A stretch of DNA of 64,000 bases. Origin: Candidatus Gastranaerophilales bacterium. GTDB taxonomy: Bacteria > Cyanobacteriota > Vampirovibrionia > Gastranaerophilales > Gastranaerophilaceae. Of this stretch, positions 1-64,000 are shown piece by piece. The notes beneath the pieces are model-generated. The model was not told the DNA's origin. It did no database searches and was given only the letters and a program-made list of their open reading frames with translations. Made by a program: the position numbers and the translations under genes. The number at the start of each line of letters is the position of its first letter. Positions within the stretch are counted from its first letter, which is position 1. Location: contig JAFTXY010000011.1 of the NCBI GenBank assembly GCA_017461425.1, forward strand, positions 62,001 through 126,000, given 5' to 3'.

Positions 1-1
1 T

Positions 2-316
2 ATTTTTGATATTTTGCAATCAAAATTAGTAAAAAGAAATTTAAGTTTAAAAATATTAGACCCACAAAAAGTTGAAAATGCTCTTGGTGGCAATGTTAAA
101 CAAGAGATTAAACTTAAAAAAGGTTTATCAACAGAATTAGCTAAAAAAATTGTTGGCATGATAAAAGATACTAAAATTAAAGTGCAAGCTTCAATTCAAG
201 GTGATAGTGTTCGTGTAAGTGGTAAATCAAGAGACGACTTGCAAAATGTTATTCAATTTATAAGACAAAAAGAAGAAGAAATTGATGCACCACTTCAATT
301 TAACAATTATAGATAA
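2..316 (+). CDS. yajQ: YajQ family protein, C-terminal part (cut by left edge)
   Basis: The reading frame is open from base 2, so the gene starts outside the window and about the last 104 residues are present. The visible part has the family's second domain and ending: ILQSKLVKR, a [20 protein letters not shown]-type stretch, and the terminal PLQFNNYR, which closely follows the usual YajQ ending. YajQ proteins are small two-domain nucleotide-binding proteins; some members bind cyclic di-GMP, others have been linked to RNA or tRNA binding. The role here is not fixed by context. A strong hairpin terminator follows directly. Confidence 0.9.
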
Positions 317-318
317 GC

Positions 319-346
319 AAAAACCGCCTAATTAGGCGGTTTTCTT
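319..346 (+). terminator. Rho-independent terminator after yajQ
   Basis: A perfect palindrome at 321-342 (AAACCGCC / GGCGGTTT around TAATTA) followed by T-rich sequence. It separates yajQ from the convergent gene on the minus strand. Confidence 0.85.
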
Positions 347-358
347 ATAAGATTTATA

Positions 359-769
359 TTAAATTTCTGATTCTTTAATCATTTTTAAAAGTTCTAAATC
401 AAAATTTCTTTTCATTAAATTTTGTATTTGTATAATTTCTTTGAATGCAGCGTCTACTTTTTCTTGAGTGATATCTGGGCGATTAATTTTTGCTTTAATG
501 CTTTCAATTTTTTCTTCTGCATCTTCAATAATTTTAAATAGTTTATCTATTTGCTTGTCCTTTAAATTAAATTTTGACAATCTTTCTTTTAGGGCATTTT
601 TGCGTCTTTTTCTTTCTTTTAAAACTTCTGAAAAACCAAAATCTTTTTTATAATATTTTTTAAATTTAGATTCTCTTTCATATTCTTTTTCAGCAATTTC
701 TTTGCTTTTTTCCATTAAATCTAATTCTTTTTTATTATTTAATAAATTTAATAATAAATCGTCGTTCAT
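359..769 (-). CDS. Hypothetical charged coiled-coil protein, 136 aa
   Basis: I do not recognise a family. The protein is dominated by Lys and Glu and is predicted to be almost entirely helical with heptad-like spacing; there is no signal peptide or membrane segment, so it is probably cytoplasmic. It begins 8 nt after the stop of the upstream radical SAM gene on the same strand, so the two are very likely co-transcribed. Whether it assists that enzyme is unknown. Confidence 0.7.
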   Translation of the reverse strand: MNDDLLLNLLNNKKELDLMEKSKEIAEKEYERESKFKKYYKKDFGFSEVLKERKRRKNALKERLSKFNLKDKQIDKLFKIIEDAEEKIESIKAKINRPDITQEKVDAAFKEIIQIQNLMKRNFDLELLKMIKESEI

Positions 770-777
770 AGTATATC

Positions 778-2577
778 CTAAAATTTATAATTACATACAA
801 TTTCTGTGCCGTATTTAGTTAAATATAATAACATATATTCTCTAGTTAAGAGATGAAAAGGAAGAGTATCTCCATATGCTTCAAAAGCTTTTTTAGAACA
901 CAAGTTTATTATTTCTTGCAATTCTATTTTAGTCATACCAGAGGCAGTGTAATTATATGTTGGGGAAAATTCTGCTTCTTGATAAGTTTCACCAATAACT
1001 CCATATTTTTCAGGTGCCTCACGCAATTTTGTATGTTTGCCCATTGTGAATACACTTTTTCCATAAACATTTATAACATCAGTATTTTCGCAAATATCTT
1101 TTATTGTCATAAGAGCATCTTCTTTTGTTTCAGCAGGAAAACCAAAAAATATAAAAGCAAAATTAAAAATACCAGCATCATGAGAATTTTTTAAGATTTT
1201 TAATCTATTTTCGATATTTATTCCTTTGTTAATAAGTTTCATAATTTTTTCAGAACCAGATTCATAACCCCATAAAACCATTTTTAATCCCGCTCTATGG
1301 GCTAATTTCATTAATTCTTCATCAAAACCATCTTCCAATCTTGCATCACAAAAAAATGATATGTTTAAATCTTCTTTTATTAATCTTTCAGACATTTTTC
1401 TTAGATACGATGGGCTGATTGCCTCATCAATAAATTCAAAATTTTTTATACCGTAATTATTTTTGAAATATTTTATTTGTTCTATTAATTTATCTAAATC
1501 TTTGATATTATAATGCATTCCAAAATCATGATCACAAAAACTGCATTTGCGCCAGTAACAACCTCTTGAAGTCTGAAAAGGCATTATAATTTCGGGTGTA
1601 AAATATTCATCTAATTTGTAACCATTTAAACTTGCCATTTTCATATCATTTAGTTTTAATGGTTCAATTATTGGATTTGTAATTATTTTATCGTCCTTTT
1701 TATACATTAAATTTGGCACTTGTTCAATTGGTATTTCGCCTGCAATATGCTGTGCTAATTTATAAACAGGGATTTCTCCTTCTTCAAGACAAACAGAATC
1801 ACAAAATAATTCAAAAAATTCAGGATATTTTTCTAATGAATCTTTGACTCTGCCAAAATGATTTCCGCCAATACTAATATGCGCTTTTGTTTTCTTTTTA
1901 AGCATACTAGCTAATGTTAAGCCTGCAATGATTTGATTTGATGAATTGATTGAAATTCCAATATAATCGGCATTTTCTTTAAGTATATCTTCAAGTTTTT
2001 CTTCCAAATAATCATAAAAAATATTTGTTTCTCTATCAAAAACATAATATTTAATTGATTCATAATTTAATTTAAGCATTTGATTTTGATAACTTACCAA
2101 TCCAATTTTTGTTGGATAATATGGCATAGAACAAATTTCAAGCGCTAAACTTATTGTATTAATTGCATTAATGTATAATTTTGGATTATAAAAATGTTCT
2201 TTTGATTTTAAAAATTTAACTGCTTGTTCACAAAGAATTGCTGTTTTATCAAGTTCTTTTCCGTATTTACTAATTAAATCCTTAATTAATGCAGATTTTG
2301 CAATTTTGTTTTGCCATTCAATAGAATAATCTTCAAACTTTTTATCAGGAGTATGTATTTTTTTGAATTCCGAATTTATTTCTTCAAGCTTGTTTTTTCC
2401 TACTTTAAGAGCATTTTTAACATAGTTGGATTTTAAAATTTTATTATAAAAATCTGAATTTAAATCAATTACACTTGCTTTATATGGAGAGTCATTGAAT
2501 TGGCCTAAAAGTGTAGCCAAACTATAATGCGGACTAATAGGCATCCATTGAGGTACAAATAAAAACAATGCTTTCAT
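778..2577 (-). CDS. B12-binding-domain radical SAM protein, 599 aa
   Basis: The N-terminal ~300 residues look like a cobalamin-binding Rossmann-type domain (start MKALFLFVPQWMPISPHYSLA, later IGISINSSNQ and ISIGGNHFG). The radical SAM domain has its CxxxCxxC iron-sulfur motif in RGCYWRKCSFCDHDFG near residue 340, followed by GYESGS and FFGFPAETKEDA, typical of this class. Members carry out radical methylation or ring chemistry on lipids, cofactors or natural products; the substrate cannot be told from sequence. AAGGAAAAATT precedes the ATG. The 136-aa coiled-coil gene follows in the same operon. Its presence implies a cobalamin need, relevant to the riboswitch-like leader at 15107. Confidence 0.88.
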   Translation of the reverse strand: MKALFLFVPQWMPISPHYSLATLLGQFNDSPYKASVIDLNSDFYNKILKSNYVKNALKVGKNKLEEINSEFKKIHTPDKKFEDYSIEWQNKIAKSALIKDLISKYGKELDKTAILCEQAVKFLKSKEHFYNPKLYINAINTISLALEICSMPYYPTKIGLVSYQNQMLKLNYESIKYYVFDRETNIFYDYLEEKLEDILKENADYIGISINSSNQIIAGLTLASMLKKKTKAHISIGGNHFGRVKDSLEKYPEFFELFCDSVCLEEGEIPVYKLAQHIAGEIPIEQVPNLMYKKDDKIITNPIIEPLKLNDMKMASLNGYKLDEYFTPEIIMPFQTSRGCYWRKCSFCDHDFGMHYNIKDLDKLIEQIKYFKNNYGIKNFEFIDEAISPSYLRKMSERLIKEDLNISFFCDARLEDGFDEELMKLAHRAGLKMVLWGYESGSEKIMKLINKGINIENRLKILKNSHDAGIFNFAFIFFGFPAETKEDALMTIKDICENTDVINVYGKSVFTMGKHTKLREAPEKYGVIGETYQEAEFSPTYNYTASGMTKIELQEIINLCSKKAFEAYGDTLPFHLLTREYMLLYLTKYGTEIVCNYKF

Positions 2578-2612
2578 AATTTTTCCTTAAGTATTGTTTT
2601 TATTATACACTT

Positions 2613-3851
2613 TTAAAAATCATTTTGATACTCAGAATATATCATTTTTCTTACTAAATCTATATCAAGAGAATATTCAGATGCAATGCATTCTATAATT
2701 TCATTAACTGCTTTTTCTTTTGTTTCATCATATGAGGTAACCGCATCTTTATCTTTAATGAATTTAGTTTTAAATCCATCCAATTCTTTTTCGAAAGCAG
2801 AAAGAATTTTTTCTTGTTCTTCTTGATTGATTTCTGTTTTTGTAGTTTTTTCTTCTTTTGTGTCTGAAGTTGTTTGAGTGGCTATTGTTTCTTTATCTTT
2901 TTTGTCTTTGTCTTTTTCTTCCTCTTCTTTTTCACCTAAAACAAAAGAAATTATTTGATTTGCTGTTTCTAAAATTCCATGTTGTATTAATGGTAATGAA
3001 TTTGCTAATGCTTTTTGTGCTCCGTTCGTACCATTGAAGATAAAGCTGCCTCTACCATTTCTACCGCCATATATACTATCTAATTTAATTGGTTTATCAC
3101 CTGCTTTATAGTAATCGTTATCAACTCTTTCTTGCATTTCTTTCATAAATGCATTAAATCCTGCTTCATCAAATATTCCTGTTTCAGGATCAATAAAGTC
3201 TGCTTTAGTTTTCATATCAGCACCTGCCATATCTAACATTGCTGCAAAGTTGATTTCGATTTGTTGGAAAGAACCATCCGGCACAATCCAATCTGTTAAA
3301 CCGATAAAATCGGCTCTATTTCCATTTTCATCAACTAAAACATTTCCATTATCATCAACTAAAGCAAATGAATATGTTCTATTATCTAATTTAACGCATT
3401 CAATATTTCTTTCTCTTAATTTTGCAATATTTGTTTCGTTTAAATATGCGGCAACATTATGATAAACTCCACTATCAAGACCTAATACGTCACATATAAT
3501 TTCATAAGTATATACATCTAATTCTGAATCCCATGTTTTTGCTAATGCAGCACCAGATTCATACTGTTCCATATTTCCATCACCATCATAATCCATTAAG
3601 ATGTAATCGACCATATCTTTGTCAATATCTTCATCTGATAATATTTCTTTGCCTGCTAATTTTTCTTCGTTTGTTGCAGAGTCTGAATATCTTTTAAAGT
3701 ACAAAGGAGCAGTATTGCTTTCACCGCTAGTCATACCGGAATTTAAATTTACACCTTTGCCTAACATACCGCTATTTTGAATAAGGTCTTTAGCGCCATT
3801 GTAATCAAGGTTTCGATCGTCATTCCAATTTATAGCTGCAATAATATCCAT
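2613..3851 (-). CDS. EF-hand-containing hypothetical protein, 412 aa
   Basis: No overall family recognised. Around residues 87-98 there is a canonical 12-residue EF-hand loop, DYDGDGNMEQYE, with Asp at 1, 3 and 5, Gly at 6, a hydrophobic residue at 8 and Glu at 12, suggesting calcium binding. The middle contains a second acidic stretch (VDDNGNVLVDENGNRADF) that is not a complete loop. Residues ~300-345 are a Lys/Glu/Thr-rich linker, followed by a helical C-terminus. No signal peptide is visible. A ribosome binding site (AAGGATATATT) precedes the ATG. It is separated from kdsA by about 110 bp. Confidence 0.75.
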   Translation of the reverse strand: MDIIAAINWNDDRNLDYNGAKDLIQNSGMLGKGVNLNSGMTSGESNTAPLYFKRYSDSATNEEKLAGKEILSDEDIDKDMVDYILMDYDGDGNMEQYESGAALAKTWDSELDVYTYEIICDVLGLDSGVYHNVAAYLNETNIAKLRERNIECVKLDNRTYSFALVDDNGNVLVDENGNRADFIGLTDWIVPDGSFQQIEINFAAMLDMAGADMKTKADFIDPETGIFDEAGFNAFMKEMQERVDNDYYKAGDKPIKLDSIYGGRNGRGSFIFNGTNGAQKALANSLPLIQHGILETANQIISFVLGEKEEEEKDKDKKDKETIATQTTSDTKEEKTTKTEINQEEQEKILSAFEKELDGFKTKFIKDKDAVTSYDETKEKAVNEIIECIASEYSLDIDLVRKMIYSEYQNDF

Positions 3852-3960
3852 AATATATCCTTAAATAGTATCTTATATATATAAAGTATATACATATACA
3901 AATATTGCCTAAGAATATAATATGGTTGTTACAAAAGTTAACATAATTATTATTATAAAA

Positions 3961-4776
3961 TTAGTTAACTAATTTAAATATTTTATTGCATATATCTAAT
4001 GTTTTTTCACATTCATTTAATGGAAGCATGTTATCTCCATCGCAAAGAGCACATTCAGGATTTGGATGAATTTCAAAAAATAAAACTTTTGCCCCTGCGG
4101 CTACTGCTGATTTTGCCAATAATGGAACAAATTTTCGCTCACCCGCAGATGAACCACCATGTCCTCCTGGAATTTGAACACTATGAGTTGCATCAAAAAC
4201 ATAAGGGAAATTTAATTCATCTTGTGTTATTTGAACCCCTCTCATATCAACAACAAGATTATTGTATCCAAAAGACGTTCCTCTATCTGTGATTAAAATT
4301 TTATCATTTCCTGAATCAATAACTTTTTGTGCAATTGATTTCATTTGATACGGAGATAAAAATTGTCCTTTTTTAATATTGATGATTTTATTTGTTTTAG
4401 CTGCAGCAACCAATAAATCTGTTTGTCTGCATAAAAATGCAGGAATTTGTATAATATCGGCAACTTCTGCTGTTGGTTGCGCTTGCCAAGATTCATGAAT
4501 ATCAGTTACTATTGGAACATTTAATTCTTTTTTAATTTCGGATAAAATTTTTAAACCCTCATCCATGCCTAAGCCTCTATAGGAAGTTAAAGATGAACGA
4601 TTTGCCTTATCAAAAGATGTTTTAAAAACAAAATTTATATCTAATCTAGAACAAATTTCTTTTAATTTTTTAGCAGTTGTAAGAGAGATTTCTTTTGATT
4701 CCATAGCACAAGGACCTGCTAAAATTGTTAATTTATCCCCGCCTATTTCAAAATTGTTAAGTTTTATAGTTTTCAT
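3961..4776 (-). CDS. kdsA: 3-deoxy-8-phosphooctulonate (Kdo-8-P) synthase
   Basis: Condenses phosphoenolpyruvate with arabinose 5-phosphate to make Kdo-8-phosphate for LPS inner core. Conserved blocks include LAGPCAMES near the N-terminus, FKTSFDKANRSS, VTDIHE, IQIPAFLCRQTDLL, NIKKGQFLSP and DATHSVQIPGG; 271 aa matches the usual length. The frame is open further upstream, but the conserved protein begins MKTIKLNNFEIGG, so the ATG at 4776 is used. A TATAAT at 4784-4789 (minus strand) sits 7 nt before this ATG with no Shine-Dalgarno, predicting a leaderless mRNA. Divergent from recA. The gene implies an outer membrane with Kdo-containing LPS. Confidence 0.95.
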   Translation of the reverse strand: MKTIKLNNFEIGGDKLTILAGPCAMESKEISLTTAKKLKEICSRLDINFVFKTSFDKANRSSLTSYRGLGMDEGLKILSEIKKELNVPIVTDIHESWQAQPTAEVADIIQIPAFLCRQTDLLVAAAKTNKIINIKKGQFLSPYQMKSIAQKVIDSGNDKILITDRGTSFGYNNLVVDMRGVQITQDELNFPYVFDATHSVQIPGGHGGSSAGERKFVPLLAKSAVAAGAKVLFFEIHPNPECALCDGDNMLPLNECEKTLDICNKIFKLVN

Positions 4777-4825
4777 AAATTTTATTATATAATAATAAGT
4801 ATAATTAGGGAAGTGAGGAATTTTT

Positions 4826-5896
4826 ATGTGTGCCGATAAAGTTGTTGATGATAAAGAATTAAAAGCTATCCAAGAAGGAAAAAATAAAGCTTTAAAAATG
4901 GCTTTAGACAAAATTGAAAAAGATTTTGGAAAAGGTTCAATTATGCGTCTTGGTGATAAAACAAGCGTAAATTGTGAATGTATTCCAACAGGTGCTCTAG
5001 CGCTTGATATTGCTCTTGGAATTGGTGGTGTTCCTCGTGGAAGAATTATTGAAATTTATGGTCCTGAATCATCTGGTAAAACAACTTTAGCACAACACAT
5101 TGTTGCAAATGCTCAGAAAAAAGGCGGAATTGCAGCATTTATTGATGCAGAACATGCACTTGATCCTGAATATGCTAGAAATTTAGGCGTAGATGTTGAT
5201 CAATTGTTAATTTCTCAACCTGACACAGGTGAACAAGCTTTAGAAATTGCAGAAGAATTAGTGCGTTCGGGCGCAATTGATGTTATTGTTATTGACTCTG
5301 TTGCTGCTTTAGTTCCAAAGGCAGAAATTGAAAAAGCAATGGATGAACAACAAATGGGTTTGCAAGCTCGTTTAATGTCTAAAGCATTAAGAAAATTAAC
5401 CGGTATTGTTGGTAAAACAAATACAACTGTTATTTTTATTAATCAATTAAGACAAAAAATTGGTATCATGTTTGGTAACCCTGAAACAACAACTGGTGGT
5501 AATGCTCTAAAATATTATTCTTCAGTTCGTTTGGATATTAGAAGATGTGATAGTGTAAAAAATAAAGATAATGAAGACATAGGAAACAGAGTTAGAGTTA
5601 AAGTTGCTAAAAATAAAGTAGCTCCTCCTTTTAAAATGGCTGAATTTGATATTATCTATGGAAAAGGAATATGTGCATTAGGTAATATTATCGATGTTGC
5701 TGTTAATTTTGAAATTATCAAAAAAGCAGGTGCTTGGTTTAGTTATAATGATGAAAAATTAGGACAAGGAAGAGAAAAAGCTAAAGAATTTTTAGAACAA
5801 AATCCTGATATTTTAGCTGAAATTGAAACAAAAGTAAGAGAAAAAATAGCAGCAAAAAATAAACCTCAAGAAGAACAAAATAAGGTTGAAGAATAA
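4826..5896 (+). CDS. recA: Recombinase RecA
   Basis: DNA strand-exchange ATPase of homologous recombination and SOS induction. Walker A is GPESSGKTT near residue 80; other signatures are [17 protein letters not shown], the L1 region [26 protein letters not shown] and the L2 region [23 protein letters not shown]. 356 aa is normal. GTGAGGA lies 8 nt before the ATG, and a TATAAT at 4800-4805 is the likely -10. Its stop codon overlaps the start of rmlA (TAATG), so the two are translationally coupled, an unusual neighbour for recA. No LexA-type operator was recognised. Confidence 0.98.
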
Positions 5897-6765
5897 TGAA
5901 AGGCATAATTCTTGCAGCAGGCGCAGGTTCTCGTTTATATCCTGCAAGCCTACCAATATCAAAAATTTTATTACCTGTTTATGATAAACCAATGATTTAT
6001 TATCCAATAACAACATTATTATTGGCAGGAATAAAAGATATTTTAATTATCACAAGCCCACATGATATTGATAATTTTAAAAAAGTATTGGGCGATGGTT
6101 CTGAAATTGGTGTTAAATTTTCTTATGCTGTTCAAGAAGTTCCTCGTGGAATTGCGGAAAGCTTTTTAATAGCAGAAGATTTTATTAACAATGAGCCTGT
6201 TGCATTAATTTTAGGTGATAATATTTTCCATGGTTTTGGATTTTCATCTATGTTAAAAGAAGTTGGACAAAGAACATCTGGAGCAACAGTTTTTGGATAT
6301 CAAGTTCAAGACCCAGAAAGATTTGGGGTTGTTGAATTTGATAAAAATAACAAAGCTTTATCAATTGAAGAAAAACCGAAAAATCCTAAATCAAATTATG
6401 CTGTAACTGGTTTATATTTTTATGATAAAAATGTTGTAGAATATGCAAAAACTCTTAAACCATCAGCACGTGGTGAATTGGAAATAACTGACTTAAACAA
6501 AATATATTTAGAAAAAGATGCCCTCAAAGTTGAAATTTTAGGAAGAGGTTTTGCTTGGCTTGATACAGGAACTTTTGAAAGTTTATTACAAGCAGCAAAC
6601 TTTGTTCAATCAATGGAAATTAATACAGGTATGAAAATAGCTTCAATTGAAGAAGTTGCATGCCGAATGGGTTATATTTCAAAAGAAAAATTGTTTGAAA
6701 TTTCTAAAAAATATAAACAAAATGGCTACGGACAATATTTAGAAAAAATGTCTAATATTATATAA
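5896..6765 (+). CDS. rmlA: Glucose-1-phosphate thymidylyltransferase
   Basis: Makes dTDP-glucose from glucose 1-phosphate and dTTP, the first step toward dTDP-rhamnose and related sugars for surface polysaccharide. The nucleotidyltransferase signature [10 protein letters not shown]...[16 protein letters not shown] is at the N-terminus, with [27 protein letters not shown] and FAWLDTGT downstream; 289 aa is typical. The ATG overlaps the recA stop by one base. The rest of the dTDP-rhamnose pathway is not in the window. The 3' end overlaps the convergent 566-aa gene by 8 bp. Confidence 0.95.
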
Positions 6766-8458
6766 GAATTCTATTTATTTCTCTTTGGTTATTATCATCA
6801 AGATAGCCTCTGATTTCATCAATTTTTGCACTTGTGTAATCAGCTATATCTAGACAATCCATAAATAGTGCCATTTGCATTATTTTTGAATAAGTATCAA
6901 CTAAATCTAAATACTTAATACCATTAATTGGAAGTCTTGCACATCCCATAATTGTTTCATACAGAGGATTTGTTTTAAATAATTCTTCTAAATAATTATT
7001 TAATGTTTCAATATTTTCTTTTGAATTTTTTAAGCTTTTTGGCAGATTTTGTTGTCTAAATTCTAAATCACGTTTAAGAGAAATCATTGCTAATTGTAGA
7101 GCAGTAGCTTCTTTATCAGCTTCTTGCGGATGTTTATCTATATAACTTTGATAAATTGCGTTTGTTCTTTTTGCTTCATTAATCAAAACTTCGCTTTCTA
7201 GATAATCTCCTTCTTTACTGATAACACCTTTCCCTATTCTTTCTGGGGAAACTGTTATACCCATTGATTTTGCCCATTTAAGAATATTTTTGACTAATTT
7301 TGTTGATGAAATGCTAAAAGCAATTTTTAAACCAGAAACAGATTTTCCGTTAAATTTAACATTTGTTTCATCTTTTACAAATTCCCACCCTTTTTTTGAT
7401 GCGATTGAAAATTTGTCTTTTGCCCAAGGGTTTTTATCCCAAAATTCTTTTAACAAATTTCTTTGCTCTTGTGTCATTTCTTCTTCAAGAATTAATTGTT
7501 TTTGGGTGGGTTCATTTTTCTTCATGAATTTTGTTAAATATTTTTTAACTGTTCTTCCCTCTTGAGTGCTATTCCATGCGTAATCCATTGCAACAGACAT
7601 TTCTTCTCTTTCTTCTAGAGAACGATGATAAAATTCTTTTTGTCTATTTGTTTGTCTATAAATTGCATCTGGATTTTCTTGGTAATAACGTTTTAATCCT
7701 TGAGAGATATGTAGTCTATGTGCAGCTGATAATGGACCTCTTGGAATAATTACGGGTTCGCCATCTTGAGATTGTTTTTTTGCTTCTGCTGCTTCTTTTA
7801 ATTTTATAGACAATTCTTGTGAATATTTTTCATAATAATTTTTATTAGATAACTTTAAAACCTTTGCATATTGTCTTGTCATTAATGGGATATTTAATTT
7901 GTTGTGCATTGTGTAATAAAGTTTAGTTTTTTCTTGGGTAGATGAATTTTTTTCAACATAATCAGCTAAATCGTTTAATGAAAATCCTTGTCCCCAATAT
8001 AACTTGATTAATTGCAAAGTTAAATCTTCATTATTTGGAAAAATATCGCTTTCTCCTGATAAAACTTTACCCAAAAAACTATCTGGCCTTGCATTAACAT
8101 CATACGCAGATTGGACTTCTTCAAATTCAGGATATTTTTCTTTTAAATCATCTAAACTATAACAATCTAAAACCCCTTTATATTTACTAAAATGCACATC
8201 GTAAAGAGTTTTACCCTGGGGGTTTTGTTTAAGAGTTTTTTCAACCATGCTTTTAATTTCTGGCGGATATTCTTCGCTTTTTAGATGTTCATATGTTTGA
8301 GATAGGCTTGTTGGATATCCTAAAAAAGCTAAGAATTGGCTTGTTGTAGGTAAAAAGCTATTTGTGTTTTGTTGGAAATATGTATTATTTAATTTTTTAT
8401 TTGTGTTTTGTATATTCTTTTTTTGAGTGTTTATAAGATTAATATTTGATATTTTCAT
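6758..8458 (-). CDS. Lineage-specific hypothetical protein, 566 aa
   Basis: No known family for the whole protein. The N-terminus ([20 protein letters not shown]...) is Asn/Gln/Lys-rich, like several other proteins in this window that start with MKI. A segment near residue 245 ([20 protein letters not shown]) and a second near 345 ([16 protein letters not shown]) resemble the short helix-turn-helix-like repeats seen in NUMOD3-type DNA-binding modules; this is a weak resemblance. No signal peptide or membrane segment is clear. TAGGAGAAAATC provides a good ribosome binding site. Overlaps rmlA by 8 bp at the 3' ends. Confidence 0.75.
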
Positions 8459-8615
8459 GATTTTCTCCTAGGGGTTATACAAAACATGTAAATAAAAAAT
8501 TTTGCAAAAAAACCAAGTAAAGAAAATGTTACAATTGCTACGCTTGTAAAAATGGCAGTTTTCCTAGTCTTTATGGGTTATTTTTTAATTTCGTACTTAC
8601 AAAAAAATATTTATA

Positions 8616-8624
8616 TGTTATAAT
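8616..8624 (+). promoter_or_regulatory. Extended -10 promoter for the 53-aa gene
   Basis: TGTTATAAT, a perfect extended -10. CTTACA at 8596-8601 is a weak -35 with 17-bp spacing. Transcription would start near 8631, about 36 nt before the ATG at 8667. Confidence 0.65.
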
Positions 8625-8666
8625 ATATCCAAAGTTGTTAGTTGTATAATTCGCTAGGAGGTTCTT

Positions 8667-8828
8667 ATGTCAATTTCCGCTCAAAAAACTCAAAACGAGA
8701 CTCCAATAAAGTCTAAGTTTAATGACGAGTTTCAACATTATCTAAAAAAACAATGTTTAAAAACAACATTTAACGGATTAGAATTAGAAACATTCAGTTG
8801 GTACAAAAAAGTTTTAGGGTTAGTTTAA
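8667..8828 (+). CDS. Small hypothetical protein, 53 aa
   Basis: A complete small gene with all signals: an extended -10 promoter at 8616-8624, a strong Shine-Dalgarno TAGGAGG at 8655-8661 ending 5 nt before the ATG, a TAA stop at 8826-8828 and a hairpin terminator at 8834-8860. The protein begins MSISAQKTQNETPIKSKF and ends SWYKKVLGLV; it is mostly polar with a Lys-rich middle and one Cys, without signal peptide or membrane segment. No family is recognised. The stand-alone transcription unit argues that it is a real gene. Confidence 0.7.
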   Translation: MSISAQKTQNETPIKSKFNDEFQHYLKKQCLKTTFNGLELETFSWYKKVLGLV

Positions 8829-8833
8829 GTATA

Positions 8834-8860
8834 AAAAAGTGGGTCTTTCGCCCACTTTTT
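8834..8860. terminator. Bidirectional terminator between the 53-aa gene and yidD
   Basis: Stem GTGGG(T)/(G)CCCAC around CTTTC, flanked by an A-run on the left and a T-run on the right, so it can end transcription from both sides. Confidence 0.8.
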
Positions 8861-8866
8861 ATGTAA

Positions 8867-9091
8867 TCACCATTTAAATACATCTGGTACAGGGTCATAC
8901 CCTCCATCGTGGTATGGGTGACATTTTAGTATCCTTTTTATTCCTAAATAAGTTCCCTTTAATGCTCCAAATTTTTCAATTGCCTCATATGTATATTTTG
9001 AGCATGTTGGTTCAAAACGACAAACACTCGGTGTGAATTTCGAGAAAAAACGATAAATAGAAATTAATTTTAAACAAATAAATTTAAGCAT
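8867..9091 (-). CDS. yidD: Membrane protein insertion efficiency factor YidD
   Basis: Small membrane-associated protein that helps YidC-dependent insertion of inner-membrane proteins. The family motif is complete: [23 protein letters not shown], then [17 protein letters not shown], with the three conserved Cys. 74 aa is normal. Its start lies inside the end of the cytidylyltransferase gene (8-bp overlap), so it is the last gene of a three-gene overlapping operon. Usually yidD sits beside rnpA and yidC; here it has been moved away from that cluster. Confidence 0.93.
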
Positions 9092-9782
9092 TTTGTTGAG
9101 CTTTTAAGATTTCTTCCACTTTATTAAAATCTTCTTCTGTATCAATATCGATTACTCTTGGAGTAATGAAAGGAATTGGATTATAACCAATAAAATCTTT
9201 TGTTTCTTTTAAAATGTCGCAAGGAAGAGCATAAAATGCACCATTTTCAGCCAGCATTTTATAATGTTCGTCTATATCTTGTCTTCTTGGGCGAGTTCTA
9301 AAATCATATAATGCTTCCATTTTATTATTATGCAAAACTCTCCATTTTGCATGTGTAAAACCTATGTCATAAACACTAAAACAGCTATCATATCCATTTT
9401 TTATGTTTTCAAAATAATATTCAAATGCATCATCAATATATTTTTCATCTCTTAATGGGCAAGTTGGTTGCAATAATACAACATAATCAGGTTTATAATT
9501 TTCTTTTTCTAATTCATTAATAACATCAAGCATAACAGGCGCTGTTTTTGTTTCATCCTGTGCAAGTTCTATTGGTCTTTTAAGAATTTGTGCGCCATAT
9601 TTTTTTGAAACTTCCAAAATTTCGTCGTCTTCTGATGAAACGATTGTTTTTGTAATATACTTTGACTTTAAAGATGCTTCAATGGTATAAGCAACTAATG
9701 GTTTATCTAGGATTGGTTTAATATTTTTTCTTTTAATTCCCTTGGAGCCACCTCTTGCAGGGATTATGCTTAATATTTCCAT
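9084..9782 (-). CDS. CMP-sugar (acylneuraminate family) cytidylyltransferase
   Basis: Activates a nonulosonic acid (sialic, legionaminic, pseudaminic type) or similar sugar acid with CTP. The N-terminal signature [24 protein letters not shown] is complete, followed by [26 protein letters not shown] and, near the C-terminus, a metal-binding [10 protein letters not shown]. 232 aa fits NeuA/PseF-type enzymes. The exact sugar is not decidable, and no nonulosonate synthase is in the window. It overlaps the upstream PurD-like gene by 13 bp and yidD by 8 bp. Confidence 0.88.
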
Positions 9783-10816
9783 ATTTTTTGTGCCTCTTTA
9801 TATAAATTTGTATCGTAATTTAATTCTTCTAAATAATTTATTAAACTATTTTTGGTTTTTGAATTAACAAAATTAATTTTGTTGTTATGTCTAATTGTAA
9901 GCATATATTCATTTTTTGGTTCAAAATTATATTTTAAAAATACATCTCCAATGATACAACTTTCAAAAACTTGTATCCAATTCAATTCAAAACCTTGTGT
10001 AAAAAAATCTACATTTATATCATCAAAAAAGCTGTTATATCCAACTAAAAACAATTGATTATCGTAAGTTAAGATAAAATCAAAACCTAAAATTCCGATA
10101 TATTCTTCATCTTGGGCTGATAAATTTTGTATTGTGGGCATAACAAAATCATTTTGAATAATTTGTTTTAATCCATCAGTTATAAAATCTGGTTCAAATA
10201 AAGCAATATCATTTTGATATTTTGCGCTTGTACCGATAATTTTTGCATTATATCCATCTGAAATTATCCAAGCGCTGAAATTTTTACCTTCGATATAATC
10301 TTCAAGAATAATTTTTTTGTTACCTGTTGAAAATAGATTTTGAACAATTTTTTCTCCTTGAGAAAAAGTTTCGCAAAAATTTGTTGTTTCAAAATCATTA
10401 TGATAATCAGGTTTAATTGCTAAAACGTTAGGTGAATTTTTAATATAATCCAGTGCAATTGGCATTTTTTCCATTATTGCAAATTTTGGAGTTTGGATTT
10501 TATTTTTATACATAAATTTTTTTGCGCTTGCTTTTGAAGTTGTTATGCTGATTGCTTCGATAGATGGCGCAAAAGCGGTTATATTTTCTTCGGTTAAAAT
10601 TTCTTGTAATCCAGAATTTATAAAGTCTTCATCTGTGATTAAAACAAAATTTATTTCATTTGCTTCGCAAAAATCAATAATATCTTGAATGTTGGAAAAA
10701 TCTATAAAATTTTTAGTATTCGGAATGTTTGAAAATATTATATCTTCTTGGTTTTGTTCAAATAATTTATAAAATTTTTTTGAACTATAATTGTTTCCTA
10801 AAATTAAAATTCTCAT
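9770..10816 (-). CDS. Degenerate PurD-like ATP-grasp protein, 348 aa
   Basis: The order and spacing of blocks follow phosphoribosylamine-glycine ligase: FVLITDEDFINSGLQEIL, ITAFAPSIEAISITTSKASAKKFMYKNKIQTP, IILEDYIEGKNFSAWIISDG and YIGILGFDFIL. However key sites are gone: the N-terminal GGREHA motif is absent, the QDHKR...GPNTGGMG block is replaced by AKYQND..., and the metal-binding EFNCRFGD equivalent is GYNSFFDD. It is probably not an active GARS; it may be a pseudoenzyme or have another substrate. TGATATAAT ends 6 nt before the ATG, with no ribosome binding site: predicted leaderless. First gene of the operon with the cytidylyltransferase and yidD. Confidence 0.7.
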   Translation of the reverse strand: MRILILGNNYSSKKFYKLFEQNQEDIIFSNIPNTKNFIDFSNIQDIIDFCEANEINFVLITDEDFINSGLQEILTEENITAFAPSIEAISITTSKASAKKFMYKNKIQTPKFAIMEKMPIALDYIKNSPNVLAIKPDYHNDFETTNFCETFSQGEKIVQNLFSTGNKKIILEDYIEGKNFSAWIISDGYNAKIIGTSAKYQNDIALFEPDFITDGLKQIIQNDFVMPTIQNLSAQDEEYIGILGFDFILTYDNQLFLVGYNSFFDDINVDFFTQGFELNWIQVFESCIIGDVFLKYNFEPKNEYMLTIRHNNKINFVNSKTKNSLINYLEELNYDTNLYKEAQKIWKY

Positions 10817-10875
10817 GGGTTAATTATATCATAATTTTTTATCATAGTTTTGGCGCATTTTTTTTATTTTAAATA

Positions 10876-10884
10876 TGATATAAT
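10876..10884 (+). promoter_or_regulatory. Extended -10 promoter
   Basis: TGATATAAT, extended -10, for the 231-aa gene starting at 10916. It lies 48 bp from a divergent, identical TGATATAAT that serves the PurD-like gene. Confidence 0.65.
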
Positions 10885-10915
10885 CTAGTATTATTAACTC
10901 TAAAGGAGCATAATT

Positions 10916-11611
10916 TTGGAAGAAAAAGATAAAAAATTTGAGGATTTTGCAGATTTTGATGAAGCCAATATGGAGCTTCCTGAATTAGAACAAGATTTAG
11001 CACAAGAAGATGAAAATTATCAATCCGAAATTAACAAACAAATTGAGGAACAAGAAACTTTTGAAGAAGAAGAAAACATTCAAGAGCCTCAAATAGAAGA
11101 AGATGAAACCCAAAGTCTAGAATTAGAACCCCAAGATGACCTAGCAGCTACTCCTGAAGAATTTGAAGAAGAAAATAAAGAACAAACAGAACAAACCCAA
11201 GAAGAACCAACACAATGGGAAGAAATGAATGACGATAATTCTGTTGTAAAAAAATATATTGTATATGTTTCTAAGGATTTTGTTCCGTATATTGATAATT
11301 TGAATACTGACGAAAGAAGCGCATATATAAATGATGCTATTCAAAGAAAAATTGATGCAGAAGATATTGAAAAACAAGAAGAAAATAAAAAAAGAATCAA
11401 AACCCATCTTATTATTGCAATTTTAACATTCTGCATAATGACCCCATTAGCATTATTAGGGGTTAATAAAGCAATAATGCTTACTTTTGAAAATTATAAA
11501 TATTCTCAAGACAATTTTGAAAAATTATATAAACAAAGATTTGAAAAAGATAGAGTTTATATGCGCTCTGTTCAATATAATAAAGAATTAGAAAAAAGAA
11601 AGAAACATTAA
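10916..11611 (+). CDS. Acidic membrane-anchored hypothetical protein, 231 aa
   Basis: Starts at TTG (10916), chosen because AAAGGAG at 10902-10908 is correctly spaced. Residues 1-105 are extremely acidic and Gln-rich, likely disordered. Residues ~115-155 form a compact segment (VYVSKDFVPYIDNLNTDERSAYINDAIQ) that looks like a short ribbon-helix or coiled region. A single membrane segment follows near 163-190 (LIIAILTFCIMTPLALLGVN), then a short basic tail. The layout suggests a cytoplasmic acidic domain with one membrane anchor. No family recognised. Convergent with prmC (4-bp overlap). Confidence 0.72.
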   Translation: MEEKDKKFEDFADFDEANMELPELEQDLAQEDENYQSEINKQIEEQETFEEEENIQEPQIEEDETQSLELEPQDDLAATPEEFEEENKEQTEQTQEEPTQWEEMNDDNSVVKKYIVYVSKDFVPYIDNLNTDERSAYINDAIQRKIDAEDIEKQEENKKRIKTHLIIAILTFCIMTPLALLGVNKAIMLTFENYKYSQDNFEKLYKQRFEKDRVYMRSVQYNKELEKRKKH

Positions 11612-12444
11612 TTTTTTATTTGTGCTGTCATAACTCTTTCGATATTTGCTAAATCTTTTATAATTTTTATGTTTTTAAAATTTTCTTTTAATAAATTTTC
11701 TATGTAAGGAGCTTGATTAATTCCTATTTCAAAGGCTAAAAATCCGTCTCTTTTAAGGTATTTTGGTGCATCTTTAATAATTTTTTCATAAAATTCAATA
11801 CCTTTATCATCTGATGCAAATAATGCAAGATGAGGATCAAAGTTCAAAACTTCTTTTTGTAAATTTTCTTTTTCTTTGATTGGGATGTATGGTGGATTTG
11901 AAATAATTAAATCGAACTTTTCACAATTTCTTATTTTTGAATAAATATCAGATTTTCTTAAAATTACTTTTCTAACCAAATTTAATTTATTAATATTTTC
12001 AAGAGCAGTTTCAATTGCTTCAAAAGAAATATCTACTCCTAGAATTTCAATATCTTTATTGTGTAATTTTTTAGCTAATGAACAACTAATGCATCCAGAA
12101 CCTACGCCAATATCCAAAATATCTAATTTTTCTTTTTTATTTTTTATAAGCTCAAATGCTTCTTTTACAAGAATTTCAGTTTCATCACGCGGGATTAAAA
12201 CAAATTCATTAACAATAAATTTTTCGCCCATAAAATGACTATAACCTAATAAATGTTGTATTGGTTTTTTAGTCCGAGCTCTTTTATATGCAATGTCTAA
12301 AATTTTCGTTTTATTTGGAATATCTTTTCCAAGCATAATTTCTTCTAAAGATAAATTAGAAATTTCTAAAACGATAAGTTTTGCTTCAGCTTGGTATTCT
12401 TCAATATTTGCTTCTTTTAATATGTTTTCAACTTCTTTAATCAT
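11608..12444 (-). CDS. prmC: Peptide chain release factor N5-glutamine methyltransferase
   Basis: Methylates the Gln of the GGQ motif in release factors RF1 and RF2. The SAM-binding motif is DIGVGSGCISCSLA and the catalytic NPPY motif is ISNPPYIPIKEKENL near residue 184; the N-terminal helical domain with PIQHLLGYSHF, PRDETE is also conserved. 278 aa is typical. Usually beside prfA, which is not here. TATAAT at 12451-12456 (minus strand) ends 6 nt before the ATG with no ribosome binding site, predicting a leaderless message. Confidence 0.94.
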   Translation of the reverse strand: MIKEVENILKEANIEEYQAEAKLIVLEISNLSLEEIMLGKDIPNKTKILDIAYKRARTKKPIQHLLGYSHFMGEKFIVNEFVLIPRDETEILVKEAFELIKNKKEKLDILDIGVGSGCISCSLAKKLHNKDIEILGVDISFEAIETALENINKLNLVRKVILRKSDIYSKIRNCEKFDLIISNPPYIPIKEKENLQKEVLNFDPHLALFASDDKGIEFYEKIIKDAPKYLKRDGFLAFEIGINQAPYIENLLKENFKNIKIIKDLANIERVMTAQIKN

Positions 12445-12463
12445 ACAAATATTATAAATGTTT

Positions 12464-12949
12464 TTAATTATATTTGTCTAATATTTCCATTATCCAATTT
12501 CTTAAATCTAATCTTGATGCGTTAGTTGTGTCTTTTTTTTCTATATTGTGGGCCTTAGTGATTTTTTCATAGTAAAAAAGTTGTTTTTTGGTTGGTTTTA
12601 ATTTAGACATTTTAAATTCTTGAGCTTTTTTTCTTTGCTCTTTTGCATATTCTTTTTGTTTATCGATATATGGTTGCATAAGCTCAAGTTGTTTTCTTTC
12701 CCAAATGCAATAATCAAAAAATTTTTTTAATTCGTTTAAAAATTTATCATCATTAAAATATTCCCCAACAAATTCAAAATGAGGATTTTCTATGTTTATA
12801 TAATATTTTTCATCTTCTAAAAATTTATCTACCAAATCCAAGCTAGATAGGTTTTGGAATTTTTTACTATATGCTTTTAGGGTACCTAAAAGTTGCGATT
12901 TTTGTCGCGGAGTTAAATATAAAAAAAGAGAAGTTTTGATATTTTGCAT
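12464..12949 (-). CDS. Hypothetical protein, 161 aa
   Basis: Unrecognised. Helical and Lys-rich, with a basic central stretch (YAKEQRKKAQEFKMSKLKPTKKQ) and a C-terminal RLDLRNWIMEILDKY. No signal peptide or membrane segment. The segment KPTKKQLFYYEKITKAH resembles a short helical module found in some helicase- and nucleic-acid-associated proteins, but this is only an impression. Its ATG overlaps the stop of a 54-aa gene (TAATG), so translation is coupled to it. Confidence 0.65.
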   Translation of the reverse strand: MQNIKTSLFLYLTPRQKSQLLGTLKAYSKKFQNLSSLDLVDKFLEDEKYYINIENPHFEFVGEYFNDDKFLNELKKFFDYCIWERKQLELMQPYIDKQKEYAKEQRKKAQEFKMSKLKPTKKQLFYYEKITKAHNIEKKDTTNASRLDLRNWIMEILDKYN

Positions 12950-13113
12950 TAAAATAAATCTTTTGGATTAATGTCTTTTTTGGTTTTTTGAAAAGCGAGA
13001 AACTTAGCTTTGATTGGATTTTGGGCATATTTGCTTTCAAGAAAGTCATAATTTTTTTGCGCTTTCTTTTCCATTTGCTTTTCTTTTAAGTATCTTACTT
13101 TGTCTTTTTCCAT
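12949..13113 (-). CDS. Small basic protein, 54 aa, leaderless
   Basis: A short gene beginning MEKDKVRYLKEKQMEKKAQK and ending KKDINPKDLF; helical and strongly basic. An extended -10 (TGGTATAAT, 13120-13128 minus strand) lies 6 nt before the ATG, so transcription should begin at or next to the start codon. The stop overlaps the ATG of the 161-aa gene by one base. The promoter plus coupled downstream gene make it likely real. Function unknown; the basic character would suit nucleic-acid contact. Confidence 0.65.
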   Translation of the reverse strand: MEKDKVRYLKEKQMEKKAQKNYDFLESKYAQNPIKAKFLAFQKTKKDINPKDLF

Positions 13114-13119
13114 AGTTAG

Positions 13120-13128
13120 ATTATACCA
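13120..13128 (-). promoter_or_regulatory. Extended -10 promoter of the 54/161-aa operon
   Basis: TGGTATAAT on the minus strand, 6 nt upstream of the ATG at 13113. No -35 match at 17-bp spacing. Confidence 0.65.
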
Positions 13129-13245
13129 TTAAATAAGCAATATCTCCTCTGTATATATAAAGTATTTTTCTGTAAAAAAATTGCTAATTAATTTTTAACA
13201 AATTTTACAATTGTTACCAAAAAAATACTAAGTTTTAGCATTTTT

Positions 13246-13254
13246 TGCTATAAT
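13246..13254 (+). promoter_or_regulatory. Extended -10 promoter
   Basis: TGCTATAAT upstream of the PIG-L-like gene at 13278. The rest of 13114-13277 shows no gene on either strand. Confidence 0.6.
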
Positions 13255-13277
13255 CCACTTAGGAAAGATGGATATTG

Positions 13278-14042
13278 ATGCTTAATTTGCGCAGAAAAAT
13301 AATAGATTTTATTAAAAAAACAAATATAGTTAAAAAAATAAACTATAATAAATTTGTTTTTTATTTTCTGTTTGGTTTAAAAAGCCAATTTGGTCATTTT
13401 AAAGTAAATATTAATACTAAATGCCTTGTTTTATCTCAATATCCTGGTGCCGAAATTAAAGGTTTGGGCGGATTGATGGCACAATATCCTAAAAATTTTG
13501 AAGTATTATGTTTTACAAATGGTTCATCGTTATTGCCTGATTTAAATCCTGTTGAATCTGCTTCAATTAAAAAACAACAATTTTGTGATGTCATGCAAAC
13601 ACTTAGAGTAAAAGGAAGCAAGATTTTTGATATTGAGGATAAAACTTTAAAAAATCATTATTCTACATTTAAAAAAGTTGATATATCTGAAATTGATTAT
13701 ATTTTTGTGCCAAATGTTTATGATAATAATATCGACACGATTGCTCTTTTAAAACATTTTAAACAAATGTTGAAAGATAAAGAAATAAAAGAAACATTAA
13801 AAATCATAATGTATGAATCAGATTTTCCTATGTGTACATTGGATTATTATGTAAATATAAGTTCTATTATTGAAACTAAGAAAAAAATGCTTAGAATGTA
13901 TTATCCTGAAAATAAATTCCCAGGATATACAGATAGATTAATTGGAATAAATTCTTTTAGAGCAATACAACATTGTTGTGATTATTGCGAAACGTTTATG
14001 TGTTTTTCAGTAGATGAATTTTTAAAAATTCCATTAATTTAA
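13278..14042 (+). CDS. Degenerate PIG-L/LmbE-like deacetylase fold protein, 254 aa
   Basis: ATG at 13278 is preferred over the TTG one codon earlier; AGGAAAG lies upstream. The block order follows the PIG-L family: CLVLSQYPGAEIKGLGG (family: PHPDDE...GG), VLCFTNGS (TDG), VESASIKKQQFCDVMQTLRVKG (REEE...LG), FVPNVYDNNIDT (P..D.H.DH), YESDFPMCTLDYYVNISSIIETKKKML. The zinc-binding PHPDDE has become QYPGAE and the second His site is also missing, so N-deacetylase activity is unlikely. It may be a sugar-binding pseudoenzyme. It overlaps the convergent 162-aa gene by 4 bp. Confidence 0.65.
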   Translation: MLNLRRKIIDFIKKTNIVKKINYNKFVFYFLFGLKSQFGHFKVNINTKCLVLSQYPGAEIKGLGGLMAQYPKNFEVLCFTNGSSLLPDLNPVESASIKKQQFCDVMQTLRVKGSKIFDIEDKTLKNHYSTFKKVDISEIDYIFVPNVYDNNIDTIALLKHFKQMLKDKEIKETLKIIMYESDFPMCTLDYYVNISSIIETKKKMLRMYYPENKFPGYTDRLIGINSFRAIQHCCDYCETFMCFSVDEFLKIPLI

Positions 14043-14527
14043 TTTGGTGATTTTCCAGAAATTCTTACCCCTGAAATTGTATAATTTGCATAATTTTTTT
14101 CTAAAAGTTTGTTGTTTTTATATTTTTCAACAATAAAATTATCAGTGCCTTTGAAATTATTACCATCTAAAATAAAGCTTACAATTTCTTTGTATATAGT
14201 TTTTATGCCTGATTTTTCAATTATTTTTTGTCTTTCAAATTTTAAGGTTTTATTATCAAGACTTTTTTCTTTTATTGTGATTTCTGATTTTGCGCCGCTT
14301 TCTAGATTTTCTAAAATTAAAATGTTTGAATATCCTGATAGCATCCAAACATCCCTGCTTTGAGTATTAAACATCATGGGATTATTAGAATCTTTTATTT
14401 TAGAAATTACTCCCCAGGAGCCAAAAAAGCCGTCTGGAATATATTCTTCTATAACACCGCCTCTTAAAGGTTCGCCTATGGCGCAAAGATTTATAAAACA
14501 AAACAAAGTTAATAGTAGTTTTTTCAT
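14039..14527 (-). CDS. Exported hypothetical protein, 162 aa
   Basis: N-terminal signal peptide (MKKLLLTLFCFINLCAIGEP). The mature part starts GGVIEEYIPDGFFGSWGVISK and is rich in alternating hydrophobic strands ending YTISGVRISGK, so a small periplasmic beta-barrel or beta-sandwich is plausible. No family recognised. TAAAAT at 14534-14539 (minus strand) ends 6 nt before the ATG and there is no ribosome binding site, predicting a leaderless mRNA. Confidence 0.7.
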   Translation of the reverse strand: MKKLLLTLFCFINLCAIGEPLRGGVIEEYIPDGFFGSWGVISKIKDSNNPMMFNTQSRDVWMLSGYSNILILENLESGAKSEITIKEKSLDNKTLKFERQKIIEKSGIKTIYKEIVSFILDGNNFKGTDNFIVEKYKNNKLLEKNYANYTISGVRISGKSPN

Positions 14528-14619
14528 ATTTTGATTTTAATTATTTTTTTGAAAATTTCAATCTCGAGATTGAGGATTTTTTCGATTACTAGGTTAATAT
14601 ATAGTTAGGAGGATAGATT

Positions 14620-15084
14620 TTGAGACAAATTTTATCAATATTAGTTCCATTAATGTTGATGGTGGCGCTTATTTTAAATCAAGCATTACCAGCTGACGCT
14701 GCTAAAAAAGCAGTTAAGAAAAAAGGCATGCCTCAAGAAGAAGTTACACAATTGAATACTGATGTTGATAATTTAGTTAAAAAATTATATGAAAGAGAAT
14801 TGTATACTCCTGAAGATACAAAAAATTTAGTAAGTTTAAAATTAAAATTAGATGGGCAAATGGATATTATGCCAGAAGCTTCTTTTGCTCCAATATATTT
14901 CAAAATAGGAAACATTTATCGTCTTAGAGGCGAAGAAAAAGATGCAATAGTTTGTTATCAAACTATCTTAGAAAATTTTTCAGAAACAGCATATGGACCT
15001 AAATCCAGAGATATTTTAGCCGAAATGGGTATTGAAGTAAAATTGCCTTCTCAAAATGAAGAAGAATTAGACGAAGAATTTTAA
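14620..15084 (+). CDS. Secreted TPR-like protein, 154 aa
   Basis: Starts at TTG: AGGAGG at 14607-14612 is spaced 7 nt before it. Signal peptide of about 27 residues (MRQILSILVPLMLMVALILN...ADA). The mature part is helical; PEASFAPIYFKIGNIYRLRGEEKDAIVCYQTILENF matches one tetratricopeptide repeat, suggesting a periplasmic scaffold. The tail is acidic (EEELDEEF). It ends just upstream of the riboswitch promoter at 15092 and is a separate unit. Confidence 0.75.
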   Translation: MRQILSILVPLMLMVALILNQALPADAAKKAVKKKGMPQEEVTQLNTDVDNLVKKLYERELYTPEDTKNLVSLKLKLDGQMDIMPEASFAPIYFKIGNIYRLRGEEKDAIVCYQTILENFSETAYGPKSRDILAEMGIEVKLPSQNEEELDEEF

Positions 15085-15091
15085 TTTTTTG

Positions 15092-15100
15092 TGTTATAAT
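15092..15100 (+). promoter_or_regulatory. Extended -10 promoter of the riboswitch-like leader
   Basis: TGTTATAAT; the start of transcription would fall near 15107, giving a leader of about 135 nt before the ATG at 15242. Confidence 0.7.
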
Positions 15101-15106
15101 TTTTTT

Positions 15107-15240
15107 AACAAAACAGGAAATTAGGGTGAAAGTCCCAAGCTGAGCCGCAGCCGTATAGCCGGAATACTGTAATAATGACAATTCTGCGGAATTTTGGAAT
15201 TTCATTTTCAGTTTTTTGGGTGCTCGGCAAAAAAGGAAAA
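15107..15240 (+). ncRNA. Cobalamin-riboswitch-like leader
   Basis: The leader shows, in order, blocks of the cobalamin aptamer: AGGAAATTAGG; the L5 hairpin GGGTGAAAGTCCC at 15124-15136; the P6 stem GCTGAGCCGCAGC (GCTG/CAGC); then GTATAGCCGGAATAC, which resembles the conserved AGCCaGGAgAC segment. A downstream TTTCATTTTCA (from ~15200) could pair with the L5 loop TGAAA, as in the kissing contact of these switches. The match is by eye; sections are shorter than in large AdoCbl switches. It leads into two genes of unknown function. Confidence 0.65.
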
Positions 15241-15241
15241 A

Positions 15242-15940
15242 ATGGTAGCACCGTACGCACAAGCAACACAACAAGGAAATAAATGTCCACATGGCTTACC
15301 TCCAGGCACATGTCCAATTTGTTCTGGCATGGGTGGTGGTTCTATGCGCAAAGATAAAGACACTCCAAGACGTCCTGGAGAAATGACATACAATGAATGC
15401 ATGGCGGCTTGGAATAAAATTCAAGCAGCTAAAGAAGCAAAAATTCAACAAAGAATAGATAGATTAGAAGCTTTAGCTCATAAAGATAATTTAAAATTTC
15501 AACAAAATATTGAAAAAATTCAAAAATCATTTGAAAAAGCATTGCAAAATATTCAAAATATGCCAGCTATAATACAAATGCCTGTTAAATTTGTGATTAA
15601 TAATATAATAATGCCGGTTTTGAATTTTGTTGCTAAAATTCCGCAAGCAATAAATAATATTCAGCAGTTTTTTACAAATGCATTTAATATAGCCGTAATG
15701 GTTGCAGATAAAGTTGTTGCTGTTTTGGGCGAAATTAAGAATTTTATTAATGCGCAAATTATTGAAAAAACTAAAAAAGCAATAAAAACAATTCTTTCTT
15801 TGTTTACTCAAAGTCAAGAAGAAAGCAAAGAAAATGAAGAAGTTGAAAAATTAAAATCTCGAGAAATAAAAAATATATTAAAAAGTCTGTTCAGAATTAA
15901 AACAAAAAATGAAGAAGAAATAGAAGAAAATGAGCATTAA
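15242..15940 (+). CDS. CPHGxPPGxCPIC-motif hypothetical protein, 232 aa
   Basis: The ATG at 15242 is chosen because AAAGGA lies just upstream and the leader RNA occupies the sequence before it. Residues 14-27 hold a compact Cys/His motif, CPHGLPPGTCPIC, likely to bind zinc or another metal. Residues ~50-100 form a coiled coil; ~105-185 are long amphipathic or weakly hydrophobic helices (PVKFVINNIIMPVLNFVAKI...) that could lie on a membrane. The tail is Lys/Glu-rich. No family recognised. It overlaps the next gene by 11 bp. The cobalamin-like leader suggests control by B12. Confidence 0.75.
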   Translation: MVAPYAQATQQGNKCPHGLPPGTCPICSGMGGGSMRKDKDTPRRPGEMTYNECMAAWNKIQAAKEAKIQQRIDRLEALAHKDNLKFQQNIEKIQKSFEKALQNIQNMPAIIQMPVKFVINNIIMPVLNFVAKIPQAINNIQQFFTNAFNIAVMVADKVVAVLGEIKNFINAQIIEKTKKAIKTILSLFTQSQEESKENEEVEKLKSREIKNILKSLFRIKTKNEEEIEENEH

Positions 15941-17447
15941 TGCTATTAAAAAACCAGTAAATAATGTACAAAAATCACAAGCGGTTAGATATGACACTGT
16001 TAAAGTCAATAACGAAGCGGTTAAAAGCGCTGCACTCAAAGGTCTTTTGTTAAAACAACATATTAAAAAGCAAGAAACAATAGAAGATTTTACTGATTTT
16101 GATAGAATTTCAACTTCTTTATTGATACCCGAACAAGTTGAAGCTTTTAAATTAAAAGAACAAGAAAAAAACAAAAAAGAAGAATTCGATATTAAAAAAA
16201 TCCTAAAACCGGCGTTAGTAGCAGCAGGAATTACATTTGCAACAGTTGGTGGCATAAGTGTAATTTTGAGAAAATATTCAAAAGTGATGCTAGAAAAGCC
16301 AGATTTGATACAGCCTGAGGATTTAGCAAGAAATATAAATATCGTTGAAGAACCTCATTTTGCAATGTATCGTGCATTGCGTGATCCTAGCGCTAAGAAT
16401 ATTTTAGGACTTGTTGGAGTTGGAGTAATGAGTATCGTTACAACAACAGGTAAAAATTTTATAGATGGTTGCAAAGAGGCTTGGACAAAGAAACAAGAAT
16501 GTAATATTAATCACGATTTGCAAGAAAATTTAATTTCTGTCGAAGCAGAAGCATTTGCCGGAAAACTAAATGTCGTTAATACTTTATTGAGCGATACAAC
16601 AAAATATTTTAAAAGTGTATTAGGTTCAGATGATAAAACGAAAATTGATTATAAAAATCATTTAAGCTTTAAGGGGAATGAAAAAATATCACAAGAAGAT
16701 AAAAATAAAATTAAAACAATAGCATCAATTGCTGTGGGCGCTGTTGGTTTAATAGGTTTATCTTATGGAATATTTAGAAATTATCAAAAAGTTTTAGGAA
16801 ATTTTGATAATTACAGTAAAAGAATGCAAGATAAATTTATCAGAGCTGATATTGAAAACGCTCTTGGAATATCTGAAAAACAAGGAAAAATAAAAAGATT
16901 AATTGAAATATTTAAAAAAACCAATGCAAAAGAAGAGCAAATTAAAGATGCTGCAAAAAGAATTGAAGGAATAACCGAAGATGAAATTTCATCTATGGTA
17001 AGAGAAGTTAGAGATGCAATTTTATATACAAATGCAGATGAAGCTGTGTATGGAACAGCAGGAAAAATCCAATATTATTGCTATATTAATGAAGATAGAG
17101 GTCATTTGTATAACTGGTTATTAAATCCTGAAAATAAATTTAATAAATATCTATTTTTATCTTTTGCTTCAATAAGCGTTCTTGGCTACACAACAAAAGC
17201 AATTGCAGAAGCTATTAAAAATACTGCCGTTGCAAAGGAAAATTCGAAAAGCGAATTAAATTTAAGGAAGCAATTGATTTCAACTGAAATTAATAATTTT
17301 AAAGCTAAAAAAATGAGCGCTATAAATCCATTGTTGGATAATTTCATTATTCAATTAGAAAAAGGTAAATCAAAAGAAGAATTAAAAGAATTAGCTGAAA
17401 CAATTTTAATTGAAATTAAAAATGGTCCTCCGTATGTATACGGCTAG
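15930..17447 (+). CDS. Multi-segment membrane protein of unknown function, 505 aa
   Basis: Begins inside the end of the previous gene, so co-translated. Hydrophobic segments near residues 90-112 (PALVAAGITFATVGGISVI), 155-172, 262-283 (ASIAVGAVGLIGLSYGIF) and 405-420 suggest three or four membrane passes separated by helical charged domains. LSFKGN near residue 248 matches the short F-[KT]-G motif found in other proteins of the window. No enzyme motif. With the preceding gene it makes a two-gene unit under the riboswitch-like leader. Confidence 0.75.
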   Translation: MSINAIKKPVNNVQKSQAVRYDTVKVNNEAVKSAALKGLLLKQHIKKQETIEDFTDFDRISTSLLIPEQVEAFKLKEQEKNKKEEFDIKKILKPALVAAGITFATVGGISVILRKYSKVMLEKPDLIQPEDLARNINIVEEPHFAMYRALRDPSAKNILGLVGVGVMSIVTTTGKNFIDGCKEAWTKKQECNINHDLQENLISVEAEAFAGKLNVVNTLLSDTTKYFKSVLGSDDKTKIDYKNHLSFKGNEKISQEDKNKIKTIASIAVGAVGLIGLSYGIFRNYQKVLGNFDNYSKRMQDKFIRADIENALGISEKQGKIKRLIEIFKKTNAKEEQIKDAAKRIEGITEDEISSMVREVRDAILYTNADEAVYGTAGKIQYYCYINEDRGHLYNWLLNPENKFNKYLFLSFASISVLGYTTKAIAEAIKNTAVAKENSKSELNLRKQLISTEINNFKAKKMSAINPLLDNFIIQLEKGKSKEELKELAETILIEIKNGPPYVYG

Positions 17448-17464
17448 TAAAAACTTTTTTAAAA

Positions 17465-17473
17465 TGTTATAAT
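17465..17473 (+). promoter_or_regulatory. Extended -10 promoter
   Basis: TGTTATAAT between the 505-aa gene and the M49-like gene; gives the latter its own transcript. Confidence 0.6.
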
Positions 17474-17499
17474 TTTCTTAAAAAATAGGATAGAAAATT

Positions 17500-19245
17500 A
17501 TGAAATATGAATGCGGATTGGATATTGCGGAATTAGAAAAAAGAACATCTAAAGACTATCTTTTAACAAAAAAGATGCTCGATGTTGATGCAAAAGAATT
17601 TTTAGAATTAGCAGATGGAGACAAAAAAGCTCTTTCTTATCTTGTAAAAGCAGCTAGAATTATTGAAAAAATTAACATGCAATTAGATTCGCATCATAAT
17701 TTGCCATTTTTAAAATATTTAGAAGAAATGTGTAAAAAAGGTGACAAAAAAGCGCAATTAACAAAAATTTTATTTGATGCACAAAAAGGAATTTTTGCTC
17801 TTGATTGCGAATCAAATCTTGTTAAATTAGCAGCAAATCTTGAAAAACAACAAGGAAGAGGTTTGTATCCTGAAAATTTATCAAAAGAAGAATTTCATAA
17901 AATTTTAATCCAAATGATTAAAGACAACAAAATCAAAGAAGTTAAAAAGATTTTAAATCAAAGAAGCGTTGTCGAATATACAAAAGACAAAAAAGAATTA
18001 GTGGCAATTGATTATATTGATAAATTCCAAGAAGATTTCAAAAAAATAGCAGAATTATTATTAAGGGCAAGTTGCGTTTCAACTTGTATTGAATTTAATG
18101 AGTATTTAAGATTGCAATCCCAAGCATTTTTGGTTGGAGATGCAATGCTTGATGCATATGCAGACAAAAAATGGGCAGCAATGCAAGATACTCCTTTGGA
18201 ATTTACTATTACTCGTGAAAATTATTCTGATGAAATGACAGAAACTGTATATGAAAATGAAGAATTATCAAAACTTTTAAAAGAAAACGATATCGAAGTT
18301 ATTTCAAAAGATTATTTAGGTGCTCGTGTTGGAATAGTTAATAAAGAAGGCACAAATTATATTTTAAAAGTAAAAGATTATCTTCCGCTGATGGCTCGAC
18401 ATATGCCATATAGTGATGATTATGAGCAAGTTATATCTGATGATTCTGATATTTCTCAAACAATGGTTGATGTTGATTTAATTGAAGTGGCAGGAGATGT
18501 TGGTGCTTTTAGAGCAGGTATAACTTTAGCGGAAAATCTTCCAAATAATGATAAATTATCTTTGACCATTGGTGGTGGTAGAAGAAATGTTTATCATAGA
18601 CAAATCCGATTTGTTACAAGTGAAGATGCAAAACAAAAAATCCAAGAAAAACTAGATAATATTTTAGAAAAAGAATTTCATCAATATTATGATGAAAATA
18701 TGGATCATCCTTTTACAATTGGACATGAAAATGGACATTCTTTGGGTCCAAAAGAGGGTTGCGAAGCATTAGGAAAATATAAATCAATTATTGAAGAAAA
18801 TAAAGCAGATATGGTTTCTTTGGCAATGATTGATTTATTAACTGAAGAAGGTTTATACACTGAAGAAGAAAGAAAAAAATTCATTGTAACTTATGCGGTT
18901 GATAATATGTTAAAATCCAAGCCTGAATTAACACAAGCACACAGAGTTCGCTCTGTTATGCAAAATTATTACTTTATTCAAAATGAAGCAATGAAAATTT
19001 CAAAAGAGGGCTTCCTATCAATAAATATTGATAGAATGGTTTATATAGCTCGTCAAATGCTTGGTGAGATTATTCAGGTTCAACTAAGTAAAGATTTTTC
19101 CGTTGGTGAAAAATATGTTCTAGATAATTTTGTATGGACTTCAGAAATGGAATTAGTAAGTCAAAAATTAAAGAAAATTTCTAAAAGATTAAATGGAAAA
19201 ACAGAACAAAAACTTGCTGATAAATTATTTTTAGAACAAGTATAA
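17500..19245 (+). CDS. M49-like zinc metallopeptidase, 581 aa
   Basis: A zinc site is visible near residue 408: FTIGHENGHSLGPKEG has HExxH form, and 25-30 residues later IEENKADMVSLAMIDLL supplies the second Glu and an ExxxAD context like that of dipeptidyl-peptidase III relatives. GGGRRNVYHRQIRF just before is also family-like. No signal peptide, so a cytoplasmic peptidase is likely. The N-terminal half is helical and unassigned. ATG at 17500 follows AGGATAG. Canonical DPP III has HELLGH; here the spacing is HExxH, so the assignment is to the wider group only. Confidence 0.65.
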   Translation: MKYECGLDIAELEKRTSKDYLLTKKMLDVDAKEFLELADGDKKALSYLVKAARIIEKINMQLDSHHNLPFLKYLEEMCKKGDKKAQLTKILFDAQKGIFALDCESNLVKLAANLEKQQGRGLYPENLSKEEFHKILIQMIKDNKIKEVKKILNQRSVVEYTKDKKELVAIDYIDKFQEDFKKIAELLLRASCVSTCIEFNEYLRLQSQAFLVGDAMLDAYADKKWAAMQDTPLEFTITRENYSDEMTETVYENEELSKLLKENDIEVISKDYLGARVGIVNKEGTNYILKVKDYLPLMARHMPYSDDYEQVISDDSDISQTMVDVDLIEVAGDVGAFRAGITLAENLPNNDKLSLTIGGGRRNVYHRQIRFVTSEDAKQKIQEKLDNILEKEFHQYYDENMDHPFTIGHENGHSLGPKEGCEALGKYKSIIEENKADMVSLAMIDLLTEEGLYTEEERKKFIVTYAVDNMLKSKPELTQAHRVRSVMQNYYFIQNEAMKISKEGFLSINIDRMVYIARQMLGEIIQVQLSKDFSVGEKYVLDNFVWTSEMELVSQKLKKISKRLNGKTEQKLADKLFLEQV

Positions 19246-19321
19246 TTTTGGAACAAATTAATCTATTGTCCCGTCATTTTAATAAAGGATTTATGTTAAA
19301 ATGATTTAAAAGGGTTGAGAG

Positions 19322-20263
19322 ATGTCTAATAAAATTTTTGATTGTATTATTTTAGGCGGCGGTCCTGCGGGTTTATCAAGTGCACTTTATTGTTCAAGAG
19401 CAAATCTAGATTGTGCAATTGTTGATAATTCAGCGCTTGGCGGTGCGCCAACTAATTATTGTGAAATAGAAAATTATTTAGGATTTAATAAAATTCAAGG
19501 CTGGGAATTATCAGAAAAATTTGAACAACATATTGATAATTTTAATATCCAAAAATTTCCATATGAAGAAATTCAAAAAGTTGATTTAATTTCTGATATA
19601 AAAAAAGTTCAAACTTTAGAAAATGAATTTTTAGCAAAAACTATTATTATCGCAACAGGCGCAAGAAATAAAAAATTAAACATAAAAGGCGAAGAAGAAA
19701 ATATTGGTCGTGGCGTAAGTTATTGTGCTGTATGCGATGGAGCTTTTTACAAAGATAAAATTGTAGCGGTTGTCGGTGGTGGAAATTCTGCGCTAGAAGA
19801 AGCAATTTATCTTACTCAATTTGTTAAAAAAGCATATTTAATACATAGAAGAGATATTTTTAGAGCAGATGATATTGTTCAAAAACGAGCTAAAAAAAAT
19901 AATAAAATAGAGTTTGTTTTAAATTCTGTTGTTGAAGAAATTTTGGCTGATGAAAAGGTTTATGCGATTAAAATTAAAAATAATTTAACAAATAAAACTC
20001 AAGAATTAAAAATTGATGGCATTTTTCCGTATATTGGTCAAGAGCCTAATGCGGAATTATTTTCTGGTCAAATTGAACAAGATAAATATGGTTTTATTAT
20101 AACTGATATGAATATGAAAACTAATCTATCAGGAGTTTATGCTATTGGTGATGTTAGAAATACACCCCTAAGACAAGTTATAACAGCAGTATCTGATGGT
20201 GCTATAGCTGGTGTTGAAGTATCAAAATATATTATGACAATGAAAGAAAAAATAAGGAATTAA
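19322..20263 (+). CDS. trxB: Thioredoxin-disulfide reductase
   Basis: Flavoenzyme passing electrons from NADPH to thioredoxin. The FAD motif GGGPAGLSSALYCSRA is N-terminal, the redox-active CAVCDG is near residue 137, the NAD(P) motif VVGGGNSALEEA follows, and VYAIGDVRN...AVSDGAIAG closes the FAD site. 313 aa is normal. An extended -10 TGTTAAAAT at 19294-19302 and a weak GGGTTGAGAG ribosome site precede the ATG. The dehydrogenase gene follows 3 nt after the stop, so they form an operon. Confidence 0.95.
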   Translation: MSNKIFDCIILGGGPAGLSSALYCSRANLDCAIVDNSALGGAPTNYCEIENYLGFNKIQGWELSEKFEQHIDNFNIQKFPYEEIQKVDLISDIKKVQTLENEFLAKTIIIATGARNKKLNIKGEEENIGRGVSYCAVCDGAFYKDKIVAVVGGGNSALEEAIYLTQFVKKAYLIHRRDIFRADDIVQKRAKKNNKIEFVLNSVVEEILADEKVYAIKIKNNLTNKTQELKIDGIFPYIGQEPNAELFSGQIEQDKYGFIITDMNMKTNLSGVYAIGDVRNTPLRQVITAVSDGAIAGVEVSKYIMTMKEKIRN

Positions 20264-20266
20264 AAT

Positions 20267-21235
20267 ATGAAAGCTCTGGTTTATGAAAATGAATTAAAAT
20301 TGGATGCAAATTATCCAATGCCACAAATAAAATCAAATGAAGTTTTAATTAAAACATCAATGGTTGGCATATGTAATACTGATTATGAAATAACAAAAGG
20401 CTATATGGGCTATAAAGGTGTCTTAGGACATGAATTTGTTGGTATCGTTGAAGCGGTTGGAGAAAATGTTTCAACAGAACTAATTGGAAAAAGAGTTGTT
20501 GGTGAAATAAATTGCGCATGCCAAGAGTGCGAATATTGTCATAAAGATTTACAAAGACATTGCCCAAATCGTTCTACGCTTGGAATTTGGCAAAAAGATG
20601 GATGCTTTAGCGAATATTTTACGCTGCCTAAAGAAAATGTAATTGAAATATCTGAAAATATTGATGATATAACAGCAACTTTTACAGAGCCTTTGGCTGC
20701 TGCGTATGAAATTTTAGAACAAATTCATATAAGACCAGATTCTAAAGTTGCAATTTTAGGCGATGGAAAATTGGGCTTGTGTATTTCTTTGGTATTTAGT
20801 GCATTAAATATAGATTATGTTCATATAGGAAAACATGAAGAAAAACTAGCGATTTCTAAAAATCTGGGCGCCAAAACAATGCTTTTAGATGAATTGAAAG
20901 AATGTCATAAAAAAACTTTTGATTATGTTATTGAAGCAACTGGTTCAACTGGCGGATTTGAAATAAGCTCATCTTTGGTTAAACCAAGAGGAACTTTAGT
21001 TTTAAAAAGCACAATAGTTGCTCGTGAAGGCTTGAATTTGGCTTCTATTGTTGTTGATGAAATAAATATTGTTGGCTCTCGTTGTGGTCAATTTAAACCA
21101 ATTTTAAGGCTTTTAGAAAAAGGCAAAATAAATGTAAAACCGCTTGTTAGTGGAATATATGGGGTAGATGAGTTCCAAGAAGCATTTGAAAAAAATGCGC
21201 AAAAAGGAACTTTAAAAGTTTTAGTCAAATTTTAG
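20267..21235 (+). CDS. Zinc-dependent alcohol dehydrogenase family (MDR) protein
   Basis: Medium-chain dehydrogenase. The catalytic zinc region is present (GICNTDYE with Cys, GHEFVGIVEAVGENV with His-Glu), and the structural zinc Cys cluster is CACQECEYCHKDLQRHC. The NAD(P) motif is AILGDGKLGLCISL. Closest in feel to the sorbitol/threonine dehydrogenase-like branch; substrate unknown. 322 aa is slightly short. It is the second gene after trxB; the convergent CcdA gene overlaps its end by 4 bp. Confidence 0.88.
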   Translation: MKALVYENELKLDANYPMPQIKSNEVLIKTSMVGICNTDYEITKGYMGYKGVLGHEFVGIVEAVGENVSTELIGKRVVGEINCACQECEYCHKDLQRHCPNRSTLGIWQKDGCFSEYFTLPKENVIEISENIDDITATFTEPLAAAYEILEQIHIRPDSKVAILGDGKLGLCISLVFSALNIDYVHIGKHEEKLAISKNLGAKTMLLDELKECHKKTFDYVIEATGSTGGFEISSSLVKPRGTLVLKSTIVAREGLNLASIVVDEINIVGSRCGQFKPILRLLEKGKINVKPLVSGIYGVDEFQEAFEKNAQKGTLKVLVKF

Positions 21236-21945
21236 TTAAAAAATTTAGAAAATACTTTTAAATAAATTAAAAACGAGGCTATTATAAGCAATATTCCTGA
21301 AATTTTCATTAAAATTTCAGATATGTTGCTGAAATTTTTAATTCCTTTAAGAAAAGATGTGAAAATTCCGGATAAAACAATTATTACCCCTTGTCCTAAT
21401 GAAAAACAAAGAAGCATTAAGCCTGCCAAGAGTAAATTTTTTGTTAAAGTAGCAAAACCCATAATTCCTGCCAAAATTGGTGTTGAACAAGGGCTTGATG
21501 CAAAAGCGAATAAAACACCAATTAAAAAAGGATAGATAAATAAACTTGTAGAATTACCTTTTGGAATTCTTTTTACTATGGGTGTAAAATTTAATTCAAC
21601 AATATTTAATAAATTTAGTCCCATGATTAAAATTAATGAGGCTAAAAATAAAATCCAATAAGAACCGCCAATGGAAACAAAAACTTTTCCTCCAAAAGCG
21701 CAAATTATACCAATTATTGTTAAAACAAAAGATAAGCCTAAAACAAATGAACTTAGTTGAATAGTTGTTTTTTTCTTGTTGCTATCTCCATATCCGCCAA
21801 CATAACCAACAATTAATGGAATTATTCCTAATGAACAAGGAGAAATTGAAGCCAAAATTCCCCCTAAAAATGAAACTAATAGAAATAATATAGAAAATTC
21901 GCCATTTGATATAAAGTTAACTAAGTTGTTTGTCAATTCGGTCAT
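21232..21945 (-). CDS. CcdA/DsbD-type thiol-disulfide transmembrane protein
   Basis: Six hydrophobic segments with the family signature GGILASISPCSLGIIPLIVGYVGG and, in the second half, FASSPCSTPILAGIMGF: the two Cys, each in a [SP]-C context, are the pair that carries electrons across the membrane. 237 aa matches CcdA. The ATG overlaps the stop of the thioredoxin-like gene by one base (TAATG), so the two make a functional pair exporting reducing power to the periplasm. Confidence 0.9.
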   Translation of the reverse strand: MTELTNNLVNFISNGEFSILFLLVSFLGGILASISPCSLGIIPLIVGYVGGYGDSNKKKTTIQLSSFVLGLSFVLTIIGIICAFGGKVFVSIGGSYWILFLASLILIMGLNLLNIVELNFTPIVKRIPKGNSTSLFIYPFLIGVLFAFASSPCSTPILAGIMGFATLTKNLLLAGLMLLCFSLGQGVIIVLSGIFTSFLKGIKNFSNISEILMKISGILLIIASFLIYLKVFSKFFN

Positions 21946-22361
21946 TATTTAATACCATTTAAAACTGCAATAATGTCATCAGAAGTCATAACGCCCTCTT
22001 GTTTATGAATTTGGTTTCCTTGTTTATCAACAAAAACCAAAGTAGGCACCAAAGTTACATGATATTTTTTGATTGCAGCTTTGTTGTATTTAACTCCTTT
22101 GCCTACATTTTCAACGACATTTATTTCCTCTATGACAACTGAATTTTCGTATTTTTTCATAGCTTTATCAAGTTCAATGTTTGCTTCTTTGCATTCAGAA
22201 CACATTGGTGAAGAAAATTTTATAATTTTTGCTTTTGGGTTTTTAACAAGTTCATTTCCTTGAACTTGACACATTTTTGCGTCTAGAGCTTTTGCATCTA
22301 AATAAGCATATAAACCAAGAGGTAGAACAAAAATAAGTAATACTATAATCCAATTTCTCAT
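21945..22361 (-). CDS. Membrane-anchored thioredoxin-like protein, 138 aa
   Basis: An N-terminal hydrophobic anchor (WIIVLLIFVLPLGLYAYL) is followed by a thioredoxin fold: IIKFSSPMCSECKEAN holds the active-site CxxC as CSEC, and VTLVPTLVFVDKQG contains the conserved cis-Pro. The fold faces the periplasm and is likely reduced by the coupled CcdA-like partner. CSEC replaces the usual CGPC or CxPC. AAAGGAAAAAATT precedes the ATG. Target proteins are unknown. Confidence 0.88.
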   Translation of the reverse strand: MRNWIIVLLIFVLPLGLYAYLDAKALDAKMCQVQGNELVKNPKAKIIKFSSPMCSECKEANIELDKAMKKYENSVVIEEINVVENVGKGVKYNKAAIKKYHVTLVPTLVFVDKQGNQIHKQEGVMTSDDIIAVLNGIK

Positions 22362-22438
22362 AATTTTTTCCTTTAAATAATTAACGGAATTATTATAACT
22401 ATTATTTTAAAAAAATTAATTACTATTTTGTATAATAG

Positions 22439-23752
22439 CTAGTTTTTAATATTAAGCTCGCCTCTTTTAACCACTCTTTTACCTTTGATATAGACATGGT
22501 TTGGTTTTTCTTTGTTTAAAATTTCATTATAATCTTGCGCTTCGTCTAATTCAAAAACATTAAAATCGGCATCTTTATCAGTTTCAAGAGAGCCTATGAT
22601 ATTATTTAATCTTAAAATTTTGGCTGGGATAATAGTTAAATATTTAATAGCATCAATAACATTTAACACTCCATTATTCACATATTTTAATTCATTTAAT
22701 AAAGATAAATCTGAATTAAATGCTAAAGAATTTACGCCAAAACCAAAGCGATTTGGGAAAAATTCTAAAACTTTATCCAATGATAATTTTTGATTATGTA
22801 AATTATCACTTATTCTTGGGCAATATGCTAGTGAAACTTTATTTTTATTTAAAATTTCTAAATCTGAATCTGATAAATAATTTCCATAAGAAATTAAAAG
22901 TTGTTTTGATAAAATGCCCATTTCTTCAAGATATTTTGCAGGAGAAAGACCTGTTACAGCAGGTTCGAATTTTTTATGTCCTGTAAATTCATTTAATAAG
23001 TCAATATCTGAAAAACCGTGGTTTAACCAGTCTAATTCGTCTTTTGATTCGCCTAATCTTATAGTCATTAAGATATTATGTTTTTTACAATATTTTTCTA
23101 GGATTCTAAATAATCTTTTATGCACACAACAAGCACTATGCGGGGCAATTCCGATAAATGTGTTGTCTGATTTTTGGTTTTTTAATTTTTCTATTTTCTT
23201 TTGAATATTTCTAAATTCATCTTTGCTTGAATCAACTGAATCTGAAAATAATTCGAAGAAAAGAAAAGTTTTCATTGGTGTTTCATTTAAAACATCAAAA
23301 TATTTGCTTTCTTTAGATAATTGCGCAACACAAGTTGTACCGTTTAAAAGACTTGTTTCCAACCCTTTTTTAAAAGAGTCTACTTTTTCTTCTCTTGTCA
23401 TACAAAAATAATCTGATAATAGATTTGATAACCTATAAATAAAAGATTTTTTTGATATTCCTGTTAAGAAATAGTGTTTTTGTAAGTTTGTATAAAGTCT
23501 TTTAAATTTACCTTTTAGAGTTTTGCTTTTATTTTTTTGAAGATAATTGTATTGCAAATGGTTGTGTAAATTAACAAAACCAGGTGTTATAACAGCATTT
23601 TTAAAATCTTTGACATGAGAATATAATTCAGGATTAAAGTTTTCTTCTTTAATGATTTCTTGAATTTTTCCCTCATCAACGATTAGAACAGAATTTTCCC
23701 ATATGCTACCGTCAGATGGTATAATCCATTTTGCTTTGTATGCTCTTGCCAT
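22439..23752 (-). CDS. Amidohydrolase (TRZ/ATZ-type) with altered catalytic residues, 437 aa
   Basis: The ATG at 23752 (MARAYKAKW) is preferred over the TTG five codons earlier because GAAGG is spaced for it. The fold follows chlorohydrolase/deaminase proteins: composite N-terminal beta-sandwich, GFVNLHNHLQ (HxH retained), APHSACC. But the third metal His (HLxE) is Arg in TIRLGESKDE, the catalytic AH is SYGNYL, and the GTD Asp is Asn in GVNSLAFNSD. Deaminase activity is therefore doubtful. TGTTATAAT lies upstream near 23790. Otherwise flanked by unrelated genes. Confidence 0.72.
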   Translation of the reverse strand: MARAYKAKWIIPSDGSIWENSVLIVDEGKIQEIIKEENFNPELYSHVKDFKNAVITPGFVNLHNHLQYNYLQKNKSKTLKGKFKRLYTNLQKHYFLTGISKKSFIYRLSNLLSDYFCMTREEKVDSFKKGLETSLLNGTTCVAQLSKESKYFDVLNETPMKTFLFFELFSDSVDSSKDEFRNIQKKIEKLKNQKSDNTFIGIAPHSACCVHKRLFRILEKYCKKHNILMTIRLGESKDELDWLNHGFSDIDLLNEFTGHKKFEPAVTGLSPAKYLEEMGILSKQLLISYGNYLSDSDLEILNKNKVSLAYCPRISDNLHNQKLSLDKVLEFFPNRFGFGVNSLAFNSDLSLLNELKYVNNGVLNVIDAIKYLTIIPAKILRLNNIIGSLETDKDADFNVFELDEAQDYNEILNKEKPNHVYIKGKRVVKRGELNIKN

Positions 23753-23826
23753 TTGTAATACCTTCAATCTGTCATTTTATTATAAAAAGAATTATAACAA
23801 TTATTTTTTTTAAATTCAATTAAAAA

Positions 23827-26800
23827 CTATTGTTCAACATAGCTTATAAGTTTTTCAAGTGAATTTTGAATTGAATTTATTTTATCTTCAATTATTTCAA
23901 CTCTATTTGAAAGCATTTTAGTCTGAGTCATATTTTCATAGAAAATATCTATAAATTGTGTTGGATTGAAGTTTTCACTTTGTGCTTGAGCCAATAATTC
24001 AATTTTTTTATTTAATTCAACAATTTTGTTGTCTTGTGCCTGTGAATTTTTTATCAATAATTTCAAACTATTTTCAATTTTTGCGTTAAATTCATTTAGA
24101 GTATTTTTAGATTTTTCGCTTTGAATTAATCTTGTTTTGATGTCTTCAAAACCTATTTTTTGCATATCATCAACACGTTCTGCTAAATCATCAATTTTAA
24201 TAACAGCGTCTTTGAACCAGCCAGATAGGTGTCCTAATTCTGATTCGACATCCCTGTTGATTTTTACGTTTTCAAGTCCAACAGTTCTTAATTCAATAAC
24301 TTTTTCAAATAAGCTTTTGAATTCGTCGCTGTTTGCAACACTTTTTTCTATTACAAGACGAATTTTAGCTAAATCAGATTCAACATCTTCTAGAGTGTAT
24401 GAATAATTAGAGCTTTCATCGAGTGTTCTAATTTTTTTGATTGCTGATTCAAGTCTATTAAATTCGCTTTCAAGATTTTCTTTAATTTCTTGCGAAATAT
24501 TACTTTTTAAATATTCAAAATTAGATAAGTATTCTTGAACTTTATTCGATAAATTATCAATATTTGAATTTTGTTTATCTATGTTTGATGTATCTTGTGG
24601 TTTATCAACTAAAGCAGAAATTTTTTGAACATTATCTTTTAATTTTTGTTCAATTTGGTCTTTTGTTTCTTTTAAACCTTCTGATAAATCGTTGCTTGTT
24701 TCTTCAATTGCCTGAATTTTTTCTGACAATTTAGATAAAGCACTCATAACGCTTGATAGGTTTTTGCTTTCTTCTATTGCAGAAATTTTCATATTTAAAT
24801 TAGAAGTGCTTGATTGAATTTCTTCTAATAATTCTTTTGCGTTGTGAATTTGTTGAAGATTTGTTCTATCTATTTTTGTTTCAATATCAACAACAGTTTC
24901 TCTTAGAGATTTTTTCTCTACAATATTGTCTAAATCAGCGCCAATATAGTTGTCTAGAAGTTTATCAATTTTTAATTCAAATTGAACCAATGAATTTTTA
25001 GTAGTTTTATCTACATTGATAACACTTTCTAAAATATCACTTTTGATTTCGTTCAATGTATCTTGCGCATGTGCATTATTTGAATTTAGCGCATCATTAA
25101 GTTTATCAATAGTATCGTTGCTAAAGTTTTCTAAATTAATTTCAAGAGATGATAGCTTGTCGGCAATTTTATCTTGATTATCTTGTTGTTTTAGAGAAAA
25201 TTCTTGGAATTCAACTTTGAAATTAACAAATTCTTTTTGAATTCTGTCATTAACTGCTTCAACGCTATCAACCAAATGGTCTGATAATCTTTGCAGGTCA
25301 ACTTTTAGAGTATCAAGAGTTTCGATATTGATTGTTTTTGTATCATCTTGAATTTTATCAATTGCATTTTGAAGATTGTCTTGAACAGAAGCAACAACTT
25401 CAGAAAATGTTGTTTTAATTTGTCCTAAATTTGCAGAATTTTCTGAAACAACATGTGTTCTAAAAATTTCAAGTTTATCTGAAATTGTAGGAATTGATTC
25501 TGAAAGTTGAGTCAAAATTTGCATACTTGAAACAGAATTCATATCATTCAAGCTTGATTGCATATTTTGAATAGATGATTGTATTTCAAGAGTAACATCT
25601 CTTAAGTTATCAGATAAATCTTTAATGCTTTTGCCTAGGTCTTTATTTTTAAGTTCATCCATAGCTCTTTCGATAGGCTCTTGAAGAACTTTTATATTGC
25701 CTTCGTTGATAGCATTTAAATCTTTTTTGAATGAAGTTAGGCCAATTAATAAAGATTTAATATCTTCTTTGGCTGAATTTAAGTATCTTTCAAATTCTGC
25801 TTGATGTTGATGAGACTTATATAAAATTTCATCATTAATTAAATTTTTAACATCTTTAACTTCATTTCCTAAACCTTGAATTGTTGTTGAAAGGTTTCTA
25901 ACTTCATCTTTTGTGTTGGTTAAATTTGAGGATAAAGATTGTATTTCATTAGAAACAGTGGCAACATTTCCTGTTAAATTATAAACTTCGGTTTTAACCC
26001 CTGCATCTCCTGCGGTGTTAATAACTTTTTGAATTTCATATCTAACAGCTTCAAGTTGTGTTTTTAATTCTGAGCTTATTGCTTGTAATTCAATTCTTGG
26101 GTCAATTGAATTAACATTTTCTTTGATTGTTGAAATTGCTGTAGTCAAAGAGCGAACTTCTCTTAGGGCATCATTGAAAATATTTTCTCTTGTTTGAACA
26201 GCATCAATTAGGCTTGTTAAGTCTTTATATTTAGAATCGATAATTGAAATAGCAGAAATTACAGAATTAACATTTCCGACAATAGTATCTAAATCTGATT
26301 TAATTGAGCTTAGTTCTTCTTTTGAATTATGTTGCTTTATTTGACTTAAAAAGTCTGCAAAATTTTTATTTAAAGTCAGAGTTATATTTTCAAATCCACG
26401 AGAAAAATTAACAAAATTTTCACTTAATTTTGCAATTTCCATAGAAGGATTTTCGCCTCTTTGCATTTCAATTGTATTGAATATTTTTTGCAAAGCTAAA
26501 TCTTGTGATGTTAATTTTGAATATGTGTTTGATGTGTCATTCAAAAGTTTTGAAATTTCAGCAGCCATTTTTGGATTTTGGTTTTGCTGAGAAGTCATAA
26601 AACTTTTTAATGAATTTTCTAATTCTTTTACATATTGATTAGTTTGTCCGTATTTTAAATCGATTGTTTTGCGAAACTCGTTTATTAAAGTTGTTGCGAT
26701 TTTTTCGCTTGAAACATTTGTTAAATTTTCATATCTTTGTGACAAACTGGTAAGGGCGTTGTATATTTCCCCTTGTGACATTGATGATTTGGCATACAGA

Positions 26801-26853
26801 CCTTTAATAGCCTCTGTTAACTGGTCTAATCTGATTTCTATACTATCTACCAT
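23827..26853 (-). CDS. Very long coiled-coil protein, 1008 aa
   Basis: Almost the entire length is heptad-patterned helix with repeated Leu/Ile, Ser/Thr and charged residues, few Pro and no Cys. The N-terminus (MVDSIEIRLDQLTEAIKGLYAKSSMSQGEIYNALTSLSQRYENL) may be a short globular or docking part. No signal peptide or membrane segment. By composition it resembles cytoskeletal or scaffold coiled-coil proteins of bacteria; no homologue can be named. AAAGGAAAAATAT precedes the ATG. It stands alone on its strand. Confidence 0.75.
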   Translation of the reverse strand: MVDSIEIRLDQLTEAIKGLYAKSSMSQGEIYNALTSLSQRYENLTNVSSEKIATTLINEFRKTIDLKYGQTNQYVKELENSLKSFMTSQQNQNPKMAAEISKLLNDTSNTYSKLTSQDLALQKIFNTIEMQRGENPSMEIAKLSENFVNFSRGFENITLTLNKNFADFLSQIKQHNSKEELSSIKSDLDTIVGNVNSVISAISIIDSKYKDLTSLIDAVQTRENIFNDALREVRSLTTAISTIKENVNSIDPRIELQAISSELKTQLEAVRYEIQKVINTAGDAGVKTEVYNLTGNVATVSNEIQSLSSNLTNTKDEVRNLSTTIQGLGNEVKDVKNLINDEILYKSHQHQAEFERYLNSAKEDIKSLLIGLTSFKKDLNAINEGNIKVLQEPIERAMDELKNKDLGKSIKDLSDNLRDVTLEIQSSIQNMQSSLNDMNSVSSMQILTQLSESIPTISDKLEIFRTHVVSENSANLGQIKTTFSEVVASVQDNLQNAIDKIQDDTKTINIETLDTLKVDLQRLSDHLVDSVEAVNDRIQKEFVNFKVEFQEFSLKQQDNQDKIADKLSSLEINLENFSNDTIDKLNDALNSNNAHAQDTLNEIKSDILESVINVDKTTKNSLVQFELKIDKLLDNYIGADLDNIVEKKSLRETVVDIETKIDRTNLQQIHNAKELLEEIQSSTSNLNMKISAIEESKNLSSVMSALSKLSEKIQAIEETSNDLSEGLKETKDQIEQKLKDNVQKISALVDKPQDTSNIDKQNSNIDNLSNKVQEYLSNFEYLKSNISQEIKENLESEFNRLESAIKKIRTLDESSNYSYTLEDVESDLAKIRLVIEKSVANSDEFKSLFEKVIELRTVGLENVKINRDVESELGHLSGWFKDAVIKIDDLAERVDDMQKIGFEDIKTRLIQSEKSKNTLNEFNAKIENSLKLLIKNSQAQDNKIVELNKKIELLAQAQSENFNPTQFIDIFYENMTQTKMLSNRVEIIEDKINSIQNSLEKLISYVEQ

Positions 26854-26933
26854 TTTTTTATATTTTTCCTTTTATCCCCATAAAAATTATTCTAGCAAAA
26901 AACAATACTTATAGCCAAATTGTAAAGATTTTT

Positions 26934-28859
26934 TTAATATGTTTGCTCTTTGAACACACTTGTTTTTAGAACATTTAAATAATTTTCATTTAAATGTGCC
27001 CAATCAAATAAAATTACTCCTTGCAATTTTAGCTTTCTAACGATGTGAATTTGTTTTAATAAATCTTCTGGATCAGATTCAATAAAACCGGCAAAAAGAC
27101 CGGGGTAAACACGGGCTTCGTTTGAAGTTTTTCTTTTAATTTCTTCTAACATATTTTTAGCAAGACTATCATCACTTGTTAAAATTAATGGTGTAACAGC
27201 ATCTAAAAATCCTTGATTTGCCCATTTGTTCCAATCTTGGAATTTAGTTGCAAGACTTATTTTGTAATCAGGAAAAATTACAGTAGAGAATGTAATTTGC
27301 TTATATTTTAAAAGTCTTGAAACTCTTTGAACATAGTTTGTGATTTTATCTCTTCTATATTCGCACCAATTATTCCATAGTAAACTATGCGGCTGGATTT
27401 CTATTGGGTCAATTTCGTATATTTCTCCAAATTCATTTCGAGCAAATTGAGTGTAGCCCCATTGATTGTTATAATTTTCCTTTGAAATATTTGGATATCT
27501 AACATAATCAACGTTAATACCGTCAACTCTATATTTTGTTGTTATTTCATCAATTAGTTTTATTAAAAAATCAACTACTTCCGGATTGGCTGGGTCAAGA
27601 AAATAACCATTATGTTCTTGAGGATGCGGAACATAACCTAAATAATCAGCTTTTTGTTTTGTTCTATTCATCCATTCCGGTTTAATTGCGAGAATGGAAT
27701 CTTTGTATGTTTCTGGTGAACGATTTCCTACATAAAAACTTTCAAACCAAACATGAACTTTAATATTTCTTTTATGAGCTTCTTTAACCCAAATAGCTAG
27801 TGGGTCGATTCCTAAAAAAGTTGTGTTTTGTTTTTCAAAACCATATTCTTCCATTGTTTCTGATGGGAAGATTGTTCTTCCGTGGAAATATGTTTCTAAA
27901 AATATATTATTAATTCCTGTTTGTTTGATTTTATCCAATGTTTTTTGGATGTCGTTGATTGTTCTTTCTGTTGGGCGAATCCAAGTTCCTTTTAGTTCAT
28001 CTTTTATATATGGAAGAGTGTATCTGTATGCTAAAGATGCATTTTCAATAGCTTCTTTAGCGCATTCTAGAGAATTGTCAGAACTATCTTTTTGAGATTT
28101 TTTATATTGTTGTTTTGCTTTTTTTAAGTAATAATAAATAAATTTATCATCTCTTGAAGCATAGTCTGATTTTGTTGAGATTAAAATATCCTCTACTTGA
28201 TTAATTTTTGATTTTGCAAAAAATCTATAGCTTTCAATTGTTGTATAAGCTTTTATTGTTCTGTCTTGGATTTCGACTTTTGTACCTATTTTTAAGTTGT
28301 CATTTATCCATTTTTTAGCACTACCATGTCCTGAAATAACAAAACCATCTCTTGGAATTGTAGAATTTGCACCTGTTAATTTGACAACAATGCCATCTTC
28401 AACGATAGCTTCTTTGCCAAATTCATTTGTTTGGGTTGTTCTGCCAAAACCCCTTTCGTATATTACAAGCTGACCAGGACCTCTATATCCAGGATATGAA
28501 TTTGTTGCTTCTTCAATATCTTTTGGATAAATAGCATTGATTTTTCTTGTAGATTCGCCTAAAATTCTATCTCTTGGGTCTTTTAATTTGATATTTTCGC
28601 AAACTTCTTCTTTTTCTTTATCTTTTTTTCTTCTGTTTTCTATATTTTTTTCTTTTATTTCTTTATATTCTTTTAAATCGTTTTCATTTTTTGGAACATA
28701 GAGTAAATTTTCATTTTTTTGTTCGCTTTTTTGTTCATATTGGACTGGTTCAATAACGTTTAGGGCATCTACAGTTATTGGGGTTGAATCAGCTAAAGCT
28801 ATAGAGGAAGTAAAAAAGACAATACAGGCTAATATGTTTAATAATTTAAATTTTTTCAA
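26934..28859 (-). CDS. Exported GHL10-type glycoside hydrolase-like protein, 641 aa
   Basis: TTG start at 28859 preceded by AGAGGAAAAA. Signal peptide MKKFKLLNILACIVFFTSSIALA. Residues ~45-100 are charged and disordered; ~280-640 form the family 10-like glycosidase fold: LKGTWIRPTERTINDIQKTLDKIKQTGINNIFLET, HVWFESFYVGN, YFLDPANPEVVDFLIKLI, VDGINVDYVRYP and GVILFDWAHL. The D-Y-R loop (NVDYVRYP) is typical of the active-site strand. Related proteins are found in cyanobacteria and Bacteroides, generally secreted. Substrate unknown; cell-wall or surface glycan is plausible. Confidence 0.85.
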   Translation of the reverse strand: MKKFKLLNILACIVFFTSSIALADSTPITVDALNVIEPVQYEQKSEQKNENLLYVPKNENDLKEYKEIKEKNIENRRKKDKEKEEVCENIKLKDPRDRILGESTRKINAIYPKDIEEATNSYPGYRGPGQLVIYERGFGRTTQTNEFGKEAIVEDGIVVKLTGANSTIPRDGFVISGHGSAKKWINDNLKIGTKVEIQDRTIKAYTTIESYRFFAKSKINQVEDILISTKSDYASRDDKFIYYYLKKAKQQYKKSQKDSSDNSLECAKEAIENASLAYRYTLPYIKDELKGTWIRPTERTINDIQKTLDKIKQTGINNIFLETYFHGRTIFPSETMEEYGFEKQNTTFLGIDPLAIWVKEAHKRNIKVHVWFESFYVGNRSPETYKDSILAIKPEWMNRTKQKADYLGYVPHPQEHNGYFLDPANPEVVDFLIKLIDEITTKYRVDGINVDYVRYPNISKENYNNQWGYTQFARNEFGEIYEIDPIEIQPHSLLWNNWCEYRRDKITNYVQRVSRLLKYKQITFSTVIFPDYKISLATKFQDWNKWANQGFLDAVTPLILTSDDSLAKNMLEEIKRKTSNEARVYPGLFAGFIESDPEDLLKQIHIVRKLKLQGVILFDWAHLNENYLNVLKTSVFKEQTY

Positions 28860-28940
28860 TTTTTCCTCTAATATTCCGTTTGTTTAATTTGTATAAATTT
28901 TATAATAAAATCCGCACTAGGGCAAAGTTTTAACAAATTT

Positions 28941-30533
28941 TTAAATTAATGTTTTGGCAAATTCTAAAGTTTTTTCGTTTATTTCACCACTAGCAAGTTG
29001 AGCCAATGCTTTTAGTTTATTTTCTTCATTTAATGTTTCTATTTTGATATCGGTTTCATCATTGTGTGTTTTTGTAATCCAGATGAAATTATCAGCTTTA
29101 GCACAAATTATTGGTTGATGAGTAATGCAGATTATTTGTGTTTCTTTTGATAATTCAATCATATTTTGCGCGACGGAATTTGATGTAATACCAGAAATTC
29201 CTGTATCAATTTCATCAAATACAACAGTTTTTACTTTATCAACATTTGCAAAAATTGTTTTTAGAGCAAGCATAACTCTTGATATTTCGCCACCTGACGC
29301 AACACGTGATAATGGCATTGGATTTTGATTTTTATTTGTTGAGATTAAAAATTCAACATTATTTTGCCCAAGTTCGTTATTTGGTATTTTTTGAATTGAA
29401 ATATCAAATTGAGCTTCTTTTAATTCAAGATTTTTTAATTTTTCTTCTATTAATGTTGATAATTCTTTTGCATTTTTAGTTCTATATTCTTCAATTCTTT
29501 CCGCTAATAAATTAATTTGCGCGTAAAGAGAATTGTAATTTTCTTCTAGTTTTTCAATATCATTATCATCCGAAGTTAATTCGTTTAATTTTTTTTCAAT
29601 GTTATTTCTTTCAAAATCTAAATCGGCGCCATATTTTCTTTTTAATTTTTGAATTAAGGATATTCTTTCATTTAATTCATCTAATCTTTGCGGATTTAAT
29701 TCTAAATTAGAAGAGTAATCCCTTAAAAAATTAGCACTTTCTTTTAAATTTTCATACGCATCAAATAAAACAGATTCTGTTTCTTTTAGATTTTTATCCA
29801 GTTGAGCTAATGTTGAAATTGTGTATTTAATTTTGCTTAAAGCCTCAACAATGCTTTGATTATCTCCGTATAATGCATAATATGAGCTATAGCTCCCTTC
29901 TTTTAGCTCTTGAACATTAGATAATATATCAAGTTCTTCTTTTAATTCTTCTTCCTCGTTTTCTTTGATAGCCGCATCATCAAGCTCTTTTAATTGAAAA
30001 CGAAGAAATTCTATTTCTTTTTCATTATCTTGAAAATTTTCTTTAGATTTTTTTAATTTTTTCTCTGTTTCTTTGTATTCAATATAGGTTTCTTTATAAT
30101 TTTTTAAAAGTTCAACATATTCTGGATTTTTTTTAGAAATATAGTTATCCAATAAGATTATATGGTTTTTGGGTAACATATAATTATATGTTTGATGTTG
30201 AGAATGTATATCTACCAAGTTTTCTCTAAATTCTTTTATTTCATCTTGTGAGGATAAAATTCCATTTAATCTAAATTTTGATTGGGACATTATTTCTCTT
30301 GATATAACTGTTTCTTGCCCATCTTGTTCAAATGTTGCCTCAATTAGACAAGGGATATTTTTATCAAACAGCATTTCTTTATTAATTTTTGCCCCTAAAA
30401 CACAATCAAGAGCTTTAATAATAATACTTTTGCCGGCACCAGTTTCGCCGCATAAAACATTGAAACCTTGTTTAAATTCAAGATTTGCTTCTTTTAATAG
30501 TATGAAATTTTTAATAAATAATGATTTTAACAT
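28941..30533 (-). CDS. recN: DNA repair protein RecN
   Basis: SMC-like ATPase acting early in double-strand-break repair. Walker A is GETGAGKSIIIKALD near residue 30, the ABC signature is ASGGEISRVMLALK, and Walker B is VVFDEIDTGISG; a long coiled coil lies between. 530 aa is slightly shorter than usual. It begins 1 nt after the stop of nadK, a pairing common in bacteria. Confidence 0.95.
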   Translation of the reverse strand: MLKSLFIKNFILLKEANLEFKQGFNVLCGETGAGKSIIIKALDCVLGAKINKEMLFDKNIPCLIEATFEQDGQETVISREIMSQSKFRLNGILSSQDEIKEFRENLVDIHSQHQTYNYMLPKNHIILLDNYISKKNPEYVELLKNYKETYIEYKETEKKLKKSKENFQDNEKEIEFLRFQLKELDDAAIKENEEEELKEELDILSNVQELKEGSYSSYYALYGDNQSIVEALSKIKYTISTLAQLDKNLKETESVLFDAYENLKESANFLRDYSSNLELNPQRLDELNERISLIQKLKRKYGADLDFERNNIEKKLNELTSDDNDIEKLEENYNSLYAQINLLAERIEEYRTKNAKELSTLIEEKLKNLELKEAQFDISIQKIPNNELGQNNVEFLISTNKNQNPMPLSRVASGGEISRVMLALKTIFANVDKVKTVVFDEIDTGISGITSNSVAQNMIELSKETQIICITHQPIICAKADNFIWITKTHNDETDIKIETLNEENKLKALAQLASGEINEKTLEFAKTLI

Positions 30534-30534
30534 T

Positions 30535-31332
30535 TTATTTTCTAGGTGGCAGTGACCAATGTAATTTTTCTTTTAAAATATCATAAAATTTGTCTTTTTG
30601 TTGGTTTAAAATTAATAATTTCGCATAATTTTGATTTTTTTCAATTTCAATTTCGTTATCTATGCACAAATCGACTTGTCCATCAAATGAAACATTTAAT
30701 TTTTGATTTGGTTCGTATGTTTTTATTGCAATTTTTTCATTATTTGGAATTACAACAGGACGAGTGTTTAAAGTATGTGGGCAAATAGGAATAATTAAAA
30801 AACAATCCACATAAGGAGAAATAATTGGTCCTCCTGCTGATAATGAATATGCGGTTGAACCTGTTGGGGTTGCGATAATTAAACCGTCTGCAACATAAGA
30901 ACATAATTTTTTATTATTAATGTATAAATCAAGAGTTGATGTTCTTGAACAATTAATTCCTTTAATTACAATATCGTTTAAAGCTGTATTATTTTGACTT
31001 TTTAACATTAAGCGGTTTTCGATTTCGTAATCTTTTGTTTTTAATTTTTCAATAACATTATCAATTTCATTTGGTCGAGCTTGTGCTAAATAGCCCAATC
31101 TTCCCATATTAAAGCCTAAAATTGGGGTAGAATTTTCACTATAAAATCTTGCAGCTTTTAAAAATGTTCCATCTCCGCCAATTATTATCGCTAAATCAAG
31201 ATTTTTTTCTAGGTTTTCTATTGAAAAAATTTTTGAGTTTTCGAGTTTTTTTTCAATTTCAATTGCAAGAGTTTTTGATTCAGAAATATCTGAATTATAA
31301 ATTATTCCTATATTTTTAAAAGTTTCTTGCAT
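30535..31332 (-). CDS. nadK: NAD kinase
   Basis: Phosphorylates NAD to NADP. The GGDGT motif is IIGGDGTFLKAARF near residue 52; downstream GFNMGRLGYLAQ, GLIIATPTGSTAYSLSAGGPI and PICPHTLNTRPVVIP are all conserved. 265 aa is normal. TAAAAT at 31339-31344 (minus strand) ends 6 nt before the ATG with no Shine-Dalgarno, so the nadK-recN mRNA is probably leaderless. Divergent from malQ. Confidence 0.95.
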   Translation of the reverse strand: MQETFKNIGIIYNSDISESKTLAIEIEKKLENSKIFSIENLEKNLDLAIIIGGDGTFLKAARFYSENSTPILGFNMGRLGYLAQARPNEIDNVIEKLKTKDYEIENRLMLKSQNNTALNDIVIKGINCSRTSTLDLYINNKKLCSYVADGLIIATPTGSTAYSLSAGGPIISPYVDCFLIIPICPHTLNTRPVVIPNNEKIAIKTYEPNQKLNVSFDGQVDLCIDNEIEIEKNQNYAKLLILNQQKDKFYDILKEKLHWSLPPRK

Positions 31333-31418
31333 ATTTGTATTTTAGCGCAAAATTTAATAAAAATAAATTTTTTAAATTCGCTTGTTTTTTAAATTATTTT
31401 TTGTTAACCTTAAAGTCT

Positions 31419-33374
31419 ATGAAAATATATAATGTTGTTAGGGAAGCGAATGGTAATTTTGGTCGAAATATTACCTTTAATCGCAAATTAAAAGAAACTG
31501 AAAAAAAAGACTACACAAAAACCATCACCGATACTATGGACTATCTAGGAATTGTCAATAGAGCTTTGATTATCCATGGAAGTAGTTTTCCTGCAGATAA
31601 AGAAAGAGATGTTGATCAAAGAATAGGAAGCCCATATAATGCTGATGCGTTTTTAGAATTTGCAAAATTACATGGATTTAATGGCATTCAATTAGGTCCA
31701 AATGGAAAATTGAACAAAGGTGACACGTCACCATATTCTTCTTCTATTTTTGCAAAAAACCCTTTGTTTATTGATTTTTCTCAATTAGCTACACCAAAAT
31801 TTGCTTCAATATTATCCGAAGATGAATTATATGGTGAAACTTATGAAGTTGAATCTAATGGTAAAAATTATGATGTTTCTGATTACAAAGAAGCGCAAGT
31901 TGTTACTGATAGATTAATGGATAAAGCATATGCTAATTTTAAAGAAAAATTAGCTCAAAAAGATGCAAAAGCACAAAAATTAAACAAAGAATTTAGAGCA
32001 TTCCAAGATGAAAATAGTTATTGGCTTGAATATTATTCTGTTTTAGATGTTATTTCAAATAAATATGGAACAGATTATTATCCACATTGGTCAAAAGAAG
32101 ATGCTCAATTAATTCAAGGTGTTAAACAAGCGCAACAACCTGCTATAGCTAGATATAATCAAATTAGAAAGGATAACGCTGATTATATCGAAAAATATAA
32201 ATTTACTCAGTTTGTTGTTGATAAACAAGCAAAAGAAGATACAAAAAAACGTGGCGATTTTGTTTATATTGGCGATTTATTGGTAGGTGCTTCATCTTTT
32301 GATGAAATGATTTTTGCTGATGTATTCAAGCCAGGATATAAAATTGGGGCAAAAAATGGTGGTGTTTTTGATTCACCTCAATTATGGAATGTGCCTTTGG
32401 TTGATCCTGATAAATTATTTAAACCAAATGGTGAATTAGCAGAAGGTGGAGAATTTTTAAGATTAAAAGTTAAGAAAGCACTGCAAGATGCAAAAAATAT
32501 AAGAATTGACCATGCCATGGGTTTAGTCGATCCATTTATATATAAGCCAGAAACTGTTGTATATGGTACAAAAATGGATAATGGCAAAGAAGTTTCTTAT
32601 CCTTTAAGAGAAAAACTTCAAGCAGGATTTTTATCTCAAATGGGAATAGATAGAAAACAAAACTATCAAAGAGTTATCCCGGAAATCATTCTTCCTGTTT
32701 TAAAAGAAGCAAAAATTGATCCAAAAAGTGCAGTATGGGAAGATTTGGGCTATGATGAAACAGGGGTTTTCAATAGAATATTTAGAAAACAAGAAGGTTT
32801 GCCTGGCATGAATGTTTTATTATGGGATAGAGGCGAAACATCTAAACCTGAAAATTGGGCATTTGTGACATGTCATGACAATCCTCCAACCGCAAAAGTT
32901 ATAGAATCCAATGATAAAAATCCAAATGCTTGGAATTTAGATTATTTAGCAGGCTATTTAAATCCAAATTCGAGAAAACCATATCAAAGAAGTTCTTTTA
33001 GAGATAAAATTGCAAGAAATCCGCATGAACTTTTAAAAGCAAAATATGCGGAATTAATGCGTTCAACAAAGAATATTCAAATTTCATTTATGGATTTCTT
33101 TGGAATTAATAAACAATACAATACCCCAGGTACTACTGGACCACAAAACTGGACATTGCGATTAAATTCAGATTATGAAGATACTTATTATAAATCTTTG
33201 GCTAACAATGAAAACGCAATGAATATGCCAGAAATATTATCAATTGCTCTTCAGGCAAAAGCTGATATGGATGTTGCTCAAGGATTAAAAACCCAAGCTC
33301 AATCAGATAGAGAAATTGCTCCTATGATGAAAAAATTGGGCGAATATTCATCAATATTAAAAGAAAAAGAATAA
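31419..33374 (+). CDS. malQ: 4-alpha-glucanotransferase (amylomaltase), 651 aa
   Basis: Transfers alpha-1,4-glucan segments in glycogen or maltodextrin metabolism (GH77). The catalytic blocks are RIDHAMGLVDPF (nucleophile Asp), VWEDLGYDETGVFNRI (acid Glu) and TCHDNPPTAKV, with LPGMNVLLWDRG between. The ATG at 31419 (MKIYNVVREANGNFGRNITF) is preferred to the hydrophobic upstream extension. Longer than common MalQ (~500 aa), with insertions around residues 150-300. The N-terminus resembles the MKI-start tag of other proteins here. Glycogen synthase lies at 45 kb. Confidence 0.9.
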   Translation: MKIYNVVREANGNFGRNITFNRKLKETEKKDYTKTITDTMDYLGIVNRALIIHGSSFPADKERDVDQRIGSPYNADAFLEFAKLHGFNGIQLGPNGKLNKGDTSPYSSSIFAKNPLFIDFSQLATPKFASILSEDELYGETYEVESNGKNYDVSDYKEAQVVTDRLMDKAYANFKEKLAQKDAKAQKLNKEFRAFQDENSYWLEYYSVLDVISNKYGTDYYPHWSKEDAQLIQGVKQAQQPAIARYNQIRKDNADYIEKYKFTQFVVDKQAKEDTKKRGDFVYIGDLLVGASSFDEMIFADVFKPGYKIGAKNGGVFDSPQLWNVPLVDPDKLFKPNGELAEGGEFLRLKVKKALQDAKNIRIDHAMGLVDPFIYKPETVVYGTKMDNGKEVSYPLREKLQAGFLSQMGIDRKQNYQRVIPEIILPVLKEAKIDPKSAVWEDLGYDETGVFNRIFRKQEGLPGMNVLLWDRGETSKPENWAFVTCHDNPPTAKVIESNDKNPNAWNLDYLAGYLNPNSRKPYQRSSFRDKIARNPHELLKAKYAELMRSTKNIQISFMDFFGINKQYNTPGTTGPQNWTLRLNSDYEDTYYKSLANNENAMNMPEILSIALQAKADMDVAQGLKTQAQSDREIAPMMKKLGEYSSILKEKE

Positions 33375-33394
33375 GAATAATAAATGAATAATGC

Positions 33395-33425
33395 AAAAAA
33401 GCCCAAAGATATCTTTGGGCTTTTT
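33395..33425. terminator. Bidirectional terminator after malQ
   Basis: Perfect 20-nt palindrome at 33401-33420 (GCCCAAAGAT / ATCTTTGGGC) flanked by an A-run and a T-run. Confidence 0.88.
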
Positions 33426-33446
33426 GGATAAATATATTATAAATTA

Positions 33447-33809
33447 TTATGAACTGAAAGACATAAGTGCTTTCACTGAGCGAGCAGTATCTTGCACTTC
33501 TTTTTCAGAATGCATATTAATTGTATCGTCAAGAATTTTAATTGCTTCTTGTTTATCTTTTAGAGCTAACAATTCATTGATTGCACACATAGCAACTCTA
33601 GCAGATAAATCGTTGATACCTTTTCCTTTGTTTACAATCATTAGCTCAAGAGCATTATGAGTGTTTTTGCGAATTAGAGCTTTGCTTGTTAATTCTCTAA
33701 TTTCGTCGATTGGACAATTTGTACCTAATTCATTTAAAACTTGAATTGACTCTTCATCTTTGTGTTTGCCAAGAGCTTCAATGATATTTTTAACTCTTCT
33801 ACTGTTCAT
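33447..33809 (-). CDS. HEAT-repeat-like hypothetical protein, 120 aa
   Basis: All-helical; paired-helix pattern (VKNIIEALGKHKDEESIQVLNELGTN..., ELTSKALIRKNTHNALELM..., ARVAMCAINELLALKDKQEAIKIL) is what HEAT or armadillo-like repeats look like, about three units. Probably a protein-binding scaffold. AAGGAG lies 7 nt before the ATG, inside the end of the upstream 161-aa gene, with which it overlaps by 11 bp. Confidence 0.72.
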   Translation of the reverse strand: MNSRRVKNIIEALGKHKDEESIQVLNELGTNCPIDEIRELTSKALIRKNTHNALELMIVNKGKGINDLSARVAMCAINELLALKDKQEAIKILDDTINMHSEKEVQDTARSVKALMSFSS

Positions 33810-34284
33810 TATTAACTCCTTGTAATTCGTTTGATAGCATTGATCTTAATTCACTAACCGGTTGATTTTGTAATCTTGATACGTTGTATTTAAAGATATC
33901 AAATTCAACTTTTGTATTTCCAATTTCTTGGATTTTTTTAGCAGCAGCTATTGTGCTGTCTTTAATTTTGTTTCCAAATGCGATTGCATTAGTTTTTAAT
34001 GATGAAAATTTATTGATAGTACCAACCCAAGCACTTGCCAATAATTTTCCTGTATTTTGCATTCTTTCTTTTAAAGAAATAGAATTGTTTTCTTTTGCTG
34101 CGTCTAATTTTTCAGCTTTTTCAAATACGTCCATTTGAATAACTGTACCTTTGAAAGTAATTCCAAATGGGTTTGTTTGTGTTGCTTGATTTGCCTTTTC
34201 GGTCTTTTCTGCTTTGTTAGATCTTAGAGCTTTAAATTTATTAAAAGCTTCAATACTAGATCTTAGGGGGGAAATTTTTTGCAT
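33799..34284 (-). CDS. Hypothetical protein with N-terminal TFKG motif, 161 aa
   Basis: Unrecognised. N-terminus MQKISPLRSSIEAFNKFKAL is followed by a polar linker and then NPFGITFKGTVIQMDVFEKAEKLD near residues 37-60, the clearest F-K-G motif of the window. The middle contains two helical stretches of moderate hydrophobicity (TGKLLASAWVGTINKF). No signal peptide. Co-transcribed with the HEAT-like gene downstream. Confidence 0.68.
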   Translation of the reverse strand: MQKISPLRSSIEAFNKFKALRSNKAEKTEKANQATQTNPFGITFKGTVIQMDVFEKAEKLDAAKENNSISLKERMQNTGKLLASAWVGTINKFSSLKTNAIAFGNKIKDSTIAAAKKIQEIGNTKVEFDIFKYNVSRLQNQPVSELRSMLSNELQGVNNEQ

Positions 34285-34354
34285 CTTTCTTGCCTTTCTC
34301 TTCCAATTCCTTATAATACGTTTATCCTATAAAAAGGTAACATATATGGAAGTT

Positions 34355-34387
34355 TAAAAAATCAATCTTTTGGTTGAAATTGATTAA
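34355..34387 (-). terminator. Terminator of the 380-aa amidohydrolase gene
   Basis: On the minus strand AATCAAT / ATTGATT with a 12-nt loop is followed by a T-run. 34285-34354 holds no other gene. Confidence 0.6.
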
Positions 34388-35530
34388 TTATTTGAAAGAT
34401 TTTGCAAAGTCAGAAATATTATTTGGAATGTTTATAAGCCCTGTTGGCGTTGGTTTTTGTTTGTTTTTATTATTTTGTATTAATTTTAAGATTCCAAAAA
34501 ATGCAATCCCAACTCCGCCGATAGTAGCCCCAAGTTTTGTTTTGTTTATATTTTTATTTGCAGTTTTTATAGCATTTTTAGGGAAAAATAAATTCATTGC
34601 ATTTTTATAAAAAATTTTATCTATAATATCATTTGCTTCGTCACCAAAATTTTGTTTAATCATAGTTTTTATTCCTGAAACCATTTTTTCATAGGCTTCT
34701 TTTTCGCTTATTCCTCCTTCAAGTTTTTCACCAAAACAACCTAAAGGTGCATCAGTTCCAAAAAGAATTCTATCAAGTGCTCCTATCTTTTTAAATGTTT
34801 CAATTAAGTCTTTAACATTTTCAAAAACTCCATCTGGTAAGCCATTTTTCCAGTCCATCCAAGATATATCGCAATATAATTTTGCATCATTCATTTGCAT
34901 AGATTTTCTGATTGCTGCTTTTGCTTCTATAAAATTCATTTCGCTTCCTGCTCCAGTATGACCCAAGATAACTGGTACATCTGGAAAGTTTTTCGCTAAT
35001 CTATAAATTGCGCTTCCACCCGAAATATCTGAGTCGCAATGGAATAAACAAGGAAGTTTTCTTTCTTGTGCAATTTTCAAATAATTTTGATACCATTCAT
35101 GAGAAGCTGAAATTTTTTGTCCAGAAGGACTAAAAGGCAAATCTCTAGGGTGAAATTTTAGACCAACAACTCTACTTCCTGCTTCATTTAAAGCCTCAAC
35201 AAGATTTTTAGGATTTCCTTGTGTTAAATTGGGTTGGCAGACTGCTAGAAGAGAAATTTTTTTATTGCCTTTTGTTGCTTCAAGAGCCTGTTTTAAGCCT
35301 TCTTTTTCTCCAATCGGGGTTTTGCCAATGCAATCAAGATTTGATACTATCACATGTTCTATTTCATCTGTTGATTGTGTTCCATTTATTGTTACGGTTA
35401 ATGGGTTTTTAATAAATTTGTCTAAGGTTTCTACTCCCCAATTTTTTCCATTTCCCCAATGACCAATATGCATATGAGAATCTATAATTTTTGCTTTAAA
35501 TGCAATAGAATTGGTAGGATTAATTTTCAT
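34388..35530 (-). CDS. Metal-dependent amidohydrolase with C-terminal membrane tail, 380 aa
   Basis: PF04909-like TIM-barrel hydrolase. Metal-site motifs are intact: IDSHMHIGHW (HxH) near residue 17, CLFHCDSD, VILGHTGAG and FGTDAPLG. The N-terminus is MKINPTNSIAFKAKI, an MKI-start with an AFKA motif. A C-terminal hydrophobic stretch (LGATIGGVGIAFFGILKLI, ~340-360) with flanking Lys suggests a tail anchor, which is unusual for the family. AAGGAGGTTTGTGCT is a strong ribosome site. Substrate unknown; decarboxylase-type activity (as in related ACMSD-like enzymes) is possible. Confidence 0.82.
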   Translation of the reverse strand: MKINPTNSIAFKAKIIDSHMHIGHWGNGKNWGVETLDKFIKNPLTVTINGTQSTDEIEHVIVSNLDCIGKTPIGEKEGLKQALEATKGNKKISLLAVCQPNLTQGNPKNLVEALNEAGSRVVGLKFHPRDLPFSPSGQKISASHEWYQNYLKIAQERKLPCLFHCDSDISGGSAIYRLAKNFPDVPVILGHTGAGSEMNFIEAKAAIRKSMQMNDAKLYCDISWMDWKNGLPDGVFENVKDLIETFKKIGALDRILFGTDAPLGCFGEKLEGGISEKEAYEKMVSGIKTMIKQNFGDEANDIIDKIFYKNAMNLFFPKNAIKTANKNINKTKLGATIGGVGIAFFGILKLIQNNKNKQKPTPTGLINIPNNISDFAKSFK

Positions 35531-35651
35531 AGCACAAACCTCCTTAAGGTATTAATTACCTTAATTTGCTACAAGAGCGATTTATAATACAATCTTTTAG
35601 TCTAGTATCTTCAATAATTATAGCTTTTTTAATGGTTTTATGCAATTGTTC

Positions 35652-36158
35652 TTAAAACTTTATAATCCCATGGAGTTCTAAAATATTAGAATTATAGATT
35701 AATAAATAAGAATTATTTTGTGGGATATAATATATTTGGGCTTCTGTCCATTCTATATCTTTTGGATTTTCTCCTTTGAGATATTTTCTGTATTCCTTTT
35801 CTTTTTCTTTTAAATATTTTTTATAGCTCATTTTTTCGACTTTTTCAGTTCGAGCGTCGATTGATTCATGGATTTGTGTTTTGATTATCGGGACTTTGGC
35901 TTTTAATTTATAGCTTTGATAAATTAAAAGAAAATCTAAATATTTATCAGGTTTTACATTGTAAAATCCTTTTTTTAGGCCATAACCCTCTTCGTTTACG
36001 ATATCATTTTCAATAACTAAAATAGTTCCTTCTCTTGGCTCTTTATTATATTTGTCAAGAAGTTTGGTTTCTTCTTTTTCTCCGCTATAATAAATTTCTT
36101 TTGGAACATATTGGTTTTTATAAAATTCATAAGCTATTAAATTATTATCAATAAGCAT
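35652..36158 (-). CDS. Hypothetical protein, 168 aa
   Basis: Unrecognised; rich in Tyr, Lys, Ile and Glu. It starts MLIDNNLIAYEFYKNQYVPKEIYYSG, and the central part EGYGLKKGFYNVKPDKYLDFLLIYQS is followed by a Lys/Glu helix and a beta-rich end (NSYLLIYNSNILELHG). No signal peptide. TATAAT at 36165-36170 (minus strand) ends 6 nt before the ATG, with no ribosome site, predicting a leaderless message. Confidence 0.68.
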   Translation of the reverse strand: MLIDNNLIAYEFYKNQYVPKEIYYSGEKEETKLLDKYNKEPREGTILVIENDIVNEEGYGLKKGFYNVKPDKYLDFLLIYQSYKLKAKVPIIKTQIHESIDARTEKVEKMSYKKYLKEKEKEYRKYLKGENPKDIEWTEAQIYYIPQNNSYLLIYNSNILELHGIIKF

Positions 36159-36200
36159 ATTTATATTATAAGATTTTTTATTACTTTTGCAAAAGCATCC

Positions 36201-36229
36201 TTGATATTTCTTTTTGTGCGTTGTAGAAT
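36201..36229 (+). promoter_or_regulatory. Promoter of the structured RNA and tRNA-Arg
   Basis: TTGATA (36201-36206), 17-bp spacer, TAGAAT (36224-36229). Transcription would begin near 36236, so the RNA segment at 36238-36360 and the tRNA share one primary transcript. Confidence 0.55.
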
Positions 36230-36237
36230 TATCTTAC

Positions 36238-36256
36238 AATTGAATATGTGCCTGTA
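36238..36256 (+). repeat. 19-bp direct repeat, copy 1
   Basis: Identical to 36369-36387; the last nine bases equal the first nine of the mature tRNA-Arg (GTGCCTGTA). Confidence 0.9.
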
Positions 36257-36360
36257 AAAGGCGGAGCCGGTGCAAAATCGGCAAACGATGAGTTTGACGA
36301 TTATAGTACTACGTAGGCGATGTAAGAGTTTTTGTTAAAAACTCCACAGGAGCAGATTGT
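36238..36360 (+). ncRNA. Unidentified structured RNA segment upstream of tRNA-Arg
   Basis: No match to a known class could be made. Visible hairpins: GCCG/CGGC around GTGCAAAAT; AAAC/GTTT around GATGA; the self-complementary CTACGTAG; and the perfect GAGTTTTT-GTT-AAAAACTC near 36328-36346. CCTGT near the start can pair with ACAGG near 36349, closing the whole domain. It opens with a 19-bp sequence repeated exactly at the start of the tRNA gene. Confidence 0.45.
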
Positions 36361-36368
36361 AAAAATAA

Positions 36369-36387
36369 AATTGAATATGTGCCTGTA
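36369..36387 (+). repeat. 19-bp direct repeat, copy 2
   Basis: Second exact copy, 131 bp downstream of the first; spans the tRNA 5' end and 10 bp before it. Confidence 0.9.
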
Positions 36388-36455
36388 GCTCAGCTGGATA
36401 GAGTGTTTGGCTACGAACCAAAAGGTCGGGGGTTCGAATCCCTCCAGGCACGCCA
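36379..36455 (+). tRNA. tRNA-Arg (anticodon ACG)
   Basis: Full cloverleaf: acceptor stem GTGCCTG/CAGGCAC, D arm GCTC-AGCTGGATA-GAGT, anticodon stem TTTGG/CCAAA around CTACGAA (anticodon ACG, wobble A normally edited to inosine), T arm with GGTTCGAATCC, discriminator G and an encoded CCA. Reads CGU/CGC/CGA codons. Confidence 0.96.
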
Positions 36456-36457
36456 TT

Positions 36458-36483
36458 AAAGAGAGTCGTATGACTCTTTTTAA
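36458..36483 (+). terminator. Terminator after tRNA-Arg
   Basis: AGAGTC-GTAT-GACTCT perfect hairpin at 36462-36477 followed by T5. Confidence 0.85.
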
Positions 36484-36485
36484 TT

Positions 36486-37463
36486 TTATGATAAATCATT
36501 CAACTCTTTAAATTTATCCAATTCATTTAAAACGCATAAATTAAAGCAACGAGCTAATGGCAAGGAATAATTTTCAAATTTTTTCTTTGCTTCATCGTAT
36601 GTGTATTTTGGGAAATTACCAAAATATTCAAAATGAGGAATATTTGAAACATAGCCAATTGTACTTGTGTTCATATCGTTTGAAACATCGAATTGCAAAG
36701 TATATAAGCACATGTCATCTTCATAGTTTTCATAGAAATTTTCTAAAAATTCAGCGCTTGTTCGCATAGATTCTTCAAATAATGTATCAACAGGCATTCC
36801 TATGAGCGAATCTTGTGTTTCAAAACCTCTTTCTACTAAAATTGTCCATAAATTATTTATTGTTTTTCCTGTATTAAAGTAATCCAAGATGATATCTTTT
36901 GTATTTTCATCGTGAGGCATTTGATTTAGTTGTTCTTCAAGATATTTTAATGAAATTTCAAGATTTTGATATTTTGAATTTTCATCATCAAAATTATATG
37001 CAGATAAACAGCTTATTGGGATATAAGCAACATTTGACCCTAGATATTGCATTGCTTGAGCAATCTGATATGGGCTTGTTCCAACTGAAATTATTCTATA
37101 ATTACCATCATATTTTTTATCTAAATAATTTTTAAATAAAATAGCACTTGATGCAACTTTATTTGGAGTAATTTCTCCATTATAACGCTCGTTTAGAAGT
37201 TCGTACGCCTTTTGAATCATTGAAGGATGTAATTTTTTAATTCTTTCAAATTCTTTTTGGGTTACTTTTCCGTGTTTTTTGCAAAAAATATTTAAATCAA
37301 TTGGAGTTGACGAACCAAAAGAAAGTTGTGCTTTTAGGCTTGGAATAAAATTATAAAAAGGCACTGTTGCTTTATTTTCGATTTGTTTTTGTTTTTCAAC
37401 ATATGCAACAGATGATTTTTTAATAGGGATAAAAGAATTGATTGAATAATTTTGAATTTTCAT
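36486..37463 (-). CDS. Phosphoribosyltransferase-like hypothetical protein, 325 aa
   Basis: N-terminus MKIQNYSINSFIPIKKSSVAY then KAQLSFGSSTPID near residue 50, the MKI/SFG tag of this window. The core contains YRIISVGTSPYQIAQAMQYLG and IILDYFNTGKTINNLWTIL; the latter resembles the PRPP-loop pattern (acidic-rich strand then TGxT) of type I phosphoribosyltransferases. Catalytic detail cannot be confirmed. No signal peptide. It could be an intracellular nucleoside-related enzyme or a repurposed fold. Confidence 0.65.
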   Translation of the reverse strand: MKIQNYSINSFIPIKKSSVAYVEKQKQIENKATVPFYNFIPSLKAQLSFGSSTPIDLNIFCKKHGKVTQKEFERIKKLHPSMIQKAYELLNERYNGEITPNKVASSAILFKNYLDKKYDGNYRIISVGTSPYQIAQAMQYLGSNVAYIPISCLSAYNFDDENSKYQNLEISLKYLEEQLNQMPHDENTKDIILDYFNTGKTINNLWTILVERGFETQDSLIGMPVDTLFEESMRTSAEFLENFYENYEDDMCLYTLQFDVSNDMNTSTIGYVSNIPHFEYFGNFPKYTYDEAKKKFENYSLPLARCFNLCVLNELDKFKELNDLS

Positions 37464-37505
37464 TTCATATTTATAAAACTTGTAAGCAATATATTTTGCT
37501 AAAAC

Positions 37506-37540
37506 AAAACCCCGAAGCCTAAAAGACTTCAGGGTTTATA
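37506..37540 (-). terminator. Terminator of the 2-oxoacid oxidoreductase operon
   Basis: Imperfect hairpin AAACCC(C)GAAG / CTTC(A)GGGTTT around 37507-37537, with A/T tails, located between the PRT-like gene start and the ferredoxin gene stop. Confidence 0.65.
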
Positions 37541-37553
37541 TGAAAATAAAATT

Positions 37554-37811
37554 TTATTTTTTTACTATTTTGATTGCACTATCAGGACATGTTAGGGCAC
37601 ACATTCCACAAGCGATGCAATCTGCTGGGTTTGGTTCTACACAAGGAGTTTGATATAAACCAACTTCTTTTGACCAGCTTAAGCATTTTTTTGGACATTT
37701 AACCATGCAAAGACCACAACCTTTGCAAAGTTCAGTAAACATATACCAATCAGCTTTTCCGTTAGCTACATTTTCAATTTTATAGCCTTTATATTGTTTT
37801 TCTGTTGCCAT
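37554..37811 (-). CDS. 2-oxoacid:ferredoxin oxidoreductase, ferredoxin (delta) subunit
   Basis: 85-aa protein with two CxxCxxCxxxC(P) clusters, CKGCGLCMVKCPKKC and CIACGMCALTCPDSA, binding two [4Fe-4S] centres. Last gene of a four-gene operon (alpha-beta-gamma-delta) and passes electrons from the TPP-bound substrate to external ferredoxin. Its start follows the gamma-subunit stop directly. Confidence 0.92.
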   Translation of the reverse strand: MATEKQYKGYKIENVANGKADWYMFTELCKGCGLCMVKCPKKCLSWSKEVGLYQTPCVEPNPADCIACGMCALTCPDSAIKIVKK

Positions 37812-38372
37812 TTATACACCAACTTTCTGAATCATATCCATACCCATTTCAAGAGCCTTGTAGTTCAATTCTCTTAATTCAGGTTTTGCATCGAATTTTT
37901 TACCTAAAGCAATTTCCATTGCATTTTTAATATCGTCTAGTTTTAGAACGTTTGTTGCTTTCAACAATACACCTAAAATCATTATATTAAATACACGAGC
38001 TGATAATTGTTCGTTTGCAATTTTATTTGCTTCAACAGCGATAACTTCCTTGCAAGGAACTGTTGGTTTTGTTGAACATACAGAAGAGTCATAAACTACA
38101 ACTGAATCAGGAGATGTATATGTTTCGCATCTTGCAATTGCTCTGTCAGATAATGCAATTATGATATCGCCTTTTGAAAAACGAGGTTCACCAATTTTTT
38201 CATCAGCAATTTGGCAAAATGCAACTGAAACACCGCCACGTTGTTCTACACCAAAATTTGGAATGTATAGAATTTCTTTTCCTGCTTCGTACCCTGCTTC
38301 TACAAGGATTTTTGCAATTGATTGAACGCCTTGTCCGCCTTCGCCTGCTAAAACTATTTTTGTTCTTGCCAT
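37812..38372 (-). CDS. 2-oxoacid:ferredoxin oxidoreductase, gamma subunit
   Basis: 186 aa with the gamma-domain opening KIVLAGEGGQGVQSIAKILVEAG and FGVEQRGGVSVAFCQI, then DIIIALSDRAIARCE. It lies 3 nt after the beta subunit gene and adjoins the ferredoxin gene, a compact operon order of KorABCD/VorABCD-type enzymes. Confidence 0.93.
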   Translation of the reverse strand: MARTKIVLAGEGGQGVQSIAKILVEAGYEAGKEILYIPNFGVEQRGGVSVAFCQIADEKIGEPRFSKGDIIIALSDRAIARCETYTSPDSVVVYDSSVCSTKPTVPCKEVIAVEANKIANEQLSARVFNIMILGVLLKATNVLKLDDIKNAMEIALGKKFDAKPELRELNYKALEMGMDMIQKVGV

Positions 38373-38375
38373 AAT

Positions 38376-39131
38376 TTACTCCAATCCTTCTTTAACAAGG
38401 AATTCTTTCACTTCGAAACATTCTTCCATTGTTTTTAATCTTTCCCAAGTACCCTCGTTGTTTGTTCTCCAGTTTAATGGACAAACTGATAATACTTCAA
38501 CAAATGAGTATCCGCCTTGAGCAGTGTTTTTAAGAGCTTTTTTAAATACTTGGTTTAATTTTCTTAAATTAGAAACAGATGCTCTTGCAACATATGATTT
38601 ATTTGGATCGGCAATTGCTGCAACTAATTCAGCAGCTTTTGCAGGACGACCTGTAACTTCAGGGTCACGACCATATGGAGTTGTTTCTGTTTTTTGACCA
38701 GGCATTGTTGTTGGGCTCATTTGTCCGCCTGTCATACCGTAGTTTGTATTATTTGCTACAATTACAAGAATATTTTCACTTCTTGTTGCAGCGTTAACTA
38801 AATGTTGCGCACCAATTGCAAGACCGCCACCATCGCCCATATAAGCAATGCCAACAGTTCCTGGGTTAGCACGAGTAACACCATAAATAACAGGAGTTGT
38901 TCTACCATGGTGTGTTTGTACTGTATCTAAATCCATATAGTTCCAAGAAAGCAATGAACATCCGATATCGCAACCGAAAACAGCTCTTTCTTTAAGTTCT
39001 AATTCATCTATAGTTTTTGCTAAAGTTTTTAAAATCATACCATGACCGCAACCTGGGCAAAATTTTGATGCACCTGCATCTGCGTTTTGCGCATTTGCTA
39101 AATCTGGTTTTACATCTAATGTTGTAATCAT
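38376..39131 (-). CDS. 2-oxoacid:ferredoxin oxidoreductase, beta (TPP-binding) subunit
   Basis: Carries the thiamine pyrophosphate site: FCPGCGHGMILKTLAKTI near the N-terminus, FGCDIGCS, HGRTTPVIYGVTRANPG, and the TPP motif YMGDGGGLAIGAQHL...NNTNYGMTGGQMSPTT. 251 aa is usual for a KorB/VorA-type subunit. Works with the alpha subunit to decarboxylate a 2-oxoacid to acyl-CoA, reducing ferredoxin. Confidence 0.94.
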   Translation of the reverse strand: MITTLDVKPDLANAQNADAGASKFCPGCGHGMILKTLAKTIDELELKERAVFGCDIGCSLLSWNYMDLDTVQTHHGRTTPVIYGVTRANPGTVGIAYMGDGGGLAIGAQHLVNAATRSENILVIVANNTNYGMTGGQMSPTTMPGQKTETTPYGRDPEVTGRPAKAAELVAAIADPNKSYVARASVSNLRKLNQVFKKALKNTAQGGYSFVEVLSVCPLNWRTNNEGTWERLKTMEECFEVKEFLVKEGLE

Positions 39132-39157
39132 TTTATTTTCCTTTTAATTAAATTCTT

Positions 39158-40252
39158 TTATACAGCTACGCACATGCTAGAAACTTTTGCGACAATATCG
39201 TCACCAGTTACACCAACGCCCATTTTGAATAATGTTTCATATGGAGTTGTTAAACCATAAAGTTTTTCTAAGCACATTTGAGCCAATTGACCATTTGCAG
39301 ATTCTGTGAATAATACTTTTCTAGCACGTTTTACAGCTGCTCTCATTGGATTAACAGGTAATGGTCTAATTGTAATTGGTCTGAATAAACCTGCTTTTAT
39401 TCCTTTTGCTCTTAATTCATCAACTGCTGTCATTGCGCTACGTGCAACGATACCGTGTGCGATGATAAGAATTTCTGCATCTTCTGCTTTATATTCAAGA
39501 TATTCTTCAATTTCAGGAGAAATTCTTTCGTATTCTTCTTGATATTTATCAAGAACTTCCATTAATTCTTCTTCTAAATTGAAAGTATTTCTTAAATGAG
39601 TTGCTTCTCTATCAACTCCAATAACTCCGGGAGCTCTTAAAGCAGCAGGAGTAGGTTCCATAGTAATTCCACGTGGTGCAGGGTCATACAATGTAACAGG
39701 TTCTCTCATTTTACCTTGATAACCATCTGCTAACATAAATGTTGGGAAGCGATATTTCCAAGCAGTATTAAATGCTTTAATCATATAATCATATAAATCT
39801 TGGTGACCAGCTGTAGAATATACTATTCTGAAACCTTCGCCGTTGCCACCAAAACAAGTTAAACGTGTTTCTTGTTGAGCGTAAATTACGGTTGCAGTAG
39901 ATGGTCCACCTCTTTGCATAACTGCACAAACAAAAGGTATTCTCATCATTTCAGCCATACTTTGCGCATCTTGCATAATAACATTACCAGGACCAGCAGT
40001 CGCAGTAAACGCTCTTTTGCCTGCCAAAATACCGCCGATTGTAGAAAAACCTGCTGATATTTCATCTTCGGTTTGTAGGAAACCAGCTTCTGTTTTTGGT
40101 AATAATTTACACCATGTATGCATGATTTCATTTTGTGGTGTAATTGGGTAGCCATACATAAATTCAGCTTCTGCAGCATTTGCGGCATAAGCGATTACTT
40201 CATTACCCGTCAAGAACATTCTAGTATCTTGAGTAATAAGTTTTTTAACCAT
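39158..40252 (-). CDS. 2-oxoacid:ferredoxin oxidoreductase, alpha subunit
   Basis: First gene of the operon. FLTGNEVIAYAANAAEAEFMYGYPITPQNEI is the alpha-domain opening; FLQTEDEISAGFSTIGGILAGKRAFTATAGPG and the PTFMLADGYQGKMREPV block follow; the C-terminal part is the transketolase-like domain II. 364 aa matches KorA or VorB. Whether the substrate is 2-oxoglutarate, a branched-chain oxoacid or pyruvate cannot be fixed by sequence alone; the split four-subunit form is anaerobic. AAGGATTAATT precedes the ATG. Confidence 0.92.
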   Translation of the reverse strand: MVKKLITQDTRMFLTGNEVIAYAANAAEAEFMYGYPITPQNEIMHTWCKLLPKTEAGFLQTEDEISAGFSTIGGILAGKRAFTATAGPGNVIMQDAQSMAEMMRIPFVCAVMQRGGPSTATVIYAQQETRLTCFGGNGEGFRIVYSTAGHQDLYDYMIKAFNTAWKYRFPTFMLADGYQGKMREPVTLYDPAPRGITMEPTPAALRAPGVIGVDREATHLRNTFNLEEELMEVLDKYQEEYERISPEIEEYLEYKAEDAEILIIAHGIVARSAMTAVDELRAKGIKAGLFRPITIRPLPVNPMRAAVKRARKVLFTESANGQLAQMCLEKLYGLTTPYETLFKMGVGVTGDDIVAKVSSMCVAV

Positions 40253-40373
40253 AATTAATCCTTAACCTATAAAGTAAACTATATACACTTAAAAATTACT
40301 ACAAAAGCGAACTTTCTTCAAGAATTTAATTTTTTGTTATAAAATAATAAATGTATATAATGAGGGATTAAAA

Positions 40374-41867
40374 ATGACTCAAAAAAGAGCATATATCAGT
40401 GTTGCAGATAAAGAAAATATTGAAATATTAGCAAAAAATTTAATAGATAAAAAATACGAAATAATTTCAACAGGAAATACGCATAAATATTTAAAAGAAA
40501 AAGGAATTAATGTTATAGAAAGTTCTACTATAACTGGATTTAATGAGCTTTTAGGTGGAAAAGTTAAATCATTGCACCCAACAATTTTTGCTGGAATTTT
40601 AGCAAATGAGCAAGAAAGATTAGATAAAGAGATAAAATCGTTCGATTTGGTTGCGGTTGATTTATATCCTTTTGAAAATTATATGGATAAAAATGTTGAA
40701 ACTGAAACATTGATTTTAAATATTGATATTGGTGGAGTTGCTTTATTAAGAGCGGCAGCAAAAAATTATGAAAACGTTATTGTTATTTCAGATAAAAAAG
40801 ATTATTCAATAGATTTAGATGAAATAGATGAAGATAAAAGACAAAAATTAGCTTTAAAAGCATTTTCAAAAACATCAAAATATGATTATTTAATTAATAA
40901 AAAATTATCAAAACAATTTAAATATGAACAAGAAAACAAAGCTTTTTATTTTGAAAAATTGCAAAATTTAAGATATGGTGAAAACCCTCATCAAATGGCA
41001 GGATTATATAGTTTTGATAAAGAATTAGATTGGGAGTTATTAAATGGCAAAGAAATGTCATATAATAATATACTTGATTCTACATCAGCTCTTGAAATTG
41101 CGGCAGAATTTTTTGATGTAGCATGTTGCACTATAATAAAACACACAACTCCTTGTGCTGTTGCTTTATCAAGCAATATAGAAACTGCTTGGGATAAAGC
41201 ATTAGACTCTGATCCAATAAGTCCTTTTGGGGGTGTTGTTGCATTTACTCAAGAAGTTAATTTATCTTTGGCTAAAAAATTAAGCGCTATGTTTTTAGAG
41301 GTTATTTTAGCCCCATCATATTCAATAGAAGCATTAGAAGAACTTAAAAAGAAAAAGAATTTAAGAATAATTAAAATAAATACTCCTTATGAAACAATTT
41401 TGAAATTTAGCGAGGAAGAGATAAAATTAACTCCTTTTGGCGCTTTAATCCAACAAAAAGATACAAAAGACTTAGATGTTTCAACATTTAAAGTTGTGAC
41501 AAAGAAAAAACCAGAGCAAAGAGAATTAGAAGATATGATTTTTGCTTTTAAAGTTGTAAAACACGTTAAATCTAATGCTATTGTAATTGCAAAAGATTTA
41601 AGAACAATTGGCATTTGCGGAGGACAAACAAGCAGAGTTTCAAGTGTTGAAATAGCTTTAAATAAGGTTTGCGATTCTCCAAAAGGCTCAATATTAGCTA
41701 GTGATGGCTTCTTCCCAGCTATTGATAATATCCAAATTGCAGCACAAAATAGAGTAAGCGCAATAATTCAGCCAGCAGGCAGCATAAAAGATAAAGAAGT
41801 TATTGAAACAGCGGATAAATATGAAATTTCAATGATTTCAACAGGTATTAGACATTTTAAGCATTAA
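40374..41867 (+). CDS. purH: Bifunctional AICAR transformylase / IMP cyclohydrolase
   Basis: Catalyses the last two steps of IMP synthesis. The cyclohydrolase (MGS-like) domain is N-terminal (RAYISVADKENI...EIISTGNTHKYLKE, TGFNELLGGKVKSLHPTIFAGIL); the transformylase domain has NLRYGENPHQMAGLY, CCTIIKHTTPCAVAL, SPFGGVVAF and the KSNAIVIAK...GICGGQTSRVSS block. 497 aa is normal. GAGGGA precedes the ATG. The MFS gene follows 5 nt after the stop. Confidence 0.96.
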   Translation: MTQKRAYISVADKENIEILAKNLIDKKYEIISTGNTHKYLKEKGINVIESSTITGFNELLGGKVKSLHPTIFAGILANEQERLDKEIKSFDLVAVDLYPFENYMDKNVETETLILNIDIGGVALLRAAAKNYENVIVISDKKDYSIDLDEIDEDKRQKLALKAFSKTSKYDYLINKKLSKQFKYEQENKAFYFEKLQNLRYGENPHQMAGLYSFDKELDWELLNGKEMSYNNILDSTSALEIAAEFFDVACCTIIKHTTPCAVALSSNIETAWDKALDSDPISPFGGVVAFTQEVNLSLAKKLSAMFLEVILAPSYSIEALEELKKKKNLRIIKINTPYETILKFSEEEIKLTPFGALIQQKDTKDLDVSTFKVVTKKKPEQRELEDMIFAFKVVKHVKSNAIVIAKDLRTIGICGGQTSRVSSVEIALNKVCDSPKGSILASDGFFPAIDNIQIAAQNRVSAIIQPAGSIKDKEVIETADKYEISMISTGIRHFKH

Positions 41868-41872
41868 TAATA

Positions 41873-43045
41873 ATGAAAAAATACATAAATAAACAAACAA
41901 GGGCACTATTCGGGCTTAGTTTCGGACATTTTAATATAGATTTATATGCGGCATTACTAGTGCCTTTATATCCATTAATAACAACGAAATTAGGGATAAA
42001 TTTGGCACTAATAAGCTCTATTATTGCTCTGGGGCATTTGGTTTCTTCTATGATGCAACCAGTTTTTGGCTTTATTGCTGATAAATTACGTCATAGAGTA
42101 TTTATGATTTGGGGCTTGGTTTTAACTTCAATTTTTATTCCTTTAACAATTAAAGCGCCAAGTGCAAAAATTTTTCTATGTTGCTTATTACTAGGAATGA
42201 TTGGAAATGCCTTTTTTCATCCGCAAGTTAGTGCATTAATAAAAGATTTTAATAAAAACAATCCTGATTTATCTCGTGCTATGGGGATATTTTTGGGGTT
42301 AGGTACGATAGGTTATGCGATAGGACCTTATATAGCAACATTTCTAGTTGAAAAATTTGGACAAAACTCTCTTCTATATTTAATAATTCCTGGGGTTTTA
42401 TCTGCAATATTTTTATATTTCTTTGTTCCGAAAATGCCTGAAAAAGATTGTTATGTTAAAGAAAATTTCTTTTTTATTATGAAAGAAATTTTAAAAAATA
42501 AAGTTTGTATGATTTTAATGTTTATTTCAGTTGTGAAATCAGCAGTTAGTATATCTTTTGGAACATATATTCCGTTTTTATTAAAAAATCATGGCTTCAA
42601 TTTAGAATTAACTGGTTTGATTGTAACTTTGTTTTTTATTTCAGGAGGAATTGCCACAATAGTTAGTTCGAAAATTGAAAAGTATATAAATGCAAATGGC
42701 GTTGTTGTGCTATCGTTTTTATCGATATTACCTTTGACATTGGGCTTTTTGTATACGATTAAGACTTATAAAACTCTAGCATGTGTTTTATTTATTTTGA
42801 CTGGATTTTTTATATTATTATCTGTTGGTGTGATTTTGGTTCAGGCTCAAAAAACAATGCCAAAATATACAGGCGTTATAAGTGGCGTTATGCAAGGGTT
42901 TAGTTGGGGCTTGGGTGCGTTATTTTTGGCGCCATTGGGAATTTTAGGTCAAAATTATGGAGTTGAAAAAATACTCATTTTGATGAGTTCAATTGCTTTT
43001 ATTGTTGGAATTTTTACTCTTAAAAATAAATATCTTAAAGATTAA
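41873..43045 (+). CDS. MFS transporter, fosmidomycin-resistance-like
   Basis: About twelve hydrophobic segments. The opening LFGLSFGHFNIDLYAALLVPLYPL and QPVFGFIADKLRHR, LGMIGNAFFHPQVSALI match the Fsr branch of the major facilitator family, drug/proton antiporters. Substrate here unknown. Forms a unit with purH, likely by chance of gene order. Ends 11 bp inside the convergent lipoprotein gene. Confidence 0.85.
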   Translation: MKKYINKQTRALFGLSFGHFNIDLYAALLVPLYPLITTKLGINLALISSIIALGHLVSSMMQPVFGFIADKLRHRVFMIWGLVLTSIFIPLTIKAPSAKIFLCCLLLGMIGNAFFHPQVSALIKDFNKNNPDLSRAMGIFLGLGTIGYAIGPYIATFLVEKFGQNSLLYLIIPGVLSAIFLYFFVPKMPEKDCYVKENFFFIMKEILKNKVCMILMFISVVKSAVSISFGTYIPFLLKNHGFNLELTGLIVTLFFISGGIATIVSSKIEKYINANGVVVLSFLSILPLTLGFLYTIKTYKTLACVLFILTGFFILLSVGVILVQAQKTMPKYTGVISGVMQGFSWGLGALFLAPLGILGQNYGVEKILILMSSIAFIVGIFTLKNKYLKD

Positions 43046-43691
43046 ACTGGTAAGTTAGATTTTTATATTGAACTTTTATAGGGAAATTTTCTGTATTTTC
43101 AAAGAAGAAATAAAAATATTGGCTTTTTCTTGGAGAAACGGTTGATGAATGTTTGATTGAATGTTGTGAGATTTGATTTCCTATTTGTTCCATTTTAGAA
43201 AAAGCGGATCTATTTGAAGCTTCTGAAGCATTTTGTGCCATTGTTTGATTATATTCATTATAATTAGCAGTCATTCCTGTCATATTTTGTATAGTTGCGC
43301 CAACTGAACTCATAGCGCTCATAGAAGAAGCTTCTTGAGTTTGATAAATATTTAAATAATTGCTTGTATTGATAAATTGCTGTTCTCTTTCAGAATCATA
43401 CAATCTTAAATTTTCAACTCTGAAAACATAAGGAGTTTCATAAGAAAGATTTTCAACTTGTACATATAAAACTAGAATTTCAGGAATGGAAGTTTTCGAA
43501 ATTCCCATTTTAAAATTAGCATTTTCTGCAGTTTTTTTGTAAATATTAAATATAAAATCTTCGTTAGTTTTGATTGTTTGAGTATTATTTTGATTATAAT
43601 CTTCGCCTACATAAGATAAAGTAGCACAGCCACATAAAAATAAGCTTGCTAAAAATAATATCGCTAGTTTTATATTTTGTATCTTTTTCAT
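43035..43691 (-). CDS. Lipoprotein of unknown function, 218 aa
   Basis: Lipoprotein signal peptide: KKIQNIKLAILFLASLFLCGCATLSYVG, with a lipobox Cys (LCGC). The mature part has a strand-rich N-terminal domain (FKMGISKTSIPEILVLYVQVENLSYETPYVFRVENLRLY), a Met/Ser/Gln-rich, low-complexity helix in the middle (~110-170) and a C-terminal strand pair (KSQYFYFFFENTENFPIKVQYKNLTY), suggesting an immunoglobulin-like fold split by an insertion. No family recognised. Confidence 0.75.
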   Translation of the reverse strand: MKKIQNIKLAILFLASLFLCGCATLSYVGEDYNQNNTQTIKTNEDFIFNIYKKTAENANFKMGISKTSIPEILVLYVQVENLSYETPYVFRVENLRLYDSEREQQFINTSNYLNIYQTQEASSMSAMSSVGATIQNMTGMTANYNEYNQTMAQNASEASNRSAFSKMEQIGNQISQHSIKHSSTVSPRKSQYFYFFFENTENFPIKVQYKNLTYQFNL

Positions 43692-43747
43692 TGATTGAAT
43701 TGTACCTTTTTATAAAAATTATTTCAAGCCTTTTTGTCTTTCGTTTT

Positions 43748-43756
43748 TGATATAGA
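43748..43756 (+). promoter_or_regulatory. Extended -10 promoter
   Basis: TGATATAGA, 30 nt before the ATG of the PLP enzyme at 43786. Confidence 0.5.
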
Positions 43757-43785
43757 ATTATCTTATAGATAAATTTGGCGGGAAT

Positions 43786-45033
43786 ATGAAACAAAAAGCA
43801 ATTGAAATAGTTGAAAAAGCACAAAATTCGGTTAGAGATATTTTTGATAAATTAGATGAAATTAATGAATATAATCAAGAAAAAGTTTTAAAAGCTTTTT
43901 ATGACAATAAAATCGGCGAAGAACATTTTTATACAGTAACTGGTTATGGACATGATGATATTGGAAGAGAAGCATTAGATAATGTTTTTGCACATGTATT
44001 TAAGGCGGAATCTGCAATAGTTCGCCCGCATTTTGTTTCTGGTTCTCATACAATAGCTTGTGCTTTGTTTGGTGTTTTGCGCCATGGTGATAGACTTGTT
44101 TCAATAGCAGGTGCTCCATATGATACAATGCAACAAATAATTGGATGTCGTGAGGGTTGTGATGATTTTGATACAAGTTTAATGGGGCATGGAGTCAAAT
44201 ATAGCGAAGTTCCATTAAAAGATGGTATTGAAGTTGATTATGAAAATATTGAAAAATATCTTTTACCTGATACAAAAATGGTTTTAATACAACGTTCTCG
44301 AGGATATTCTTTAAGAAAACCATTAAATATTGATGATATTGAAAAAATAATCAAAATTGTAAAAGCAAAAAATCCTGAAATATGTTGTTTTGTTGATAAT
44401 TGTTACGGAGAATTTGTTGAAAAGAAAGAACCAGTTGAAGTTGGTGCTGATTTAATTGCAGGAAGTTTGATAAAAAATCCTGGTGGTGGAATGGTTGAAG
44501 CTGGTGGTTATATTGCAGGTAAAAAGAAATATGTAGATATGGCGGCTCGTCGTTTAACCGCTCCTGGTGTAGGTTCTGAGGGCGGTGCTATGTTTAATCA
44601 AACAAGGGTCATGCTTCAAGGATTTTTTATTGCACCAAATGTTACAATGAATGCTTTAAAAGGAGCGGTTTTGGCTGCAAAAGTTTTTGAAGATATGGGT
44701 TTTGTTTCTTTTCCATCATATAGCGCCAGAAGAACAGATTTAATTCAAACAATTCAATTTAATAACGAAAAAGAACAACAAATATTTTGTTCAATGGTAC
44801 AAAAATATTCTCCTGTCGAAAGTTATTTAACCCCAATTCCAGATACTGTTCCAGGATATGATTGTAATTTATTAATGGCAGGCGGAAGTTTCATTGAGGG
44901 TTCAACCATTGAATTATCAGCAGATGGACCAACAAGAGAACCATGGGCAATATATATGCAAGGTGGATTAAGTTATTTCCATGTAAAAATTGCCTTAAAA
45001 GGAATTGTAGAAGAATTATTAACAAAATTTTAA
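43786..45033 (+). CDS. Methionine gamma-lyase family (aluminum-resistance-like) PLP protein
   Basis: PLP enzyme of the family often annotated as aluminum resistance protein. HFYTVTGYGHDDIGREALDNVFAHVF, VRPHFVSGSHTIACALFGVLRHGD, SRGYSLRKPL and the Lys-containing ADLIAGSLIKNPGGGMVEAGGYIAG (Schiff-base Lys) are characteristic. 415 aa is typical. The family occurs in Cyanobacteria and Firmicutes; true substrate is debated. GGCGGGA precedes the ATG; an extended -10 is at 43748. Confidence 0.9.
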   Translation: MKQKAIEIVEKAQNSVRDIFDKLDEINEYNQEKVLKAFYDNKIGEEHFYTVTGYGHDDIGREALDNVFAHVFKAESAIVRPHFVSGSHTIACALFGVLRHGDRLVSIAGAPYDTMQQIIGCREGCDDFDTSLMGHGVKYSEVPLKDGIEVDYENIEKYLLPDTKMVLIQRSRGYSLRKPLNIDDIEKIIKIVKAKNPEICCFVDNCYGEFVEKKEPVEVGADLIAGSLIKNPGGGMVEAGGYIAGKKKYVDMAARRLTAPGVGSEGGAMFNQTRVMLQGFFIAPNVTMNALKGAVLAAKVFEDMGFVSFPSYSARRTDLIQTIQFNNEKEQQIFCSMVQKYSPVESYLTPIPDTVPGYDCNLLMAGGSFIEGSTIELSADGPTREPWAIYMQGGLSYFHVKIALKGIVEELLTKF

Positions 45034-45066
45034 AAAAGTAAATTATATTTTACACAAATAATCTTT

Positions 45067-45075
45067 TGGTATAGA
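45067..45075 (+). promoter_or_regulatory. Extended -10 promoter of glycogen synthase
   Basis: TGGTATAGA, giving a leader of roughly 95 nt before the ATG at 45179. Confidence 0.5.
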
Positions 45076-45178
45076 ATAAATTTATACAAAAAGACTAGAC
45101 TTGGTGTTGTAGCAAAACTAATTATTTTTGTATTTTATATAAGTAAGTGTGTTGTTATTTTTATAAAGGAAATTGTGT

Positions 45179-47770
45179 ATGAAAATTTCTTCATTAGGTG
45201 TTAGGAAAGTAAATGCTTTCCCAGTTTTGCCAAAAAACAATTATGCAACTAGTTTCACAGGAGCAGAGGATAAAAAGCCATCTAAGCTTAAAAAAGCCGT
45301 TCCGTATATTGTTGCAGCAAGTGGAATTGGCTTAGGTGTTGGTGCAGGTTTATTAATTGCTAATAAAAAACAAAAATTAAATTTAGCAAGAATTGCAGAA
45401 GCAGGAAAAGAAGCTTTAGGAAAAGCAAAAGAACATCTTGCTTCCGAAGATGGCGATATGACAAAAGTTTGGGCAGCTATTTTAGCTCTTGCGGGAATTT
45501 CTGGATATAATGCTGGCAAAATGTCACAAAAAGATACCCAAGATGTTATTGATAGTTTATCAAGAGGACAAGCTCCTGTTCAAACAGCAGCATATGGCGC
45601 AGCAAATCAAATTGGCAATATTAAAAATTTACAAACAAATCCAAATGTAAATAAATATGTTGATAATTTCTATGGAATAAGTTTATTGACTGCACCTCCT
45701 TCACCTGATGTTAAAGAAGTGAACTATAATGCAGCTATTAAAACAATACAAGAAATGGCACATACAAAATTAAATTCAAAAGAGTTATTACCTGTTATTG
45801 AAAAAGAAAAACCAACATTATGGTCAATTACATCTGAATTTGCTCCGATAAAAGCTGGAGGCTTAGGTGTTGTTCCTGTTGATGTTAGAAATAATGCTGT
45901 TAAATTGGGCATCGATATGCCAACATTTGTTCCAATGTATTTAACTAATGGTATTTCGGCTTTAACGCAACAAGGTGATAAAGCCACTTATAAATATAAA
46001 AATGCAACATATGATTTAGATAAAGTTGCTTCATTTAAAATGGATGTGTTTAAAAACGGAAACCCTCAAAGTGTTAATGTAGAGTTATTTTTACAAGAAG
46101 AGGGCGAAGGTGATCCAAAAAGACAACTAATTTTTGTTAAAACTGACAGATATTTTGATGGTGCAATTTATGAAGCTAATTCAAAAACAGAAGAACCAGA
46201 AAAATTTGCAGTAATGTCTAAGGCAATTTACGAATTTGCTAAATTAAAAATGGACGGTGTTAAAGCTCTTAAAGATGTTAATATTCCAAATAATGGCGCA
46301 ATAGACAAAATTAACGCTCCAGATGCTTTAATCTTAAATGATTGGCAAGCAAGTCCTGTTGCTGCGTTAGCTCGATACAAAGCTCCGATGGAAAGCGTTT
46401 ATGGTGAATTAAGTGAAAAAACAGCTAATGCTTTAAGAGACATGAGAATTATAACTTTGGGGCATAATGTTATGTATCAAGGTTCAACATTAAATAATAA
46501 TGATGATACTCAAAGAAGAGTTACAACATCAAATATATTAAATACATTATTTGATAAATATGCTTATGATATTGTTAGAAATGCTGATTCAGGAGCAAGT
46601 GCGTCTGATCCAAAAGATAAAGGATTAAAAAATCTTGATAATGTTTTAATCATGAATCTTGAAGATCAATCACAAAACCATACAAACTTGTTAAACATGG
46701 GTATTGTTTTATCAGATTATTTCCATCCTGTTTCGCAAAACTATGCGGATGAATTAATTTCTCCTGAGCATACTGATTTATCAAATGAACTGCAATGGGC
46801 ATTGGTTCAAAAATCAAAAGCTGGTAAATTAGTTGGTATTATAAATGGTAACGATTTTGAAAACTTGTGCATTCAAGCAAAGAGAGACACTATTACTAAA
46901 TTAACCGGACTAAAATTCGAAGAATACGAAAAAACAGATTTGGTTGACGATATAGTTAGAGCAAGACAAAACAATAAAGTTAACATGTATCAAAACTATA
47001 TTCTTCCATATACTGAATCTAGTGCAAACACATCAGAAGAAATTCAAAAGGCTAAAAAAGTAAATCCTAGATTGGAATTTGTAAAAGGTACGCAAGGAAC
47101 AGAACTTCCTGTATTAACTAGACAAGAAATATTAGATACACCAATTCTAACATCAGGTGGAAGATTGGCTTCTCAAAAAGGTATGCCTGTGTTGTGTGGT
47201 GCAATAAAATTATTGTTTGAAAACTGGGAAAAAGATTTTCCAGGTAAAAATAAGCCAATATTTTATATTGCTGGCGAAGACCAAGAAGGTGGCAAACAAA
47301 GGGAAATAATAGAAACTTTCAAAGCGAAAGATTTATCCAAAGAAGATACTAATAGAGTATTGTTTGCTCATGGATTTGTTCCAATGGCCGCTATGACTGC
47401 TGGCAGTGATTTCTTTATGATGTCAAGTATGTTCGAGCCATGTGGCTTAACACAAGGTGAATCATTAGCCCTTGCAACACCTGTAATTGCTTCTGCAGTT
47501 GGCGGTATTGTTGATACAATTAATAGAGATGGTAAAACAAATGGTGTTTTAACTAAAAAAGAAAAAGTTCTTACCAAAGAAGCATTTTATGAAGCTTTGA
47601 AAGAAGGCTTAAACATATTCTTTAATGATAAAGAAAAATATAATCAAATGGTTAGAGATTCTTTATTAGAAGATTTTAGCTGGATTCAAAAAGATAAAAA
47701 AGGACCTGTATTTGATTATTTAGAAACAATTGGTATTCAATTAGAAAAATTACCAGAAATTAAAAAGTAG
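45179..47770 (+). CDS. glgA: Glycogen (starch) synthase with N-terminal membrane extension, 863 aa
   Basis: ADP-glucose type GT5 enzyme making alpha-1,4-glucan. The catalytic part begins near residue 215: LWSITSEFAPIKAGGLGVV (the KxGGL nucleotide-sugar loop) and near the end FEPCGLTQGESLALATPVIASAVGGIVDTI. The ATG at 45179 is preferred (AAAGGA eight nt upstream) over an in-frame TTG. The first ~210 residues are extra: MKISSLGVRKVNAF..., ATSFTGAED, then hydrophobic segments at ~40-62 (VPYIVAASGIGLGVGAGLL) and ~95-112. Normal GlgA is ~480 aa. It suggests membrane-tethered glycogen synthesis. Confidence 0.9.
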   Translation: MKISSLGVRKVNAFPVLPKNNYATSFTGAEDKKPSKLKKAVPYIVAASGIGLGVGAGLLIANKKQKLNLARIAEAGKEALGKAKEHLASEDGDMTKVWAAILALAGISGYNAGKMSQKDTQDVIDSLSRGQAPVQTAAYGAANQIGNIKNLQTNPNVNKYVDNFYGISLLTAPPSPDVKEVNYNAAIKTIQEMAHTKLNSKELLPVIEKEKPTLWSITSEFAPIKAGGLGVVPVDVRNNAVKLGIDMPTFVPMYLTNGISALTQQGDKATYKYKNATYDLDKVASFKMDVFKNGNPQSVNVELFLQEEGEGDPKRQLIFVKTDRYFDGAIYEANSKTEEPEKFAVMSKAIYEFAKLKMDGVKALKDVNIPNNGAIDKINAPDALILNDWQASPVAALARYKAPMESVYGELSEKTANALRDMRIITLGHNVMYQGSTLNNNDDTQRRVTTSNILNTLFDKYAYDIVRNADSGASASDPKDKGLKNLDNVLIMNLEDQSQNHTNLLNMGIVLSDYFHPVSQNYADELISPEHTDLSNELQWALVQKSKAGKLVGIINGNDFENLCIQAKRDTITKLTGLKFEEYEKTDLVDDIVRARQNNKVNMYQNYILPYTESSANTSEEIQKAKKVNPRLEFVKGTQGTELPVLTRQEILDTPILTSGGRLASQKGMPVLCGAIKLLFENWEKDFPGKNKPIFYIAGEDQEGGKQREIIETFKAKDLSKEDTNRVLFAHGFVPMAAMTAGSDFFMMSSMFEPCGLTQGESLALATPVIASAVGGIVDTINRDGKTNGVLTKKEKVLTKEAFYEALKEGLNIFFNDKEKYNQMVRDSLLEDFSWIQKDKKGPVFDYLETIGIQLEKLPEIKK

Positions 47771-47792
47771 GGGCTTTAAGCCCTTGCTTTTT
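47767..47792 (+). terminator. Terminator after glgA
   Basis: GGGC-TTTAA-GCCC hairpin at 47771-47783 followed by CTTTTT. Confidence 0.6.
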
Positions 47793-47836
47793 AGCAATAA
47801 ATTGTAATAAAAAGTTTTTAAATAGTTAAAACTTAA

Positions 47837-47865
47837 TTGACGTAAGATTTTTAGCATGATAGCAT
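47837..47865 (+). promoter_or_regulatory. rpsU promoter
   Basis: TTGACG, 17-bp spacer, TAGCAT preceded by TGA (extended -10). Confidence 0.6.
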
Positions 47866-47907
47866 TGAAAATGCAAAAACAATTAACCCCAGAAGGAGGT
47901 GAAAACA

Positions 47908-48081
47908 ATGCCAGAAGTAAGAGTTCGTGAAAACGAAAATATCGAATCAGCACTTAAAAGATTTAAAAAGAAAATACAAAAAGCAGGTATATTATCTGAA
48001 ATTAAACGCAGAGAAAGATATGAAAAACCATCTGTAAAAAGAAAAAGAAAATCTGAAGCTGCTAGAAAAAGAAAAGTTTAA
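47908..48081 (+). CDS. rpsU: 30S ribosomal protein S21
   Basis: 57 aa, very basic: [39 protein letters not shown] matches S21, which lies near the anti-Shine-Dalgarno end of 16S rRNA and helps initiation. The ATG at 47908 is chosen over an in-frame ATG three codons earlier because AAGGAGGTG at 47893-47901 is well spaced for it. Presence of S21 and a strong Shine-Dalgarno shows SD-led initiation coexists with the predicted leaderless messages. Confidence 0.96.
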
Positions 48082-48131
48082 TAGCTAAAAAAAAAGAAGA
48101 CTTTTAAGAGTCTTCTTTTTTTTTAGCTATT
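48080..48131. terminator. Very long perfect terminator hairpin after rpsU
   Basis: Arms 48080-48102 and 48109-48131 are fully complementary for 23 bp, including A9/T9 tracts and outer AATAGCT/AGCTATT, around a 6-nt loop region. Confidence 0.85.
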
Positions 48132-48133
48132 CA

Positions 48134-48214
48134 AAAATAATTTTCACATGCTTTGTATAGAGGAAATAATTAAAAGTCCTTGCATGTAGTGCCTTTAGCA
48201 TGTAAAATTATTTT
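48134..48214 (+). repeat. Inverted repeat upstream of the SLH gene
   Basis: AAAATAATTTTCACATGCT (48134-48152) is mirrored by AGCATGTAAAATTATTTT (48197-48214): 18 bp with one extra C. The right arm includes the proposed -10. Confidence 0.8.
48180..48208 (+). promoter_or_regulatory. Promoter of the SLH protein gene
   Basis: TTGCAT, 17-bp spacer, TAAAAT. Start would be near 48215, leader about 21 nt, with GGAG at 48224-48227. Confidence 0.6.
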
Positions 48215-48235
48215 ATTAAGAATGGAGCAATGTAA

Positions 48236-49441
48236 ATGAAAAAATTATTATTGAACATCATCACATTTATAGCTTTCGCTTTGGCTGTAACTCCTGCTAT
48301 GGCAGATTGGGTTTTAGAACAAGGACCTGCAAGCTATCCTGATTTACCAAAAGACCATTGGGCTTATGAAGCTGTTACTTTTTTAACTGACAAACAAATT
48401 GTAGTTGGTTATCCAGATGGTTACTATAGACCAGATCAAAAAGTAACAAGAGGCGAATTTTCTACAATGGTAATCAAGGCATTAGGATTATATGAAAAAG
48501 ATGTACCTCAAATATTTAACTATAAAGATACAAAAACACATTGGGCAGATAGAAATATCCAAGTAGCTTCTTATTATGGTTTAGTAAAAGGTTACCCAAA
48601 TGATATTTTTAAACCAAATGATTTTGTAACAAGAATTGAAGCATTAACAATTGTGTTAAATGCGCTATCTCCTGAAAATATTGATTCAGAACAAGCTAAA
48701 CATTTTGTATCAATTTATAGTGATTATTCAGAAATTCCTGATTGGGCATTAATTCAATCAGGTCAAGCTCAAATGCTTGGTTTAGTATATAATACACCAG
48801 GTCATGAAACTACATTAGAACCAATGCGTCATGCAACACGTGGTGAATTAGCAAGATTTATCTTTAATATGATGGAAGCTGTTAAAGTTGTTCCAAGCGA
48901 TAAAATAAAAGATGAATTACCAAAAGCAAAAATTGCTGAACCAAAAAAAGCAGATGGCTTTATTTTAGATAATGTTTATTATGATGAAGAATATGCTGTA
49001 ATTCCTGAAGGAACAGTTCTTCCATTAACAATTAATAAATGTATTAATACAAAAACTGCTAAAGAAGGCGAAACATTTATCGCTAGAACTCCATTTAATT
49101 TTGTTACCAGAGAAAAATATGTTGTAATTCCTATCGGTGTACAAATTGATGGTAAAGTTCATAAAGTGGAAAGACCACATAGATTTATCCAAAACGGATA
49201 TATGGCTTTGACTACAACAAATATTCTTGATGATAAAGGTAATCCTGATATGAAAATTGTTGCAACTCTTGGTGAAAGAGATGCTGATATGAGAATAATC
49301 AGAAATGACCCTTATCTAACAAGAACAAGATATAACGTTGTTCGAGGTCAAAACATGTATATTCACAAAGGACAAAGAGTTAATTTCGTTCTTCTAGAAC
49401 CTTTGAGAGTAAAAATCTTTGATAACAATACAGATATCTAA
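48236..49441 (+). CDS. SLH-domain envelope protein, 401 aa
   Basis: Signal peptide of about 24 residues (MKKLLLNIITFIAFALAVTPAMA). Two clear S-layer homology units: YPDLPKDHWAYEAVTFLTDKQIVVGYPDGYYRPDQKVTRGEFSTMVIKAL and the following THWADRNIQVASYYGLVKGYPNDIFKPNDFVTRIEALTIVLNAL, with a third weaker one up to ~215 (IPDWALIQSGQAQMLGL...ATRGELARFIF). The C-terminal ~170 residues are strand-rich and unassigned (VLPLTINKCINTKTAKEGETFIARTPF). Cyanobacterial relatives anchor the outer membrane to peptidoglycan. Strong promoter and terminator suggest high expression. Confidence 0.9.
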   Translation: MKKLLLNIITFIAFALAVTPAMADWVLEQGPASYPDLPKDHWAYEAVTFLTDKQIVVGYPDGYYRPDQKVTRGEFSTMVIKALGLYEKDVPQIFNYKDTKTHWADRNIQVASYYGLVKGYPNDIFKPNDFVTRIEALTIVLNALSPENIDSEQAKHFVSIYSDYSEIPDWALIQSGQAQMLGLVYNTPGHETTLEPMRHATRGELARFIFNMMEAVKVVPSDKIKDELPKAKIAEPKKADGFILDNVYYDEEYAVIPEGTVLPLTINKCINTKTAKEGETFIARTPFNFVTREKYVVIPIGVQIDGKVHKVERPHRFIQNGYMALTTTNILDDKGNPDMKIVATLGERDADMRIIRNDPYLTRTRYNVVRGQNMYIHKGQRVNFVLLEPLRVKIFDNNTDI

Positions 49442-49447
49442 GAAATT

Positions 49448-49477
49448 TAAACCCTTCCAATCGGAAGGGTTTTTTAA
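49448..49477 (+). terminator. Terminator after the SLH gene
   Basis: Perfect AACCCTTCC-AATC-GGAAGGGTT hairpin (49450-49471) then T5. Confidence 0.9.
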
Positions 49478-49484
49478 TATAGAA

Positions 49485-49775
49485 TTAAAATTTTTTCCGT
49501 TTTAAAAATGCTGTAATTCCTAAAGCGAACATTCCAATAGTTAAAATATTGCTAAATTTAAAATCTCTTGATTCTTTAGTTTTTGCTTTGGGTGGTTTAG
49601 GAATAGGTTTTTTATTTTTTTCAGCCAAATATAGGGCATCTTCAACTGGCGAATTTGAAATAAATGGCGCACTTACTACACCAACATACGGTCTTGTGCT
49701 ATTTTTTGTAGCATTATTCTTTTGTACTGTTGGTTTAGTTTGGCTTATTAAGTTTAAATTTGCGCTTGATAACAT
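49485..49775 (-). CDS. Tail-anchored Pro/Lys-rich hypothetical protein, 96 aa
   Basis: Polar, Asn/Thr-rich N-terminus (MLSSANLNLISQTKPTVQKNNAT), a PFISNSPVEDALYLAEKNKKPIPKPPKAK linker, and a single C-terminal hydrophobic stretch ILTIGMFALGITAFL ending in KRKKF. This is a tail-anchor or wall-anchor-like layout (hydrophobic plus positive tail) but no LPxTG is present. No Shine-Dalgarno. Function unknown. Confidence 0.55.
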   Translation of the reverse strand: MLSSANLNLISQTKPTVQKNNATKNSTRPYVGVVSAPFISNSPVEDALYLAEKNKKPIPKPPKAKTKESRDFKFSNILTIGMFALGITAFLKRKKF

Positions 49776-49868
49776 ACTTTTATAAAAGCAGAAAAATAAA
49801 ATTCTTGCTAGACCATATACACCATTTATCTAATTTTTGTTTGGTTAAAAAATAGTATAATTTTTTAT

Positions 49869-51041
49869 ATGAAAAGAATATTTTTAATTATTGCCATTTT
49901 TTTGTGTAATCAAATTCAAATTAATGCACAAATGCAAGATGTTGGTATTGCAAAATATGCAGTTTTAGAAGTTTTGGGAGATAATACACCATTAAGAGAA
50001 AAGGGCTGTGAAAAATCAAACCGAGTGACACATGTTTTTAAAGATGCAGTTTTATTTGCAGATAAACAAACAGATGATTATTTTAGAGTTGAATTAAATG
50101 AGAATAATTATGCGTGGATTAACAAAAAATTTGTTGAAGTGCAAGCTATAATTCCTGAAAAAAGATTTGATAATATTGAAAAAATTTCATTTAAAAGTGA
50201 AAAAAAATTTTATAAAACAAAAATAGAAACCCCCTCTCAAAGCGCATTTTTAATCAAAGAAGAAGGAAATAATCTTGATTTTACATTATTTGATAATAGA
50301 TATGACCCAATTGAAACATCATTGGAAAAAAATGATAAATTTTTAATACCTGAAAAAATAACAAACGAATTAAATATTAAATACAATAATAAAAAGCCTC
50401 TTTTTGGATATGATGTTGAAAAATATGAAAAAGGATATATTTATACAATTAAAAAAGCTCCAAAAGTTTCTTGTAAAAGACCTCTGAAAGATATGATAGT
50501 TGTGGTTGACCCAGGGCATGGTGGAAGCGAAAAAGGGGTGGTTGCCTTTGGAATAGAAGAAAAAAAGGTTAATCTTGATATTTCTAAAAAATTAAGAAAG
50601 GAGCTTAGAAAAAAAGGCGCAACCGTTTATATGACAAGAAAAAAAGATATAAATGTTCCTTTATATGACAGACCAAAGTTTGCTAAGGAAAAAAATGCGG
50701 ATATATTATTAAGTATTCATCAAAATTCCTTAGAAAATAGAGCTGAAATAACTTATAAATATGGAGTTGGAACGTATTATTATCATCCTCAATCAAAGGA
50801 TTTGGCCCAAAAAATCCAAGAAAATTTAATAGTTGCCACAAATTTTCGAGATGATAAAGTAAATCATCGTTCTTTTGTTTTAACTCGTCCAACAAATCAA
50901 ATTAGCGTTTTAGTTGAATGTGGTTATTTGATTAGAAAAGAAGAAGCTGATAAATTGGTAGATAAAAAGTTTCAAAAAAATATTGCAAAAGCAATAACAA
51001 AAGGTTGCGAAGAGTATTTAATAAAAAATTTTACTAATTAA
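49869..51041 (+). CDS. N-acetylmuramoyl-L-alanine amidase, exported
   Basis: Cleaves the amide bond between MurNAc and the stem peptide. Signal peptide MKRIFLIIAIFLCNQIQINA; a small SH3-like region (~25-75), a middle linker, and the zinc amidase domain from ~205: VVVDPGHGGSEKG (first His), GIEEKKVNLDI (Glu), ILLSIHQNS (second His), SVLVECGYLIRKEEA (catalytic Glu). Resembles AmiC-type amidases. TATAAT at 49856-49861 ends 7 nt before the ATG, with no ribosome site: likely leaderless. Confidence 0.92.
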   Translation: MKRIFLIIAIFLCNQIQINAQMQDVGIAKYAVLEVLGDNTPLREKGCEKSNRVTHVFKDAVLFADKQTDDYFRVELNENNYAWINKKFVEVQAIIPEKRFDNIEKISFKSEKKFYKTKIETPSQSAFLIKEEGNNLDFTLFDNRYDPIETSLEKNDKFLIPEKITNELNIKYNNKKPLFGYDVEKYEKGYIYTIKKAPKVSCKRPLKDMIVVVDPGHGGSEKGVVAFGIEEKKVNLDISKKLRKELRKKGATVYMTRKKDINVPLYDRPKFAKEKNADILLSIHQNSLENRAEITYKYGVGTYYYHPQSKDLAQKIQENLIVATNFRDDKVNHRSFVLTRPTNQISVLVECGYLIRKEEADKLVDKKFQKNIAKAITKGCEEYLIKNFTN

Positions 51042-51068
51042 AAAAGCGGTGATATCACCGCTTTAGTT
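51041..51068. terminator. Bidirectional terminator between amidase and RGG protein
   Basis: Palindrome AAAGCGGTGA/TATCACCGCTTT at 51043-51064 with A and T flanks. Confidence 0.85.
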
Positions 51069-51839
51069 TTAATTTTGGTTTTTGTGTTTTTCAGGACAAT
51101 CTTCTCTGTCGGGGTTCCATCTATCAAGTCCCATTTGTTTTCTAACCAAACCAATACCAACGTGAACTCTCCATTCATCCATTTTTAATTGGGCTGCAAG
51201 AATTTTGTGGCAACCGATTGGAGGCAATGGTAATAATGGTTCGTATAGATTTTTAATTGCCATCATTTGGTCAGGTGTAATCGCTAATTTTCTTTTTGGG
51301 AATTGGATTTTTGGAAGCATCATTTTTTGTCTTACAAGATTAATTCCGAAAAATACTTTTTTTGGTTCTAGTTCGATTGCTGTTGCAATTACTTCATGTG
51401 CATCCGGATTTGGAAGCGGAAGCATTTTTTTATACATTTCTTCAATGATTGCAAGTTGTTCTTTGTTGATTAATAAAGTTTTTTGTTTAGCAGGTCTTTG
51501 TGGACGTCTGTTGTTGAAGCCACCACGCCCGCCTTGCGGTCTTTGTGGACGTCTGTTGTTGTATCCGCCATTTTGATTATCTCTTCTTTGGAAGTTGTTG
51601 CGTGGTTTATTGTATCCACCTTGATTATTTTGTGGACGATTGTTGTATCTTCTTGCATAACCTTCAGGGTTTCCTGAACCTGCGCTGTATCCACGTGAAT
51701 AGTCTTGCACAACACCATTTTCATCGGTTGGAGCAACTGCTTCTGTTTTTTCGGGGTATAAGCAATCAGGACAAATTACTCTCTTTGGATTTTTTGTTTC
51801 AAATTCCTTGCCGCATTTAATGCACTTGTTCGTATACAT
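51069..51839 (-). CDS. Zinc-ribbon, RGG-rich protein with tandem C-terminal domains, 256 aa
   Basis: Domain order: zinc ribbon KCIKCGKEFETKNPKRVICPDCL (residues 5-27, CxxC...CxxC); a disordered Gly/Arg/Asn/Gln region (~45-115) with RGGF, NNRRPQRP and RYNNRPQNN repeats; then two similar domains of about 57 residues, ~122-178 (INKEQLAIIEEMYKKMLPLPNP...INLVRQKMMLPK) and ~185-240 (ITPDQMMAIKNLYEPLLPLPPI...IGLVRKQMGLDR). The composition is that of RGG-box RNA-binding proteins. RNA or ribosome association is inference. No clear ribosome site precedes the ATG. Confidence 0.78.
   Translation of the reverse strand: MYTNKCIKCGKEFETKNPKRVICPDCLYPEKTEAVAPTDENGVVQDYSRGYSAGSGNPEGYARRYNNRPQNNQGGYNKPRNNFQRRDNQNGGYNNRRPQRPQGGRGGFNNRRPQRPAKQKTLLINKEQLAIIEEMYKKMLPLPNPDAHEVIATAIELEPKKVFFGINLVRQKMMLPKIQFPKRKLAITPDQMMAIKNLYEPLLPLPPIGCHKILAAQLKMDEWRVHVGIGLVRKQMGLDRWNPDREDCPEKHKNQN
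51493..51516 (-). repeat. 24-bp direct repeat inside the RGG gene, copy 1
   Basis: Exact copy at 51538-51561; encodes an NNRRPQRP unit. Confidence 0.85.
51538..51561 (-). repeat. 24-bp direct repeat inside the RGG gene, copy 2
   Basis: Second exact copy, offset by 45 bp (15 codons), so the repeat is in frame. Confidence 0.85.
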
Positions 51840-52034
51840 TAGGATAATCTTTCTATTGTTTTATTATTCCCATCACTTAATGAAATTAGTTTAATAGGCA
51901 ATATTTTTTAATACACTCTCATTTTAAAATTCTATTATATCTATATTTTATATAAAAATATTCTTTTGCACAAGTTTTTTCTTAATTTTAGCTTTAAATT
52001 TGATTTTTTATGAAAAATTGATAAAATTTATTAT

Positions 52035-52517
52035 ATGGCTAAAGATGGATTAATAAACTGTAAGAAATGTGGCACTTTATTTTTTAAGAATTCTGGTCGT
52101 GAAGTTTGCGAAGAATGTTTTAAAAAAGAGCTTGATATTATTGATGAAATAAGAAATTATGTAAAAAATTCTTCTAAAGAAAAGATTTCTTTAGAAGATA
52201 TATCCGATAGCATCAGCATTTCTAAAAATGATTTAGAAGATTTAATTACAAGAGGAAGATTATTTACAGTTTTACCAAGATTATCCGTTAAATGTCGTTT
52301 TTGTGGTGTTGAGCTAGAGGATGATGAAAAAACTGGTTTTACTTGCAAAAAATGCCTTTTAAGATTTTCTCCAAAAGTAAATGAATTAGAAAAAAAAGGT
52401 TTGAGTGTCAGAAAATATGAAGAAGAAGCAAGGAATTTAAATAGAAGATTAAGAGGTGGAATAAATACCGCAGATAATCAGACCAGATATGGTTTTATAC
52501 AAAATTATGATCTATAA
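52035..52517 (+). CDS. YvyF-like flagellar-associated protein, 160 aa
   Basis: Opens with a zinc ribbon NCKKCGTLFFKNSGREVCEECFKK, then IDEIRNYVKNSSKEKISLEDISDSISISKNDLEDLITRGRLF (winged-helix-like), and a second cluster CRFCGVELEDDEKTGFTCKKC. This is the pattern of the YvyF family, encoded in flagellar regions of Firmicutes near flgM. A role in flagellar gene control is likely, and export genes are nearby at 59-62 kb. TGATAAAAT ends 7 nt before the ATG; no ribosome site, predicted leaderless. Confidence 0.8.
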   Translation: MAKDGLINCKKCGTLFFKNSGREVCEECFKKELDIIDEIRNYVKNSSKEKISLEDISDSISISKNDLEDLITRGRLFTVLPRLSVKCRFCGVELEDDEKTGFTCKKCLLRFSPKVNELEKKGLSVRKYEEEARNLNRRLRGGINTADNQTRYGFIQNYDL

Positions 52518-52545
52518 AAAACCGAGGGTTAACCCTCGGTTTTTA
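52516..52545. terminator. Bidirectional terminator
   Basis: AAAAACCGAGGGTT/AACCCTCGGTTTTT, perfect, between the YvyF-like gene and the 72-aa gene. Confidence 0.9.
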
Positions 52546-52761
52546 CATGACGAAATTATTGCCGTACTTTAAAGAACCTGTCAGATAGCATTCTTTCATA
52601 GTCGATCGCAAATTCCTATAGACCTTTTGCTTATCACCTTTAGCTGACTGCTCAATGCCTGCAACAGACGAGCTGTATTGACTTGCAATTAGTTTCGAGT
52701 TTATATTTAAATCCAAATTTATTAATTTGGAGGCTGTCATACTATCAATTGCTGTAGCCAT
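52543..52761 (-). CDS. Hypothetical protein, 72 aa
   Basis: ATG at 52761 (MATAIDSMTASKLINLDLNIN) is preferred to an upstream in-frame ATG that would add a hydrophobic start; AGGGTAT lies just before it. The protein is polar, with SKLIASQYSSSVAGIEQSAKGDKQKVYRNL in the middle. No family recognised. The terminator at its 3' end supports a real gene. Confidence 0.55.
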   Translation of the reverse strand: MATAIDSMTASKLINLDLNINSKLIASQYSSSVAGIEQSAKGDKQKVYRNLRSTMKECYLTGSLKYGNNFVM

Positions 52762-52852
52762 TTGATACCCTTTTTGATGTCTTACATATAAATAAAAACA
52801 TTTTAGAAACGAGTATATCAAAATTATATAAATTTGTTACAAAACTTTATAA

Positions 52853-54118
52853 TTAATATAAATCAAATTGATTAAGTTCGATTGTTCTTAAGCTATGTCT
52901 TAAATTTTCGTCTTCACTTTTTATGTATAATTTGATGTAGTTTTTTGTAACTGCGCTATAAAGACCTGTCTTTGCTGATTTTTTTTCAATTAATATTTCT
53001 TGTGTTGTGTTTTTATTTTTTTCTAAAAATTCTTTGTGGAGAATTTCTGATAGTTCAAGGATTTTTTTTGTTCTTTTTGTTTTAATTTCATCTTTAATTT
53101 GCTCCATATAAAAAGCAGGAGTCTTTTCTCTTTTTGAATATGGAAAACAATGTATTGAAGAGAGTTTTGCTTTTTTTAGATTTTGATATGTTTCTTGAAA
53201 ATCTTCTTCAGTTTCTTGCGGAAAACCAACAATTATATCGCAACCTAGATATGGCAGATTGAATTTTTTGTGTAATTTTTCTATTACATCAAGAGCTTCT
53301 TGCGCACTATATTTTCTATTCATGTTGTTTAGAGTTTTATCACATAATGATTGAAGAGATAAATGAAAATGTGGACAGAATTTTTTAGAATTTGATAAAA
53401 ATTCTATTATTTCATCATCTAATTCGTTAATATATAAAGAACCTAGCCTATATCTTGGGATATTTGTTTTTTCAATTTCTTTTAATAAATCCAGAAGAGT
53501 TTTATTAAATTCTAATCCCCATTGTCCTATATGAATTCCTGTTAGAACAATTTCTTTTATATTTTGTTTTTCAACAAGTCTAATTTGTTCCAAAACATTT
53601 TCTATACTATTTGAGCGAGAATTTCCTCTCGCATATGGAATAATGCAATATGAGCATCTATTATTGCATCCATCTTGGATTTTTATACTTACTCTTGTTG
53701 TGTTTGGTTTTTTTAAGAATTTATTTTCAAATTCTTTTACTTCAAAAATATCTTTTACGTAGAAACTTTTTTCTTGAAAAATATTTTGGATATATTTTTC
53801 AATATTCATTTTTTCGCTGTTGCCTAAAACCAAGTCAATATCAGAATAATCGAAATTTTCATGTTGTTTATAGGTTTGAGCATTGCAGCCCGTTAAAACA
53901 GTTTTTATTTCCGGTTTTAATCTTTTTGCTTGTTTTAATAAATAATTAACTTGAGAATCGCTATGAGAAGTTACTGAGCAAGAATTTAATATATAAATAT
54001 CTGCTTCTTTTAAAGTTTTTGCTTTTATATATCCTAAGGACAATAATTCATTTTCAATTATTTGTCCTTCGAGCTGATTTTGTTTGCATCCTAGTGATTT
54101 TAAGTAAAAGCTTTTCAT
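52853..54118 (-). CDS. mtaB: tRNA ct6A/t6A37 methylthiotransferase MtaB
   Basis: Radical SAM enzyme adding a methylthio group to t6A37 in tRNA. The N-terminal UPF0004 domain has SLGCKQNQLEGQ, NSCSVTSHSD and LTGCNAQ (three cluster Cys); the radical SAM motif is IQDGCNNRCSYCIIPYARG; a TRAM-like C-terminus ends the protein. 421 aa is typical. The conserved start fixes the ATG at 54118, and TGCTAAAAT ends 6 nt upstream of it without a ribosome site, one of the clearest leaderless cases here. Confidence 0.94.
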   Translation of the reverse strand: MKSFYLKSLGCKQNQLEGQIIENELLSLGYIKAKTLKEADIYILNSCSVTSHSDSQVNYLLKQAKRLKPEIKTVLTGCNAQTYKQHENFDYSDIDLVLGNSEKMNIEKYIQNIFQEKSFYVKDIFEVKEFENKFLKKPNTTRVSIKIQDGCNNRCSYCIIPYARGNSRSNSIENVLEQIRLVEKQNIKEIVLTGIHIGQWGLEFNKTLLDLLKEIEKTNIPRYRLGSLYINELDDEIIEFLSNSKKFCPHFHLSLQSLCDKTLNNMNRKYSAQEALDVIEKLHKKFNLPYLGCDIIVGFPQETEEDFQETYQNLKKAKLSSIHCFPYSKREKTPAFYMEQIKDEIKTKRTKKILELSEILHKEFLEKNKNTTQEILIEKKSAKTGLYSAVTKNYIKLYIKSEDENLRHSLRTIELNQFDLY

Positions 54119-54243
54119 ATTGCGATTTTAGCATGAAATAATTATCTCGTCATTTTGAGTTATTTAAAAGTCTTATCCCCTTTTTAAATTATTTAAGCTT
54201 CCCATATCTTTTAAATGCTTGACATTTATATTAAAATACTCAA

Positions 54244-57129
54244 ATGGACAAAAAATTTAATTTAAGTTTTAAGAAAAATAGTGTTGAAAAATTACTTTTG
54301 AATTTGGACCAAAATCCATATTCTCAAAAAAATAAAGATTTTAGATATACATTATCGTTAATATATGAATTAATTGAAGAAGAGTTTGCTGATACATTTG
54401 ATACAAAAAATCCAATTTTAAGACAAACAGAAATTTGTCTAGATAACAATTCAAATGATGTAAGTATTTTTATAACGCCTCCGTATGGTTTTGATTATTA
54501 TCTAAAACAAAAAGGTTCCCTATATCGTTTGCGCCCTGAATATAGGGGAAGTCAATACGGCTATAAAATTAACCTTAATATGTTTTTTGAATATTTTACA
54601 GGTGTTGATGAAAATTTAGATTTAACAGATTGTTCTGATAGTTATATTTTTTATTTTAATTTGGTTCAATTTGTTAAAAAAACAGTTGAAAAACTTCATT
54701 TTATTCCTGCTGTTAATTTTAAAAAAGATACTTTTTCAATTTTTTATGAACCATACTTTCAAAACAAAGATTTTCTAAAAGCTTATTCTGAAATTATCGA
54801 AAATAATATTTTAGATTCGCAAACAACAAAAAAATTAATTGAAAAATATTTAAATTATCTTATTTTTACGTTCTTAAATGTTAAACATTATAGATTTAAA
54901 GACCTTAAAGCTGCGCCTTATTTGGTTAAAAATGCAATTCAAAAAAGAATGTTTAAAGGTAACGACTTAGCTTCTGATATTCAAACTTGGTTTGATGAAA
55001 TGAGTTTGGGAAGTTACGAAATTATTCCTGTATTTAATATTGAAAAAATAACAGATGAAAAATTTTTATTGAAAATATTAGCGAAAAATAAAGCTGAAAA
55101 TAAGATAATTAATCTTGAAGATTTAACTGATGAAGAAAAGATTTTAATTGAAAAACAGATAAATTGGGCTACAAAATACATTGAAGACTTAGAAGATGTT
55201 ACTATGGAGCTTGATTTATCAGGTGTTTATAAATTAATAACTCAAATAACATATTATTTATCTCAAGCTGGCATGGAGGTTAATCTTCCTGAAGGATTAA
55301 ATAATGTCATTATCCCAAGGGCTTCTATAAATGCAAAAATTAAAGCAAAAAGGTTGGAAGAATTAAAAGAACTTCTTGCAAATCCTACAGGTTCAACAAT
55401 TTCATTAGATGAAATAATGAACTTTAAAATTGAAATTGCACTTGGTGATAATGAAAAAATTTCTGCCGATGAATTTAGAGAACTTGCAAAAAATTCTCAA
55501 GGTTTAATTAAATATAAAGATAGATATATTTTAATTGATAAAGAAGAAACTGATAAACTTCTTGCTCGTCTTGAAAAAGCACCAAATCTTAATGTTAATA
55601 AAATGCAATTATTGCATAATGCGTTATCTGGTAAAATTGATGAATACGATTTTGACTATGATGAAGCATTTGCAAGAGTTATTTCGGATTTTACCAAAAT
55701 TGAAGAAATTACATTACCAAAAGATTTATGCGGAACACTTCGTGCATATCAAGAAATTGGTTTTAGATGGTTATACACAAATATCAATAAAGGTTTTGGC
55801 TGTTGTATAGCAGATGATATGGGTCTTGGTAAAACAATTCAAGTTATAAGTTTAATATTAAAATTAAAAGAAGAAAATAAATTGAAACAACCTGTTTTAG
55901 TTGTTTGTCCAACAACGTTAATGGGTAACTGGAAACGTGAATTAGCAACGTTTTCTCCAAGTTTAAAAACTTTAATTTATCATGGTTTTAATCGTGAATT
56001 TTCAACTGATTGCGATGTAATTTTAACAACTTATGCAATATTAAGAATTGATCTTGAAAAATTCCAAAAAAATAATTGGGATTTATTGGTTATTGACGAA
56101 GCTCAAAATATTAAAAATCCATCAACAAGCCAAACACAAGCGATTAAAGCAATTAAAGCTCAAATGAAAGTTGCAATGACAGGTACTCCTGTTGAAAATA
56201 GATTGTCTGAATTATGGTCTATTTTTGATTTTATAAATAAAGGTTATCTTGGCTCATTAGTTGATTTTTCTAAGAATTATTCAATTCCAATTGAAAGATT
56301 TAAAGAATTAACTCGTGCGCAAAAACTTAAAAAAGCAATTAGCCCATTTATGTTAAGACGTTTGAAAACTGACAAAACAATTATTTCTGATTTACCTGAA
56401 AAAATTGTTTTAGATGATTACTGTTATTTAACAAAACCTCAAATTGCTCTGTATGAAAGAATTTTGAAAGAATCTATGGAAAATATTTCAAAATCTGAAT
56501 CAAGAATGAATAGAAGAGGTGCAATTTTCAAATTAATAACCAATTTGAAACAAGTTTGTAATCACCCATATCATTATTTAAAACATGGCGATATGTCTGC
56601 TGCGGCGTCTGGTAAAACTCAAAAATTAATCGATATTTTACATAATATTGTTGAAAATGATGAAAAAGTTCTTGTATTTACTCAATATAAAGAAATGGGA
56701 ACAATATTAGAAAATATTATTGCAGAAGAATTTAATCAAAATCCTTTATTTTTCCATGGAAGTTTAAATGTTAAACAAAGGGAAGAATTAATTAAAAAAT
56801 TCCAAGAAGATATTCAAGAAAAAATAATGATATTATCACTAAAAGCCGGGGGCTTAGGTTTAAACCTTACAAGTGCATCGAATGTAATTCATTATGACTT
56901 ATGGTGGAACCCTGCTGTTGAAGATCAAGCAACAGATAGAACCTATCGTATTGGACAAGATAAAAATGTTATGATACATAGATTTATAACTTTATCAACA
57001 TTTGAAGAAAAAATTGATAAAATTATCAAAGATAAAAGAGAACTTGCAAATGCGGCAGTGTTTGAGGGTGAAAAAATGATAACTGAATTATCTGATGATG
57101 AAATTTATGAAATTTTCTCTTTGGCTTAA
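54244..57129 (+). CDS. SNF2-family DEAD/DEAH helicase, 961 aa
   Basis: C-terminal half is a full SNF2 ATPase: FGCCIADDMGLGKTIQVISLILKL (Walker A), LLVIDEAQNIKNPSTSQT (DEAQ box), MTGTPVENRLSELWSIFDFI, and the second lobe with VLVFTQYKEMG, LSLKAGGLGLNLTSASNVIHYDLWWNP and QATDRTYRIGQ. The N-terminal ~480 residues contain an all-helical SNF2-associated region. Related proteins are common in cyanobacteria and Firmicutes; role in transcription or repair chromatin remodelling is unsettled. TAAAAT at 54232-54237 ends 6 nt before the ATG: leaderless. Confidence 0.9.
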   Translation: MDKKFNLSFKKNSVEKLLLNLDQNPYSQKNKDFRYTLSLIYELIEEEFADTFDTKNPILRQTEICLDNNSNDVSIFITPPYGFDYYLKQKGSLYRLRPEYRGSQYGYKINLNMFFEYFTGVDENLDLTDCSDSYIFYFNLVQFVKKTVEKLHFIPAVNFKKDTFSIFYEPYFQNKDFLKAYSEIIENNILDSQTTKKLIEKYLNYLIFTFLNVKHYRFKDLKAAPYLVKNAIQKRMFKGNDLASDIQTWFDEMSLGSYEIIPVFNIEKITDEKFLLKILAKNKAENKIINLEDLTDEEKILIEKQINWATKYIEDLEDVTMELDLSGVYKLITQITYYLSQAGMEVNLPEGLNNVIIPRASINAKIKAKRLEELKELLANPTGSTISLDEIMNFKIEIALGDNEKISADEFRELAKNSQGLIKYKDRYILIDKEETDKLLARLEKAPNLNVNKMQLLHNALSGKIDEYDFDYDEAFARVISDFTKIEEITLPKDLCGTLRAYQEIGFRWLYTNINKGFGCCIADDMGLGKTIQVISLILKLKEENKLKQPVLVVCPTTLMGNWKRELATFSPSLKTLIYHGFNREFSTDCDVILTTYAILRIDLEKFQKNNWDLLVIDEAQNIKNPSTSQTQAIKAIKAQMKVAMTGTPVENRLSELWSIFDFINKGYLGSLVDFSKNYSIPIERFKELTRAQKLKKAISPFMLRRLKTDKTIISDLPEKIVLDDYCYLTKPQIALYERILKESMENISKSESRMNRRGAIFKLITNLKQVCNHPYHYLKHGDMSAAASGKTQKLIDILHNIVENDEKVLVFTQYKEMGTILENIIAEEFNQNPLFFHGSLNVKQREELIKKFQEDIQEKIMILSLKAGGLGLNLTSASNVIHYDLWWNPAVEDQATDRTYRIGQDKNVMIHRFITLSTFEEKIDKIIKDKRELANAAVFEGEKMITELSDDEIYEIFSLA

Positions 57130-57235
57130 TGAAATTTAAAAATATGGAAAAAGCGCATGTGGGCAATTGGTGTACATTTTACACAATATATTAAATTTTG
57201 TTAAAAATACATGTAAAAATAGTAAAAATTTCCCC

Positions 57236-57264
57236 TTGCAGGTTTTTTTGATATAGTGTATATT
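57236..57264 (+). promoter_or_regulatory. speH promoter
   Basis: TTGCAG, 17-bp spacer, TATATT; leader of about 45 nt before the TTG start. Confidence 0.55.
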
Positions 57265-57314
57265 TGTTTTTGCAAGTAAAAAAAGTAGTATCCAAATATA
57301 AGGGGGAATATGAA

Positions 57315-57758
57315 TTGGCAGTAATGACACCTATCACTAACGTAATCAGTGAACAAAAGCAACAATACCTTGGCAGACACATACTAGCAGAATTTTTTGA
57401 ATGTGATTCAAATGTTTTAAATAATCCTGAATTGGTTGAAAAATATATGTTGGAAGCGGCTCTTGAATGTGGAGCTACAATCGTTAATAAATGCTTCCAT
57501 TTGTTTGCACCACATGGTGTTTCAGGGGTTGTTATTATTTCCGAAAGTCATTTAGCTATTCATACTTGGCCAGAATTTGGTTATGCTGCAGTTGATTTAT
57601 TTACTTGTGGCGAACAATGCGATCCAAAAGTTTCGTATGAATTTTTGAAAAGAAAATTTAATTCTAAAAATACAAAATATTCTCAATTAAATCGTGGTTT
57701 AATGGATTTTGATTCTCACGTTGAACACAAATCTTTTGCACTTTCAGAACAATTCTAG
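57315..57758 (+). CDS. speH: S-adenosylmethionine decarboxylase proenzyme
   Basis: Supplies decarboxylated SAM for spermidine synthesis. The processing site is in VIISESHLAIHTWPEFGYAAVDLFTCG: cleavage between Glu and Ser turns the Ser into the pyruvoyl group. Also VNKCFHLFAPHGVSGVV. The TTG at 57315 is chosen because AGGGGGA at 57301 is 7-8 nt upstream; the next ATG at 57324 is an alternative, the in-frame sequence before 57315 is probably leader. About 147 aa, as usual for the prokaryotic class 1B form. Confidence 0.93.
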   Translation: MAVMTPITNVISEQKQQYLGRHILAEFFECDSNVLNNPELVEKYMLEAALECGATIVNKCFHLFAPHGVSGVVIISESHLAIHTWPEFGYAAVDLFTCGEQCDPKVSYEFLKRKFNSKNTKYSQLNRGLMDFDSHVEHKSFALSEQF

Positions 57759-57779
57759 TTTTTCTGATAAAATTAGAAT

Positions 57780-58280
57780 ATGCAAGAATTTGTTATTCGA
57801 CAAATGGAACATAAGGACATTGATGATATTCTTCAAATAGAAGAACTATCTTATGGTGCCCATCATTGGTCCAGAGATTCTTTTTTAATAGAATTGAATA
57901 ATAAAATATCTTCTTACAAATGCATTTTGAATTCAGAAAATAAATGTGTTGGGTATATGGGAATATGGAAAATTATTGATGAAGCCCATGTAACAAATTT
58001 ATCTATACATCCTGATTGGAGAAATAAAAAGCTTGCGCAAAGATTGCTTTTGGCATCTTTGGATGAATGTTATCGAGAAAAAATTAAATATATAACTCTA
58101 GAGGTTAGAGTTTCAAATCAAAAAGCAATAAATTTATACGAAAAATTTGGATTTAAATCTCTTGGCTTGAGAAAAAAATATTATCAAGACAATAATGAAG
58201 ATGCTTTGATAATGTGGAGTGAAAATATTTTTGATAAAAAATACAAAGAGTTATATGATAGAATTAAAAGAGATTTATAG
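57780..58280 (+). CDS. rimI: Ribosomal protein bS18-alanine N-acetyltransferase
   Basis: GNAT fold acetylating the N-terminal Ala of ribosomal protein S18. VTNLSIHPDWRNKKLAQRLLLASLDECY is the acetyl-CoA loop, preceded by an IRQMEHKDIDDILQIEE opening and followed by LEVRVSNQKAINLYEKFGF. 166 aa is slightly long with a basic tail. TGATAAAAT ends 6 nt before the conserved start, no ribosome site: leaderless. bioY follows 8 nt after the stop. Confidence 0.9.
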   Translation: MQEFVIRQMEHKDIDDILQIEELSYGAHHWSRDSFLIELNNKISSYKCILNSENKCVGYMGIWKIIDEAHVTNLSIHPDWRNKKLAQRLLLASLDECYREKIKYITLEVRVSNQKAINLYEKFGFKSLGLRKKYYQDNNEDALIMWSENIFDKKYKELYDRIKRDL

Positions 58281-58288
58281 AGAAAAAT

Positions 58289-59020
58289 ATGACAATAATA
58301 AATAAAAGATACAAAGATATATTTGAACAATATATTCATAAAGGAGAGCCAACTCCTCTTAGCATAGGAACTTTAGTTGTCTGTGCTTTTTGCATTCTTT
58401 TATTAATTATTTCTACTTTTACGCAATTATCAATTTCTCACCCTTGGTTTCAATATGTTTCAGGCGAAGGATTTAGCTCTATTATAAAAAATATGACATA
58501 TAATCCACAAATCCCTGTTATGTTATTTATAATCTATCTTTTGGGTAGAAATTATTCTTTATTCACATTTATAATTTATCTTATAGTTGGTTTTTTTGTA
58601 TGGCCAATTTTTGTATTTGGCAATGGACTTGGTTTTGTTGGCAATTATTTATTTGGCTATTCTTTAGGATTTATATTGGCGGCATTTTTGATAGGCTATA
58701 TTTTAAATAAAAATTTAGGCATAAAAATGCGTTTATTGGCTTCTTTAGCTGGAGTTTTATCAATACATGTTTGCGGTTTTATTTATTGCATAATTTTAGC
58801 GATATTTGGCAAGCTTGATTTTGGCTTAATTGGTCCTATTTTTAAAATAATTACATTATCAAAAATTTTATACGATGTTTTATTTGCGACAATAATTTAT
58901 CTTGTTGCGCCATATATTAAAAATATTTTTTGGGTTTGTATGAAACCAAAAGCGGAAAACAAAAAGAAATTAAAATATTCCCGCAAAAGACACCAAGTAG
59001 TCAGTGATAACGTTAATTAG
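58289..59020 (+). CDS. bioY: BioY family biotin transporter (ECF S component)
   Basis: Membrane protein with about six hydrophobic segments. PIFVFGNGLGFVGNYLFGYSLGFILAAFLIGYIL matches the BioY signature region (GxGxxxGPTxGYLxGF with changes). A ~40-residue polar N-terminus is extra. The last 17 codons overlap fliR on the other strand. Biotin uptake from outside fits an auxotrophic gut bacterium. Alternative: another ECF S protein of the same fold. Confidence 0.8.
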   Translation: MTIINKRYKDIFEQYIHKGEPTPLSIGTLVVCAFCILLLIISTFTQLSISHPWFQYVSGEGFSSIIKNMTYNPQIPVMLFIIYLLGRNYSLFTFIIYLIVGFFVWPIFVFGNGLGFVGNYLFGYSLGFILAAFLIGYILNKNLGIKMRLLASLAGVLSIHVCGFIYCIILAIFGKLDFGLIGPIFKIITLSKILYDVLFATIIYLVAPYIKNIFWVCMKPKAENKKKLKYSRKRHQVVSDNVN

Positions 59021-59749
59021 CATTGGAAGAATTACAATTAAAATAAATGCGCCCATAACTGGTTTGAATAAGAAGCTCAATGTAAAAACGTTTACTTGTG
59101 GTGCGGTTTTTGATATTATCCCTAAAATTATGTCTTGCGCTAATGTTGCAAGAAGTATTGGTCCTGCTATATGTAATCCCATAAATAAAACATTCGCTGT
59201 TATATCGCTTAGATATTGAACATTTATAATTTTTTCAAAATGAAAATTTACCATATACATTGGAAAAAGTTCAAAACTTTTTATTAATGCGTTAAAAAGC
59301 CAATAAACTCCGCCTGAATACATAAAAATTAATAGTGCTAAAACTGAAAAAAAGTTTGCCATAACACTGACTTGCGATTTTGTGCTTGGGTCCATAACCA
59401 TTGCGGATGATAAACCCATTTGAGTGTTTATCATATCTCCGCCTGCTAGAATTGCCGCCAAAACGCAATTTGCAACAAATCCAATGATAACTCCAAACAT
59501 GAAATTTAAAAACATACAAAGATAAACAGGAGTGCCATCAGGAGGAGGGGTTGGTTTTATAACTCCAACCAAAATAACAGTTGTTATTATAGCAAAAGAA
59601 ATTTTTACCATTGCAGGAATTTCGCTTTTTGATAATACAGGCGCCAAGCGCATCATACCAACTAAGCGCAAAAATATCATAATGCCTGAACCTAGAGCAT
59701 TATTTAATTCAGGAAAATAAAGAGCAAATTGTTTTAATAATTCATCCAA
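58970..59749 (-). CDS. fliR: Flagellar biosynthetic protein FliR
   Basis: Integral membrane component of the flagellar export gate. Six or seven hydrophobic segments; conserved pieces are FLRLVGMMRLAPVLSKSEIPAMVKI near the N-terminus and ILPMLINVITDYL near the end. 259 aa is normal. Its start lies 11 nt after the fliQ stop. The 3' end overlaps bioY antiparallel by 51 bp. Confidence 0.92.
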   Translation of the reverse strand: MDELLKQFALYFPELNNALGSGIMIFLRLVGMMRLAPVLSKSEIPAMVKISFAIITTVILVGVIKPTPPPDGTPVYLCMFLNFMFGVIIGFVANCVLAAILAGGDMINTQMGLSSAMVMDPSTKSQVSVMANFFSVLALLIFMYSGGVYWLFNALIKSFELFPMYMVNFHFEKIINVQYLSDITANVLFMGLHIAGPILLATLAQDIILGIISKTAPQVNVFTLSFLFKPVMGAFILIVILPMLINVITDYLVSFAGIF

Positions 59750-59760
59750 TTTGTTTTTCC

Positions 59761-60255
59761 TTAATTACCTTTTTGTATTTTCATTCTTTCTAAGAAATTA
59801 GGCGCAACGGAAGTTGTTTGTTTTGCATTTATATAAATTTGTCTATCTGTTGCTTTTTTATCCCAAGGAATTTTTCCTTGATTGATTAATGCTTTATTCA
59901 TTGAAGAATTTGTATTAATTTTATCTTGCATTTCAGCAGAAAACGGACGAGTATATTTATAATAATCGCTTGGTAAAACAAAACTATCATTTTTTGTTAC
60001 AACATTAAAGGCAATATTTGTTCCTTCAAAAAGAAAGTTAGATAAAATTTTCATAAAATATCCGCCTAAAATAACAATTGTTAAAAAAACTAAAACGATT
60101 TTAGGAGCTGCTGCAATTGTTTGTTCTTGAACTTGTGTAACTGCTTGTAAAATACCAACTACTAAACCAACAGCAGCTGCCACAAGTACGCAAGGCAAGC
60201 TTATTGCAAGCATTACCATAAAACCTTTTGCCATGTATTCTACTAAAACTTCCAT
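59761..60255 (-). CDS. fliQ: Flagellar biosynthetic protein FliQ with C-terminal extension
   Basis: Two-helix gate component: GFMVMLAISLPCVLVAAAVGLVVGILQAVTQVQEQTIAAAPKIVLVFLTIVILGGYFM is the conserved core in the first ~75 residues. FliQ is normally ~89 aa; here it is 164 aa. The extra ~75 residues are polar and basic (SDYYKYTRPFSAEMQDKINTNSSMNKALINQGKIPWDKKATDRQ...), with no hydrophobic segment, so a cytosolic tail on the export gate. Overlaps fliP by 1 bp. Confidence 0.9.
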   Translation of the reverse strand: MEVLVEYMAKGFMVMLAISLPCVLVAAAVGLVVGILQAVTQVQEQTIAAAPKIVLVFLTIVILGGYFMKILSNFLFEGTNIAFNVVTKNDSFVLPSDYYKYTRPFSAEMQDKINTNSSMNKALINQGKIPWDKKATDRQIYINAKQTTSVAPNFLERMKIQKGN

Positions 60256-60896
60256 TAATTAAAGCTCTCCACAAGTCCTTTAACAATTAAACTCCAACCA
60301 TCAACCGCAATAAAAATGAGCAGTTTAAATGGGGTTGAAACAATTTGTGGCGATAACATAAACATCCCTAATGCCAGCAATATGTTTGCAACTACTAAAT
60401 CTAAAACAATAAAAGGAACATATATTATAAAGCCAACTTCAAATGCAGTTTTTAATTCAGAAACAATATATGCAGGCGCAACTTCCCAGATAGTTAATTC
60501 TTCTGGGGTTTGCGGTGCTGTTTTTCTCGTTTTTTCAACAAAAAATGCTAAATCGCTTTGACGAGTTTGTTTAAGCATATATTCTTTTAAAGGCTTGGAA
60601 CTTGCATTAATAGCCTCTATAACATTTTTATTTTTTTGATATGGGATTTGATATTCTTTATACATGTTATCAAATACGGGTGCCATTGTGTAAATGGTTA
60701 ATATTAAAGATAAACCAATCAATGTAATTGCAGGCGGAACGGAGTTTGTTCCCATTGCTGTTTTTAACATTGAAAATACAACTGTGAATCTTAAAAAGGG
60801 GGTCATTGAAACGAAAATGAACGGCAATAGGGAAAAAGCCGCCATTGTTATCAAAAGTTGTATTACAGGATTTATATCTTTTAATAAATTATCCAT
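60255..60896 (-). CDS. fliP: Flagellar biosynthetic protein FliP
   Basis: Pore component of the export gate. MTPFLRFTVVFSMLKTAMGTNSVPPAITLIGLSLILTIYTM and, C-terminal, FEVGFIIYVPFIVLDLVVANILLALGMFMLSPQIVSTPFKLLIFIAVDGWSLIVKG are the family blocks, the latter including the Met-rich gasket region. 213 aa, shorter than FliP of many bacteria (~245 aa), without the N-terminal cleaved signal. Stop overlaps fliQ; start overlaps fliO by 1 bp. Confidence 0.92.
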   Translation of the reverse strand: MDNLLKDINPVIQLLITMAAFSLLPFIFVSMTPFLRFTVVFSMLKTAMGTNSVPPAITLIGLSLILTIYTMAPVFDNMYKEYQIPYQKNKNVIEAINASSKPLKEYMLKQTRQSDLAFFVEKTRKTAPQTPEELTIWEVAPAYIVSELKTAFEVGFIIYVPFIVLDLVVANILLALGMFMLSPQIVSTPFKLLIFIAVDGWSLIVKGLVESFN

Positions 60897-61468
60897 TAAA
60901 ATTTGCTCCCAGCGCCTGTTGTGGTTACTTCATTTAAATCTTTTAAAAGAGATTGAATCATTTCACGTCTTGAAGTGTTTTCGTGTTTTTGTTGATACAT
61001 ATTTAATTTTTCAACAGGACTTAACTCAGGTTTTTCTATTGGGTTTTGTGAGTATAAGTCTTTGAATTGTTTATTTATTTTTTCAAGTCTTAAATCTTGC
61101 CATTCTTGAGGAGTTAAGTCTTCTTCTTTTTTAGCATTCATTTGTGGAATTATTGTATTTAAAATTTCCTGAGTGTGCTCTTTTGCTTTTTTGTTTGCTT
61201 TTTGGCTTTGTTGATTTTCATCGAAATTTAATTTTGATAAAAATGTTGTATGTTCGGCGCCTGATGCAATTAAAAATTTTTCATTTTTAATTTTTACTAC
61301 CATTAATGTTTTTTTGGGTCCAATTGCAATGCTATCAAGTATTTTAATCATTCCTTTATTTTCACTTTGTGTGTTTAACATTGTTTTTTTATAAACAACG
61401 AAACCAACGAGTAATACTCCAACCATTGCTAATGTATAAAATATAAATGCTGTGAAATAAGTTAACAT
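60896..61468 (-). CDS. fliO: FliO-like flagellar export protein
   Basis: One N-terminal membrane segment (FIFYTLAMVGVLLVGFVVY), then a small SH3-like region typical of FliO: MIKILDSIAIGPKKTLMVVKIKNEKFLIASGAEHTTFLSKL. The C-terminal ~90 residues are helical and charged. 190 aa. Gene order fliN-like, fliO, fliP, fliQ, fliR is the usual one, which supports the call for this weakly conserved protein. AAAAGGAAAAAAC precedes the ATG. Confidence 0.82.
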   Translation of the reverse strand: MLTYFTAFIFYTLAMVGVLLVGFVVYKKTMLNTQSENKGMIKILDSIAIGPKKTLMVVKIKNEKFLIASGAEHTTFLSKLNFDENQQSQKANKKAKEHTQEILNTIIPQMNAKKEEDLTPQEWQDLRLEKINKQFKDLYSQNPIEKPELSPVEKLNMYQQKHENTSRREMIQSLLKDLNEVTTTGAGSKF

Positions 61469-61480
61469 GTTTTTTCCTTT

Positions 61481-62671
61481 TTATTTTTCAAAATCTGAGT
61501 AGTCGAATTCTTCTTCTTGATTAGTTGCCTGAGGCTGTGGCTGCGGTTTTGCTGCAGGTTTAGGGGGCGGTGGCGCTTGTTGTGGTTTTGGCGCTGGTTG
61601 CGGCTGCGGTTTTGCTGCAGGTTTAGGAGCAGCTGTTGCTTGTTTTGTGTTATTATTCAAAACTTCATTCAATCGAACTGCATATCTATCATTTATGATG
61701 ATTAATTCACCTCTTGCGACTTTTTTATTTTCTACATAAAGAGATATTTCATTATCGAAAACAGAGCCTAAATCAACAATTTGTCCTTGTGTGATTTGTT
61801 TTAATTCTCCAATAGTCATTTTGACTTTTTCAAATTCGGCGCTAATTTCAATTTGTATATCATCCCATAGATTTTTTTCCATTGTTACCTCGTTGTCTAT
61901 GTTTTCAATATAACTTTCTTTTTCTTCGTCATCTAATTCTATTATTAAAGATGGATTTACTTTAACGTTGAATTTCTTCTCTAAATCTCCAGAAATAAGA
62001 GTTAGTTTAGTTGCGTCGCTATCTTCTAGCAATACAATGTCATCTTCTGATAGATTTTTCAAATCTTCCAATGTAATTTTAGAGCTTCCTGCTTTAATTC
62101 TCACAGTTGTTGCGCTTGTAATAAAATCTTCATCTTTAAATGAAACAACTTTTTTTAATTCTTTTAATTCAACTCTGTCTTGAGGAATAGAAAGCATTAA
62201 ATGCGCGCTTTGTCCATCTTTTAACATTAGCATTAATAAAATGTTGTAATTTTTTTCGCTAGTTGTTGATAGTTTTAAATTTTTTGGAGGGATTAAAATA
62301 TCATTTATTTTTTTATATAAAAATTCACAATAACTATTTAAAATCTTAACTTCTAATGGGGTTAGGGAAGAAAGTTTAAATATTTTTGTTTTACTTTTCA
62401 GGGATGCTTCTAAAAACTCTTCTATAAAAATTTTATCTAGTCTGATTACAACAGGAAGATGCCCTTCAACTTTGATTTGGCTTGAAAAGAAGTCAAAATT
62501 TTGTATTAAAATCTCTTGTCTAATTTCTCTAAAATCATTAATTGCCTGAAAAGATATTTGGGTTTCTTGTTCCCAATATTTTTCAGTTGCACTTTTAACA
62601 ACATCCAACAATTGCTTGCTAAATGCAGTTAAATTTAAATTATTAAAAATATTTTTATGTTTAATGGACAT
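61481..62671 (-). CDS. FliN/FliM-SctQ-like switch protein with Pro/Gln tail, 396 aa
   Basis: The ATG at 62671 (MSIKHKNIFNNLNL) is preferred over an upstream TTG: GGAAG lies just before it and a TATAAT at 62708-62713 is behind the TTG region. An N-terminal helical domain (to ~190) precedes two SpoA-like domains: VRIKAGSSKITLEDLKNLSEDDIVLLEDSD and IQIEISAEFEKVKMTIGELKQITQGQIVDLGSVFDNEISLYVENKKVARGELIIINDRYAVRL. The last ~60 residues are Pro/Ala/Gln/Lys repeats (PKPAAKPQPQP twice). Forms the C-ring/sorting platform feeding the FliOPQR gate. Confidence 0.82.
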   Translation of the reverse strand: MSIKHKNIFNNLNLTAFSKQLLDVVKSATEKYWEQETQISFQAINDFREIRQEILIQNFDFFSSQIKVEGHLPVVIRLDKIFIEEFLEASLKSKTKIFKLSSLTPLEVKILNSYCEFLYKKINDILIPPKNLKLSTTSEKNYNILLMLMLKDGQSAHLMLSIPQDRVELKELKKVVSFKDEDFITSATTVRIKAGSSKITLEDLKNLSEDDIVLLEDSDATKLTLISGDLEKKFNVKVNPSLIIELDDEEKESYIENIDNEVTMEKNLWDDIQIEISAEFEKVKMTIGELKQITQGQIVDLGSVFDNEISLYVENKKVARGELIIINDRYAVRLNEVLNNNTKQATAAPKPAAKPQPQPAPKPQQAPPPPKPAAKPQPQPQATNQEEEFDYSDFEK

Positions 62672-62760
62672 TAAACTTCCGATTTTTTGATATAAATCCC
62701 CACAGTTATTATATAATTTTATTTTTTGGTAAGGCAATTTATTAAAAAAATGTAATGTTT

Positions 62761-62788
62761 TAAAAAGGCGCCTTTTGGCGCCTTTTGT
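62761..62788. terminator. Bidirectional terminator
   Basis: AAAAGGCGCC-TTTT-GGCGCCTTTT at 62763-62786. Confidence 0.88.
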
Positions 62789-62791
62789 ATC

Positions 62792-63253
62792 TTATCTTGA
62801 TTCTCTTCTTGCGTGTCCTCTTGTAAGAGGTGCGTGGTTTGTATATTTTTTAACTCGTTTTGATTTTTGTTTTTTAGGTTTTGGTTGAACCTCGTTTTTT
62901 ATTTCTTCTTTTGCTTCTTCAACTTCTTCGATTTTAATATATTCTTCTTTAGGTTGAATGCTCGTATTATTTTCTATTGCTTCTTGAAGAGCTTGTGAAT
63001 TTTGACCTTCGATTAAAGGGGCATAATTTTTATTGTTGTATAAATCTTCAAGACGTTTTTTTGTTTCTTTAAAAAGATATTCTTGTTGAGTTTTGTCAAA
63101 ATTAAATTTGCTTATTGTTTGCATAATTTCTTCATCAGTTGGCATAGAAGTAATATTCACCATTTGCATGGGATTATTTGCTTCTTGGTTTGCAAAAATT
63201 GTGCCAGAAAATAAAATTATTGAAAATAATGAATATAAAAGTTTCTTTTTCAT
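62792..63253 (-). CDS. Exported hypothetical protein with basic C-terminus, 153 aa
   Basis: Signal peptide MKKKLLYSLFSIILFSGTIFA; the mature part is helical (PTDEEIMQTISKFNFDKTQQEYLFKETKKRLEDLY), then acidic, then a Lys/Arg-rich tail (PKPKKQKSKRVKKY) ending in RGHARRESR. The tail could bind polyanionic envelope material. No family recognised. AAAGGAGATTACT is a good ribosome site. Confidence 0.75.
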   Translation of the reverse strand: MKKKLLYSLFSIILFSGTIFANQEANNPMQMVNITSMPTDEEIMQTISKFNFDKTQQEYLFKETKKRLEDLYNNKNYAPLIEGQNSQALQEAIENNTSIQPKEEYIKIEEVEEAKEEIKNEVQPKPKKQKSKRVKKYTNHAPLTRGHARRESR

Positions 63254-63331
63254 AGTAATCTCCTTTTTTATTATATTAGCATATAAAATGGCAAAATTTT
63301 AAATAAATAATTTTTATACTAAAATACTTTT

Positions 63332-64000
63332 ATGACTTTTTTAAAAGAATTAAAAAATGTTTGTCCAAATGGTTTTCTTTCAAAAAAAGAAGATTTATTT
63401 GTATACGCACATGATACTTCTCAAAATCCAGAAAAAATAATTTTGCCTCTTGCTGTTGTTTTTCCAAAAAACACACAAGAAGTTTCTGATATTGCAAAAA
63501 TATGCTCTAAATATGGAATTTCTATAATACCAAGAGCACAAGGTACAAACCATTGTGGTGCAACTAGACCAAGTGAAAATTCTATTGTTATACATTTTTC
63601 AAAAATGAATAACATAATAAAAATTGATAAAGAAAATTTAATTGCAATTGTTGAACCAAATGTTGTGATTGGGGATTTAAATAAAGAATTAGATAAATTA
63701 AATTTATTTTTTCCACCAGACCCATCAAATCTGGCAGTTTCAACAATAGGCGGGGCAATTGCCTTATGCGCAGGTGGTCCTAGAACATTTAAATATGGCA
63801 ATACAAAAGATTATATTATTAATTTAGAAGTTGTATTGTCTAATGGTGAAATTATTGAAACATCAAAAAATATTGCAAAAAATGTGACAGGATATAATTT
63901 AACAAGTCTTTTTGTTGGTTCAGAAGGAACATTAGGCTTGATTACAAAAGCAACTTTAAAATTAATTCCAAAGCCTCAAACAAGATTATTAACTTTATGC
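63332..64000 (+). CDS. GlcD-type FAD-linked oxidase, N-terminal part (cut by right edge)
   Basis: 223 codons are visible, frame open to the edge. FAD-binding type 4 domain: LAVVFPKNTQEVSDIAKICSKYGISIIPRAQGTNHCGATRPSENSIVIHFSKMN, then VEPNVVIGDLNKELDKLNLFFPPDPSN, TIGGAIALCAGGPRTFKYGNTKDYIINLEVV and LTSLFVGSEGTLGLITKATLKLIP, as in glycolate or D-lactate oxidase subunits. Substrate cannot be fixed without the C-terminus and neighbours. TAAAAT at 63320-63325 ends 6 nt before the ATG with no ribosome site: leaderless. Confidence 0.9.
   Translation, partial: MTFLKELKNVCPNGFLSKKEDLFVYAHDTSQNPEKIILPLAVVFPKNTQEVSDIAKICSKYGISIIPRAQGTNHCGATRPSENSIVIHFSKMNNIIKIDKENLIAIVEPNVVIGDLNKELDKLNLFFPPDPSNLAVSTIGGAIALCAGGPRTFKYGNTKDYIINLEVVLSNGEIIETSKNIAKNVTGYNLTSLFVGSEGTLGLITKATLKLIPKPQTRLLTLC

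Follow-up and report, generated by a model that had tools for sequence, protein, structure and literature searches.

What do two proteins without a known family do behind a cobalamin riboswitch? The question is raised by a 64-kb stretch of DNA, the window, from Candidatus Gastranaerophilales, gut-dwelling, non-photosynthetic kin of cyanobacteria; the genome to which it belongs (G000) is assembled in 18 contigs. An earlier note had read a B12-aptamer-like leader in front of genes for a 232-aa protein (P0001) and a 505-aa protein (P0002). This reading was borne out by the Rfam score and by conserved linkage, and at the sequence level both the riboswitch and the conserved operon can be regarded as established. 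The features of the window are:

778-2577, - strand: radical SAM protein whose B12-binding domain stays below threshold (domain search)
15092..15100, + strand: extended -10 element TGTTATAAT, without a good -35
15099..15176, + strand: cobalamin riboswitch aptamer, RF01689 AdoCbl-II (cmscan; conserved core and P3 covariation, 87 leaders)
15115-15125, + strand: aptamer block AGGAAATTAGG
15124-15136, + strand: aptamer block GGGTGAAAGTCCC
15139-15151, + strand: aptamer block GCTGAGCCGCAGC
15145..15150, + strand: L5 side of the kissing loop, CCGCAG, with the loop part CCG at 15145-15147 (inverted repeat I18)
15157-15167, + strand: aptamer block AGCCGGAATAC
15184..15189, + strand: L13 side of the kissing loop, CTGCGG (inverted repeat I18)
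15200-15204 and 15206-15210, + strand: two copies of TTTCA
15205..15241, + strand: putative hairpin sequestering the Shine-Dalgarno sequence, with 15205-15218 pairing to 15228-15241 (79% complementarity; inverted repeat I6)
15219..15252, + strand: predicted alternative hairpin, GGTGCT 15219-15224 with AGCACC 15247-15252 (inverted repeat I19; seen when the downstream part is folded)
15233..15237, + strand: Shine-Dalgarno sequence AAGGA, 4 nt from the ATG at 15242
15242..15940, + strand: P0001, 232 aa, with the CPHGLPPGTCPIC motif, a glycine run and long amphipathic helices (ORF; homologs in 96 of 146 genomes)
15930..17447, + strand: P0002, 505 aa, internally duplicated helical membrane protein (ORF, profile self-comparison)

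When the window was searched with 4227 Rfam families, two matches were obtained: a tRNA, and RF01689 with 37.8 bits, where the curated gathering threshold is 36.5. Its E value is 2e-5 when the whole 64 kb is searched and 1.4e-7 when the search is confined to 401 bases. At 77.7% completeness, the genome contains no second RF01689 match. All sequence blocks named in the earlier note were found at the positions given there. As the score barely exceeds the cut-off, comparative evidence matters. Among 87 aligned aptamers of relatives, the window included, conservation at the core positions is 94-100%. The P3 stem (15123-15126 with 15134-15137) alternates between GC, AT and TA pairs with pairing kept. 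Over the whole structure 255 double-sided changes were counted; 500 column shuffles, which as a control are blind to relatedness, gave no more than 188. P1, as drawn and aligned from Rfam, is not conserved among the 87. By sequence, the leader is a class-II-type cobalamin riboswitch, for which cobalamin binding is predicted.

The aptamer and the operon are kept together. RF01689 is present in 116 of 146 related genomes and homologs of P0001 in 96, and in 86 of these 96 the aptamer lies 62-334 nt (median 113.5) upstream of the homolog on the same strand and contig. Ten homologs are not preceded by RF01689, and nine of them (G107 being left out of the breakdown) fall into four groups: RF00174 takes its place in G089, G095 and G108, a sub-threshold aptamer core precedes the gene in G022, G092 and G098, G105 gave no aptamer match at E 0.05 or better, and G012 and G014, two rumen genomes of the window genus, keep the operon behind a short leader from which the aptamer has been lost. 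The latter two (loci L102 and L103) retain a TGTTATAGT-like promoter and represent a natural loss of the switch. Named records encoding the 505-aa protein come from Candidatus Gastranaerophilales and other gut or rumen metagenome assemblies.

Directly 5' of the aptamer a TGNTANNNT element was found in 40 of 85 leaders, compared to 7.7 expected from shuffles. A sigma-70 scan in which a -35 element is required does not list the TGTTATAAT element of the window, and judged by its sequence the promoter looks like the extended -10 type.

For the class, it has been described that the L5-L13 kissing loop stabilises P13 and a hairpin hiding the ribosome binding site, so that cobalamin binding leads to repression, and in one member that has been studied, L5 acts through CCG and L13 through CGG (PMC10653944). 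An activating corrinoid riboswitch is also known. In the window, CCGCAG is perfectly complementary to CTGCGG (L5-L13 pairing). A downstream Watson-Crick partner of L5 of at least 5 nt was detected in 37 of 94 distinct leaders, compared to 14.2 expected from dinucleotide shuffles, and one of at least 6 nt (6-7 nt) in 12 of the 94, compared to 3.0 expected. The two sides covary, as in GACCGCA/TGCGGTC, GGCCGCA/TGCGGCC and GGTCGCA/TGCGACC. In several of the leaders with 6-7 nt the partner tops a hairpin, for example TTCCTTGCGC-TGCGGTC-AAATAGCACAAGGAATTTTTATG, whose stem (TTCCTTG...CAAGGAA) carries the Shine-Dalgarno sequence in its 3' arm. TTTCA, proposed before as the partner of the GTGAAA loop, was rejected, because this loop is not L5 and L5 has the 6-nt partner described above.

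An L5 partner in the loop of a hairpin with a Shine-Dalgarno arm represents the anatomy of an OFF switch. With B12 bound, L5 (CCG) of the aptamer would kiss L13 (CGG) of the expression platform, and this would favour a hairpin hiding the Shine-Dalgarno sequence and the start of the 232-aa gene; the operon would be OFF with B12 and ON at B12 shortage. This sign of the switch we infer from the leader sequences and from analogy to the studied members of the class. Either of two modelled hairpins is a candidate for masking the Shine-Dalgarno sequence in the window: that at 15205-15241, which shows no base-by-base conservation and differs from the MFE fold, or that at 15219-15252, which is predicted to enclose both the Shine-Dalgarno sequence and the start codon.

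The aptamer order, the GTGAAA loop, the CCG L5/CGG L13 kissing loop and a Shine-Dalgarno sequence near the platform hairpin are shared with the class II cobalamin riboswitches (RF01689; env8HyCbl etc., clan CL00101). Unlike the targets of these, the genes controlled here are not those of B12 synthesis, known transport or known isoenzymes.

Both ORFs exist, and their overlap of 11 nt suggests translational coupling of P0001 and P0002. P0002 follows P0001 directly in all 41 loci examined. For P0001, substitutions relative to two relatives amount to 73/43/115 and 70/43/109 at codon positions 1/2/3, which is a coding pattern. Eight columns are invariant in 41 homologs, including C15, P16, H17, G18, C24, P25 and C27; the resulting CPHG...CP.C motif corresponds to a CxH-x6-CxxC pattern of metal-binding type and is followed by the glycine run and the amphipathic helices. 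P0002 contains three clear and one weaker hydrophobic segment, and its halves are homologous to each other (probability 97.9%, E 5e-13, when their profiles are compared).

Neither protein reached the cut-off of any Pfam or NCBIfam family, and the PDB contained no significant match. The best profile hits, FtsH over a helical stretch for P0001 (E 0.004) and designed helical proteins for P0002 (E 0.15), were taken as an effect of composition. The structure models reach a mean pLDDT of 64, a low confidence, and show no recognisable fold of a transporter, a binding protein or an enzyme; fold matches were set aside, as the best Foldseek E was 0.13 and the best VIA-align Z of 8.6 reflects a generic long-helix arrangement within the range common for helical models. 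The products have no apparent signal peptide or outer-membrane part, no FecCD permease domain (PF01032) such as marks the BtuBCDF importer, and in Pfam and NCBIfam no homology to NrdD, NrdAB, MetE or similar isoenzymes. A relation to BtuM or ECF-type proteins was likewise not indicated by Pfam, NCBIfam or PDB matches, the models being of low confidence, and no relative was found on viral contigs.

P0002 is followed in 18 of the 41 loci by a third protein family of about 150-190 aa, for which no Pfam match was obtained. Most other genera have this protein, at about 160 aa; in the window genus it is not linked downstream of the operon. In G017 (L223:73-750) it is located immediately upstream of the riboswitch and not downstream of the operon, an observation that is provisional, the contig ending there.

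The P0001-P0002 operon is the commonest target of the riboswitch in the order. Within the order and class the same RNA also precedes NrdDG, NrdAB, BtuB-BtuC-BtuD-BtuF and MetE, as well as a B12-binding radical SAM protein and an OprB porin with CbiM. Judged by sequence, these other targets are the textbook B12 regulon and all classic, which argues that the RNA still reports B12. At L204:2567-3988 and L207:1581-3593 the gene downstream of a B12 riboswitch encodes a porin of the OprB family (PF04966), with CbiM coming next at one of the two loci, and an outer-membrane route for cobalt or a corrinoid is possible there. In some genera (L071, L096) the operon adjoins a second, divergent NrdDG operon that is itself controlled by a riboswitch.

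In families f10 and f12 of the class, the same riboswitch precedes a different pair of proteins without an assigned family (L074:1549-4032, L075:1414-3846, L076:1414-3943, L077:1650-3170, L212:1676-3130 and L215:1340-3865). The large protein (about 500-590 aa) has repeated LDSxFS-type hydrophobic segments and the small protein of f12 (about 230-255 aa) six or seven consecutive glycines. BtuC is missing from these genomes, and many have CobS. Homology of the f12 pair to P0001 and P0002 is not clear: P0002 matched the large protein with a probability of 1.6%, P0001 the small one with 84% over a low-complexity helical stretch, and the profile searches do not cross.

The operon was then set against markers of B12 dependence in 110 genomes of the order, with counts uncorrected for shared ancestry. 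CobS is present in three of the 110, none of which has the operon. Outside the window genus, the operon occurs in 58 of 60 genomes with NrdJ and without CobS, compared to 10 of 19 without NrdJ (Fisher 2e-5, a value that ignores shared ancestry). The two exceptions among the 60 are G096, with BtuBCDF under the riboswitch, and G090, with CobT beside a riboswitch. BtuC was detected in 14 of the 110 genomes, nine of which also have the operon, and TonB plug domains in 15; five genomes without an RF01689 match are also without the operon. In G000 there is no match to PF01032 and no Plug domain (PF07715) of a TonB-dependent receptor such as BtuB. These counts indicate that the operon tracks dependence on external B12.

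Within the window genus the operon is present in 28 of 28 genomes, and NrdJ was found in none. Neither a CobA- nor a PduO-type adenosyltransferase occurs in any of the 28, though the AdoCbl-type riboswitch is kept, and BtuC is present in two. QueG was rejected as the remaining B12 user, since it was not found in the whole order, this genus included. A B12-binding domain was matched in 27 of the 28 genomes; the protein concerned is mostly about 475 aa long. This pattern fits a continued need for non-adenosylated cobalamin and is no less compatible with a function that has nothing to do with B12 enzymes. The product of 778-2577, described in the earlier note as a B12-dependent radical SAM enzyme, is indeed a radical SAM protein, encoded on the minus strand; its B12-binding domain reaches 19.4 bits against a cut-off of 32.1 and points only faintly to B12 dependence.

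We favour the reading that P0001 and P0002 serve the acquisition or handling of B12 and are repressed by B12 through the kissing-loop switch, a view to which we give slightly less than an even chance. P0001, with its metal-type CPHG..CPxC motif and amphipathic helices, and P0002, duplicated and with three to four segments, would form an inner-membrane-associated system. It would acquire or handle corrinoids in bacteria that cannot make B12 and are mostly without Btu. The partnership of the two proteins we infer, and the role in acquisition is suggested by the phylogenetic profile, which lends the new uptake or handling system of the earlier note indirect support and upholds it to that extent. 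That P0001 and P0002, elsewhere together with the third protein, make up an undescribed corrinoid acquisition system of Gastranaerophilales replacing Btu transport is put forward more tentatively; such a system would have no sequence kinship to known importers, the B12 riboswitch being its only known regulator. Against acquisition speaks that the window genus keeps the operon after losing NrdJ, both adenosyltransferase families and QueG. The same holds for the nine genomes that have BtuC beside the operon, for the retention of the operon in G012 and G014 after loss of the switch, and for the absence of a recognisable fold, signal peptide or outer-membrane part.

A response to B12 starvation is a serious possibility, though one we would sooner doubt than accept. 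The operon would then take no direct part in moving B12 and might, for example, stand in for a B12-dependent process with a function in the envelope, an organelle or stress. This would agree with the riboswitch-controlled B12-independent isoenzymes (NrdDG, NrdAB, MetE) of the same genomes, with long helices and amphipathic segments that look structural and not transport-like, with the retention of the operon in the window genus though few B12 enzymes remain, and with its absence from CobS genomes, which are free of B12 shortage. However, neither protein resembles an enzyme, and the operon persists where a B12-dependent counterpart to replace is lacking (no NrdJ, rarely MetH).

It is improbable that in the window genus the RNA answers methyl- or hydroxocobalamin or another corrinoid and that the operon is close to constitutive. 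The missing adenosyltransferases, the two genomes of the genus from which the aptamer is gone and the low score in the window would be explained, but the core positions stay 94-100% conserved over the 87 leaders, that of the window among them, and AdoCbl could be imported. A chance resemblance of the RNA, suggested by a margin of only 1.3 bits over the cut-off, is so improbable that it can be dismissed, because the linkage to the operon is conserved and homologous leaders reach 54 bits for RF01689 at the equivalent place.

Returning to acquisition or handling of B12 as the preferred reading, several known systems can be compared. The ppe2 B12 riboswitch of Mycobacterium tuberculosis, a class IIb-like OFF switch, likewise precedes a protein that is restricted to a lineage and whose function is uncertain (PMC11260477). 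There, however, the protein is a member of the PE/PPE family with cobQ/cobU downstream; the proteins described here are unrelated, and the present operon is far more widely conserved within its order. According to PMC6072759, membrane proteins for B12 uptake are not known for most prokaryotes. Like BtuM and other non-Btu uptake proteins, P0001 and P0002 are candidates for uptake in bacteria without BtuCDF; BtuM ligates cobalt through a cysteine, and cysteines are invariant in P0001. No sequence relation to BtuM was found; P0002 differs from it as a long-helix protein with an internal duplication, and the Cys/His residues reside in the small partner of P0002. In some relatives (L066, L208, L209) RF01689 precedes BtuB-BtuCDF as well; this system is not homologous to the operon and is missing from G000 and most of the family. 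In the open-access literature no paper joining Gastranaerophilales and a riboswitch was found, and an earlier description elsewhere is possible; Melainabacteria and cobalamin riboswitches co-occur in one long review with one mention each.

Taken together, the pairing of aptamer and operon is kept across nearly the whole order, in which the standard B12 importer is mostly missing, and two protein families without known relatives join the B12 regulon. Their sequence context makes P0001 and P0002 good candidates for a new route by which B12 is acquired or handled. In an order of common animal-gut bacteria that has an AdoCbl-dependent ribonucleotide reductase, that is almost devoid of CobS (3/110) and that mostly has no BtuCDF or TonB receptors, the retention of a riboswitch-controlled operon makes the question of B12 uptake testable on two named genes.
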